Shown: one piece after another, positions 1 through 64,000 of the stretch
How the letters are laid out: every line of letters begins with the position of its first letter
Numbering within the stretch: position 1 is the first letter of the stretch
NCBI GenBank assembly: GCA_030425385.1
Contig: JAUIAH010000015.1
Coordinates: 1-64,000 of the forward strand
From: Verrucomicrobiia bacterium
GTDB lineage: Bacteria > Verrucomicrobiota > Verrucomicrobiia > Verrucomicrobiales > DEV007
Direction: 5' to 3'
DNA: 64,000 bases
Program-made: the position numbers and the translations under genes
Notes under the pieces: generated by a model
Seen by the model: only the letters and a program-made list of their open reading frames with translations
Told to the model about the DNA's origin: nothing
The model's database searches: none

Positions 1-67
1 CAAAGGTGACCATGCGCCTGTTCGTGTTATCGTCGTAAGGGCCGGGACAATGATCGTTTACATTCAT
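1..67 (-). other. Possible 5' end of an unidentified CDS (partial)
   Basis: From an ATG at 67 the minus strand stays open to the window edge and would encode a peptide starting MNVNDHCPGPYDD. Only 22 codons are visible, no ribosome binding site is evident and I recognise no family. A plus-strand frame is also open from position 2 to a TAA at 101-103, so strand and reality are both uncertain. It matters mainly because it lies directly beyond the truncated sulfatase. Confidence 0.2.
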
Positions 68-103
68 GCACCCAATATCGCACATTTATTTAAGATGTCT
101 TAA

Positions 104-271
104 CTAAATTGTGCGCCATTCCTTGGGCGACTTGATGATCTCATTGCCATAGCAGGCAAGATCGCCCCATCCCATGTCGTCAACGAGAAAGACGACAACG
201 TTCGGCTTCTCCGCTGTGGCCATACAGAGAGGCATCCAGAGCGTGACAGTGAGCGCGAGAATCAACTTCAT
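104..271 (-). pseudogene. Truncated sulfatase, N-terminal remnant (55 codons)
   Basis: The reading frame starts at ATG 271 with a signal-peptide-like segment (MKLILALTVTLWMPLCMATA). It continues with EKPNVVVFLVDDMGWGDLACYG, written here as the family hallmark KPNVV followed by the two metal-binding aspartates DD. This is the N-terminus of a type I sulfatase. Homology appears to stop after about residue 49 (KSP), where family members continue with a PNID/PHID segment. Here a short unrelated tail leads to TAG at 104. The active-site CxPSR motif is absent, so the product cannot be a sulfatase. It is divergent from the intact lyase-sulfatase gene. A deletion or an insertion just left of about 122 would explain it. 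The rest of the gene could lie beyond the window edge. Confidence 0.75.
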
Positions 272-358
272 GGGGGCACTGTCCCGAATCCACGCCTGTT
301 CAACAAGGGCTTTCTTTCTTGGCCACTACCAACGGTTTCAAGGGTGGTTGAAGCACCC

Positions 359-2863
359 ATGACAACCACTGTGATCCGCTGCCTGGTGACTCTCTCCATG
401 ATTCTTGTCACAGCCATTCCCCTCACGGCTTTGGCTCGGGACTTCGTCCACCCTGGCATCACACACACACAGGAAAGTCTCACCTTGATCAAAGCGAAGA
501 TCGACGCAGGTGAGGAACCCTGGGCAACCGCCTGGGAAAGGGTGCAGCGCTCGCGTTCTGCTAGTCTTGATTGGCAGCCCAAGCCGTATGCGCACGTCGA
601 GCGTGGCCCGTATAATAAACCTAACATCGGCTCTTCAGCGTTCACCCGCGATGGTGGTGCAGCTTATGTCCACGCCCTCCAATGGGCATTGACCGGGAAG
701 GTCGCGCATGCGGAGAAAGCAGTGGAAATTCTCAACGCATGGTCAGGCACGCTGGAGTCGATCTCCAATCACGACGCACGCCTCCTCATTGGGATGGATG
801 GCTACGACTATTGCAACGCCGCGGAGCTCATCAAACACAGCTGGGACGGCTGGCCCGAAGCACAGCAGAAGGCCTTTGAGAAGATGCTTAGGGAGATCTT
901 CTATCCTACCATCCAAGACTTCTACCCCTCGGCCAATGGCAACTGGGATGCGGCCATGCTTCAAACCATGCTGGCGATGGGTGTCTTTCTCGACGACCAG
1001 GCCATGTTTGATCGTGGGGTCGCCTATTTCTTAGAGGGCGACGGCAACGGCGCCATTCGCAACTACTTCAAGCCTTCAGGACAATGTCAGGAGAGCGGCC
1101 GTGATCAAGCCCATACCCAGATGGGACTCAACTTTCTCGCATCGACCTGCGAGATCGCCTGGAACCAAGGTGTCGATCTCTACAGCGCCTTTGATAACCG
1201 GTTGCTGAAAGGCTTCGAGTACTCCGCGAAATACAATCTAGGTGAAGACGTCCCCTTCGAATCCTACGAGAGTTTCCAAGGGCGCTATCGACACAAACGC
1301 ATTTCCGACGACGGTCGGGGGCGCTTTCAACCAATCTACGAGAAAGTTCTGAACCACTATCAGAACCGCAAGGGGCTGGAAGCGACGTACACCGAGCGAG
1401 TGGTCATGCAGCTCCGTGAACGTTCGGAAGATCGCCGAGGCCAATGGTTCGCGCTCGACACCTTGGTGTTCGCAGGTGTGGGTTCCGCGCCAGTCCCTGC
1501 CAAGCCGAATGTCGTCCTCATCTTTGCTGATGACCTAGGCTATGGGGACCTCAGCTGTTATGGGGCCACCAAGATCAAGACGCCTCACATTGATCGACTT
1601 GCCGGTGCGGGGATGCGCTTCACAGATGCACACGCTGCCGCATCGCTGTGTTCGCCTTCACGGTATGGGGTGCTCACAGGACAGTCTCCCTGGCGGCTCC
1701 ACCAGAAGGGAAACGGATTTCGCCTGCGTCCGGGACGGGAAACCTTGGGCTCCTTTCTGCAGAAACACGGCTACACCACTGCAGCGATTGGCAAATGGCA
1801 CCTCGGCTACAGCAAGGACTGGAACACCCTTCCCATCACCGGCCCCTTGGAGGTCGGGTTCGACTATCACTTTGGTGTCCCGCAGAATCACAATGATTCC
1901 ACCAGAGCCTTCATTGAGAACCATGACATCGTTGGCCGCAAGCCAGGAGAGCCCTACAAGGTTGTGAAGGGCGAGGATTTCCCCGAAGGTCTAGCAGAAC
2001 CACGGGTCGAGGATCTCGTCGACACCACCCTTACTGAGAAGGCAGTGGCCTTTCTCCGCAGAAGTGCCGACAAGCCGTTCTTTCTCTACTTCACACCCTG
2101 TGCCCCGCATACCCATGTCACGCCAAACGCACGGTTTCGAGGCACGAGCGAGGCGGGGCTCTATGGCGATCACATCCAGGAATTGGACTCCCATGTCGGC
2201 ACAATTCTTTCTACCCTTGAGGAGCTGGAGCTTTCGAAGAAGACCCTGGTGATCTTCACCAGCGATAATGGATCGACTCCTAAGGACTTCAAAGGCACCC
2301 AAGGAGTGCACCTGAATCTTGCCGACGACTCTGGTGACATCCGCTCGACGTTCAAGACTGCTAAGGCAGACGCCAAGACGTTAGGCCACATCACCAATGG
2401 CCCCTGGCGCGACGGCAAGGGCCATCCCTACGAGGGTGGCCACCGGGTGCCGTTCATGGCGCGTTGGCCTGGCAGCATTGCTCCAGGATCGATTTCCCAC
2501 CATCCTGTTAGCTTGACAGATATCTTTGCTACCGTTGCTGACCTCATTGATAGGGAGCTTCCTGACCATGCGGCCGAAGATTCTTTCAGCCTCTTACCAA
2601 TCCTTCAGGGAACGTCTCCTATGGCAACACGTGAAGCCATCTTCATCCTCGGAGACGGCAAAGACAGCGCCATTGCAGTGTGTACGGGGCGATGGAAACT
2701 GATTGTTCGCTACGACCACGACCGCACGGAGTCCTATGAACTTTACGATTTGAAGAGCGATCCAGGTGAATCGACAGATCTGTCTGAAGAGCACCCGGAG
2801 ATTGCCAAGCGCCTGGCCACCGCCTTGCAGCGTGCCGAGGCGGCAGGCCGCACCCGCCCCTGA
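359..2863 (+). CDS. Secreted alginate-lyase-like / sulfatase fusion protein
   Basis: A two-domain exported enzyme of 834 residues. I chose ATG 359 over the in-frame ATG at 344 because it starts a clean signal peptide (MTTTVIRCLVTLSMILV, ending near LTALA). Residues about 28-372 match the alginate lyase-like fold (PF05426 type, as in PL38 glucuronan lyases), with NGNWDAAM at about 193-200 and GRDQAHTQMGL at about 247-257. A short linker (VGSAPVPA) leads into a complete type I sulfatase with KPNVVLIFADD (metal aspartates near 391-392) and CSPSR at about 431-435, the formylglycine maturation site. Other sulfatase blocks such as GKWHLG and TSDNGS are present. The sulfatase half has no signal of its own, so the fusion is one protein. 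Likely substrate: a sulfated uronate polysaccharide (inference). The stop codon abuts that of the convergent CotH gene (shared TGATCA). Confidence 0.85.
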   Translation: MTTTVIRCLVTLSMILVTAIPLTALARDFVHPGITHTQESLTLIKAKIDAGEEPWATAWERVQRSRSASLDWQPKPYAHVERGPYNKPNIGSSAFTRDGGAAYVHALQWALTGKVAHAEKAVEILNAWSGTLESISNHDARLLIGMDGYDYCNAAELIKHSWDGWPEAQQKAFEKMLREIFYPTIQDFYPSANGNWDAAMLQTMLAMGVFLDDQAMFDRGVAYFLEGDGNGAIRNYFKPSGQCQESGRDQAHTQMGLNFLASTCEIAWNQGVDLYSAFDNRLLKGFEYSAKYNLGEDVPFESYESFQGRYRHKRISDDGRGRFQPIYEKVLNHYQNRKGLEATYTERVVMQLRERSEDRRGQWFALDTLVFAGVGSAPVPAKPNVVLIFADDLGYGDLSCYGATKIKTPHIDRLAGAGMRFTDAHAAASLCSPSRYGVLTGQSPWRLHQKGNGFRLRPGRETLGSFLQKHGYTTAAIGKWHLGYSKDWNTLPITGPLEVGFDYHFGVPQNHNDSTRAFIENHDIVGRKPGEPYKVVKGEDFPEGLAEPRVEDLVDTTLTEKAVAFLRRSADKPFFLYFTPCAPHTHVTPNARFRGTSEAGLYGDHIQELDSHVGTILSTLEELELSKKTLVIFTSDNGSTPKDFKGTQGVHLNLADDSGDIRSTFKTAKADAKTLGHITNGPWRDGKGHPYEGGHRVPFMARWPGSIAPGSISHHPVSLTDIFATVADLIDRELPDHAAEDSFSLLPILQGTSPMATREAIFILGDGKDSAIAVCTGRWKLIVRYDHDRTESYELYDLKSDPGESTDLSEEHPEIAKRLATALQRAEAAGRTRP

Positions 2864-5800
2864 TCAGGGCGCATGGGAACGCACCACACGGTAGAAGCCC
2901 GCCCCCGTTTCCTCCACCGTTTCTTCAAACTGGCCCGCCTCAATCGATCGCGCTTCCCATGGCCCCTCTAACGTTGCACTGAATTCGACTTGATCGATCG
3001 CATCCGCCCTGGGTGCCCATCGTAGGCGGATCACATGATCCTCACGGACAATGGACTCGATCGCGAAAGCATCGAGAATCACTTCATCCGAGAAATAGGG
3101 TTCTCCTGGTGAAGGGGCCGCTGCTCTCCAATCCTGCCCTGTCCAGGTGAGGCTCATCCCCTCGCCATCCGCGGCGCGCGGCCAGGGGTCTCGATCATCA
3201 TAGCGAATCGTCGCGAGCGTCGATCGGCCCCGTTTCAAGGTAATGGTTTCGCCGTCATTGCTAAGGGAACCACCTAACCAGGTTCCCAACAGGGCCACGT
3301 CAGCCCCATACGCACGCGCGAAGGCCTCCTCATCTCGAGCGATGACCAACACGCTTCCCGGTGCGAGTTCGGCGTCGTCCAGATTGAAATCGATCCCTTC
3401 GCCTCCCACTCTCTCCAGGCGCACGCCGCGCAGATGCACGAATTGATCACTCACATTCTGCAACTCCACATACTCGGCATCAGATTCCCCAGCAGGATGA
3501 TACATGACCTCACTCACAATGATGTTCTCTGCACTAGCAGGAATCGCATTGACATAGAAGAAGGCCTCATTCACCGCACTCCAAGCCTCTCCGTCTTTCA
3601 ATCGCGCCTTGACAGGGACACTGACGGCAAGGGTGATCGCACCCTCGTAGAGCGCGGCTTTAGAGGAGACCGCCCCTCCAGGAAGGCGCGGATCAGAACC
3701 GTCCAAGGTGTAGTAGATGGCACCGGGCTGCGGCATGAAGAGCGTGCCAGCCTCCATCGTGAGAGCGAAGGTATCCTCGACCACACCACCGTGTTGATTG
3801 AAGACAGGAGCACTCGTCTCAGGGTAGAGGCCATTCTCACGGAAGACCTTCACTAGGAATCGCGCACGAGAAGGGAAATACTCGTCTAACAAACGCGCTC
3901 TCTCCTCCATCCATTCCGCATCACGGGTAAATGGCCTGCTGGCGCGCCGATAGTCTCCCCAGCGGGCGGATTCCCCTACGATGGCATTGCGGATCTCATG
4001 CGCCCGCTTCTCCCACAAAGCGGTGGCCCGATCCGGAGTCATGATACCGTCATTGAAGAAATGCCGGTGAATGTGATCGCCATACCGAAGGATAAACTCC
4101 GGATTGTCTCGCAGCTTGGTATACACTCTCACCAAGGTGTCTGGATCATTCACGTTGATGTTTCGCGTCACATCGGTCTCGAACATGCTGGCTTCCATGT
4201 CCCAGAGATAACATTGCCACAGACCACGCTCCTCTCCACGACTGCGGCGGAGAACACGCATATTGTTCGATTGGAACACTTCCGGGCCATCGCGACTCCC
4301 CATGTATTGATGCACTAACATGTAGTCGATCAAATTATCCAGATCCATGTGTGTTTCCATGGCGGCGAGTTTCAAGGGTGTCTCCAGTCCTGAATCTGCG
4401 AGGGCTTGCATGGCATTCCAGGCGTCCTTGGTGCCATCAATGGCATGGGTGCCTGCGCCACCCGCAGAAACGGGGCGACGATTGATGGAATCGTAATCTT
4501 CCGGGTTGCCGCCGAAGTGCTGCGCACCATGGAATTCTCTCGGGTATTCGACGGGATTGTAGAGCCCCCAATAGAGCCCATTGATGAAGAGATGGACATA
4601 GGTAGCCTCGCCGCCTTGGTGACCCATGGCGATGTGAAGATCTCTAGCAAAGCTGTCACGGATATACTGCGACTGCTCGCGCTCGCTCGTGCCCACGTTG
4701 TTTGCTATCTGTGAGTTTCGCGTCCATCCATGCGCATTCTGCCCTCGTAGGATGAGATTATCAAAGGCCGTCACCGAGGAATCAGGGAAGAGCGGGTAGT
4801 GCAACGTCCCCGTCCCGTAGTCGCCGCGAAACTCCACGCGGATCCCGTGCTTGGGTTGCCCGCCCGGGCTGCGCGAGCCATTCCCATGGATGCGGATCCC
4901 GCAATCGATCTGAAATCCTGGACTTCCGTCAGGGTTGATGAGTTCCATGGACACCTCGCGCTCCCATTCCCGCCCGTCCTGTTGAGGATTGGCGTAGATG
5001 CCGCGTCGACTCCCGAAGAACTCCTCGGCATCCACGGCCAACGACAGGGTTCTGATGTCTCGAAAACCCTGACGAATATCCTCAGCATAGGCCGGATCCT
5101 CCACCACCCGCGGATCCATCTCATAATCAGGCACACGCGTGCCCCAGCGTTCGGGAGCGCCTTCAGGCTGCTCTGGTTGGCGGAGGATCTCTTCCAAGAA
5201 GAGGTAAGTTTGCGTGTCGACATTGGATGGCCGGAATCCCCGCTTGAACGCGGCAGCCCTAAGCACCGTCGTCTTCGCAATGGTGATAGGGCCTTCAACG
5301 AGAGTGCCGTTGGGGCCAGTGAAGAGCGTCCCAAGGCCCGGTTTGCTTCCATCTATGGTGTAATAGATCTCGGCCTCTTCGGTATCGGTGGTGATCTCGA
5401 CTTCGATCGCCTCTGTGTAGTAACCGCGATCCACGCTGAAGCGAGTGTCTGCCACCACGCCCATCAACGATACCACACCATTCGGCATTCCCGGTGTGGG
5501 CTTTTCGAAATAGCCTAACTGAAAGTCGGCGCTGAGACCGTAGGAAACACCCGTGTACTGGCGAGGATAATGCGGCGCGAACGCATGCACCACCGAGACG
5601 CCATCGGGAGCCACGAGGCCAAGAAACTCGCCACCGCTCGCCAGACGGAAATTGGTGTGCCATTCCTCCGAGAGCGTGGATCGATCTTTGCCTGAAGCAA
5701 ACACGAGCAGATGCTCACCCGATGCTAACATCGCTCCCTCCGGAAAGGCCCATTTGGCCAAATCCTCCGCATCATCTGTGAGATAATAGCCTGACAGATC

Positions 5801-5968
5801 AACCGAATCCACCCCATCATGACGCAATTCGATCCAATCTGAAAGGTCGCCATCGGCATCAAGAAGACCCTCCCCTGGGTTGGCAACGAACTCGGAAAGA
5901 AATAGGCCAGCAGCACACGGATCCGTGGCAGTCAAGGCCATCGCCAATGACCAAAGAAGCTTGAACAT
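2864..5968 (-). CDS. Secreted LTD / chitobiase-C / CotH-kinase-family protein
   Basis: A secreted multidomain protein of 1034 residues. ATG 5968 is preferred over the upstream frame start at 6055 because it opens a signal peptide (MFKLLWSLAMALTATDPCAAG). In order I see: a lamin-tail domain (LFLSEFVANP, then DWIEL); a chitobiase C-terminal-like domain (EIYYTIDGSKP); a long CotH-like kinase region with CGIRIHGNGSRS, RDSFARDLH, LFINGLYWGLYNPVE and WDMEASMFE; a second chitobiase-like domain (AIYYTLDGSDP); and a second lamin-tail domain (IIVSEVMYHP, then AEYVELQN). CotH proteins of spore formers phosphorylate coat proteins. The role of these LTD/CotH hybrids in Verrucomicrobiota and Planctomycetes is unknown to me. 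Convergent with the lyase-sulfatase and divergent from the ThuA gene. Confidence 0.8.
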   Translation of the reverse strand: MFKLLWSLAMALTATDPCAAGLFLSEFVANPGEGLLDADGDLSDWIELRHDGVDSVDLSGYYLTDDAEDLAKWAFPEGAMLASGEHLLVFASGKDRSTLSEEWHTNFRLASGGEFLGLVAPDGVSVVHAFAPHYPRQYTGVSYGLSADFQLGYFEKPTPGMPNGVVSLMGVVADTRFSVDRGYYTEAIEVEITTDTEEAEIYYTIDGSKPGLGTLFTGPNGTLVEGPITIAKTTVLRAAAFKRGFRPSNVDTQTYLFLEEILRQPEQPEGAPERWGTRVPDYEMDPRVVEDPAYAEDIRQGFRDIRTLSLAVDAEEFFGSRRGIYANPQQDGREWEREVSMELINPDGSPGFQIDCGIRIHGNGSRSPGGQPKHGIRVEFRGDYGTGTLHYPLFPDSSVTAFDNLILRGQNAHGWTRNSQIANNVGTSEREQSQYIRDSFARDLHIAMGHQGGEATYVHLFINGLYWGLYNPVEYPREFHGAQHFGGNPEDYDSINRRPVSAGGAGTHAIDGTKDAWNAMQALADSGLETPLKLAAMETHMDLDNLIDYMLVHQYMGSRDGPEVFQSNNMRVLRRSRGEERGLWQCYLWDMEASMFETDVTRNINVNDPDTLVRVYTKLRDNPEFILRYGDHIHRHFFNDGIMTPDRATALWEKRAHEIRNAIVGESARWGDYRRASRPFTRDAEWMEERARLLDEYFPSRARFLVKVFRENGLYPETSAPVFNQHGGVVEDTFALTMEAGTLFMPQPGAIYYTLDGSDPRLPGGAVSSKAALYEGAITLAVSVPVKARLKDGEAWSAVNEAFFYVNAIPASAENIIVSEVMYHPAGESDAEYVELQNVSDQFVHLRGVRLERVGGEGIDFNLDDAELAPGSVLVIARDEEAFARAYGADVALLGTWLGGSLSNDGETITLKRGRSTLATIRYDDRDPWPRAADGEGMSLTWTGQDWRAAAPSPGEPYFSDEVILDAFAIESIVREDHVIRLRWAPRADAIDQVEFSATLEGPWEARSIEAGQFEETVEETGAGFYRVVRSHAP

Positions 5969-6143
5969 CGTCGGTTTCACACCGCGATCGTAGGGCGTCT
6001 GTGTCGGGGGATCAATGCCACCGTTGCACTCCGATCCGCGGTTAACCGCCTTCACCTAGAAGATCCTGAAATGTGAATGCTTGAAAACAAGGAGTGAATC
6101 CTGGTGTTTTATGCAGCCCACACGATACCTTTCCCAGATACCT

Positions 6144-9100
6144 ATGAAATCCCACGCGTTTGCTCTCTTATTCGTTCTGCTATCGCTCTCGCCTCTTTCT
6201 GCCTACGAGCCACTCGTCTACGAAGGCACGGAGGGCGTGGGCAAAGGCAAACACATCGTGTTTCTTTCGGGAGATCACGAGTATCGTTCGGAAGAGACCT
6301 TGCCGGCACTGGCGCGCGTTCTGGCAAAGCACCATGGTTTCAAGTGCACGGTGTTGTTTAACATTGATGCCAAATCGGGCGAGATCACGCCGGGCAATTC
6401 CAATGCACCCGGCATGGAGGCGCTCGATGACGCAGATCTCGCTGTCGTCTACCTGAGGTTTCAGGATTTCCCCGAAGAGCAGATGAAGCATTTCGAGGCT
6501 TACCTCAACCGGGGTGGGCCAATCGTTGGCTTGCGCACGGCGACGCATGCGTTCCGTATCCCTGCCGATAGCAAATTTGCGAAGTATTCGTGGGATTACA
6601 AGGGTGAGGACTACCTGAGCGGCTTTGGGCATCAGGTGCTGGGGCAAACGTGGATTGGGCACTATGGCAGGAACCATCGCCAGAGCACGCGGATTGACAT
6701 CGTTGAGGACAAGGCCAGCCATCCGATTCTCCGCGGCGTGAAAGATGTCTGGGTGCAGGCGGGTGGTTATGTGGGCAACCCAGCGAGCGGCGATATCCTG
6801 ACATTGGCCCAGCCGCTCAACGGCATGAAGCCCGATTCGCCCGCGGATCCGGAGAAGAAGCCGATGCCTTCCGAGTGGACACGGACTTATAAAAGTGCGT
6901 CGGGCAAAGAAGGTCGCGTCTTCACCTCGCTCTATGGCGCTTCCGAAGATCTCTTGAACGAAGGGTATCGACGCCTGTTAGTGAACGGTTCTCTCTGGGC
7001 GCTTGGGATGGAGGAGGCGATCACGCCCGAGTTGAATGTGAGTCTGGTGGGCCCCTACAAGCCGAACACCTTCGGTCAGCGTCGTTATGCCAGGGGCGTG
7101 AAGCCGTCCGCCTACGCGGGCTTTGCCAGTCAGATTCCTGCCAAAGCAGCTGAAGCGCGACCAGATCGTCGCGAACAACGCCAGCGGAATCGCAACCGCC
7201 GCAATCGCGAGAACCAGAATGATGATCCACCCCATCGCTTGAAGGAGGAACCTGCCGAGGCAACCTCCGTGCGCTCACAGAAGGTCGCGCCTCCCGCCAA
7301 GGGCGAACGCATTGTTCTGTTAGGCAATGGCCTGGCTGAACGCGATGTCTACTACAGCCGCATCGAGACCGAGCTGAGCCTGCGCTATCCGGAGCACGAA
7401 CTGTTCTTCCGAAACATGGGACATGTGGGCGATACCCCTGGATTCCGTCCGCATCCATCGCGTGCGTCGCAATGGGCCTTTCCCGGCGCAGAGACGTTTC
7501 ACCCCGACCTCGATGTCCATCACGGACAAGGATTCTTCGGCACGCCGGATCAATGGCTGACGCACTTGAAAGCGGATACGATCGTCGCGTTCTTCGGCTA
7601 CAACGAGTCCTTCGGCGGGCCTAGCAAGGTGGCCAATTTCGAAGCCGAACTCAATGCCTGGGTCGAGCACACCCTCACCAAAGCCTACAACGGCGAAGCC
7701 GCCCCGCGCATTGTCCTGGCATCGCCCATCGCATTCGAAGATCTCTCCGCAACGCGCGACCTGCCGAATGGCGAGCAGGAGAACGCCAATCTCATTCTCT
7801 ACTCAGCGGCGATCGAAACGGTGGCGAGGAAACACGGCCTCACATTCATCGATCTCTTCTCGCCGACCAAAGCGCTCTATCAAGAGGTCGACGAACCATT
7901 GACCACCGCCGGATTTGTTCCAAACGACAAGGGATACCAACACCTCGCCAAGGTGCTCGCCGATGGCCTCTACGGCAAGCAAGCCCACCAATCGAAGGCG
8001 GATCCCGCTCTCATGCACGCGGCGATCAAAGAGAAGGACTACTTCTGGAATAGCGACTACCATTTGGTAAACGGCGTCCATGCCTATGGTCGGCGTTACA
8101 ATCCCTACGGCCCGCAGAACTACCCGGACGAAGTCAAGAAGACCCGTGAAATGGCCGCGCTTCGTGACGCCCAAATTCATGCGGTGGCCAAGGCCGAGAA
8201 GAGCGTTCTTGGTGTCGATGATAGTCAGACGCACGCGCTGGAGCCTGTTCCTACGAACTACCGCCAGAGCGCTAAGAACGGCAACGAGCAGTACCTCTAT
8301 GACGAAGAGGCGGTGAAGTCGCTCGCCGTTCCCGAGGGATACAAAGTCGAGCTCTTTGCCAGTGAGAAACAGTTCCCCAATCTCGCCAATCCGGTGCAGC
8401 TGTCGTTCGACAACCGCGGACGTCTCTGGGTGGCGACGATGCCGACCTACCCGCACTACCGCCCGGGCGATGCCTTGCCGGACGACAAGTTGATCATCTA
8501 CGAAGACACCGATGGCGATGGCAAGGCGGACAAGGAAACGATCTTCGCTGACAACTTGCACCTGCCCTGCGGTTTCGAGTTTGCCCCTGAAGGCGTCTAT
8601 CTCTCACAGGAACCCAATTTGGTGCTCTTGCGAGACACCGACGGCGACGACAAGGCCGACAGCACGGAGATCATCCTCGGCGGCTTCGACACGCACGACA
8701 CCCACCACGCCATCGGCGCTTTCACGGCGGATCCCAGTGGAGCCGTGGTGATGTGTGAGGGTGTCTTCCTACACACGAATGTCGAGACGGCCTACGGCCC
8801 GGTGCGTTGTGTCGATGGCGGCTTCTATCGCTACAGCCCTCAGAGAGGTCTGTTAGAACGCACCATTCAAATGAGCATTCCCAATCCCTGGGGGTTTGCC
8901 TTTGACCGCTGGGGACAGGATTTCCTCCTGCACACGTCCGGAACCACCATGAACTGGGCGCTCCCGATGTCCGTGAAGCCGACCTTCGGCAGCAAGACAC
9001 CGCGCACGCGCGACCTCATTCCGGACGGGCAGAAAGTGCGTCCCACCAGTGGTTTGGAAATCGTCTCTTCGCGCCATTTCCCGGACGAAGTACAGGGCGA

Positions 9101-10361
9101 CATCATCCTTTGCAACACCATCGGTTTCCTCGGAATCAAGCAGCACCAGATCGAAGACGACGGCACCGGTTGGAAGACGACGTTCCGCCATGACCTGCTC
9201 AAGAGCACGGATGGGAACTTTCGCCCCGTTGATTTGGAGTTCGCTCCAGACGGCTCCCTCTACGTGGTCGATTGGCACAACGTCCTCATCGGTCACATGC
9301 AGCACAATGCCCGCGATCCCTTCCGCGATCACGTGCACGGTCGCATCTACCGCATCACTTATCCTAGCAGACCGCTCGTGGAGCCGGCCAAGGTCGCGGG
9401 CGCGAGTATCGATACCTTGTTAGAGAATCTTAAAGCACCCGAGCTGCGCACCCGTTACCGGACGCGTCGCGAACTGCGCAGTCATCCCACGGCCGACGTG
9501 CTCGCCGCCGTGAAGGCATGGGTGGCCGCACTCGACCCGAACGATTCGAACCACGAGCACCACGTTCTCGAAGCGCTCTGGACGACTTGGGGCATGAACG
9601 AAGCGGACGAGAGCCTGCTACGCCAGCTTTTGGAAGCGAAAGACTTTCGTGCACGGGCGGCCGCTGTGCGCGTGCTCCGTTACAACACCCACCGGATGAG
9701 TGATCATGTGGCGTTTTTAGAGAATGCTGCCAACGATACCCACGGACGCGTGCGCCAGGAAGCTGCCGTCGCAGCCTCCTGGCTGCCTAACATTGAAGCC
9801 GCCAAGCAGATCGTCGCCACCGTCGCGAACCATCCCATCGATGACTGGATGAAAGACGTCGTCAAGACCGCGGCAGATCGCCTCGCCGGGATCGCCGAGG
9901 TCGAAGAACCCGAGTTCGTCGCCGCACCGGCTCCTGATCATCTGGACGCCGCTGCCAAGGAGCAATTCGTCATCGGCCAGAAAGTCTATTTCCGCGAAGG
10001 TCACTGCGCCACCTGTCACCAGGCTGACGGCAAGGGGCTCGATCCCGCCTTTCCATCCATCGCCAACAGCCCCTGGGTCAGCGGCGATCCTGACCGATTG
10101 ATCAAGCTCACCCTCTACGGCCTCATCGGGCCCCTGGAGATCAACGGCAAGAAGTACGACGGCCAAGTGCCCATGACCCCCTTCGGAGGCATGCTCAACG
10201 ACGATGAGCTCGCCGCCGTCCTCACCTTTGTGCGAAACTCCTTCGACAACGAAGCCAGCCCGGTAAAACCCGCCGATATCAAAGCCGTCCGCGACGCCTA
10301 CCCGGGCCGACTCCAGTTCATGACCACGGAAGAACTCCTCGAGGCCCATCCCTTGGAGTAG
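6144..10361 (+). CDS. ThuA / SGNH hydrolase / PVC-type dehydrogenase / cytochrome c fusion
   Basis: An exported protein of 1405 residues. Start ATG 6144 gives a good signal peptide (MKSHAFALLFVLLSLSPLSA); the frame also opens at 6081 but that leader is not signal-like. Domain order: a ThuA-like trehalose-utilisation domain (FLSGDHEYRS, then GGPIVGLRTATHAF), a charged Arg/Asn-rich linker, an SGNH-hydrolase-like domain (RIVLLGNGLAERDVYYS, FFGYNESFGG), then a PVC-type membrane-bound dehydrogenase beta-propeller (VPEGYKVELFASE, EDTDGDGKADKETIF). HEAT-like repeats follow. The C-terminus is a cytochrome c domain with CATCH at residues 1288-1292 and a downstream MTPFGG methionine as likely axial ligand. 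Such proteins are typical of Verrucomicrobiota and Planctomycetes and are thought to oxidise sugars outside the cytoplasm. The true substrate is unknown. In the SGNH domain GNG replaces the usual GDS. Confidence 0.85.
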   Translation: MKSHAFALLFVLLSLSPLSAYEPLVYEGTEGVGKGKHIVFLSGDHEYRSEETLPALARVLAKHHGFKCTVLFNIDAKSGEITPGNSNAPGMEALDDADLAVVYLRFQDFPEEQMKHFEAYLNRGGPIVGLRTATHAFRIPADSKFAKYSWDYKGEDYLSGFGHQVLGQTWIGHYGRNHRQSTRIDIVEDKASHPILRGVKDVWVQAGGYVGNPASGDILTLAQPLNGMKPDSPADPEKKPMPSEWTRTYKSASGKEGRVFTSLYGASEDLLNEGYRRLLVNGSLWALGMEEAITPELNVSLVGPYKPNTFGQRRYARGVKPSAYAGFASQIPAKAAEARPDRREQRQRNRNRRNRENQNDDPPHRLKEEPAEATSVRSQKVAPPAKGERIVLLGNGLAERDVYYSRIETELSLRYPEHELFFRNMGHVGDTPGFRPHPSRASQWAFPGAETFHPDLDVHHGQGFFGTPDQWLTHLKADTIVAFFGYNESFGGPSKVANFEAELNAWVEHTLTKAYNGEAAPRIVLASPIAFEDLSATRDLPNGEQENANLILYSAAIETVARKHGLTFIDLFSPTKALYQEVDEPLTTAGFVPNDKGYQHLAKVLADGLYGKQAHQSKADPALMHAAIKEKDYFWNSDYHLVNGVHAYGRRYNPYGPQNYPDEVKKTREMAALRDAQIHAVAKAEKSVLGVDDSQTHALEPVPTNYRQSAKNGNEQYLYDEEAVKSLAVPEGYKVELFASEKQFPNLANPVQLSFDNRGRLWVATMPTYPHYRPGDALPDDKLIIYEDTDGDGKADKETIFADNLHLPCGFEFAPEGVYLSQEPNLVLLRDTDGDDKADSTEIILGGFDTHDTHHAIGAFTADPSGAVVMCEGVFLHTNVETAYGPVRCVDGGFYRYSPQRGLLERTIQMSIPNPWGFAFDRWGQDFLLHTSGTTMNWALPMSVKPTFGSKTPRTRDLIPDGQKVRPTSGLEIVSSRHFPDEVQGDIILCNTIGFLGIKQHQIEDDGTGWKTTFRHDLLKSTDGNFRPVDLEFAPDGSLYVVDWHNVLIGHMQHNARDPFRDHVHGRIYRITYPSRPLVEPAKVAGASIDTLLENLKAPELRTRYRTRRELRSHPTADVLAAVKAWVAALDPNDSNHEHHVLEALWTTWGMNEADESLLRQLLEAKDFRARAAAVRVLRYNTHRMSDHVAFLENAANDTHGRVRQEAAVAASWLPNIEAAKQIVATVANHPIDDWMKDVVKTAADRLAGIAEVEEPEFVAAPAPDHLDAAAKEQFVIGQKVYFREGHCATCHQADGKGLDPAFPSIANSPWVSGDPDRLIKLTLYGLIGPLEINGKKYDGQVPMTPFGGMLNDDELAAVLTFVRNSFDNEASPVKPADIKAVRDAYPGRLQFMTTEELLEAHPLE

Positions 10362-10442
10362 GGCCAATTGCGGACGACGCTTGAAATAGTCAACCTAACA
10401 TCTTGCTCTCACTCGCCTCGTTTTCGTAAGCTGCCGGTCCAG

Positions 10443-10460
10443 CGGGATCTCTCGATCCCG
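10443..10460 (+). promoter_or_regulatory. Hairpin in the leader of the LamG/PA14 gene
   Basis: CGGGATC, a TCTC loop and GATCCCG form a perfect 7-bp stem, 17 bases before the ATG at 10478. No T-run follows, so it is more likely a leader structure than a terminator. Function unknown. Confidence 0.4.
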
Positions 10461-10477
10461 TTCATCCCAGCAGCTCT

Positions 10478-13400
10478 ATGAATCCAACCATTTCTCCCTC
10501 CTCCCTTCGAAGGACTCTCACGCGATTCTTTGCAATCGGCTTCGCTTGTTGTGCGCCTCTCAGTGCGCAGAACTTTGTCGACGACTTTGACTCGGGTGAC
10601 ATTAATGATCGCTGGCTCGTGCAACGCAACGCCGTGGGGACGGTGGAGATGACGCAGGAGGAAGGGCACGGTGTGGTAACGGCGTCGAGCGCGAATGCGA
10701 ACGGTGGCTTGGCCAGCATCGCGAGCTTCGATCCATTGGCGGATGGCATCTATGTGAGATTTGTTATCAGCGAGGTGATCGGAGGTCCCAACGCCAACGG
10801 CTTTCTGGTAGGCGTGGTGGACGACAACGCGATCTTTCATCGTAACACGAACAACTTTGGCATCGCAGCCTTTGGGCAAGAAGCGCGGACCGCAAGCGCC
10901 GGAGGATTCAGCCTGATCGCGGGCGATCGGAATGGCAGCAATCCATCTGATTTCATTCTGGACGAAGGCGAAGAGGTTGATCGCGCTTCCTTCGAGGACG
11001 GCTTCACGGTGACGCTGACGGCCGATGCGACAGGGTGGAGCTATGTGATTGAAGGCTTGCAAGACGTGGATCTGGTTGATCAGACATTTGAGAACTCGGG
11101 CACATGGGCCGACGCGGGCACGAGCTTTGAAGAGATCTTTGGTCAGGACAATGAATGGCACGTGCTCACGGCTAGTCAGTCCCCCGGTGAGAAGATCACG
11201 CGCTTTGATCAAATCTCTCTGGGTAATCCGAAGCCGACCAGCGACCCTGACATTCGTGTGCCTTCGAGTTTGAATCTAGGGCAGTTGCCAACGGTCCCCG
11301 AGATCCACGAGGATCGCCTGAGCGTTCGTAATGCCGGCGAGGCTCAAACGTTAGAGATCACGGGCGTAGAAATCGGCGGGCCGGATGCCGAGCACTTTGC
11401 CGTGCCCATCAATCAGTTTCCTCTCAGCATCGCTCCCGATGCCATGGCTGAGATTAATTTTACCGTGAGCAATCTGGGGGAAACAGGTGGATTCCAGGGT
11501 ATCTTCACACTGCTCAATAATGATCCCGCACCTGAGGATGATAGCCGCATCATGGTAGAGGTGTCTGCCAGTGTCATCAATCTCAATGGGCCAGTGGCGC
11601 ACTATCCTATGGATGAGGAAATGGGTACAGAAATGCGCGACATCACCGGGTTCGGGAGGATGGGGAGCTATGGCGAAGCCGTTCTGTTAGATGCGGCGGG
11701 ATTGGCCGGGGGCACCTCCATGCAAGTGAGTGGCGGATCCTTCGCGTCGGTGAATGGACGCGCATTCGACGAAGGCACGTTTGACACTTTCTCCCTATCT
11801 CTCTGGTTTCAAGCGGATGCCGTCACGCCCACGGGCACGTTGATTGCCAACGGATCAGACTCCCCAATCTTTGCGCTCTTGATCACTGAAGGCGAGCTGA
11901 GTTGGTTCATTGACTCGGTGCCAGACTTCGATACGTCCGCAAGTGGCTTGGAAGATGGCAAGGTTCATCATGCGGTCGTGACCTACAGCGCGGAAGAAAC
12001 CATCCTCTACGTGGATGGCGTGGCGAAAGGGTCCGGGGCAACAGCACTTCCTGACATTGACCCTGTCGCGCCCGTTCTCATGGGCGCTTTCGGGCCCCTT
12101 GGATTCTCCGGCCGTATCGACGATGTGCAGATCTACAATCGCGTCCTCGCACCGGAGGACGTGCAATTCCTTTTCGCGAATCCCGGGCTGCCTCTGGGCA
12201 GTTCTGGACCGGCTGACAGCGACGGCGATGGTCTCTCCGATGAAGACGAAGTGAATGTGTACATGACTGATCCTCTGATAGCCGACACGGATGGCGATGA
12301 GGCGATCGATGGCGATGAGGTCGCTGCTGGCAGCAGTCCGTTAGTCATCGATACCGATGGTGGCGGTGCCTGGGACGGCTTTGAGATCGCTCAAGGAACG
12401 GACCCGACCCTTGCCAGTGACGATCCTGCTGTCTGGACCGTGCGCACCTTGAGAGCACGCACCACGCTCAACACCCTATCAGTTGTCGACGACGTCATCG
12501 CGGAAGCGAACGTTTCTGACGAGATCGTGAGGCAGCACTCTCAGCTGAATTTCTTGGGAACCGGAGATGTCTTTGGCAATTTCGATAACGATGTTCCCTT
12601 TGATAACATGGATGCCATCGGGCAGAATGTCGATGACTTCATTGTTCTGGCCACGACCGAGATCTTTGTGAGCAACGCGGGAACCTACACGTTCGGATTC
12701 AACTCAGACGACGGCGGTCGCCTGACAGTCGGCGGAATGGAAGTTGCTTCTTACACAACAACACGCGGCACCAATGATTCGGTCGGCAGCGTGGCTCTTA
12801 TACCTGGATACCACGTGGTTGAGGTAGTCATGTTTGATCGTGGAGGCGGTTCGGCGCTTGAGGTCTATTGGGATCCTGAGCCGGGTGACGTCACCACAGG
12901 TTTTGAGGCGAATCGCCACGAGTTATTCGTGCCGATCTCCGCAGCGCGGGTGGATTCCGACAGCGATCAATTGGATGACCCTTGGGAACGGGCGCTCTTC
13001 GGTGATCTCAGCATGGACGGGACGGGCGATGCGGACGGCGATGGGCTCACGGACCGGGCGGAGCATGATGGGCGCACCGATCCCACGAATGCCGACTCAG
13101 ACGGCGATGGGGTGCACGATGGGCCCGAAGTCAACGATTACACCACCAACCCTTTGAACGCCGACAGCGATGGCGATGGACGCACTGACGGCGAAGAGAT
13201 CAATGGCGATCCTAGCAGCAACCCACTTGAAGAGGACACCGATGGCGATGGCTTCCGAGATGGATTCGAAGTGGCGCAGAATGCCGACCCCAACGATGCC
13301 TCAAGTTTGCCTGCCGATCGGTTAGGCGAACCTGATGACTCCTATCGGGCGGCACAAACCTTGCCGTCCTTCAATGGATTCCGCGGCGACGCTGATCGCC

Positions 13401-14149
13401 GCGATGTCACCTTCCGCGTCTTCATTGATTTCGACACCTTCTCTAGCGGCGAGGAACGCGAGATGGTTTGGGAATCCGGAGGGGGTACCGTTGGGTTCTC
13501 GCTCGTTTATGAAATGGGAAATCGCTTGGTCCTTCGCGCGGCAGGCAATGGTGGCAATGGCGTGGCCACGGTTGACTACGGGTTAACGCCCGATCAGCTC
13601 GCCGCTGGCACGTTGCCCGTGGTTTGGACCTTTGATGTGGACAATGGCGATCCGACCACGGGCCAAACCATTGCCCTTTTCGTGGATGGAGTGCTTGTTG
13701 GTTCTGACAGTCAGGATCTCGATGCCGATTGGAGCGGCTCAGACGGTGCCTCGTTCGGCATTGGCACTGGTTCCTTCGCCGCCGGGGGTGGCAACACCGC
13801 TCTCAACAATGGCGTCGACTTCGTTTCCGGCACGATTGATCTCGATCAGGGTCTGCAAATGTTCATCGATCAATTATTCGAAACGGGAGGAGAAGCCATC
13901 GATCCACCCTCAACCACCAGACGCTTCGACACGCCCTCTATTGTCCTAACAGAAGGCCAGATCGTCATCGGCTGGTTGGCCGCCCAAGACGTGGGCTATC
14001 GCGTGGAGTTCTCCCTTGACCTGGAGAACTGGACCGCGATAGAGGACATCGCCTTCTCCGTCGACGTCAACGACGCGAGTCTTGCTGACACCAACCAGGA
14101 TCGCATCGCCCTGAAGGACGGCTATTACCGCATCGTGCTACTCCCGTAG
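10478..14149 (+). CDS. Large secreted LamG / PA14 / thrombospondin type 3 repeat protein
   Basis: A secreted protein of 1223 residues with an N-terminal signal (RRTLTRFFAIGFACCAPLSA). The first 240 residues look like a beta-sandwich of the concanavalin type. An Ig-like segment follows, then a LamG/concanavalin module (FDTFSLSLWFQADAV, then GFSGRIDDVQIYNRVL). Next come calcium-binding thrombospondin type 3 repeats (DSDGDGLSDEDEV, DTDGDEAIDGDEV), a PA14-like module (AGTYTFGFNSDDGGRLTVGG), a second set of type 3 repeats and a C-terminal LamG-like module. No catalytic domain is recognisable. By analogy with similar Verrucomicrobiota proteins it may bind carbohydrate or act as a surface or adhesin-type protein. 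It follows the ThuA gene on the same strand by 116 bases. Confidence 0.75.
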   Translation: MNPTISPSSLRRTLTRFFAIGFACCAPLSAQNFVDDFDSGDINDRWLVQRNAVGTVEMTQEEGHGVVTASSANANGGLASIASFDPLADGIYVRFVISEVIGGPNANGFLVGVVDDNAIFHRNTNNFGIAAFGQEARTASAGGFSLIAGDRNGSNPSDFILDEGEEVDRASFEDGFTVTLTADATGWSYVIEGLQDVDLVDQTFENSGTWADAGTSFEEIFGQDNEWHVLTASQSPGEKITRFDQISLGNPKPTSDPDIRVPSSLNLGQLPTVPEIHEDRLSVRNAGEAQTLEITGVEIGGPDAEHFAVPINQFPLSIAPDAMAEINFTVSNLGETGGFQGIFTLLNNDPAPEDDSRIMVEVSASVINLNGPVAHYPMDEEMGTEMRDITGFGRMGSYGEAVLLDAAGLAGGTSMQVSGGSFASVNGRAFDEGTFDTFSLSLWFQADAVTPTGTLIANGSDSPIFALLITEGELSWFIDSVPDFDTSASGLEDGKVHHAVVTYSAEETILYVDGVAKGSGATALPDIDPVAPVLMGAFGPLGFSGRIDDVQIYNRVLAPEDVQFLFANPGLPLGSSGPADSDGDGLSDEDEVNVYMTDPLIADTDGDEAIDGDEVAAGSSPLVIDTDGGGAWDGFEIAQGTDPTLASDDPAVWTVRTLRARTTLNTLSVVDDVIAEANVSDEIVRQHSQLNFLGTGDVFGNFDNDVPFDNMDAIGQNVDDFIVLATTEIFVSNAGTYTFGFNSDDGGRLTVGGMEVASYTTTRGTNDSVGSVALIPGYHVVEVVMFDRGGGSALEVYWDPEPGDVTTGFEANRHELFVPISAARVDSDSDQLDDPWERALFGDLSMDGTGDADGDGLTDRAEHDGRTDPTNADSDGDGVHDGPEVNDYTTNPLNADSDGDGRTDGEEINGDPSSNPLEEDTDGDGFRDGFEVAQNADPNDASSLPADRLGEPDDSYRAAQTLPSFNGFRGDADRRDVTFRVFIDFDTFSSGEEREMVWESGGGTVGFSLVYEMGNRLVLRAAGNGGNGVATVDYGLTPDQLAAGTLPVVWTFDVDNGDPTTGQTIALFVDGVLVGSDSQDLDADWSGSDGASFGIGTGSFAAGGGNTALNNGVDFVSGTIDLDQGLQMFIDQLFETGGEAIDPPSTTRRFDTPSIVLTEGQIVIGWLAAQDVGYRVEFSLDLENWTAIEDIAFSVDVNDASLADTNQDRIALKDGYYRIVLLP

Positions 14150-14232
14150 ATTGCGGGGAGCTTCACCTCGGAGTTGCTTGGAAAGCAAACCTGACGCCAC
14201 CGCTCAGTTAAATGAATTCCACCAATGGCCTC

Positions 14233-14970
14233 TCACCGCTCTGAGCTGAGCTTGTCGAGCTCGTTCAAGAGCTCAGATGGCTCGGCGCGCTTGCGGTAGT
14301 TAGGATCGAGAAAGGTGTAGCGAATGACGCCTTCTGAATCGATGATGTAGGTCGCCGTCAGCGGCAGCTTGGTCTTGGCTTCCTCGCCATTCTTCTCAGA
14401 GATCTTGGCAAAGTCCTCATAGAGATCGGTGATGATCCCAAGATCGAAGACGAGCCCGTAAGATTCCGCCACTTCCAAATTGAGGTCTGTTAGTATTGGA
14501 AAAGGCACGTCATTTGCCTCCGCCGTTTTCTCGCTAAACTCGGGCAACTCCGGCGTCAGCGCAATGATCGTGGCACCCTTTGAGGCAAACGCATCTTTCT
14601 TCTCTGCCATGGCACGCAAGGCAAGGTTGCAATACGGTCACCAGCCCCCTCGATACCAGGTCAGCACCACTGGTCCGTCCTCCAGAAACTCTGCTAGGGA
14701 GCGCTCCTTGCCCTCGTGATCTTTGAGCGTGAAGGATGGGGCCTTGTCTCCATTCTTACGTGCCTGGCTAACAAGATCAGAATCGGTGAGTTCTTTCAGA
14801 TGCTGCGTCATCTTCGCCTTGGATTCCGCGGGCATCTTTGACTGGGCCGCACGCTTCATCAGCTGTTCCCTGAGCGAGATCTCCTCGGCGCTCACAAGTG
14901 ATAGACTGCCGAGCAATCCGAGCGAGCAGCTGGTGAGCATTCCCTTCATTCCTAGGCGTGAACGTTTCAT
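14233..14970 (-). CDS. Peroxiredoxin-like (AhpC/TSA) protein, probable selenoprotein with in-frame UGA
   Basis: The frame runs from ATG 14970 to the stop at 14233 with a single in-frame TGA at 14640-14638. Reading through gives 245 residues with position 111 as selenocysteine (Sec, U). The signal-like N-terminus is MKRSRLGMKGMLTSCSLGLL. The AhpC/TSA fold follows: GDKAPSFTLKDHEGK, then VVLTWYRGGW-U-PYCNLALRAM, then IIALTPELPEFS. In the cysteine relatives of this thioredoxin-like family the motif is GGWCPYCN, so UGA sits exactly at the first redox cysteine and the second cysteine is kept. The downstream 128 codons show no other lesion, which argues against simple decay. A stem-loop fitting a bacterial SECIS lies just downstream. 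Expected role: thiol/selenol peroxide or disulfide reduction outside the cytoplasm. A nonsense mutation is the alternative. It follows the aquaporin gene by 53 bases on the same strand. Confidence 0.75.
14602..14621 (-). promoter_or_regulatory. Candidate bacterial SECIS element
   Basis: On the minus strand, beginning 17 bases after the in-frame TGA, TTGC pairs with GCAG (one U-G wobble) and an outer C-G pair closes across one mismatch. The 8-base apical loop GTGCCATG begins with G and starts 23 bases after the UGA. Published bacterial SECIS models require an apical-loop G near the start and a UGA-to-loop distance of roughly this size. The stem is short, so this is tentative. An overlapping palindrome (TGCCATGGCA) could compete. 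Confidence 0.4.
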
Positions 14971-15023
14971 TGGCCAGAACAGAGGCGTGCTGCCTGCGCG
15001 TGTCAATTCCTACAGCGAATGCG

Positions 15024-15839
15024 TCATCTCGATGACGATGACTGATAGTCCAAGCGAGAACCGAGATAACCACCGATCAGGGCGCCCATGCAGGGAGAGA
15101 TCATGTAGACGGTGAACCACCCCATTCCGTTGGTCGTGAAAGGAATCGCTTTCCAACCAGCAAGGCTAGAGAAAAGGCGAGGCGCGAAGTCTCGCGCAGG
15201 ATTGAATCCTGCCATCGTCAAGGGCGCGAAGACGCAGATCAGAGTCGTCAAGGTGAGTCCGATAGCGATCGGCGTGAGTGGTCCAGGACCGCCAGCATTC
15301 AACTTGGAGACGAATCCAAAGATGGCGAGAGCGAGCAGGGCAGTGCCTAACATCTCAGCGAAGCAGGCACGCAGATGGGAAACGGGCTGTCTTGCGGTCT
15401 CGGTGAGAGCCTCGCCACCGGGGTTGGGAAAGTATTCCCCGAAGATCATGGCGCTGGCTTCGCTGCCGGGCGCCCCTCGCCGAATGCCTTGCTCCGCTTC
15501 AAAAGCCTCGATCGCGCCACCAAAGAGCGCATAGACAGCGCCCGCAGCCAGGAAAGCCCCCGCAAACTGCACCAGCATGTAGCCGGCTGCTCGCTTGGCA
15601 GGAAATCTGGTAAAGAGGGTGAACGCGAGAGTGATGGCAGGATTGAGGTGTGCCCCGCTTAGCGTTCCTGTTAGATAAATGGAGGCTGTCAGTCCGAGTC
15701 CCCAGACAATGGCGACTTGGAAGACGCCAATGGGAATGTCGAGAGCGACAGCCGTGGCGACCGCCCCGCAACCGAAGAATACGAGCAGAAAGGTCCCTAG
15801 CAATTCTCCCTGAATCCAAGCAAGTGTTTCTTTAGACAT
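15024..15839 (-). CDS. Aquaglyceroporin (MIP family; glycerol facilitator type)
   Basis: A membrane channel of 271 residues. ATG 15839 (MSKETLAWIQGELLGTFLLV) is chosen because the upstream in-frame extension to 15908 is not conserved-looking. Both NPA boxes are visible: SGAHLNPAIT in the first half and GFNPARDFAPR in the second. The aspartate after NPAR is typical of glycerol-conducting members (GlpF type) rather than water-only aquaporins. Six hydrophobic helices can be traced. It likely conducts glycerol or other small neutral solutes, possibly hydrogen peroxide, across the inner membrane. The peroxiredoxin-like selenoprotein gene follows by 53 bases on the same strand, so the two may be co-transcribed. 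No glycerol kinase is nearby. Confidence 0.88.
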   Translation of the reverse strand: MSKETLAWIQGELLGTFLLVFFGCGAVATAVALDIPIGVFQVAIVWGLGLTASIYLTGTLSGAHLNPAITLAFTLFTRFPAKRAAGYMLVQFAGAFLAAGAVYALFGGAIEAFEAEQGIRRGAPGSEASAMIFGEYFPNPGGEALTETARQPVSHLRACFAEMLGTALLALAIFGFVSKLNAGGPGPLTPIAIGLTLTTLICVFAPLTMAGFNPARDFAPRLFSSLAGWKAIPFTTNGMGWFTVYMISPCMGALIGGYLGSRLDYQSSSSR

Positions 15840-15973
15840 GTCGTAGGTTGATGATTGAGAACTCAAGAAGACCGGCCCTAGCCTGCGGCATCGCCAGAAA
15901 GCAGGCAAGCAGACGATTCGTCAACTTCATCAGAGTGTCGACAACGGCCCACCATCCGTCGCAGAATGCATCC

Positions 15974-17269
15974 ATGAACTCGAAACCTTCCCGTCGTCAG
16001 TTCCTCCGAACCGTCAGTGCGGTGGCGGTGCCTGCTTTCATCCCCGCCCGCGCTCTCGGGCGCGATGGCCATGTGGCTCCTAGCAATCGCATCACCTTAG
16101 CAGGCGTGGGGATCGGTCCGCGCGGCCGCTACGATCTCTCCGTGATGCTTCCCGAGCAAGATGTCCATTTCGTGACGATCTGCGATGTCCAACGGAGCCG
16201 GCGCGAGGCCGTCAAACAGATGGTCGATGACCACTATGGAAACAATGACTGTACCATGACGCGCGACATGTTTGAGGTCTACGACCGTCCTGACATTGAT
16301 GCCGTATTGGTGGCGACGGGTGATCACTGGCATGCGCTAGCCTCCATCCTTGCCATGAAGGCCGGGAAGGACGTCTACAGCGAGAAGCCATGCGGCATGA
16401 CCATCGGTGAAGTGCAAGCCCTCTCCGATGCCGCCGATCGCTATGGGCGCGTCTTTCAAGCCGGCACGCAACGCCGAAGTCTGGCCAATTTCCAGTATGC
16501 GGCGCAGGCGGCCATCAGCGGGAAACTCGGCCGATTGCATACCTTGCATGCGTCTGTCTACACGCCGAGCCGGACCTATGATTGGCTCCCGGCGGAGAAG
16601 GAGCCGCCCATTGACGAGGTCGACTGGGATCGTTGGTTAGGCCCCAGCCCGTGGCGTCCTTACAATCATCAATACGTCGCTGGTCGTTGGCGTGGGCACT
16701 ATGATTTCGAGGGCGCCGCCAACTTTCCTGACTGGGGAGCCCATACGGTGGATCTCTGTCAGTGGGCCAATCAAGCGGACGATACCGTTCCCATCACTTA
16801 CGAAGCGAGCACGGACGGGATCACGGCGAAGTATGCCAATGGCGTCACGCTGATCTGTGATTTCTTACCGACGCCCTTCGGCAATCGCGACCCTCACTAC
16901 ACGACCTCCACTGGCACCTGCCCAGTACGCTACGAGGGCGAGGATGGCACCATCGAAACGGGGGACAATGGCGAGATCGTGGTGACTGGCAAAGCGGCGA
17001 AGTCTCTCCAGCGCGAGTTTGCCAAGCCTGGCACAAGCGCCAAAGGGCATGGGCGCAATTTCTTTGATTGCGTGAAGTCCCGTGAAAAGCCTGTCTGCCA
17101 TCAACAGGTCATGCGACGCTCACATATTGCTTGTTTCGCAGCACAGTTGTCGTGGGAATTAGACCGCAAACTGACCTTTGATCCGAAGAGGGAGTGCTTT
17201 ATTCAGGACCCAGAAGCCAATCGCCGGATCCACCGCGCCACCCGCGCTCCATGGTCCCTCTACGTGTGA
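15974..17269 (+). CDS. Gfo/Idh/MocA family oxidoreductase with Tat signal
   Basis: A predicted exported NAD(P)-dependent oxidoreductase of 431 residues. The start at ATG 15974 places a twin-arginine motif at the N-terminus (SRRQFLRTVSAVAVPAF). The open frame begins at 15848 but that extension overlaps the divergent aquaporin promoter region. The Rossmann segment is ITLAGVGIGPRGRYD and the conserved catalytic-region lysine motif is VYSEKPCG. A GGH-like histidine region (PDWGAHTVDLCQWAN) matches the second domain. Family members oxidise or interconvert sugars and sugar acids. Tat-exported versions are abundant in Planctomycetes and Verrucomicrobiota. Substrate unknown. It is followed 27 bases later by the HEAT-repeat gene on the same strand. 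Confidence 0.85.
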   Translation: MNSKPSRRQFLRTVSAVAVPAFIPARALGRDGHVAPSNRITLAGVGIGPRGRYDLSVMLPEQDVHFVTICDVQRSRREAVKQMVDDHYGNNDCTMTRDMFEVYDRPDIDAVLVATGDHWHALASILAMKAGKDVYSEKPCGMTIGEVQALSDAADRYGRVFQAGTQRRSLANFQYAAQAAISGKLGRLHTLHASVYTPSRTYDWLPAEKEPPIDEVDWDRWLGPSPWRPYNHQYVAGRWRGHYDFEGAANFPDWGAHTVDLCQWANQADDTVPITYEASTDGITAKYANGVTLICDFLPTPFGNRDPHYTTSTGTCPVRYEGEDGTIETGDNGEIVVTGKAAKSLQREFAKPGTSAKGHGRNFFDCVKSREKPVCHQQVMRRSHIACFAAQLSWELDRKLTFDPKRECFIQDPEANRRIHRATRAPWSLYV

Positions 17270-17296
17270 ACCATCATCGGTATCTCTCCTCAAACG

Positions 17297-19051
17297 ATGA
17301 AACCCTCTCTCCTCTTCTTTCTCTCTCTCCTCGCCACTGCCTTTGCGGAACCATCCCCACAGGCCATCCTCGAGAGTCCTTCGAGCTCGCAGCAAGCGAA
17401 GGCTCAGGCTTGCCGTCTGGCAGGGGAACAGGCACTTTCCAACACCGTGCCAGCCCTGGCAAACTTGGTCGCGGATCCGGTTCTTAGCACTTATGCCAGG
17501 ACAGCGCTCGAGCGCATTGCCACTCCCGAAGCCAAGCTCGCGCTCACCAATGCCCTCACGACGACGGACGGAATGGAGCGAGTTGGCGTCATCCAATCGC
17601 TTGGCGCCCTCAAGGTCACCTCAACGGCCAAGGCACTCGCGCGCCTATTGCAACGGGCAGATACCACCACAAGCACCGCGATCCTTCGCACTCTAGGTTT
17701 ATTTCAAACCGAGCAGGCGACACAGGTTCTTCTTAGCCAACTCATTCACCAAGACGCCGAACGGCGATCGGCTGCAGCCGTGGGCGTATTGTTAGCCGCA
17801 GAAGGCCACGCGCAAGCCGCGCTCCTCTACCAGGCAATCGCTCAGGCGGACGTTTCCGCTAGTCTCCGGCACGCCGCTCTCCGCGGTCTCATCCTCACGA
17901 AACGCTCGGCACCCTTTCTTCTGGAGCACATCCAGTCAGAGGATCCTCAGTTGCAGGATGTGGCCCTCCGCACCCTCCGAGATTTCCCGCCCGACGAGCT
18001 GGCCCCCATCCTCCATGACGCCTTGGCCACGGTTTCCCCAGATCTTCAAACCAAACTTGTCCAGGCGCTGCGATCCATTGGCGATCCGCGCTCAGCTCCT
18101 GTCGTCGCTGCACTCCTTCCCGAGGCCGAAGGAGCGCTTCGTCGCGCCATTCTGCAAACGCTAGGGCACCTGGGAGGGAACGTCGCCGCCGAGACGCTTG
18201 TCCCCTTGGTTTCCGAGAGTGAGGCGCAAGCAGCACTCATCACCTTACAAACACCCCAAACCGATGCGCTTCTCATCGACCGATTCCATTCCAACCAGGA
18301 TCGGCAAGCGATTGTCACTGTACTAGGGCAGCGAGGATCGGAATCGGGCACGCGTCTCCTTCTCAGAGCGTGTCTCGATCCCGATCAACCGGCACTCGTG
18401 GAGGCGGCCTTGCGAGCCCTCCGCCCCCTCGCGGGCCTCGGAGAGCTGCCCACGCTCGTCTCAATCTACGGTGCTGCCTTGCACGCTTTCTACCCGTCCG
18501 ATAGTGCCATTCCATCGTTGGCTCGCACGACCCTTGCTGCCGCCTGCCGCCGAAGTGACCGCGATCAGGCTGGCGAGACCCTTCTTCGAAAAGCAACCGC
18601 GGCGCGGACGACCGATGCCAAACTTGCCTGGCTTCGCTTGCTTGCCGCCATTGGCTATGAACCCGCCTTGGCCCAATTCCAACCCCTCATACAAGATACC
18701 ACCACAGTGAAGGAAGCCGCCTCATTGTTAACACGCTGGCCAGACAGCGCGCCTCTCACCATGCTCCTTCGGCAAGGGACGGCCGCTCACTGGCCCCACG
18801 CGTCCATCATCCAGGCCAGCCTCGAACTCGTGGCGAAAGACAAGAATCCAATGACTCGCATCAGCAGCCTCAAACGTCTCCAACCCTTCATCAATTCCCC
18901 GTCTCGGAAACAACGCTTTCTTTCTCTGCTAGGGGACACGCCTCATTCGGACACCGCAGCCATCATTCAATCCTATCAGAACGCGAACAACACTACCGTT
19001 CGCGAGGCAGCGGAAGCGGCGTGGAAACGTTTGAAGGAGACCAAGCGTTAG
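17297..19051 (+). CDS. Secreted HEAT-repeat protein
   Basis: A protein of 584 residues with a signal peptide (MKPSLLFFLSLLATAFA) followed almost entirely by HEAT/ARM-like alpha-helical repeats of about 30 residues, such as VSPDLQTKLVQALRSIGD and EGALRRAILQTLGHLGG. No catalytic motif or heme site is visible, unlike the HEAT-bearing PVC dehydrogenase at 6144-10361. Probably an extracytoplasmic scaffold or binding protein. It sits 27 bases after the Tat oxidoreductase, so the two may form one transcript and work together. It converges with the fatty-acid-hydroxylase-family gene with only 7 bases between the stops. Confidence 0.8.
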   Translation: MKPSLLFFLSLLATAFAEPSPQAILESPSSSQQAKAQACRLAGEQALSNTVPALANLVADPVLSTYARTALERIATPEAKLALTNALTTTDGMERVGVIQSLGALKVTSTAKALARLLQRADTTTSTAILRTLGLFQTEQATQVLLSQLIHQDAERRSAAAVGVLLAAEGHAQAALLYQAIAQADVSASLRHAALRGLILTKRSAPFLLEHIQSEDPQLQDVALRTLRDFPPDELAPILHDALATVSPDLQTKLVQALRSIGDPRSAPVVAALLPEAEGALRRAILQTLGHLGGNVAAETLVPLVSESEAQAALITLQTPQTDALLIDRFHSNQDRQAIVTVLGQRGSESGTRLLLRACLDPDQPALVEAALRALRPLAGLGELPTLVSIYGAALHAFYPSDSAIPSLARTTLAAACRRSDRDQAGETLLRKATAARTTDAKLAWLRLLAAIGYEPALAQFQPLIQDTTTVKEAASLLTRWPDSAPLTMLLRQGTAAHWPHASIIQASLELVAKDKNPMTRISSLKRLQPFINSPSRKQRFLSLLGDTPHSDTAAIIQSYQNANNTTVREAAEAAWKRLKETKR

Positions 19052-19058
19052 GGTCAGA

Positions 19059-19802
19059 CTAGACGTCGTCACTCGTTCCGGAGAATCGCTTCTCATATTC
19101 GGGATCCAACGTCCCGAATAGTTTGTCCCAGAGAAGGGTGTAGAACCCAAAGTTGTAAGAAGGATGTTCATGGTGCTCCGCGTGAAAGGTCGAGGTGCCC
19201 ATATAGTTGAGAAGGGGAATGGACTTGATGCCAGCGGGAAACGGCTCCACACCGGAATGCCCGAGCGTGCCAAAGACCACGTTGAGCGTGAGATAGGCTA
19301 ACAAGGACACGAAGCTCATGGGATAGATCATAAGAAAGACGATCATCAGGCCGCCAAAGCCAAGCACTTCCAAGGGATGCAAGACGAACAGACTGATCGG
19401 ATTCGTCGATTCGTGTCGGTGATGGAAACGATGAATGCGTTCGTAAAGGGGCGGCCAATGAGCCGCGCGGTGAAACCCATACATGCCTAGATCCATCGCA
19501 AGAAGCATGACAAGGGTATCGAGAGCCCATCGCAGAGGGGATCCCTCGCGAATCTCGATCATGTCTGCTTTCCAGATAGCCCAACCGATGACGGAGACGG
19601 CTGCATTCAGCACAACGGCACCTGCAGCGGCCCATTGCTCTTCCCGCTTCAGCGGCTGCCACTCGGCAAAGAGGCGCCGCCAGTGGAACCACCTCCCTAG
19701 CAGCCAACACCCGAGCACAGATGAGGCAAAGATCAGGACATTGGCGACGAGAAAGAAGCCCGCCGCTTCAAACAGGGTTGCCGCCTTGAGATTCTCTAAC
19801 AC
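19059..19802 (-). CDS. Sterol desaturase / fatty acid hydroxylase family protein
   Basis: An integral membrane di-iron oxygenase family member of 247 residues. The eight-histidine signature is present as HRAAH, HRFHHRH and HAEHHEH, and several hydrophobic helices precede and separate these boxes. Family members hydroxylate or desaturate lipids, sterols or carotenoids at the membrane. The substrate here is unknown. The start codon is GTG at 19802. It overlaps the end of the upstream mannonate dehydratase gene within GTGTTAG, so translation is probably coupled. No sterol or carotenoid genes are nearby. Confidence 0.85.
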   Translation of the reverse strand: MLENLKAATLFEAAGFFLVANVLIFASSVLGCWLLGRWFHWRRLFAEWQPLKREEQWAAAGAVVLNAAVSVIGWAIWKADMIEIREGSPLRWALDTLVMLLAMDLGMYGFHRAAHWPPLYERIHRFHHRHESTNPISLFVLHPLEVLGFGGLMIVFLMIYPMSFVSLLAYLTLNVVFGTLGHSGVEPFPAGIKSIPLLNYMGTSTFHAEHHEHPSYNFGFYTLLWDKLFGTLDPEYEKRFSGTSDDV

Positions 19803-20728
19803 CGTTGTCTTTGTAGTCCGTCAATCAGTCCACGCATGTAGCCGACCGCATGCAGTCGCCCTAACATTTCATACCCCGGGTTCTCATTCGTCTCGCCATC
19901 CAGAGTCGGCACATGATCAGGGCGGATGGGGCCTCGGAAATCAGTCTCCTGATAGGCCTGGATACAGGCTGCCATGTCCGTCTTGCCATTGTCGTGAAAG
20001 GTTTCGCGGAAATCTGTAGCCGTCCCCACCACGTCTCGGAAATGCGCAAAGGCGATCTTCCCGGCGAATCGCCGGATGCCTGCGGGAATGTCTTCACCGC
20101 GCGAGGCAAAGGTGCCCTGACAAAAGCAAAGCCGATTCGCGGGGCTCGCATGTTCGTGCAGCACGCGCTCAAAGGCCGCATAATTCGTGATGATCTGGTC
20201 CTGCCCTCGCAATGTCGCCAAAGGTGGATCATCCGGGTGCAATGCCAGGGTGACACCATGATCTTCTGCAAATGGCAGGATCTCTTTAAGAAAGCGGTCC
20301 AGGTGCTGCCACAGTGCCTCTGCTGGGGTGGGATGGGAAACCGGCGTGGCGTTGAGCTTGGAGACATCGAATGCGGAGACAAGAGCCCCGCCACGCTCGT
20401 GCGCCTCGAAAGTGGTCCGTTGCCAGTCATCATTGGGCATCCAATTGTAGCAGAGGATGCCCACACCGCAGGCATGCATGTGGCGGATGAGCGTCTTCAC
20501 GCCGCCTAACTGTTGTTCGAATCCGGGTCCACCATGCACCAGATCGTGATGAGGCAAATGCCGCTCAATGACAGAGACACGTAGACCGTGAGACTCGGCG
20601 GCACCACAAGTCTTTTGCAACGTCATCAGAGAAGCGGGAAAGGGCGCGACGATCTCCTCATAGCCCACTTGAGCAGCCAGCCGCAGATGGTGAGACGATG
20701 GAGGAGTGAGGAAGGCCGCAAGCTTCAT
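19796..20728 (-). CDS. uxuA: Mannonate dehydratase (UxuA-like)
   Basis: A 310-residue TIM-barrel protein matching D-mannonate dehydratase (EC 4.2.1.8), which converts mannonate to 2-keto-3-deoxygluconate in hexuronate catabolism. Recognisable blocks are YNWMPNDDWQRT, LALHPDDPP, LCFCQGTFAS (metal-binding cysteine region), AHFRDVVGT, FHDNGKTDM, RPDHVPTLDGE and HAVGYMRGL. It is a little shorter than the 390-residue E. coli enzyme but holds all central motifs. The downstream fatty-acid-hydroxylase gene overlaps it by 7 bases. The uronate link fits the lyase-sulfatase at 359-2863. No uxaC, kdgK or kdgA gene is in the window. Confidence 0.82.
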   Translation of the reverse strand: MKLAAFLTPPSSHHLRLAAQVGYEEIVAPFPASLMTLQKTCGAAESHGLRVSVIERHLPHHDLVHGGPGFEQQLGGVKTLIRHMHACGVGILCYNWMPNDDWQRTTFEAHERGGALVSAFDVSKLNATPVSHPTPAEALWQHLDRFLKEILPFAEDHGVTLALHPDDPPLATLRGQDQIITNYAAFERVLHEHASPANRLCFCQGTFASRGEDIPAGIRRFAGKIAFAHFRDVVGTATDFRETFHDNGKTDMAACIQAYQETDFRGPIRPDHVPTLDGETNENPGYEMLGRLHAVGYMRGLIDGLQRQRC

Positions 20729-21044
20729 GCCACATCATTACACCGCCACGACGCCCCCTTCGAGCAAGAAGAAAGTTTTGAACATCCGCAGAGAAGCTCT
20801 GTCTGAAGCCTCGTAACATTCCGCTAGAGACATCCTTGCATCACAATCACCCTATCATTCTTTCTCACCATACCATTGTGCTTCGATGGGGTGCTCTGGC
20901 TGGCGTGTGGCCTTCTTCCGGGGGTAGCTTGTGCCCAGAATGCCTTGTCAGTCCAGAGCGCTCCACCTTTCTCATGCTTGCGAACCTGATTCCTGACAAT
21001 ACGCGAAGCTGAATTTGTTGTCTCGTTAAACCAAGGCGACACCT

Positions 21045-21079
21045 GGCACTGCGGCGGTTTTACCGGCGGCCGCAGTGCC
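21045..21079 (+). promoter_or_regulatory. Long GC-rich hairpin
   Basis: GGCACTGCGG (21045-21054) and CCGCAGTGCC (21070-21079) form a perfect 10-bp stem. Within the 15-base loop CGGT and ACCG can pair again around TTT. Flanking CCTGG and CCAGG bases could extend the structure. No T-run follows. It could be a transcript-end structure or part of a structured leader. Confidence 0.5.
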
Positions 21080-21114
21080 TTTCTGCCAGGAATGGCCCGC
21101 CTAAGAGCCGTTTC

Positions 21115-21139
21115 CTCTGGGAAAAAGCTTTTCCCAGAG
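21115..21139 (+). promoter_or_regulatory. Near-perfect palindrome upstream of the Tat oxidoreductase
   Basis: CTCTGGGAAAA, a 3-base AGC loop and TTTTCCCAGAG give an 11-bp perfect stem 46 bases before ATG 21186. The long exact symmetry suits either a regulator binding site or an attenuator-type hairpin in the leader. Confidence 0.5.
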
Positions 21140-21185
21140 TCGATATCGGCTAAGGTTGGTGCGTTTTATCCGACCAAACATTCCT

Positions 21186-22649
21186 ATGAGTACCACGACC
21201 AATCGCCGAAAGTTTCTCGGGACCAGCCTAGCTGGCGCGGGAGCGACTTTGATTCAATCCACCACTTCCTATGCCAGCATTCGGGGGGCCAATGAAGACA
21301 TCCGAGTGGCCGTGCTGGGCGTTGGAGGCCGGGGAGGCAACCACGTAGGTGAGTTCAGCAGCCTCGACGGCGTTCGGGTCGTGGCTGTTTGCGATGCCGA
21401 CTACAACCACGCCGTCGGCACGCGTGATCGCTTAGCAAAGCGTAAGATCAGCGCCGATGCTTATCAAGACTACCGCAAAGTGCTTGAGCGCAAAGACGTC
21501 GATGCCGTGGTGATCGCCACTCCAAATCACTGGCATGCTCCCATGACCGTGCATGCTTGTCAGGCAGGGAAAGACGTTTATGTCGAGAAACCCGTCACCC
21601 ATAATGTGTGGGAAGGGCAGCGCCTCATTGATGCCGCCAAGAAATACAAGGTGATGGTCATGTCAGGGATGCAACGCCGTTCGAGTCCCGGCTGGCAAGC
21701 GGCGATCGATTTCGTGCAAAGCGGTGAACTTGGCAAGATCAAGGTTTCCCGCGGCTTGTGCTACAAGCGCCGCAAGAGCATCGGCAAAGTCACCACGCCA
21801 CAGCCGGTGCCGGAGACCGTGGATTACAATTTGTGGAGCGGTCCCGCTCAGTTGGAGCCCATCATGCGTGGACGCTTTCATTATGATTGGCACTGGATCT
21901 GGGCCTACGGCAACGGTGATCTGGGCAATCAAGGCGTGCACCAAACGGACGTCGCCCGCTGGGCGCTCGGCGCTGACAGTTTGCCCAAGCGCGTTATCAG
22001 CGTGGGAGGACGCTTTGGCTATGACGACGATGGCGAAACGCCTAACACTCAGTTTGCCATCTTTGAGTATGACGAAGGCACGATGATCTTTGAAGTGCGC
22101 GGTCTCGGCGTGAACAAAGACAACGACGCCCGTCCCGTCTATCGCGTGAAAGAGGGCCACAAAGCCGCCATTACCGTGGGGAACGTCATCGAGTGTGAAC
22201 ACGGTTACGTGGCCGAGTCGAAGGCCTACGACAACGAGGGCAAAGAAATCAAGAAGTTCTCTGGTTGGAACGATGGCTCGTCTCACCAAGCGAACTTCAT
22301 CAAAGCAGTGCGCAGCCGCAAAGAAAGCGATCTCTTTGGAACCGCTCGCGATGGGCATCTATCCGCCGCGATCTGTCACCTGGCGAATATCTCTCACCGT
22401 GTCGGTGCGGAGGCGGATATCAATTCCATTTCGGAACACTTCAAGGCCAATGCCGCTGCCCTCGCGACCTTCGAGAGCTTCAAAGAGCATCTCGCGGCCA
22501 ATCAAGTCACGGACTTCAAGCCCGTTCTTGGACCGGTGTTAGAGATCGATCGCGAGAAAGAAGTGATCGTTGGCGACCATGCCGAGGCGGCCAATAAGCA
22601 TCTGAGCCGCGACTACCGGCCGGAGTTCGGTCTCACTGAGGAAGTCTAA
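21186..22649 (+). CDS. Gfo/Idh/MocA family oxidoreductase with Tat signal
   Basis: A predicted exported oxidoreductase of 487 residues. ATG 21186 begins MSTTTNRRKFLGTSLAGAG, a twin-arginine signal; the frame also opens at a GTG at 21156. The nucleotide-binding segment is IRVAVLGVGGRGGNHVGEF and the conserved lysine motif is VYVEKPVTHN. GNQGVHQTDVARWALG supplies the second-domain histidine. It is longer than the paralogue at 15974-17269 and only distantly similar. It is expected to act on a sugar or sugar derivative in the periplasm; its substrate is unknown. A clear terminator follows at 22685-22710. Confidence 0.85.
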   Translation: MSTTTNRRKFLGTSLAGAGATLIQSTTSYASIRGANEDIRVAVLGVGGRGGNHVGEFSSLDGVRVVAVCDADYNHAVGTRDRLAKRKISADAYQDYRKVLERKDVDAVVIATPNHWHAPMTVHACQAGKDVYVEKPVTHNVWEGQRLIDAAKKYKVMVMSGMQRRSSPGWQAAIDFVQSGELGKIKVSRGLCYKRRKSIGKVTTPQPVPETVDYNLWSGPAQLEPIMRGRFHYDWHWIWAYGNGDLGNQGVHQTDVARWALGADSLPKRVISVGGRFGYDDDGETPNTQFAIFEYDEGTMIFEVRGLGVNKDNDARPVYRVKEGHKAAITVGNVIECEHGYVAESKAYDNEGKEIKKFSGWNDGSSHQANFIKAVRSRKESDLFGTARDGHLSAAICHLANISHRVGAEADINSISEHFKANAAALATFESFKEHLAANQVTDFKPVLGPVLEIDREKEVIVGDHAEAANKHLSRDYRPEFGLTEEV

Positions 22650-22684
22650 CACCTCTTCAGTCTTTCTAAGTTTCTCATGTTGAG

Positions 22685-22710
22685 GGCGGCACCGGTAACG
22701 GTGTCGCCCT
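22685..22710 (+). terminator. Intrinsic terminator after the Tat oxidoreductase
   Basis: GGGCGGCACCG, loop GTAA and CGGTGTCGCCC form an 11-bp stem with one G-T pair, followed by TTCCTCTTTC. It lies 36 bases after the stop at 22649. Confidence 0.75.
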
Positions 22711-22746
22711 TCCTCTTTCATCCCTTCCATTCCGTTTCACTCCATC

Positions 22747-23994
22747 ATGCGCCCCCTCTTGCTTTCACTCATCCTTCCTTGCATCATCCATGAAGCGCTT
22801 CTGCCAGGCCTCTCAGCATCCGAGGTCCATCCGTTAGCATCCATGTATGGCTATGTCAGGACCATTGCTGGCATGGGAGAAGAGGAAGATGGCAATTTCT
22901 GGCAACCGTCCTTTGAAGGCGCGGACGCACGAACGGTAGAACTTTCCAATCCGCACATGACCATGGCAGATGCTCGGGGGAATTACTACATCGCCGACAA
23001 GGAATCGCATAGCATCCTACGAGTCGACCCTAGCGGAATGCTGACTACCTTTGCAGGGACGCATGAGGCCGGCTACAATGGTGAGGAAGGCGAAGCGACA
23101 GCAATCCAGTTGGACAATCCTAATGGCCTGCATGTGCATCCCAATGGGAATGTCTACATTCTGGATTTCCTCAATCAACGGGTGCGCAAGGTGGATCCAG
23201 ATGGATGGCTCACCACGCTCTTTCATGATCCCAACGGCTTCGGTCCGGGACGCGCGCTCTGGGTGAGCGCCGACGAACACGTCATCTACGTGAATGGTCC
23301 TTCCCAGGTGAAACGGTGGACGCCCGAGACAGGGATGGAAGTGGTTGTTTCTAACCTTGCCGATCCTGGCAATCTCACCATCGATCCTAACGGAGATCTC
23401 GTAGTGACTTCTCGCGGCAGCCACCAAGTCTTTCGAATCACGCCCGATGGGGAACGCGTGGTGATCGCAGGCAATGGGACCGCAGGCGAACCGACCACAG
23501 ATGGAGCTTTGGCAACCGAGGTCGGTTTGGAGTCCGTTCGCGGTATCGCGTTCCTCCCCGATGGCAGTTACTTTCTCGCCATGCAGAAAGGGGGCGGCGT
23601 GTGGTATGTGGATGTTTCAGGGAGAATCCATCGCTTCCTTCAAGGTCGCCGCAGTGGCAACACGCGCGCGGGCGATGGCGAGTGGTTTCACGCCGCGGGC
23701 GACAAGATCAGCGAGCCACGAGCCGTCACCATCGCCCCTAATGGTGATGTCATCATCACCACGAACGATCGCGGCTTTGTCCGTGTGGTGGAACTCTATC
23801 AAACGCCTGAGGTGCTGGCCACAGCTGACGGTCACTGGCACATTCGCCTTACCCCAGGGCGCGAGCACCATTTGCAAGCGAGCGGGGATCTGCGAACTTG
23901 GATCAGCACACACTCCCTGGACCGCGATGCGACCGAGATAACGATTCCTATCTTAGAACAGAGCGGCGCATTCATCCGCGTGGCCTGGAAATAG
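22747..23994 (+). CDS. Secreted NHL-repeat beta-propeller protein
   Basis: A protein of 415 residues with a hydrophobic N-terminal signal (MRPLLLSLILPCIIHEALLPG). NHL-type repeats fill most of it, for example NYYIADKESHSILRVDPSG, GNVYILDFLNQRVRKVD and GDLVVTSRGSHQVFRITPDG. They would form a six-bladed propeller used for protein or ligand binding. The last 65 residues resemble the beta-rich C-terminal tail that occurs on many secreted proteins in this window (compare the ends of the products at 10478-14149 and 24015-28292). No catalytic residues can be assigned. It converges with the metalloprotease gene with 20 bases between stops. Confidence 0.78.
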   Translation: MRPLLLSLILPCIIHEALLPGLSASEVHPLASMYGYVRTIAGMGEEEDGNFWQPSFEGADARTVELSNPHMTMADARGNYYIADKESHSILRVDPSGMLTTFAGTHEAGYNGEEGEATAIQLDNPNGLHVHPNGNVYILDFLNQRVRKVDPDGWLTTLFHDPNGFGPGRALWVSADEHVIYVNGPSQVKRWTPETGMEVVVSNLADPGNLTIDPNGDLVVTSRGSHQVFRITPDGERVVIAGNGTAGEPTTDGALATEVGLESVRGIAFLPDGSYFLAMQKGGGVWYVDVSGRIHRFLQGRRSGNTRAGDGEWFHAAGDKISEPRAVTIAPNGDVIITTNDRGFVRVVELYQTPEVLATADGHWHIRLTPGREHHLQASGDLRTWISTHSLDRDATEITIPILEQSGAFIRVAWK

Positions 23995-24014
23995 CGTTCC
24001 AAGCTTGGAGAGGC

Positions 24015-27000
24015 TCACTCGCCCGTGTCGATATCTGTGAGGATCCGATAGAACACGCGCTCCTCTTCGTCGAAGGGTAGCGTCCAGGTGACCCATTCGC
24101 GATCAGCGTCGAGAGCTTCTGTGGTGACCGATTCCGGATGGATGAGATGCCAGGTGTTGAGGTCCGAGGACCATTCAAGGGTCTCTGTGGCACCCGGCAC
24201 AAGAAGCGCGCGCGGAAACTGCAGCGTGGTCTGCACATCGCTCACCGTGACGACCAAAGGGTCCGCATCGTGCGCAGTCGGATCAAGGCCCAACAAGTAC
24301 TCGAGGCCGTTGGGCCAATCGTCGCCGTCTGGATTGGCGGTGGGATCTTGGGAGGTGAGGGCGCCTTCCGCCCCATGGAAGGCCTGCGCCCGCCACTGCG
24401 GGTAGTCTAGCAACGTTCGTAATGCGATATCGTTGCCATCGCCACCTTCATAAGTGATTTCAAAGAGGGCTAGACCGCTCGTCACGACCGCGCCCTCAGG
24501 AAGACCTTCGAATGGATGGATGAGGTCCACTTCATTGGTACACGCAATGATCACGGTTTCCGTCCCCGCGGGTGGCGTTGTCGCCGACGTGACGATCTCC
24601 AACGTAGCATTTGCCAGATCGATGGTAGTGTCTCCACTCAATCGCCACTGATCGGGGACGCTCCCCTCACGATGGCGCAGACGGACGACACTACCCTCCG
24701 AGAACGTAATATCACTTTCACTATAAAGAACCGTCTCAGATGCGAGTGCCACAGTGCCATCGATCTGCCAAGCACTTCCCTGAACGTGGGGATCTCCTGG
24801 ATGGCCTGGGTTGATCGTCTCGAAGGCCGTCACGAGAGTCGCCCCTTGCGCCAGATCGATGGGCGTGAGGCTCGTCATCCTATCGATGTCGGCTCCGCCC
24901 TCGAGGATGAGAGTGGCAGGATAGTCCACCAAGAGACTTTCAATGGTGATAGCATCATTGCCAGGACCACTATCAATCGTGAGGCTTTGTGAGGGATGTA
25001 TGAGCGCGGTCGTGTTGACAAGCGTCTGAGTCGCCGATGGCGAACTTACGAGCAGCGCGTCCTCATGTGCATCGTAACGGAGCGTGGCATGGCCCAGTTG
25101 AAGAGCCGATTCGATCGTAGCGATCTGAGCACCCGCAATGAGAGGTGCCTCATCGAGTGTGATAGCCACTCCGTGAGGATGACTGTGCTCAAATAGGCCT
25201 TGGTCGAAAGTTCCTCCTGACAGTTTGATGGAGGCGTCATCGATCTGAGTGAGCCAGGAGAATGCTCCCAAGGTGAAGTCGATGTCCACCTGGTCATTGC
25301 CATTCCCAGCATCCACACGGATTTCGCCAGCCACCATCCCAGCGGGAACGCGAATGGTGGCCGTTCCGTGGCCGCTCGCACCCGGAATGTCCGTGCCGAG
25401 GAGGTGATTGGGATCGTGGATAACAATATCGCCATTGGCAATATCTGATTGTATTGTCAGTGTATCATCGCTTGGCGAGCCCACATCGCGCACGTGCAAG
25501 TCACCGTCCATCAAAGTGATCTGTGTGGTAGCGTCTGCGTCGTCATTGACGATCGTTCCAAAGAGACTCGTTTGATCCAGCCGGAACATGGTGGTCGCCG
25601 ATTCTAGTTGGACTTCGAAGAGCTCGTCCCCTTCAGAAGCTACGTCGTCCACAATGGGAATGGACAAGGTTTTGGAAAGTTCTCCCGCCTCAAAGGTGAT
25701 CGTGCCGCTGGGAAACACGCCTCCAGGAAAGTCAGCGGCGTCAACCCCAGCAGAGCCAGTCGCTACCACTTCCCAAGAGACGTTCCCAGCAAGTCCCGTG
25801 TCGCCACGCCGGTTGAGCAGAAAGGTGGCCGCGCCCGCATCTTCAGACACGGAAGCACTGGAGTCCTTCAGGTTGGCACTGACATAGGCATAAAGGAACT
25901 GAATTGCCGCGCCGAGATCATTCTCGCCTGATTCACCGTACCCATTCCAGATCCCAATGCGATCCATCCAAATGTCAGGCCCATTGGGATCGGCCGGGAA
26001 GCTTGAGGCACCAAAGACCAGCCGACCAAAGGTACCATCCCCAAAGAACGAACCCATGGCTCCGGAATCCGTGCGCAACTCGAAGTCAGGTTGGGCCGAA
26101 TCATCCGTGGGATTGAGCCACATACGGATACCAGCATCGGCCGACGAGGTGTCACTGGCAGAATCATACTGGACGACCACCGCATGCCACCTGTCCGGGG
26201 CCAACGCTAGATGCGTCGGGTTGGACACATTACCAGCATCAACTGGCACGACCAGATTCGCCCCAACGTCACCGTTGTAGTCTTTTCCCACCTGCAGGTA
26301 GTAGGCGAGATCAGATGCACCTCGATTGTAGACGAAGAGTGACTGTGTCAGGCTGTTATCAGGGGAGGCGGCGACATCGCTGAATCGAAACCAGAAAGCC
26401 AGTTGGTGCTGGCGTTCAGAATAGGTGTCCGCAGGGAAATCAATCGTCGTTTCCATCGCATTGTCCTCAGCCGCCGCAAACCTGAGTCCTCGACCATTGG
26501 GCGCCTGCGTTTGATCCAAGGCAAAGCCTTCCGCAGTGGTGGCAGCGTAATTGTAGCGCAGGTCAAAGAAGCCCGTGGTGTCATTGGGAACCGGAGATCC
26601 CGGAGGGCCGCTGAGCCCAGGGAACGCATTGAAATCCTCCACATCAGTGGGCTCGCCCTGAGAACCAATTGAGGCGATCGTCGCCTGATTGTTAGAATCG
26701 ACGGGCTCGCTACCTGCCTTGCTCACGGTGGCTGTGAAGGTGCCCGTGCCCGGGCTGACATGATGCGTCTCGACCACCAGGGTCGCCTCCGTGAGCCCTG
26801 AGAGAGTCCCCAGATCCACCATCACCGAGTGATTGGCAATCGTCACGCTTCCTGTGCCCTCAGTCAGTTGAGCGGCATCGACAATCAAGGGTTCTGTCAG
26901 GGTAATGGCCAGCACGACATCTTCGGCATCGCCAGGCCCCGAATGGCGCACATTGACCTGAAACGTCTGGGTCTCGCCGAGGACGACTTTGGAAGGGGAA

Positions 27001-28292
27001 GCTGTCAGAGACACCGCAAGATCATTCGAGATCTCCACGGCCCGTGCGCTCAGATGGTAGAGCTGGATGGCATCACTTCCATCTCCATGGATGCGAATGT
27101 AATATGGGCCAAGCGATTCCCCTGCAGTGAAAGTTAAGGTCTCAGCGGCGCCCGCGCCTTGCGTGTTTGCTTGAGTAAGGACAGCGCCATTGGTATCGAG
27201 GATCTCGATCCCAAGATCACTCGCTGTGGTCGAGTCGGTGTTCGAGCCGTCCGAACATGACCCATTGCTATTCTGGCTCCCCTCCAGATAAGTCTCGCCG
27301 ATGGGCGTGACATCAATGGCCACTTGCGCATTGGGAGCGGGCGCATGAAAGGCGAAGACGTCCACATCGCTAGACCCATCAATGCTCAAGAGGTTTCGTT
27401 CACTTGCCGTACTCTCCAAAGATCCCAAATTCGCAGCACTGTCAGGGCTGTCGTTCGGCTCTAGCGGATCCCCATGCTGGCGCTGCCCTCCCAGAATATC
27501 ATCATGTTGAGGGCCATCAAACTGGGTGGAAACGAAGGGCTCCATGAGTTTCGTTTGATTGATAGGGCATACATGCGAGAGCCCCAGGCCATGCCCATGC
27601 TCATGAGCCACGACATTGCGGAAGCGGAGAGACTCGTTGGAAAGATTCTGAAAGAAGTTGTCAGTCGTATCGATGACCATGTCCCCGATCGTCGGAAAGA
27701 AATTGAAGGCCAGGGTATTCGCATTTCCATCAATCGCGCGCCCACCGATGCGGATGTCCGGCCGGACGCCCAGTTGGCCGCGACTCTCACTCGTGATGTT
27801 GCTGAAATCAGCACCATCGTCATTGGGTTCATAGACGTAGGTGATCCCCGTCACGTCTCCCCAGCGGGCAAAGACACGTTCAAAGATAGGCAACCAGGTC
27901 GCTTCATCTCCATAGAGGCCATTGAGATAAGCTCGTAGATCACTCGAATCAGCATCGCCCACGCCGAAACCTGGGATGTGAGTACCATCGGGGACAACGC
28001 CCCAAGTGAGTGTGATCGCATCCCCGCGACTCAAGCCGCCTCCATCGGTCGCCGTGCGGTTCCAATGCGTCGACGCCTGAAACAACTCTAATCCGGGAGG
28101 GGTCGTTTCCATGCCCCGCTCCGCCTCATCCACCACCGCCGTCGGCGTTCCGGGAGCAAAGCATCGGGAGAAACCAACGGTTTGTCCGTGTGTCAACGGC
28201 ATCGGACTGATCTCTGGCTCGGAAACGAACGGCCAAGCCGCCAACAGAGCCAAGGGGACCAGCGCCGACACGATGGATAGGCGGCCAGGCAT
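24015..28292 (-). CDS. Giant secreted metzincin-like metalloprotease with Calx-beta domain
   Basis: A protein of 1425 residues starting at ATG 28292 with a signal or anchor (LSIVSALVPLALLAAWPFV). The zinc-binding motif HEHGHGLGLSH occupies residues 230-240 and fits HExxHxxGxxH of metzincins (matrixin-like). M250 (KLMEPF) may be the Met-turn. After the protease come a pre-peptidase-like segment (EPNDSPDSAANLG, SSDVDVFAF), a DUF11/CARDB-like repeat (VSLTASPSKVVLGE), a LamG-like module, a Calx-beta domain (SASVSEDAGAATFLLNRRGD) and a beta-helix-like C-terminal half ending in a tail (FPRALLVPGATETLEWSSDL) shared with other secreted proteins here. It is probably exported and calcium-binding. Its target is unknown. 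Confidence 0.8.
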   Translation of the reverse strand: MPGRLSIVSALVPLALLAAWPFVSEPEISPMPLTHGQTVGFSRCFAPGTPTAVVDEAERGMETTPPGLELFQASTHWNRTATDGGGLSRGDAITLTWGVVPDGTHIPGFGVGDADSSDLRAYLNGLYGDEATWLPIFERVFARWGDVTGITYVYEPNDDGADFSNITSESRGQLGVRPDIRIGGRAIDGNANTLAFNFFPTIGDMVIDTTDNFFQNLSNESLRFRNVVAHEHGHGLGLSHVCPINQTKLMEPFVSTQFDGPQHDDILGGQRQHGDPLEPNDSPDSAANLGSLESTASERNLLSIDGSSDVDVFAFHAPAPNAQVAIDVTPIGETYLEGSQNSNGSCSDGSNTDSTTASDLGIEILDTNGAVLTQANTQGAGAAETLTFTAGESLGPYYIRIHGDGSDAIQLYHLSARAVEISNDLAVSLTASPSKVVLGETQTFQVNVRHSGPGDAEDVVLAITLTEPLIVDAAQLTEGTGSVTIANHSVMVDLGTLSGLTEATLVVETHHVSPGTGTFTATVSKAGSEPVDSNNQATIASIGSQGEPTDVEDFNAFPGLSGPPGSPVPNDTTGFFDLRYNYAATTAEGFALDQTQAPNGRGLRFAAAEDNAMETTIDFPADTYSERQHQLAFWFRFSDVAASPDNSLTQSLFVYNRGASDLAYYLQVGKDYNGDVGANLVVPVDAGNVSNPTHLALAPDRWHAVVVQYDSASDTSSADAGIRMWLNPTDDSAQPDFELRTDSGAMGSFFGDGTFGRLVFGASSFPADPNGPDIWMDRIGIWNGYGESGENDLGAAIQFLYAYVSANLKDSSASVSEDAGAATFLLNRRGDTGLAGNVSWEVVATGSAGVDAADFPGGVFPSGTITFEAGELSKTLSIPIVDDVASEGDELFEVQLESATTMFRLDQTSLFGTIVNDDADATTQITLMDGDLHVRDVGSPSDDTLTIQSDIANGDIVIHDPNHLLGTDIPGASGHGTATIRVPAGMVAGEIRVDAGNGNDQVDIDFTLGAFSWLTQIDDASIKLSGGTFDQGLFEHSHPHGVAITLDEAPLIAGAQIATIESALQLGHATLRYDAHEDALLVSSPSATQTLVNTTALIHPSQSLTIDSGPGNDAITIESLLVDYPATLILEGGADIDRMTSLTPIDLAQGATLVTAFETINPGHPGDPHVQGSAWQIDGTVALASETVLYSESDITFSEGSVVRLRHREGSVPDQWRLSGDTTIDLANATLEIVTSATTPPAGTETVIIACTNEVDLIHPFEGLPEGAVVTSGLALFEITYEGGDGNDIALRTLLDYPQWRAQAFHGAEGALTSQDPTANPDGDDWPNGLEYLLGLDPTAHDADPLVVTVSDVQTTLQFPRALLVPGATETLEWSSDLNTWHLIHPESVTTEALDADREWVTWTLPFDEEERVFYRILTDIDTGE

Positions 28293-28372
28293 GTCGAAAG
28301 AGAAGCAGGTTTATAAATACCATAATTTTTAGAACATGCGACTTCTTCTTTTAACTTTCTGACGTTTTGATG

Positions 28373-28396
28373 GTTGGACGATACAGATCGTCTAAC
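28373..28396. repeat. Hairpin at the 3' end of the REP-associated transposase
   Basis: GTTGGACGAT, loop ACAG and ATCGTCTAAC form a 10-bp stem with one G-T pair. It touches the stop codon of the transposase gene. It may be a transcript terminator or one REP-like element bordering the transposase. Confidence 0.5.
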
Positions 28397-29433
28397 TACG
28401 AACTCGTTTGTCGACTTGTTCGAAGATCCACCAAGCCCCGCCATTTCTCCATCCCCGCCGCCTTCACCGGGCGCGCCCCACGCGCACGCTTCACTCGCAT
28501 CCCCTCTCGATGCCGCGCAAACACCCCCTCAATGAAGGCCTCGCTCCCCAATGCCAAGCCTTCACTGAAATAACGCACCCGCACCCGCACCACCTGCGCC
28601 AGGCTCAATTGCCCTCCCTGTCGCGCCACCTTCTCCACTAATTTTCCCTGAATACCCGCCCGTCTTTTATCCCCTTCTTCAGGCTCCGACGTCTCCGCTT
28701 CCCCAAACCCATACAAATAAAGCCGATACTGCGCCTGACACGTTCGCCATTGCTGCGGACTCCCATGCTCCACCCCTAACACCCGCATCAACCCGCGCCG
28801 CCGCGCTCTATTCCCCGCCACGGCCTCCCCATACCCACTCCACCGATAATCCTTCGGATCCTCCACCATCCCCGCCCGCACCGGATTCAGGTCAATGTAA
28901 GCCGCCATCGTCAGCAACACCGTCTCGTCGTTCTCTAACAACACACTTTTAAACCGATCCTCCCAAAGCGGCCCCTTGCGCTGAACCTGTTTGTTATACC
29001 ACTGCGTGAAGCGCTGCTTCAGCTCTTTCATGAACATCGACACATCCGCCATCCGGTTCAGAAAGCGTTGCCGATACTCAGGATACCCCTTCTCAGGACA
29101 CTGCTCTTTCATCCGCGCCAACATCTGCCGCACCCCAATCAACTGCTCCTCGGAGGTCGTCACCAACGCCAACCGCCGCAGCAATTCCGCATCATCCACC
29201 GCCGCGCGATGCTCCTCCGCATTCGGCACCTCGATCAGCAAATGGATGTGATTCGACATCAAGCAGAAGGTGATCAACTCCACCCCGGCAAACCCGCACT
29301 GAATCTCCAAGAGTTCCCGAAATTTCTCCTTCACCGGCCCCTCCAGCACAAAGCGCCCCTCAATGATCCGAGACATCACGTGGTAGCAGTTCGAAGCCGC
29401 TCCGGCCTCCCCCTTGATTCGAATCGCTCTCAT
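28396..29433 (-). mobile_element. REP-associated tyrosine transposase (RAYT, IS200-like Y1 family)
   Basis: The frame encodes 345 residues from ATG 29433. The N-terminal Y1 transposase domain has NCYHVMSRIIEGRFVLEG, the HUH-type histidine pair in FCLMSNHIHLLIE, and the catalytic tyrosine region FMKELKQRFTQWYNK. LWEDRFKSVLLEND and AYIDLNPVRAGMV are typical of RAYT proteins, domesticated single-copy transposases that mobilise REP/REPIN hairpins. The C-terminal 120 residues form a basic extension often seen in this subgroup. The gene is intact. Short repeats and hairpins lie on both sides. It could act on similar elements elsewhere in the genome. Confidence 0.85.
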
Positions 29434-29475
29434 CCCCCATCCCTACCTCCAACACCGCCACCCCGTCAATACATT

Positions 29476-29511
29476 TGTGGTCGGACCCTTAAATTTCCAT
29501 GTGGTCGGACC
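29476..29511. repeat. Direct repeat of TGTGGTCGGACC upstream of the RAYT gene
   Basis: The 12-mer TGTGGTCGGACC occurs at 29476-29487 and again at 29500-29511, each followed by a CTTAAA-like stretch, giving a 24-base period. Its core GGTCGGACC is itself a dyad. The position just 5' of the transposase suggests a REP-type substrate pair. Confidence 0.6.
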
Positions 29512-29548
29512 TTAAAATGCCAGCGGGGAATTTCTGGTGCTTGGGGAT

Positions 29549-29571
29549 CTTTTCGCGTGCAGCGCGAAAAG
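29549..29571. repeat. Perfect hairpin between RAYT and ychF
   Basis: CTTTTCGCG, loop TGCAG and CGCGAAAAG form a 9-bp perfect stem ending 19 bases before the ychF start. It may belong to the REP-like set or act in the ychF leader. Confidence 0.5.
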
Positions 29572-29590
29572 GTTCGGCGAAGGTCGAGCC

Positions 29591-30706
29591 ATGTTACAGG
29601 CAGGCATTGTGGGGCTCCCAAACGTTGGCAAATCGACGTTGTTCAACGCGGTGACGCGGACGCAGAAGGCGGAGGCGGCGAATTATCCTTTCTGCACAAT
29701 CGAACCGAATCAAGGCGTGGTGACCGTTCCCGACGATCGTCTGGCCGCGCTGTCTGAGCTTTCCAAATCGGAGAAGATTGTTCCGGCAGCTATCGAATTT
29801 GTCGACATCGCTGGTCTGGTGAAGGGCGCAAGCCAGGGAGAGGGTCTGGGCAATCAGTTCCTTGCCAACATCCGGGAGGTGGATGCGAACGTGCAGGTGG
29901 TGCGCTGCTTCGAGAGCAGCGATATCCATCATGTGGATGGCTCTATTGATCCCCTCCGCGACATCGAAGTCATTAATACGGAGCTGTTGCTGGCGGACAT
30001 TGCAGCGATGGATCGGCGCAAGGAGCGCAATCAGAAGAAGGCGAAGGGTGGCGACAAAGAAGCGAAGGCGGAGCTGGAACTTTTAGAGCGCTTGTTGCCC
30101 CATTTGAATGATGGCAAACCGGCGAGCACGCTGGAGGTGAACGATAACGAAGCCGTGCTCCTGAAGGGCTTCTTCTTGCTCACTAGCAAGCCGACGATCT
30201 TCGCTTGCAACGTTTCGGAAGACGAGTTGGCGGCGGCACGTGAGAAGCCGGATGATCATCCACATGTGTCTGCGGTGAAGCGATATGCGGCGGAGACTCA
30301 CGGTGCCGAAGCAATCGTGATCAGTGCGAGCATTGAGAGCGAACTCATCGATTTGAGCGAGGAAGAGGCAATGGAGTTCCTTAGCGCCCTTGGGGTTTCA
30401 AGCAGTGGCGTGGCCGATCTCATCCGTTCTGTGTATCATTTGTTAGGGCTGCGAACCTATCTTACCACCGGGGAGAAGGAGACACGTGCCTGGACCATTC
30501 GCGAGGGAATGAAAGCGCCTCAAGCAGCGGGCGTCATTCACACCGACTTTGAGCGGGGGTTCATCGCCGCAGAGGTCGTGGCCTATGAAGAACTCATCGC
30601 GCTTGGATCGCACGTGAAGGCGAAGGAAGCTGGGAAGCTACGGATTGAAGGTAAGGACTACGTGGTTCAGGATGGCGACGTGGTGGAGTTCCGCTTCAAC
30701 GTCTGA
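29591..30706 (+). CDS. ychF: Redox-regulated ATPase YchF
   Basis: A 371-residue Obg-family P-loop protein, near the usual family length of 363. The G1 motif is GLPNVGKSTLFNAVT, followed by NYPFCTIEPN, and the G3 region is DIAGLVKGASQGEGLGNQFL. The C-terminal TGS domain ends GDVVEFRFNV, as in homologues. YchF/OLA1 proteins prefer ATP to GTP, bind ribosomes and take part in stress responses. ATG 29591 is chosen because it gives the standard MLQAGIVGLPNVG start. The frame opens earlier at 29537. The last 40 bases overlap the convergent decarboxylase gene. Confidence 0.95.
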   Translation: MLQAGIVGLPNVGKSTLFNAVTRTQKAEAANYPFCTIEPNQGVVTVPDDRLAALSELSKSEKIVPAAIEFVDIAGLVKGASQGEGLGNQFLANIREVDANVQVVRCFESSDIHHVDGSIDPLRDIEVINTELLLADIAAMDRRKERNQKKAKGGDKEAKAELELLERLLPHLNDGKPASTLEVNDNEAVLLKGFFLLTSKPTIFACNVSEDELAAAREKPDDHPHVSAVKRYAAETHGAEAIVISASIESELIDLSEEEAMEFLSALGVSSSGVADLIRSVYHLLGLRTYLTTGEKETRAWTIREGMKAPQAAGVIHTDFERGFIAAEVVAYEELIALGSHVKAKEAGKLRIEGKDYVVQDGDVVEFRFNV

Positions 30707-32100
30707 CCCGTCCGACGAAGCGATTCTAGCAGTTCCGCCAAATCGAACTCTTCTGTGAAGGGGTTCATGAAGGCGCTGCGAAGGTAGGTGCGGCCCGCTT
30801 TCTCCACTTGCACGATGTAGAAATACCCTTCTCTGACAAGGTGTTCGCGAATGGCCTGATTCAAGTGATCCACCTCTTCAGGGGAGGCGTTTCGGTCAGG
30901 AACATGGCGGTAACAAATGATATTGGATTCCGGAACGATGAGGAGTTCGAAGTCGGGGGCCGCCTCGATCATTTCCGCGAAGCGGAGCGTTCGTGCGCGG
31001 CAACGATCAATGTATGTCTCTAACAACGATTCCCCTCCCAGCGCTAACAGCGCATAGGCACGCAAGCCTAACATTGGTCGCGTGCATTCCAAGGTGCGTT
31101 TAGCAGCGTCCCACCAGGCGTGTTCGTCGTCCGCGCGCCAAAGATAACCCGCTTCCTGCGCGAAGGATTGGTAAGAGTGTTCGGCTCGTCTAAAGAGCAC
31201 CGCGGTGACAAGGCTCGGGCAGAGCAGCATCTTGTGGAAATCCACGACCACGGAATCCGCGCGCTCGATGCCTCGAAGCAAAGGGCGCGCCTTTTGAGAG
31301 AAGGCAAAGGCGCCTCCATGAGCGGCGTCTACGTGCAACCACAGATCCTCACTCGCACAAAAGTTAGCTATGTCCTCTAACGGATCCATCTGTCCCGTCG
31401 CCGTAGACCCAGCGCTCGCCACCACCCCGAGTATGTGGCGTTCGCTGACGCGCGTTCGCGTCAAGGCGTTGCGCAGGGCTGGCATGGACATCCGATAGGC
31501 TGCATCCACAGGAACACGGATGACGCCTTCCTGTCCCCAACCCATGATCCTGGCTGCACGATCCACACAGTAATGCGACTCTTCCGAAACGAGCACCGCA
31601 TATTCATGCCCTCCTGATTCCCAAGCGCCTCCACGCGCTTGTCGCATGGCTAGCAAAGCAGTCAAATTCCCCAAAGAGCCTCCCGATGTCAGCACGCCAT
31701 CAGCCGATTGAGGCAAGCCCAAGACGCTCGCTAACCGCTGCAAGACCACGCGCTCCATGGGAGTGGCGGGTTGACCCACCTCGTAGACGCCATTGCCAAT
31801 ATCTAGCAAATTCCCTATCAAATCAATAGCAGCCACCGCAGGGAGCACGGGGCCGACCTGATGGCCCAGGTTGCGCGGGTGAGCGACGTGAAAGCTCCGC
31901 TCCAGGATGGTCGTGATCAGCGTCCGTGGATCCACCCCGCTCTTGAGGCGCTCTTCCCAAAAGGCAAAGGCATCCTCCGGTTCCATCCAGCGTTGCACTG
32001 GAGGATCTCCTGCTGCTGCCACCTTCCAATGATCTGCCAACGCATCCACGACCTGATGCCCAAGCGAGCGAAAGGCCTCGGCATCGAACGCCTCAATCAT
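30667..32100 (-). CDS. PLP-dependent group II amino acid decarboxylase family protein
   Basis: A protein of 477 residues from ATG 32100 (MIEAFDAEAFRSLGHQVVD); the in-frame extension to 32193 looks non-coding. It matches aromatic-L-amino-acid/glutamate decarboxylase-type enzymes: HPRNLGHQVGP, GVLTSGGSLGNLTALL, LWLHVDAAHGG and the PLP-lysine segment VVVDFHKMLLCPS. The usual motif around the lysine is DxHK, so K is present. It removes the carboxyl group from an amino acid to give an amine. Substrate (tyrosine, tryptophan, diaminobutyrate or glutamate) cannot be told from sequence alone. Its 3' end overlaps the ychF 3' end by 40 bases in opposite orientation. Confidence 0.85.
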   Translation of the reverse strand: MIEAFDAEAFRSLGHQVVDALADHWKVAAAGDPPVQRWMEPEDAFAFWEERLKSGVDPRTLITTILERSFHVAHPRNLGHQVGPVLPAVAAIDLIGNLLDIGNGVYEVGQPATPMERVVLQRLASVLGLPQSADGVLTSGGSLGNLTALLAMRQARGGAWESGGHEYAVLVSEESHYCVDRAARIMGWGQEGVIRVPVDAAYRMSMPALRNALTRTRVSERHILGVVASAGSTATGQMDPLEDIANFCASEDLWLHVDAAHGGAFAFSQKARPLLRGIERADSVVVDFHKMLLCPSLVTAVLFRRAEHSYQSFAQEAGYLWRADDEHAWWDAAKRTLECTRPMLGLRAYALLALGGESLLETYIDRCRARTLRFAEMIEAAPDFELLIVPESNIICYRHVPDRNASPEEVDHLNQAIREHLVREGYFYIVQVEKAGRTYLRSAFMNPFTEEFDLAELLESLRRTGQTLKRNSTTSPS

Positions 32101-32158
32101 CAATGCATCATATGATTGAGAAGTGTTAGGCAATGGCAGCTTCACTATTAACACAGCA

Positions 32159-32186
32159 AAGAGGCGCCCCGTGAGGAGCGCCTCTT
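32159..32186 (-). terminator. Terminator hairpin downstream of the CBM9-like protein gene
   Basis: AAGAGGCGC and GCGCCTCTT form a 9-bp perfect stem around a 10-base loop. On the minus strand it lies 40 bases after the stop at 32227 and is followed by TTTGCTG. It may also insulate the divergent decarboxylase leader. Confidence 0.6.
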
Positions 32187-32226
32187 GCAACAAACATGAA
32201 CGTGTTAGGATGCGTGCCCGATCACA

Positions 32227-35200
32227 TCAATCGATCTGCACGTCATCGATGTACCATCCGGCACCAGTCTCTGGATCGTCATCCGTAAGGAAACGGAACT
32301 CGATGATCACTTTCCCGCCTCGAGCAGCGCTTGGGAAGCGGATGCTGTAAGGTTTCCACCCTTCGGATTGGCCCCAAAGGATTTCTTCGATGGCCACCGG
32401 GTTCTCGCCGTTCTCATCAAGAAAACGGATTTGACCGCCCTCCGCTTCGAAGACGGAATCAATGAAGTAGTTGAAGCTGAGCTTAGGTGACGCATCACTG
32501 CTGACATCAATGACCGGCGAGCGGAGGTAGGCGAAGGTAATCGGGGCGTAGTTGCCATCGAGATTCACTCCCCAGGCGTTCTCGCCGCTGGCGGCGGCAT
32601 CAATGCCAGGGGCGGCTGGGGTGCCAAGTTCCCAGGTATCGCCAGAGTCATTGGTGGCCGTCCAGCCTTCTTCGCCATTCTCAAAGTCTGTGAAGTAGAG
32701 CGCGGGGGCGGCCACTTGGCTGACGCGGTAATAGCGTTGAGGGACATCGAAGGGCATGCCTGGCCCCGTGTAAGATGTGGCCTCAGCAGTGGCACCTCCG
32801 TCAGGATAGGTGGTGACCAGGTTTTCCCAGGTCATCATGTCCGTAGAGGAATCAACCGCGTAATAGCGTCCGACTTTCGATTGCCAGGTGAGGGAGAGTT
32901 CATCCGCCGTCTGGCTGTAGTCCGTGATGAGGAAGGACTCAGGAGCGGAACGATAGGCGGGGAAGCCGCCGTTCTCCACGTCGTTGAGGAGGACTTTCGT
33001 GCCATCCTCTAACACACTGAAGATTTCTAACGTTGCGCCACCTGTGCCGTTGAACCAGATGACGCGTACGGGATAAATGCCAGCCTCCTCCACTTCGAAA
33101 CGGAAGATGGTGTCGAAGGAACCTCGGCCGCGGCCGAATTCGCCAATGGTCTCGGCTTGGTCGAAGGGTCCGCCCTCCATGCGGAAACCATCGTCACTGT
33201 TGACGCCCATGGTGTGGCGGCCAGCAGGGAAATCGACATAGGTGAGGATTTCACCATTGGCTCCATCAGGAGAATCGTTGAGTCCTGGAAGGCCTGGCAT
33301 TTGAAGGTCACCTGCGAAACTGCCAGCATCATTCGCAGGATCCTCATCCACGACCGCATTGAGATTGATCACGCCAGGAATCTCGAATTGGACGAGCTCG
33401 GCATCTCCAACGACTTCCCCTGACCCAATGGCGGGCCCGACAATGGAATCATTGGCGAGGTTCTCGTCGATGGGGGTGCCATCGATATCGACAAGGCCAC
33501 CAGAGAGGGCGAGTTCCGTCTCGGTGAGGGAATTGTGCGTGTAGAGTTCGTTCTGGAAGATCCTCCAGAGGAAACCCGGCTTGCTCTTATCGACCCGGCC
33601 AGCCTTCATGTCGGGGGTGAAGACAAAGAAGGTGGGCGGACTCCAGGGAGCGCTTTCGTTGATCACCAATTCGCCTTCCGTGCTATTCGCCTGGATGGTG
33701 TAGGTATGGCGGGTGCCCTGCTCGTAGGGATCCGGGAAGACATGTTTGAAATCGTAGACGCCCGTGCCCGCCTCTGTGCTTTCCAGCGGCACCGGTTCGC
33801 CATCGATGTAGAGCACCACTGACTCGGGATCGACCACACAATTCCCCACGCTGTTGAGACGGAAGGTGAACAGATCGGGCGCGGCATCGAGTGGTGGCGC
33901 GATGGCGGAGGCAAAGCATCCTGACTGTGGAGGCGCATAACCATCCAACGTGACGAGCGCGGTTTCTTGTGGGGTCTTGCCATGCACAATGGAGTGGGCA
34001 CCAAGGCCACCCCAACCTTTCTGACCGTCCTGACCAGCGCCATCGTCCCCGTCATTGATCGCCATGCCCAGCCCAAACTGGACGCCACTTGTCAGTTCTT
34101 CGAGGCCCATGGCAGCCTTGGGAAGCTTGATCTCGTAGATCGTCTTCTTCGTTTCTCCGTTACGGGTGATCACCGCTTCCGTGTCGGGCCCACCGTCTGG
34201 ACGCGCTTCGTGTTGGACGATGACTTCTCCCGTAGCTCCTTCCACGCCACCAAGCGCATAGTTGTAGAGAGCTATCTGAGTGTCCGTCTTGTCGTTGGCG
34301 ACCATCAGTTGCACGGAATCGCCATTCCACGCGTCGTTGCGTGAGTTCTCGTGGTAATCATCCGTCACCACGAAGGCGAAGTAGACATTCTCATCGTCAT
34401 AGGTCACTTGGACCGCTGACGTCTGGTCATCCGGCCCGGTCCAGCTACCGCCATTCCATTCTTCGTGCAGGGTCATCTCAGCCCCGCTCCGACTGCCGAC
34501 ACCTTTCTCAACGGTGAATCGAGGGTCAGAGAGAATCGGCACGCCTAACCAATCATCCAACTCGCCATCGAGCACGATATCTCCCGTCGCTCTTCGGGCA
34601 GAGTGAAATTCTTTCCCTGGCTCCATGTCATTGGCTCTCGCGAGCGTGACGCGGGCCGTTTGTTCAGGACTCTTACCGTGGACGATCGAGTGGGCGCCAA
34701 GACCGCTCCAGCCTTTCTGACCGTCTTGGCCCGCACCGTCGTCGCCATCGTTGATAGCCATGCCCAGACCAAATTGCACGCCGGCGTCAAGGGAGTCCAA
34801 GGCCATGGATGAAAGAGGCAATTTGATCTCATAGGTGGTCTTCTTATTCTCCGCATCCCGCGTGATCACCGCTTCCGTATCAGCACCCCCTTCTGGGCGG
34901 GCTTCGTGCTGAACGATGACCTCGCCGAGATCGCCTTCTACGCCGCCGAGTGCGTAGTTATAAAGCGCAATTTGTTGATCGCGCTCTGCATTGGCGACCA
35001 TGAGTTGCACGGAATCTCCATTCCAGGCGTCATTGCGGGAATTCTCGTGGTAGTCATCCGTGACGACGAAGCCGAAGTAGACATTCTCATCGTCGTAGAC
35101 CACCTGGACAGCCGACGTTTGGTCATCGGGCCCAGCCCACGTTCCACCATTGTACTCTTCGAAGATGATGTAGTCACCCTCGACGTCAGGATCATCCGCC

Positions 35201-35394
35201 GAGCCCTTGGGGAAAGAGAAGGCGGGATCTGCCAGGAGGGTGGACCCCGTCCATTCAGAGAGATCCCCATCGAGGACAATGGGATCCACCGCCTTGATGG
35301 CTGTATAGTATTCCTTGCCGGGTTCGATATCATTCGCGTGCACGCCGAGCGGCAAGAGGCAAGACGCAGCGAGGAGTAGGAGCCGTCTATTCAT
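32227..35394 (-). CDS. Secreted protein with two tandem CBM9-like domains, PA14-like and C-terminal jelly-roll modules
   Basis: A protein of 1055 residues. ATG 35394 starts a clear signal peptide (MNRRLLLLAASCLLPLGVHA). Two CBM9/sugar-binding-like domains follow at residues 24-257 and 258-486, with IVLDGDLSEW and IVLDGELDDW at their starts and DDENVYF, FVVTDDYHENSR and YEIKLP in each. The repeats are nearly identical in long stretches. An Ig-like region and a PA14-like segment (AGRHTMGVNSDDGFRMEGG) come next. The last 170 residues look like a MAM or jelly-roll domain (LYFTDFENGEEGW, GWYIDDVQI). No catalytic site is visible. CBM9-type domains bind reducing ends or free sugars. I infer an extracellular carbohydrate-binding role. 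Confidence 0.75.
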   Translation of the reverse strand: MNRRLLLLAASCLLPLGVHANDIEPGKEYYTAIKAVDPIVLDGDLSEWTGSTLLADPAFSFPKGSADDPDVEGDYIIFEEYNGGTWAGPDDQTSAVQVVYDDENVYFGFVVTDDYHENSRNDAWNGDSVQLMVANAERDQQIALYNYALGGVEGDLGEVIVQHEARPEGGADTEAVITRDAENKKTTYEIKLPLSSMALDSLDAGVQFGLGMAINDGDDGAGQDGQKGWSGLGAHSIVHGKSPEQTARVTLARANDMEPGKEFHSARRATGDIVLDGELDDWLGVPILSDPRFTVEKGVGSRSGAEMTLHEEWNGGSWTGPDDQTSAVQVTYDDENVYFAFVVTDDYHENSRNDAWNGDSVQLMVANDKTDTQIALYNYALGGVEGATGEVIVQHEARPDGGPDTEAVITRNGETKKTIYEIKLPKAAMGLEELTSGVQFGLGMAINDGDDGAGQDGQKGWGGLGAHSIVHGKTPQETALVTLDGYAPPQSGCFASAIAPPLDAAPDLFTFRLNSVGNCVVDPESVVLYIDGEPVPLESTEAGTGVYDFKHVFPDPYEQGTRHTYTIQANSTEGELVINESAPWSPPTFFVFTPDMKAGRVDKSKPGFLWRIFQNELYTHNSLTETELALSGGLVDIDGTPIDENLANDSIVGPAIGSGEVVGDAELVQFEIPGVINLNAVVDEDPANDAGSFAGDLQMPGLPGLNDSPDGANGEILTYVDFPAGRHTMGVNSDDGFRMEGGPFDQAETIGEFGRGRGSFDTIFRFEVEEAGIYPVRVIWFNGTGGATLEIFSVLEDGTKVLLNDVENGGFPAYRSAPESFLITDYSQTADELSLTWQSKVGRYYAVDSSTDMMTWENLVTTYPDGGATAEATSYTGPGMPFDVPQRYYRVSQVAAPALYFTDFENGEEGWTATNDSGDTWELGTPAAPGIDAAASGENAWGVNLDGNYAPITFAYLRSPVIDVSSDASPKLSFNYFIDSVFEAEGGQIRFLDENGENPVAIEEILWGQSEGWKPYSIRFPSAARGGKVIIEFRFLTDDDPETGAGWYIDDVQID
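33937..35325 (-). repeat. Tandem duplication of a CBM9-like domain
   Basis: Two in-frame copies of about 702 and 687 bases (34624-35325 and 33937-34623) encode domains of 234 and 229 residues with long identical blocks such as HENSRNDAWNGDSVQL and MAINDGDDGAGQDGQKGW. The near identity points to a recent duplication or gene conversion. Confidence 0.8.
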
Positions 35395-35509
35395 GTGTGT
35401 GGTGTAGAGGTAGGGTAGGGGTGATTGAGGAATCGTGAGGATCTTCATCTTTGTGCAACAATCCCGTCAAGCTTCGAAAGCATCAACCACGCCAAATGAT
35501 CGAGGAATC

Positions 35510-55290: not shown

Positions 55291-55521
55291 TCCAATCCCT
55301 ACCGCAGGAGCCTCAGCCTGACAACATGACGATGGACCGCTTGTGATGTGGGACAGGCACTTAGTTATAATCAGCTACGAGACAGGGCTACAGTGGTATT
55401 ACGGAACAGGCTATAGTGGTGGAAATTTCCCGTGAAGGCTTTTCGCTTCGGAGCAGCAATCCGAGGAAATCCTCTTGGGAAAAACCTATCGTATAGCACA
55501 GTCGCACAGCTACTGTGCCGC
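55291..55521. other. Intergenic spacer, low gene content
   Basis: A stretch of about 230 bases upstream of the remnant antitoxin. It holds a short imperfect direct repeat (ACAGGGCTACAGTGGT and ACAGGCTATAGTGGTG near 55382-55422) and a GCACAG/CTGTGC hairpin near 55497-55519. I see no convincing gene. Confidence 0.5.
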
Positions 55522-55572
55522 ATGAAGAACATCACGCTGAAGGTTGATGAAGCCATCTACGACCGCGCTTGA
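55522..55572 (+). pseudogene. Truncated VapB/RHH-type antitoxin remnant
   Basis: The ATG at 55522 encodes MKNITLKVDEAIYDRA and then stops. The first 14 residues match the typical beginning of VapB-type ribbon-helix-helix antitoxins (MKNITLKVDExxY). The remaining helices are gone and no toxin gene follows. The stop lies 3 bases before the start of the esterase gene, so the antitoxin was probably cut off when the esterase gene was joined here. Confidence 0.6.
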
Positions 55573-55574
55573 CT

Positions 55575-56510
55575 ATGGCTTGCTGCGTCACCCTGTCGTT
55601 TCTTCTGGGTGCGTGTGCTGAATCTCCCCGTGAGCAATCGGGGAATGCGCCGCGCACGCTTTCGTACGATTCGCTCGATGCCTTCTGGGCTCCGCATCGG
55701 GAGCTGCTAGAAGCCGCACAGGCGACTGATGGCAGGGCGGTCGCGATTCCCCTCTGGCCCGATGGCGCTCCAGGATTTGAAGAACGTCAGGACTGGCCAG
55801 AAGAAGCCAAGCACTACTGGGTCAAGAACGTGCATGCGCCTTCCCTGCTCGCCTACCTCCCTCCAAAAGAGAAAGCCACGGGCATGGCCATGATCCTTTG
55901 TCCCGGTGGAGGCTATCGCGAATTGGTGATCGATATCGAAGGCAATGAGCCCGCCAAGGCATTGCGCGCGGAGGGAGTGGCCGCCTTTGTTCTCAAGTAT
56001 CGGCTCGCGCCCTATCAAATGGACATCCACGGCAAAGATGACGCCCAACGGGCGGTCCGCGTGGTTCGCGCGTTGCCTGAGACATTCGGGATCGATCCCC
56101 AGAAAGTTGGCATGTTAGGCTTCTCCGCTGGTGGAAGCGTGGCGAGCCAGATCGCTTGCGAGACCCTCCCCGGCGATTCCCAGGCGGTGGATCCGTTAGA
56201 GCGTCTAGCAGGTCAGCCAAATGCAATCGTTCTCGCTTATCCTGGCATCCGGGGATTTCCCTCGAGGATTCCCGCTGACGCACCCCCTGCCTTTCTCGTT
56301 GCAGCGGACAACGACCCCTTTGCGATCCAGAACGTGACCACGTTGCAACAACGCTATACTGAAGCCAAGGTACCGCATCGCCTGATGCGTTTCCCCGATG
56401 CTGGTCACGGCTTCGCTTTCGGCCAACGCACGGAGGATGGCGAACTCCAAGCATGGCCGAAGGAAATGCTTACCTGGTTGCAATCGCTCACGCTCCCCAC
56501 ACGGCCTTGA
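55575..56510 (+). CDS. Alpha/beta hydrolase (acetyl-xylan-esterase-like lipoprotein)
   Basis: A lipoprotein-like protein of 311 residues from ATG 55575: MACCVTLSFLLGAC with the lipobox LGAC. The hydrolase core has LWPDGAPG, ILCPGGGYRELV (oxyanion HGGG-like), FGIDPQKVGMLGFSAGGSVAS with the nucleophile serine in GFSAGG, and a late DAGHGFAFG histidine. This pattern fits carbohydrate esterases related to acetyl xylan esterase. It may deacetylate plant or algal polysaccharide. The n-region of the signal lacks positive charges and there is an in-frame stop at 55548, so the original 5' end may be missing; the adjacent antitoxin remnant supports a rearrangement. Confidence 0.82.
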   Translation: MACCVTLSFLLGACAESPREQSGNAPRTLSYDSLDAFWAPHRELLEAAQATDGRAVAIPLWPDGAPGFEERQDWPEEAKHYWVKNVHAPSLLAYLPPKEKATGMAMILCPGGGYRELVIDIEGNEPAKALRAEGVAAFVLKYRLAPYQMDIHGKDDAQRAVRVVRALPETFGIDPQKVGMLGFSAGGSVASQIACETLPGDSQAVDPLERLAGQPNAIVLAYPGIRGFPSRIPADAPPAFLVAADNDPFAIQNVTTLQQRYTEAKVPHRLMRFPDAGHGFAFGQRTEDGELQAWPKEMLTWLQSLTLPTRP

Positions 56511-56541
56511 AACAGGCAATGGTGCGCATGATAGGGTTGGT

Positions 56542-57840
56542 TTAGCTTTTCCGTAGGAGAATGATCCGATTGGTGTTGGTCCCCTTGCTTTGATTGGAAA
56601 CCCCCCAGCAATTGGCTGTCTTGGTGAATTTCTGATCATTGATGAGCACGAGCTCCACATCCAAGCCAGCATCAAACGCCGCAGGGATGATGTGATCTTC
56701 GAGATTCGTCTTTCCTTTGTTGACTTCACCGACCTCAAAGGCGACGTGCCCGCCAGGCTTGAGAATACGCTTGAGTTCAACTAACACACGCGTCATCGCC
56801 TCCTGCCAGGCATCGACCTTGGTGAGTTGCCACATGGGCACTGCCTTAGCATCAATGCCATTGAACCAGCAACGCAGCCAGTTGTCCGTCTCATACTGGA
56901 CAACGTGCAAGAAGGGCGGCGAGGTAACCACCAGACTAACAGAATCCGATGGGATCTCGGGCGTCTCGTCGCAACTTTGGGCTAACAAGAGAGCATCTCC
57001 TGAGACTTTCCGAAGAGTCTCTCGAATCCTCTCATCAAGCCCCTTCATCAAGGCACGCGATTTCTTGAGGAGTATGGCGCGAATATCCCGCTCAGGCGGC
57101 GATTGATTGCGTTTGGCATTGATCTTGATCTGGGAAGCGACTGATACCGCCTGGTTGGGCGGCAAGGTGTAGACAGAGAAGAAGCCAGGGGAATGGCCGG
57201 TCAGCCGGTTGGTAGCGACCATTTGGATCCAGTCATCTACAGGATCATTCTTCCCCGCTTGGCGGCGGGCCACGAAGTAGTCTCGCAAGCCTGTCAGGGT
57301 TGACAAGACTTTCGGATGGTAGAAATGTAAGAGATCTTCGCGAAGGTCTTTCGCTTCAGAGATCTTCATGGTTTCGAGACGTTCCGCCACGTCATCCATT
57401 TGTGGAGGCGCCAAGCGCGGGCCCACGAGCATTCGGCTCAACGGGTTCACATCACACCCCATGGGAACGCGTCCTAGCAACGCAGCTTCTAACAAAGTGG
57501 TGCCACGCCCCATGAAAGGATCGTAGACGACGTCACCGGGGCTCGTCAGCCGATCGATGAAGAACTTGGGCAGCTGCGGTTTGAAACAGGCCCGGTAAGA
57601 GATCTCATGGAGCCTGTTCGCCTGACGCTGACCCGCGGTCCAGAACTCATTGACAAAGGTCGGGATGACGCGGTCCTGAGCTTGAATCTCAAAGGTCACT
57701 GTCTCTTTGCCGAACGCGTCAAAGGCGAGGAGTTCCTCCTGAAGATTCTTCAGACGAGACGATTTCACTTTCCGTTTCGCGCGTGCCTCCTTCTTGGTCG
57801 CCACCCGCAAGTCGAAGAGCATTTGTTCGGAGTAGTCCAC
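56542..57840 (-). CDS. Site-specific DNA methyltransferase (N6-adenine/N4-cytosine family)
   Basis: A protein of 432 residues. The AdoMet-binding motif is DPFMGRGTTLLEA and the catalytic motif is VVTSPPF. TSPPF/Y is more typical of N4-cytosine than of N6-adenine enzymes (DPPY), so an N4-cytosine specificity is likely. The AdoMet motif precedes the catalytic motif, and the 190 residues between them would hold the target-recognition part. The start is GTG at 57840, with AAGGTG just upstream as a possible ribosome site; ATG 57822 is an alternative. No restriction endonuclease is visible next to it, so it may be an orphan methyltransferase. Confidence 0.82.
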   Translation of the reverse strand: MDYSEQMLFDLRVATKKEARAKRKVKSSRLKNLQEELLAFDAFGKETVTFEIQAQDRVIPTFVNEFWTAGQRQANRLHEISYRACFKPQLPKFFIDRLTSPGDVVYDPFMGRGTTLLEAALLGRVPMGCDVNPLSRMLVGPRLAPPQMDDVAERLETMKISEAKDLREDLLHFYHPKVLSTLTGLRDYFVARRQAGKNDPVDDWIQMVATNRLTGHSPGFFSVYTLPPNQAVSVASQIKINAKRNQSPPERDIRAILLKKSRALMKGLDERIRETLRKVSGDALLLAQSCDETPEIPSDSVSLVVTSPPFLHVVQYETDNWLRCWFNGIDAKAVPMWQLTKVDAWQEAMTRVLVELKRILKPGGHVAFEVGEVNKGKTNLEDHIIPAAFDAGLDVELVLINDQKFTKTANCWGVSNQSKGTNTNRIILLRKS

Positions 57841-57905
57841 GCCCGCACCTTGAAGGGCGGTGCAGGCGCAATCAATCTCCGTTTCACCAATTCATTCACA
57901 CCTCG

Positions 57906-58325
57906 TCACGCGAGACCCCGAAGAATATCGAGACGATTGGCAGGTGCATCAGGAGCCAAGAAATCGGGAATCGTGCGCTCCGTTCGCTTTGGCCTGCTGA
58001 GAAACTCGGGCGGCCACTCGGTATTCCTCGGGATAATGACGTGCTCATAGTTCCCGGGGCTTGGTTCATTGAGATGCTCTTTCTGGAGGATCAGCACGAG
58101 TGGATCCTCGACATCAGCGATAGCATCGTCCGTCTCCCGGAGCGATGCAGCAGCTTCCAACGCCTCTTCGTGCGTGGCGTAGGCATAGTAGAAATCGTCC
58201 CCACCGTCTTTGGGATGACACCAGACTCGATATTCAAGGACTTCATCCCAAACAAAGCCTCCTCCCGCACCTGCGGCGGCTGGATAGTTTCCTACTTTAC
58301 TTGGGTCAATGGCTTCAGGATACAT
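57906..58325 (-). CDS. Conserved hypothetical protein (often annotated GNAT-like)
   Basis: A 139-residue soluble protein beginning MYPEAIDPSKVGNYPAAAG and continuing GGGFVWDEVLEYRVWCHPKD, YYYAYATHEEALEAAASL and PLVLILQKEHLNEPSPG. This pattern belongs to a widespread family usually labelled as putative acetyltransferase, although I see no acetyl-CoA motif. Function unknown. It lies on the same strand between lipB and the methyltransferase gene with gaps of 67 and 65 bases. Confidence 0.75.
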   Translation of the reverse strand: MYPEAIDPSKVGNYPAAAGAGGGFVWDEVLEYRVWCHPKDGGDDFYYAYATHEEALEAAASLRETDDAIADVEDPLVLILQKEHLNEPSPGNYEHVIIPRNTEWPPEFLSRPKRTERTIPDFLAPDAPANRLDILRGLA

Positions 58326-58392
58326 CAGGGACAGTAGAGCGCGTGGCAGAGAGGATCGATCGCAATCTTTGGGTATAGCTCTCCATTCGTCT

Positions 58393-59028
58393 CTACCTTT
58401 CCGCTAGAGTGAGTGCATTCTTGAGGAAAGGCGGGTAACGGTCCGCCACGCCTTTCACAGTCCACCCACCACTGTCCTGGCTACCGCTTTCGTGTGCCAT
58501 CGATGTCATGGTGACATCCGAGAGCCCACAGGGCACGATGGCGTCAAAGCCAGTGAGTTCGCCGCAAACATTGAGCGCGAAGCCGTGCATGCTGATCCAG
58601 CGGCGCACTCCCACACCGATCGACGCCAGTTTGCGATCAGCGACCCAGACACCCGTGAGCCCTTCCCGGCGACCGGCGCGGATATCGACATCCTGACAGA
58701 GATCGATCAAACTCTGTTCGAGCGCGCGAAGGTAACGGTGCAGATCCTTCCCATGGGCGCGCAGATCAAGGATGGGATAGCCCACGAGTTGCCCCGGTCC
58801 ATGATAGGTGGCTTGACCGCCGCGATTGGTTTCCACAACCGGATGCGGCAGTTCAGGCTGTTTCGATAGACTGGATCGATCGAGAGTTCGCCCTATCGTG
58901 TAGACGGGTTCATGCTCTAACAACAGCAGCGTGTCTTCTGCCTCCCCTTGAAGACGCCGTTCTAACAATTGCTCCTGCTCCGCCAGAGCGTCTTGATAAG
59001 CGATGCGACCGAGCCAGCGGACCTTCAT
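58393..59028 (-). CDS. lipB: Octanoyltransferase LipB
   Basis: Transfers octanoate from acyl carrier protein to the lipoyl domains of 2-oxo acid dehydrogenases (EC 2.3.1.181). The 211-residue product has EHEPVYTIGR, the family hallmark RGGQATYHGPGQLVGYPI, KLASIGVGVRRW with the conserved lysine, and the catalytic cysteine in IVPCGLSD. The start ATG overlaps the ruvC stop in an ATGA, so the genes are translationally coupled. lipA is not in the window. Confidence 0.95.
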   Translation of the reverse strand: MKVRWLGRIAYQDALAEQEQLLERRLQGEAEDTLLLLEHEPVYTIGRTLDRSSLSKQPELPHPVVETNRGGQATYHGPGQLVGYPILDLRAHGKDLHRYLRALEQSLIDLCQDVDIRAGRREGLTGVWVADRKLASIGVGVRRWISMHGFALNVCGELTGFDAIVPCGLSDVTMTSMAHESGSQDSGGWTVKGVADRYPPFLKNALTLAER

Positions 59029-59531
59029 ACATCCTGGGAGGCTGGTTTGACGGCGCGAAGCGGATCGCTGGCGTATAAATGGGCAAGTCCGATCGCCAAT
59101 GCGTCTGCGGCATCAGGCGATGGGGTTTCCGTGAGGCCTAACAAAGCGCGCATCATGTAGGCGACCTGTTGCTTGTCAGCGCCGCCTTTTCCCACGACGG
59201 CTTGTTTCACACGTCGGGGTGCATACTCAGTGATGGCCAATCCCGCCTCCGCGGCAGCAAGCAGCGCAGCTCCGCGGGCAGCTCCCAAGGTGATGGCTGT
59301 CTTAAAGCTCTGCACGTAGATGGTGGCTTCGATGGCGCAGCAATCCGGTGCGTGTTTCGCGATGACTTCAGACAAGGCGTCACGGATGCCGACAAGACAG
59401 CGAGATTGCCTTAGGGAGGCTTTGTTATGGATGATGCCATAACTGACCGCACGATAACTCTTCGGCGCGGTCTCTTCGACAATGGCATACCCAGTCTTCC
59501 GCAACGCGGGATCGATGGAGAGCACGCGCAT
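59025..59531 (-). CDS. ruvC: Crossover junction endodeoxyribonuclease RuvC
   Basis: A Holliday-junction resolvase of 168 residues, normal for the family. The first catalytic aspartate is in LSIDPALRKTGYA, the glutamate in CAIEATIYVQ, and the last acidic pair in PSPDAADALAIGLAH. It acts with RuvAB in recombination repair, but ruvA and ruvB are not here. It is transcribed between the helicase (19 bases upstream) and lipB (ATGA overlap), probably as one operon. Confidence 0.95.
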   Translation of the reverse strand: MRVLSIDPALRKTGYAIVEETAPKSYRAVSYGIIHNKASLRQSRCLVGIRDALSEVIAKHAPDCCAIEATIYVQSFKTAITLGAARGAALLAAAEAGLAITEYAPRRVKQAVVGKGGADKQQVAYMMRALLGLTETPSPDAADALAIGLAHLYASDPLRAVKPASQDV

Positions 59532-59550
59532 GATGGTCTAGCGTCTGCGC

Positions 59551-60792
59551 CTAGCGACGGCGACGACCAAAGGATCGGCGCCGCTTCAGCGTGCCCAAAC
59601 GGCGACTGAGTGCGTCCCCCGTGGGTGCCTCATCATCGAGCATGGCCGTGTAGATGTAATCAAAGCCTTCGAGCTTCTTACGTTCCACTTTCTGACCGAT
59701 GTAACGCTCAATGGCCAAGGCGTGATCAACCTCGTCTCCGGCTAGCAAGGTGAACGCATCACCCTCTTGCTCCGCTCGGCCTGTCCGGCCAATGCGGTGC
59801 ACATAATCCTCAGCGTTCTCCGGCACACGATAGTTGATGACATGGGTGACATTGGAAATATCCAATCCACGCGCGGCAAGATCGGTCGCGACAATGACAT
59901 CAAATGTCCCCTCACGGAATCCTTTCAATGCTTTCGTACGATCCTTCTGCGGAATGTCCGAATGCATGGGAGTGACCTTGAACCCGCCTTCCTTGTTCAA
60001 CAACGCGGTGATGCTATTAGCCTCCGCCTTCGTGCGGGTGAAGATCATGACACTGTGATAGTCTGTCTTCTTCAACAGGGCTAGCAAGAGGTCATCCCGC
60101 TGTTCGTAAGCGACGGGGAAGAACCCGTGGGTGACCGTTTCCGCCACGCTGGCACGGCGGCCAATGCTGATCTCTTCTGGATTGTCGAGGGCCCACTTGG
60201 CGAACGTCTCGATAGCTCCGGGCATGGTCGCCGAGAAGAAGAGTGTTTGCCGTTTCTTCTTACATTGACTGACAATGCGCCGCACATCAGGGAGGAATCC
60301 CATGTCTAACATCCGATCCACCTCATCGAGGATGAGAAATTGGATGTCTCGGAAGTGAAGCGCCTTCCGTTGGAAATGGTCGAGCAAGCGCCCAGGGGTG
60401 GCGATCACGACATCGACGCCTGCCTTCAGCTGATCGAGCTGTTTCTTATACCCCACACCACCGTGGAGCAGGGCGATCTTCAGATCGAGATGCTTCCCGT
60501 AGAGGTTGAACTGCTCCTCCACTTGGGCGGCGAGTTCACGCGTGGGTTCGAGCACGAGACAGCGAAACTTTCCATGTTGGCCCAGTTTCGTGAAAGTGGG
60601 CAGTCCGAACGCCGCCGTCTTCCCGGTGCCTGTCTGGGAGGCGCCGATGACATCACGCCCGTCCAGCACCAGCGGGATCGTCTTTGCCTGGATGGGTGTC
60701 GGTTTCTCAAATCCGAGGTCCCGAACAGCCTGTAGAACCGGTTCGGACAACCCCAGGTCCTCAAAAGTGGTTTGACCTGCCTCGATTTCCAT
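59551..60792 (-). CDS. DEAD-box-family RNA helicase (DEVD variant)
   Basis: A protein of 413 residues with all helicase motifs: Q motif (FEKPTPIQAKTIP), Walker A (ASQTGTGKTAAF), PTRELA, TPGRLLD, SAT (FFSATMP), DLAARGLDI and HRIGRTGR. Motif II reads LDEVDRML, that is DEVD in place of DEAD. The C-terminus is basic (GTLKRRRSFGRRRR), suggesting RNA binding. Most similar in layout to the RhlE/SrmB types, so a role in ribosome assembly or RNA turnover is likely. It is the first gene of the apparent helicase-ruvC-lipB operon. Confidence 0.93.
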   Translation of the reverse strand: MEIEAGQTTFEDLGLSEPVLQAVRDLGFEKPTPIQAKTIPLVLDGRDVIGASQTGTGKTAAFGLPTFTKLGQHGKFRCLVLEPTRELAAQVEEQFNLYGKHLDLKIALLHGGVGYKKQLDQLKAGVDVVIATPGRLLDHFQRKALHFRDIQFLILDEVDRMLDMGFLPDVRRIVSQCKKKRQTLFFSATMPGAIETFAKWALDNPEEISIGRRASVAETVTHGFFPVAYEQRDDLLLALLKKTDYHSVMIFTRTKAEANSITALLNKEGGFKVTPMHSDIPQKDRTKALKGFREGTFDVIVATDLAARGLDISNVTHVINYRVPENAEDYVHRIGRTGRAEQEGDAFTLLAGDEVDHALAIERYIGQKVERKKLEGFDYIYTAMLDDEAPTGDALSRRLGTLKRRRSFGRRRR

Positions 60793-60893
60793 TGATTAGG
60801 AAACGTTTACTAGTTCATGCCCCCTGGCCAGTCAAACGAGGTTTCGTCACAGAGGCAGAAACTTCCCACCCTCGCGCGAAGCGCGACCCTATC

Positions 60894-61544
60894 ATGAGAA
60901 TCCTTGCGATTGGCGATATTCACGGATGCCGCACCGCTCTCGAGACGCTGGCGGACTACGTCGGCTTTCAGCCCGATGACATGGTGGTGACCCTAGGAGA
61001 CTACGTGGATCGAGGGCCCGACTCCAAAGGGGTGATCGAATGCCTTCTCGAATGGCAGCAACGCTACCGTCTCATCGCCCTACGGGGAAATCACGAGATC
61101 ATGATGGTTGAAGCTCGCCAGTCGCGGTCGATGCTCACCAGCTGGCTCGGCGTGGGCGGCGCGGAAACGATCGATTCCTATGGCACCAGTTTCGATGACG
61201 TTCCCGACGCGCATTGGACGTTCATGGAATCCACGCGGCCCTACTATGAGACCGAAACCCATTTCTTCGTGCATGCCAACGCCGACCCGAATCTTCCGCT
61301 CGCCGAGCAGACGGAGGATGATCTCTATTGGCGGCCATTCTTTCGTCCCAAAGCGCACGCCTCAGGCAAGGTGATGATCTGTGGCCATACCGCCCAACGC
61401 AAAGGCAAGCCCAAGAGCGTCGGGCACGCGATCTGCATTGATACCCATGCCTATGCCAACCGATGGCTCACCTGTCTCGATGTTAGCACGGGCATCTACT
61501 TCCAGGCCAATCAACTGGGCGACACTCAGTCGGACGTGCTCTAA
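60894..61544 (+). CDS. PPP-type serine/threonine protein phosphatase
   Basis: A 216-residue metallophosphoesterase with the PPP signature motifs GDIHGCRTAL, GDYVDRGPDSKG and LRGNHEIMM, plus late CGHTAQ and DTHAYAN segments that carry metal-binding histidines. Members of the bacterial PPP group (PrpA/PrpB type) remove phosphate from proteins or act on small phosphodiesters. ATG 60894 gives MRILAIGDIHG, the usual start; the long upstream frame to 60684 overlaps the divergent helicase gene and is not used. Confidence 0.9.
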   Translation: MRILAIGDIHGCRTALETLADYVGFQPDDMVVTLGDYVDRGPDSKGVIECLLEWQQRYRLIALRGNHEIMMVEARQSRSMLTSWLGVGGAETIDSYGTSFDDVPDAHWTFMESTRPYYETETHFFVHANADPNLPLAEQTEDDLYWRPFFRPKAHASGKVMICGHTAQRKGKPKSVGHAICIDTHAYANRWLTCLDVSTGIYFQANQLGDTQSDVL

Positions 61545-61913
61545 CCTCACCAGTCGCGCGCCAGCGCCAGTGAGCTTCATCGATCACTCAGGGACTTAAG
61601 TCTCTCAATATTCATAAGGATCCCAGATCCTATTATTGCGGATTAGTGCTAGTCGCCTATCTGTTTATTGCTATGGCAGTGACCAGCAGTCACGGAGACT
61701 GCCATTCGGCGCGATAACAACCTCGGAGGCGCCTTCTGGAGGGGATCGCTTTCCTGCACGACCGCCTAAGGATGGCCCATGCAGATTGCATGATTCAAAC
61801 GCTTCTCATCGGCAACCCAAAACGCCTTAATGGCATAACGGTCAACACTTTACCACCACACTCACTCCCTGGCACAACACATGCAATCTCATGAAGGGAA
61901 ACCAATCATTCCT
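61545..61913. other. Regulatory intergenic region before the envelope/stress cluster
   Basis: No convincing gene in 369 bases. It contains a GTGAC/GTCAC hairpin near 61679-61693 and, close to its right end, a candidate sigma-54 promoter listed separately. A 64-codon plus-strand frame (61636-61830) looks random. Confidence 0.6.
61869..61887 (+). promoter_or_regulatory. Candidate sigma-54 (-24/-12) promoter
   Basis: CTGGCACAACACATGCAAT matches the TGGCAC-N5-TTGCA consensus except one base. The essential GG (61871-61872) and GC (61883-61884) are separated by exactly 10 bases. Transcription would start near 61896, about 18 bases before ATG 61914. An enhancer-binding regulator gene was not found in the window. 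Confidence 0.55.
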
Positions 61914-62093
61914 ATGAAAGCAACCCAACTCCTTACCATTTCATTCGTCACCGCCCTTGCCTCATTAGCCATGGTGGCCTGCGAGCAGAAGACGCCAGCA
62001 GAGAAGGCGGGCGACGCTGTCGAAGACACCATCGAGAAAGCGGGCGATGCCGTCGAGGACGCCGGTGACGCCGTCGAAGACGCCCTTCAGTAA
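61914..62093 (+). CDS. Small lipoprotein with charged AGDAVED repeats
   Basis: A 59-residue protein: signal KATQLLTISFVTALASLAMV, lipobox ending at C23 (MVAC), and then a tail of imperfect repeats (AGDAVEDTIEKAGDAVED, AGDAVEDALQ) that would form an amphipathic helix or coiled coil. It resembles small stress-induced lipoproteins. ATG 61914 is chosen because the frame from 61881 adds a non-signal leader. It is the first gene behind the sigma-54 candidate and is followed by small membrane proteins. Confidence 0.75.
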   Translation: MKATQLLTISFVTALASLAMVACEQKTPAEKAGDAVEDTIEKAGDAVEDAGDAVEDALQ

Positions 62094-62142
62094 TCCCTCA
62101 ATACCTTCAACTCCAGAACGCTAAACCACACCTCTAACTATC

Positions 62143-62304
62143 ATGTTACACTATACGATCGTCTTTCTTGTCGTCGCCATCATCGCCGCCATCCTCGGAT
62201 TCAGTGGCATCGCCGGCGCCTCTGCTGGGATCGCGAAGATCTGCTTCTTCATCTTTCTCGTCCTCTTCGTGGTCTCCCTCGTCACTGGGAAAAAAGTTGG
62301 ATAG
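62143..62304 (+). CDS. DUF1328 / YtjA-family small membrane protein
   Basis: A 53-residue protein with two hydrophobic helices: [20 protein letters not shown] and then [19 protein letters not shown], separated by the short GIAGASAGI turn that is typical of the DUF1328 family. Such proteins are common in stress-regulated clusters of Gram-negative bacteria. The function is unknown. It lies 49 bases after the small lipoprotein and 55 bases before the next small gene. Confidence 0.88.
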
Positions 62305-62359
62305 CCCAAGAGAATTGAACACCAACGTTAAACACATACCAACCAAGACTAACCATACC

Positions 62360-62599
62360 ATGAATCATACATCCACAGAAACCAAGAAGGCCCTTTCGAA
62401 TGTAGCCGAACAAGCAAAAACACAACTCGTCGAGCCGGCGCAAACCGCCATGGCGAATGCGGTTCAAGACGGCGAGCAATTTGCTCGGCAGCAAGGGGAA
62501 GAACTTGAGCGCTGGGTAGCCCGACAGCCGTTGACAGCCATCGGTGCAGCCTTCGGTGCAGGTCTGTTAGCCGCCGCCTTCATCCGCCTTAAGCACTAA
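62360..62599 (+). CDS. ElaB/YqjD/DUF883-like membrane-anchored protein
   Basis: A 79-residue protein: a helical, charged N-terminal part (KKALSNVAEQAKTQLVEP) and one C-terminal membrane helix (PLTAIGAAFGAGLLAAAFI) followed by basic RLKH. This layout, with a WVARQPLTAIG-type junction, is typical of the YqjD/ElaB/DUF883 family, whose E. coli members tether ribosomes to the inner membrane in stationary phase. Start ATG 62360. It precedes a YqjE-like protein, as in the E. coli yqjDE order. Confidence 0.75.
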   Translation: MNHTSTETKKALSNVAEQAKTQLVEPAQTAMANAVQDGEQFARQQGEELERWVARQPLTAIGAAFGAGLLAAAFIRLKH

Positions 62600-62621
62600 C
62601 AGGGTTCGATTCGGCCTAGCC

Positions 62622-62996
62622 ATGAACGCCCTGCATCCCGCCTACGAACGGAGCACGAGCCTGGTTCGATCCATGCGGACACTCACGTCCGATGTCATCG
62701 ACTATGGAGAAGCTCGCATCCGACTTATCCGGGCCGAGCTGAGGGATTCCTTAGAGCGTCTCGGCGGTGCCGCGGGCATGGTGGTCATCGCCGCCATGCT
62801 CGCGCTCATCGGTTACCTATTTCTAATGGCCTTCTTCTCTGTCCTCCTATCGACCTTATGGTTCAACGGGCAGATGGTGTGGCCGCTGGCCTTTATTGCC
62901 TTTGGCCACCTGATCCTCTCTGCCTCTTTGGCTCTATTCGCCAAAGACCGGTGGGAGCGCGGCATTGAGATCAACCAAGAAAGCAATCACTCATAA
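62622..62996 (+). CDS. Phage-holin-family / YqjE-like membrane protein
   Basis: A 124-residue protein. A basic amphipathic N-terminal part (YGEARIRLIRAELRDSLERL) is followed by two membrane helices (GMVVIAAMLALIGYLFLMAF and WPLAFIAFGHLILSASLALF). It fits the holin superfamily 3.6 proteins such as YqjE, which are not phage genes. The position right after the YqjD-like gene matches the common yqjD-yqjE pairing. Role in envelope stress is inferred. Confidence 0.78.
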   Translation: MNALHPAYERSTSLVRSMRTLTSDVIDYGEARIRLIRAELRDSLERLGGAAGMVVIAAMLALIGYLFLMAFFSVLLSTLWFNGQMVWPLAFIAFGHLILSASLALFAKDRWERGIEINQESNHS

Positions 62997-63011
62997 CTAT
63001 CATTCAACAAG

Positions 63012-63434
63012 ATGAATACAGCTACAGATACCATTGACGACATTAAAGAAGACGTAGACCATTACCGCGAACGCCTAAAAGACGATTGGCAAGATGTCCG
63101 TTCGTCCATTGATCCGAGGGATCGACTCGAGGAGGCGATTCGGCATCGCCCGAAGACGGCTCTTGGAGTGGCCGCTGCCACAGGGCTCGTCGTGGGTTCG
63201 TCCATCTTGCCATCCTCGCGCCAGAGCCCCATTGGTGTGGTGTTGGGCGGCATGATGGGATTTGCCTATCGGGGGCTTTTGATGGCTGCGGCACCCGTCT
63301 TCGCGCAGCGCGTGACGGAATGGGCCTCTCCCTCCAATCAATCACACCATCCGAACCACCAATTAAGGCCAGGCGACTTCCCCCAACACGTCGCTGATCC
63401 AAGTGGTCCCGCGACCTCCAGACACACGGCGTAG
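63012..63434 (+). CDS. Hypothetical membrane-associated protein
   Basis: A 140-residue protein with an acidic helical N-terminus (TATDTIDDIKEDVDHYRERL) and one or two weakly hydrophobic segments (TALGVAAATGLVVGSSIL, GVVLGGMMGFAYRGLLMAA). The C-terminal 40 residues are hydrophilic with many His and Pro. The arrangement resembles DUF3618 or DUF883-type proteins, but I cannot assign it firmly. It continues the small membrane protein cluster and lies 15 bases after the YqjE-like gene. Confidence 0.7.
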   Translation: MNTATDTIDDIKEDVDHYRERLKDDWQDVRSSIDPRDRLEEAIRHRPKTALGVAAATGLVVGSSILPSSRQSPIGVVLGGMMGFAYRGLLMAAAPVFAQRVTEWASPSNQSHHPNHQLRPGDFPQHVADPSGPATSRHTA

Positions 63435-63458
63435 CGACAACTCGACGGGTTCTAAATA

Positions 63459-64000
63459 TGGCTGATTCTATTGGCAAAAGTGACGCGGCGTCTCATGCAC
63501 TGGTGGTCGCCGCGCGCCTGGTGATCTTCACCTTGGTTTGTGCGATTCTCTATTGGGGAAAAGCGATCTTTGTGCCGGTCGCTCTGGCCATCCTCTTCAG
63601 CTTCATCCTCAGTCCGCTCGTCAAACGACTCGAACGGCTGCGGCTACCGCGCATGATCGCCGTGATCGCGGTGGCTGCGGCCGCCGCCACCGCCGTTTCC
63701 GGCCTTTTATGGGTGCTCACCACGCAGCTCGCTGCCTTTGCAGAGGAGCTACCCGCCAAACGCGAGATCATTAAGGAAAAGCTGGCGGATATTCGCGGAA
63801 TGAGCCGAGGAAATTCCATCGACGCCATTCAGGAGACTATTGAATCCGTCAACGAGGAGATCGACCAAGAAGTAGAGGAAGGGGAAACGCAAACCCCACC
63901 CGAGACGGCACCCACTCCAATCGTGAAGACAGCGAATGATGGTCCTATCGCGGTCACGGTCGTTCCCAAATCTAAGATCCTTGATTGGAATAATATCCAA
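63459..64000 (+). CDS. AI-2E family transporter (3' end beyond window)
   Basis: The frame starts at ATG 63459 and remains open to the window edge (180 codons visible). It begins MADSIGKSDAASHALVVAAR, then a helix pair (LVIFTLVCAILYWGKAIFVP and VALAILFSFILSPLVKRLER) of the AI-2E/PerM family, which includes exporters and sodium/proton antiporters with eight helices. A long acidic loop follows (EEIDQEVEEGETQTPPET), which is larger than usual. As the last gene in the cluster it may share the sigma-54 candidate promoter. Substrate unknown. Confidence 0.8.

Follow-up and report, generated by a model that had tools for sequence, protein, structure and literature searches.

The stretch of DNA analysed here, called the window in the following, comprises 64,000 nucleotides of a verrucomicrobial genome. 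Its minus strand carries the gene of a peroxiredoxin-like protein. The frame runs from an ATG at 14970 to a stop at 14235-14233 and is open except for one internal TGA, which stands in the context GGW-TGA-PYCN. It is preceded by 110 codons and followed by 134 sense codons. The features that matter for the discussion are:

14233 to 14970, minus strand: gene of the peroxiredoxin-like protein with a single internal in-frame TGA; 246 codons including the stop; PF00578 match with the TGA taken as a residue
14638 to 14640, minus strand: UGA codon 111, predicted selenocysteine in the first position of UxxC; aligned with the Cys of homologues and with the first Cys of the ResA CxxC
14629 to 14631, minus strand: Cys114, the UxxC partner; invariant in the 31 aligned rows and equivalent by alignment to the peroxidatic Cys in Bcp/PrxQ
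14604 to 14624, minus strand: candidate bSECIS hairpin with CGUGC as its loop (14616-14612) and a stem of seven pairs interrupted by one U.U mismatch; from folding and comparison with the orthologue
14887 to 14970, minus strand: N-terminal segment that resembles a signal peptide on visual inspection of the translation, with K/R at the start, a hydrophobic core and VSA ahead of EE
14233 to 14235, minus strand: ordinary stop of the gene, also TGA, from the translation

An earlier inspection of the bare letters (the sequence-only reading) had described two stretches of the same frame joined by the TGA at 14640-14638, in the context GGW-stop-PYCN, and this is what the translation displays. If the TGA is translated as a residue, the product matches PF00578 (AhpC/TSA) with an E value of 7.8e-30 and 103.8 bits, the curated cut-off being 26, and PF08534 (Redoxin) with an E value of 1.1e-21; both matches span the TGA. 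With a PF00578 domain extending across the TGA and no other stop in the frame, the claim that AhpC/TSA features are retained without further lesion holds. The 128 downstream codons that had been counted have to be corrected to 134 sense codons; 128 is the length of a mechanical open reading frame starting from TTG 14619. A search of NCBIfam with the enzyme matched nine families, none of them above its cut-off. Relatives were also seen in 118 plasmid records, every one below 60% identity, and 13 of the 20 listed plasmid rows are annotated as 'peroxiredoxin-like family protein'. Judged by its signal-peptide-like N-terminus, the product is probably exported.

An aquaporin-type channel gene (15024-15908, minus strand; its MIP match of 168.8 bits falls slightly short of the NCBIfam cut-off, 171.25) lies 53 bases upstream of the enzyme gene. 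An operon of a peroxiporin and the enzyme was considered and rejected: the aquaporin gene was not found in any of 127 homologue loci (tblastn, E 1e-5), most of which extend no more than 1.5-5 kb on either side, nor in the 19.5 kb of surroundings in the orthologue genome G024, which are included in that number. Six other window genes were likewise not found in any of the 127 loci at the same threshold. The enzyme itself, used as positive control in this search, yielded 131 matches. A link between aquaporin and enzyme is not supported.

The AlphaFold2 model of the product has a mean pLDDT of 92 and a pTM of 0.85; the first 20 residues are below a pLDDT of 60. Searching with this model returned Bcp/PrxQ, AhpE and ResA as the nearest solved folds. 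These proteins, which are also the nearest in sequence, carry Cys where the window protein has its predicted Sec. Identity is 17-26% in the 50 best of the listed fold matches, which are mostly shorter, about 135-240 residues; a substrate could not be deduced from the fold search. In profile alignments to solved structures, residue 111 stands at the Thr of TxxC in Bcp/PrxQ (2ywn, 5epf) and at the first Cys of CxxC in ResA (4nmu). Cys114 stands at the Cys of the Bcp/PrxQ TxxC, which is the peroxidatic one. By alignment, the predicted Sec111 is the thioredoxin-type UxxC site and not the peroxidatic position. The idea that the UGA marks the redox or attacking cysteine was right in part: it does occupy the position of Cys in the homologues, the first Cys of a thioredoxin-type CxxC, but not that of the peroxidatic Cys of true peroxiredoxins. 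Most likely, the product would act as a thiol/selenol-disulfide oxidoreductase or as a peroxide reductase. A doubt that was raised counts against the oxidoreductase half of this reading.

Homologues were sought, with stops read through, in 74 genomes of the family, the host genome included. TGA is aligned with codon 111 in nine of the 30 loci retrieved (own locus included) and Cys in the remaining 21; seven of the nine TGA loci have WUPFC and fall into Prx-like groups that are more distant. Among the matches listed, a close TGA orthologue exists in one of the 73 other family genomes, G024. This orthologue (L102/L188) is 68% identical to the window protein, and its TGA stands at the codon equivalent to 111. 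The synonymous sites of the two genes are near saturation, with a pS of 0.69 before as well as after the TGA. The dN amounts to 0.38 in the 110 codons that precede the TGA and to 0.22 in the 134 codons that follow it; the downstream part is thus the better conserved one. A paralogue in G024 (C167, 42%) was rejected as a TGA homologue: it has Cys at the position, and its TGA is the final stop. Another homologue, L118 (G023:C13), occupies two frames, one covering residues 19-160 and the other 152-242, and is either frameshifted or misassembled.

Beyond the family search, Cys occupies the position of codon 111 in 109 of 109 loci, some of which are the identical gene fetched from two collections: 80 of 80 loci come from a collection of genome contigs and 29 of 29 from a search of the class. 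The former are the best 80 of 573 relatives, and this sample leans to Cys forms, since one of the six search patterns included the Cys. Of the 384 genomes in the class search, 25 had a match at E 1e-30; among the 33 matches at this threshold other than the window's own, no TGA orthologue was found, and the four listed matches for which there is no locus are free of internal stops. For the alignment, 35 homologues were taken, of which five were dropped for a stop in the translated stretch, so that 30 were kept together with the window protein. The proposed alignment of Cys homologues has thus turned out as expected for a selenoprotein, with Cys opposite the TGA.

A maximum-likelihood tree of 128 rows, 121 of them different, was computed by a quick search; it leaves out the WUPFC groups and has a midpoint root only. 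Its two Sec proteins pair with an SH-aLRT of 100. The pair lies inside a set of eight (SH-aLRT 95), together with six Cys rows of which two are identical. Those rows of the host's family that coincide with named records come from MAGs of Verrucomicrobiales or Verrucomicrobiia. The Sec label requires one change in this tree. The simplest history would be that Cys changed to Sec once, in an ancestor shared by both members known.

The host genome (8.0 Mb, 74 contigs, 95.5% complete) contains the Sec machinery. Its tRNA-Sec scores 65.1 bits, above the Rfam cut-off, and is reported by ARAGORN as tRNA-SeC with the anticodon tca. The SelB match (283 bits) covers positions 2-579 of 581; SelA is matched with 491 bits and SelD with 361 bits; of 14 control genomes, two, one and two, respectively, are above the cut-off for these proteins. 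The tRNA-Sec model also gave weaker matches in all 14 controls, five of them above the cut-off, and for this reason it is the anticodon and the protein genes that carry the argument. All four genes, selA, selB, selC and selD, are therefore in place; their absence had been named as what would speak against a selenoprotein. The SelD gene has an in-frame TGA of its own, in the context TCGUAAK, which we take to be SelD's catalytic Cys/Sec. Of the 32 non-overlapping mechanical open reading frames of at least 200 codons in the window, 13 end in TGA; there is therefore no wholesale change of the code, and TGA is a normal stop.

The window gene is not the only one of its kind. The host genome yields 25 matches to PF00578, and six of them hold a TGA (the window gene included; one of the six is below the Pfam cut-off). 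In all six, the TGA is the first residue of UxxC: GGWUPYC, HWUPFC, YWUPFC, SWUAGC, INUGPC and YGUIFC. The sequence-only reading had considered a stop at precisely this place unlikely to be due to chance. These six genes, the TGA at the equal codon of the G024 orthologue and the Cys of the 109 other loci bear this out.

The signal that would direct Sec insertion is less clear. In the bSECIS model of PMC13188914, a loop of 3-9 nt with G as its first or second base sits on a stem of 4-16 bp; the distance to the UGA is 16-37 nt, and the MFE is -7.5 or below. The stem of the window hairpin extends from +14 to +34 after the UGA, and its loop, CGUGC, starts at +22 with the G in second place. Loop length (5 nt), stem (seven pairs with a mismatch), G and distance (21 nt) fit the model; the energy does not. 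The hairpin has -6.2 kcal/mol on its own, ranks at p 0.44 among synonymous shuffles, and its closing pair reaches a probability of 0.20 if 45 nt are folded and of 0.10 if 60 nt are folded. The hairpin of the G024 orthologue (L102), with the identical loop, eight unbroken pairs, -10.2 kcal/mol and a closing-pair probability of 0.98, fits the model; its shuffle p is 0.099. From the orthologue's hairpin, a bSECIS in the window gene is a plausible candidate. The stem-loop with a G-starting loop that had been placed about 17-36 bases after the UGA thus exists as a possible fold, but with its stem at +14 to +34 and with the G second. When the published rules were applied by script, as had been suggested, statistical support for the hairpin of the window was lacking, while that of the orthologue proved stable.

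Taken over the whole 48 nt after the TGA, 0.43 of the synonymous shuffles are as stable as the window gene. This energy does not separate Sec from Cys genes, the corresponding fraction ranging from 0.02 to 0.79 in 14 Sec genes and from 0.003 to 0.94 in 13 Cys genes. A second comparison admitted only hairpins whose first or second loop base is G and pooled eight Sec genes, i.e., the window gene, the G024 orthologue, five other AhpC/TSA matches and SelD. Their p values are 0.05 to 0.44, the combined p is 0.005, and 0.003 without the window gene, in a test that is rough (best hairpin per gene, 100 shuffles each, codon usage of seven window reading frames applied to all). Compared with 118 Cys homologues, the eight Sec genes have the stronger hairpins (p 8e-5), a difference that could in part be explained by the higher G+C content of the Sec stretches (0.54-0.69 versus a mean of 0.48 in the Cys homologues).

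The gene almost certainly codes for a Prx-like selenoprotein with UxxC, in which the UGA of codon 111 is read as Sec. What had been called a probable selenoprotein is strengthened by the Sec machinery, the Cys homologues and a TGA kept in an independent genome. Of course, one base change turns TGC or TGT into TGA, Cys is present in the other homologues checked, and the hairpin of the window gene alone is not significant; one might therefore think of a pseudogene with a nonsense change, or of a miscalled Cys codon. An error or a decaying gene, however, would hardly recur at the equal codon of an independent genome when synonymous divergence is near saturation, nor would it leave the stretch after the TGA more conserved than the stretch before and the frame without another stop, in a genome that has the Sec machinery and in which five AhpC/TSA matches besides this one hold a TGA at UxxC. 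Because of the conserved TGA in G024 and the pattern of pS and dN, we regard this explanation as very unlikely.

The continuing frame as such would also be compatible with readthrough of the UGA as another amino acid, Trp or Cys, be it by a near-cognate tRNA or by a changed code. Against this stand the long window frames ending in TGA, the window gene itself among the genes so terminated, the tRNA-Sec with its anticodon tca, and the internal TGAs of seven other host genes, which are found at redox positions of known Sec families. There is hardly any room left for this alternative. Sec insertion is generally inefficient, and a restart frame of 128 amino acids exists mechanically; the UGA might thus mainly stop translation in a regulated truncation, the product being a fragment of 110 residues or a restart at TTG 14619. 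Yet both sides of the TGA are conserved, and in the AlphaFold2 model the split would fall inside the thioredoxin fold, between the strand 101-105 and the helix 112-123, so that neither half would be likely to fold alone. We consider truncation as the main fate to be extremely improbable.

If codon 111 is read as selenocysteine, SelA and SelD would make selenocysteine on tRNA-Sec, and SelB with this tRNA would decode the UGA, possibly assisted by the mRNA hairpin just 3' of it. The product would be an AhpC/TSA protein of thioredoxin fold, probably an exported one, in which Sec111 and Cys114 replace the Cys-Cys pair of the relatives. Sec111 would attack a disulfide or a peroxide, and Cys114 would resolve the intermediate. 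Gene callers that always take TGA as a stop would split such a gene or label it a pseudogene, when its correct reading is a complete redox enzyme.

The active-site motif of classical peroxiredoxins is PxxxTxxC. It is absent from the window protein, which has RGGWUPYC instead. Possibly, the protein and cd02970 belong to one broad family, PRX_like2. The selenoprotein listed for cd02970 in the table of PMC13188914 has UxxS, whereas the window protein has UxxC. Sec peroxiredoxin resembles the window protein in its AhpC/TSA domain and its Sec, but it is listed in the same review with TxxU (PMC13188914). The Sec there is the last residue of the motif and takes the peroxidatic place; here, U111 stands at the Thr and Cys114 at the peroxidatic Cys. 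Three residues before U111 there is Gly108, not Thr.

Prx-like UxxC selenoproteins, classed as thiol:disulfide oxidoreductases, are already known, and the window gene adds a new member, of a GGWUPYCN subgroup. Reports of them include 22 sequences from the Sargasso Sea (PMC1088965) and 225 sequences of Prx-like 1 selenoproteins from GOS (PMC2398784); a 2026 review presents Prx-like UxxC/UxxU (PF00578) and, separately, the UxxS family cd02970 (PMC13188914). As described there, these proteins have in common with the window protein the AhpC/TSA domain, the Sec as first residue of UxxC, the Cys homologues and the bacterial Sec machinery. Compared by description and not letter by letter, the window protein differs by its GGWUPYCN subgroup, by an N-terminal helical extension and by its origin from Verrucomicrobiota.

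The number of predicted selenoproteins in the host genome is at least eight, from the few families searched. Apart from the window gene, seven further loci (L165, L171, L175, L184, L187, L098 and L189) are involved: five AhpC/TSA proteins with UxxC, SelD, and a SelW-like protein in which CxxU reads CAQU. CMD/AhpD is a common Sec family; a search of the host genome gave no match to it. In PMC5029168, an organism is described as selenoprotein-rich if it has at least six selenoprotein genes. Verrucomicrobi* is not mentioned in the main text of PMC5029168, PMC2398784, PMC13188914 or another review, and among the papers listed in literature searches none was, by its title, a selenoprotein survey of this phylum. 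The seven other predicted selenoproteins point to a little-noticed selenium-using lineage in Verrucomicrobiota. The chances appear to be even that the host's family is an overlooked selenoprotein-rich lineage in which Sec has replaced Cys at the thioredoxin-type site in several AhpC/TSA branches, including an exported UxxC enzyme that pairs Sec with the ancestral peroxidatic Cys; the word "overlooked" goes back to limited looks at the literature, i.e., at titles and main texts.

A second Prx-like group, with WUPFC and a TGA, is found in several genomes of the family (L120-L124, L126, L127 and L165). L120, L121, L123, L126, L127 and L165 share a near-palindrome at around +20 to +35 from the TGA that might be a SECIS. 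The same stretch codes for a conserved LQGLQ, however, and does not clearly exceed synonymous shuffles.

With strict filters and at E 1e-9, a tRNA-Sec match is present in 36 of the 74 family genomes. G024, the genome of the orthologue, has both a tRNA-Sec and selA. At the same threshold and with the same filters, no tRNA-Sec match was obtained in G051 and G052, two genomes of one genus with TGA-holding Prx-like genes. The selA gene is present in all 12 family genomes tested, G051 and G052 among them. In a single genome, two tRNA-Sec matches lie about 700 bases apart (G002:C73:119883-120679).
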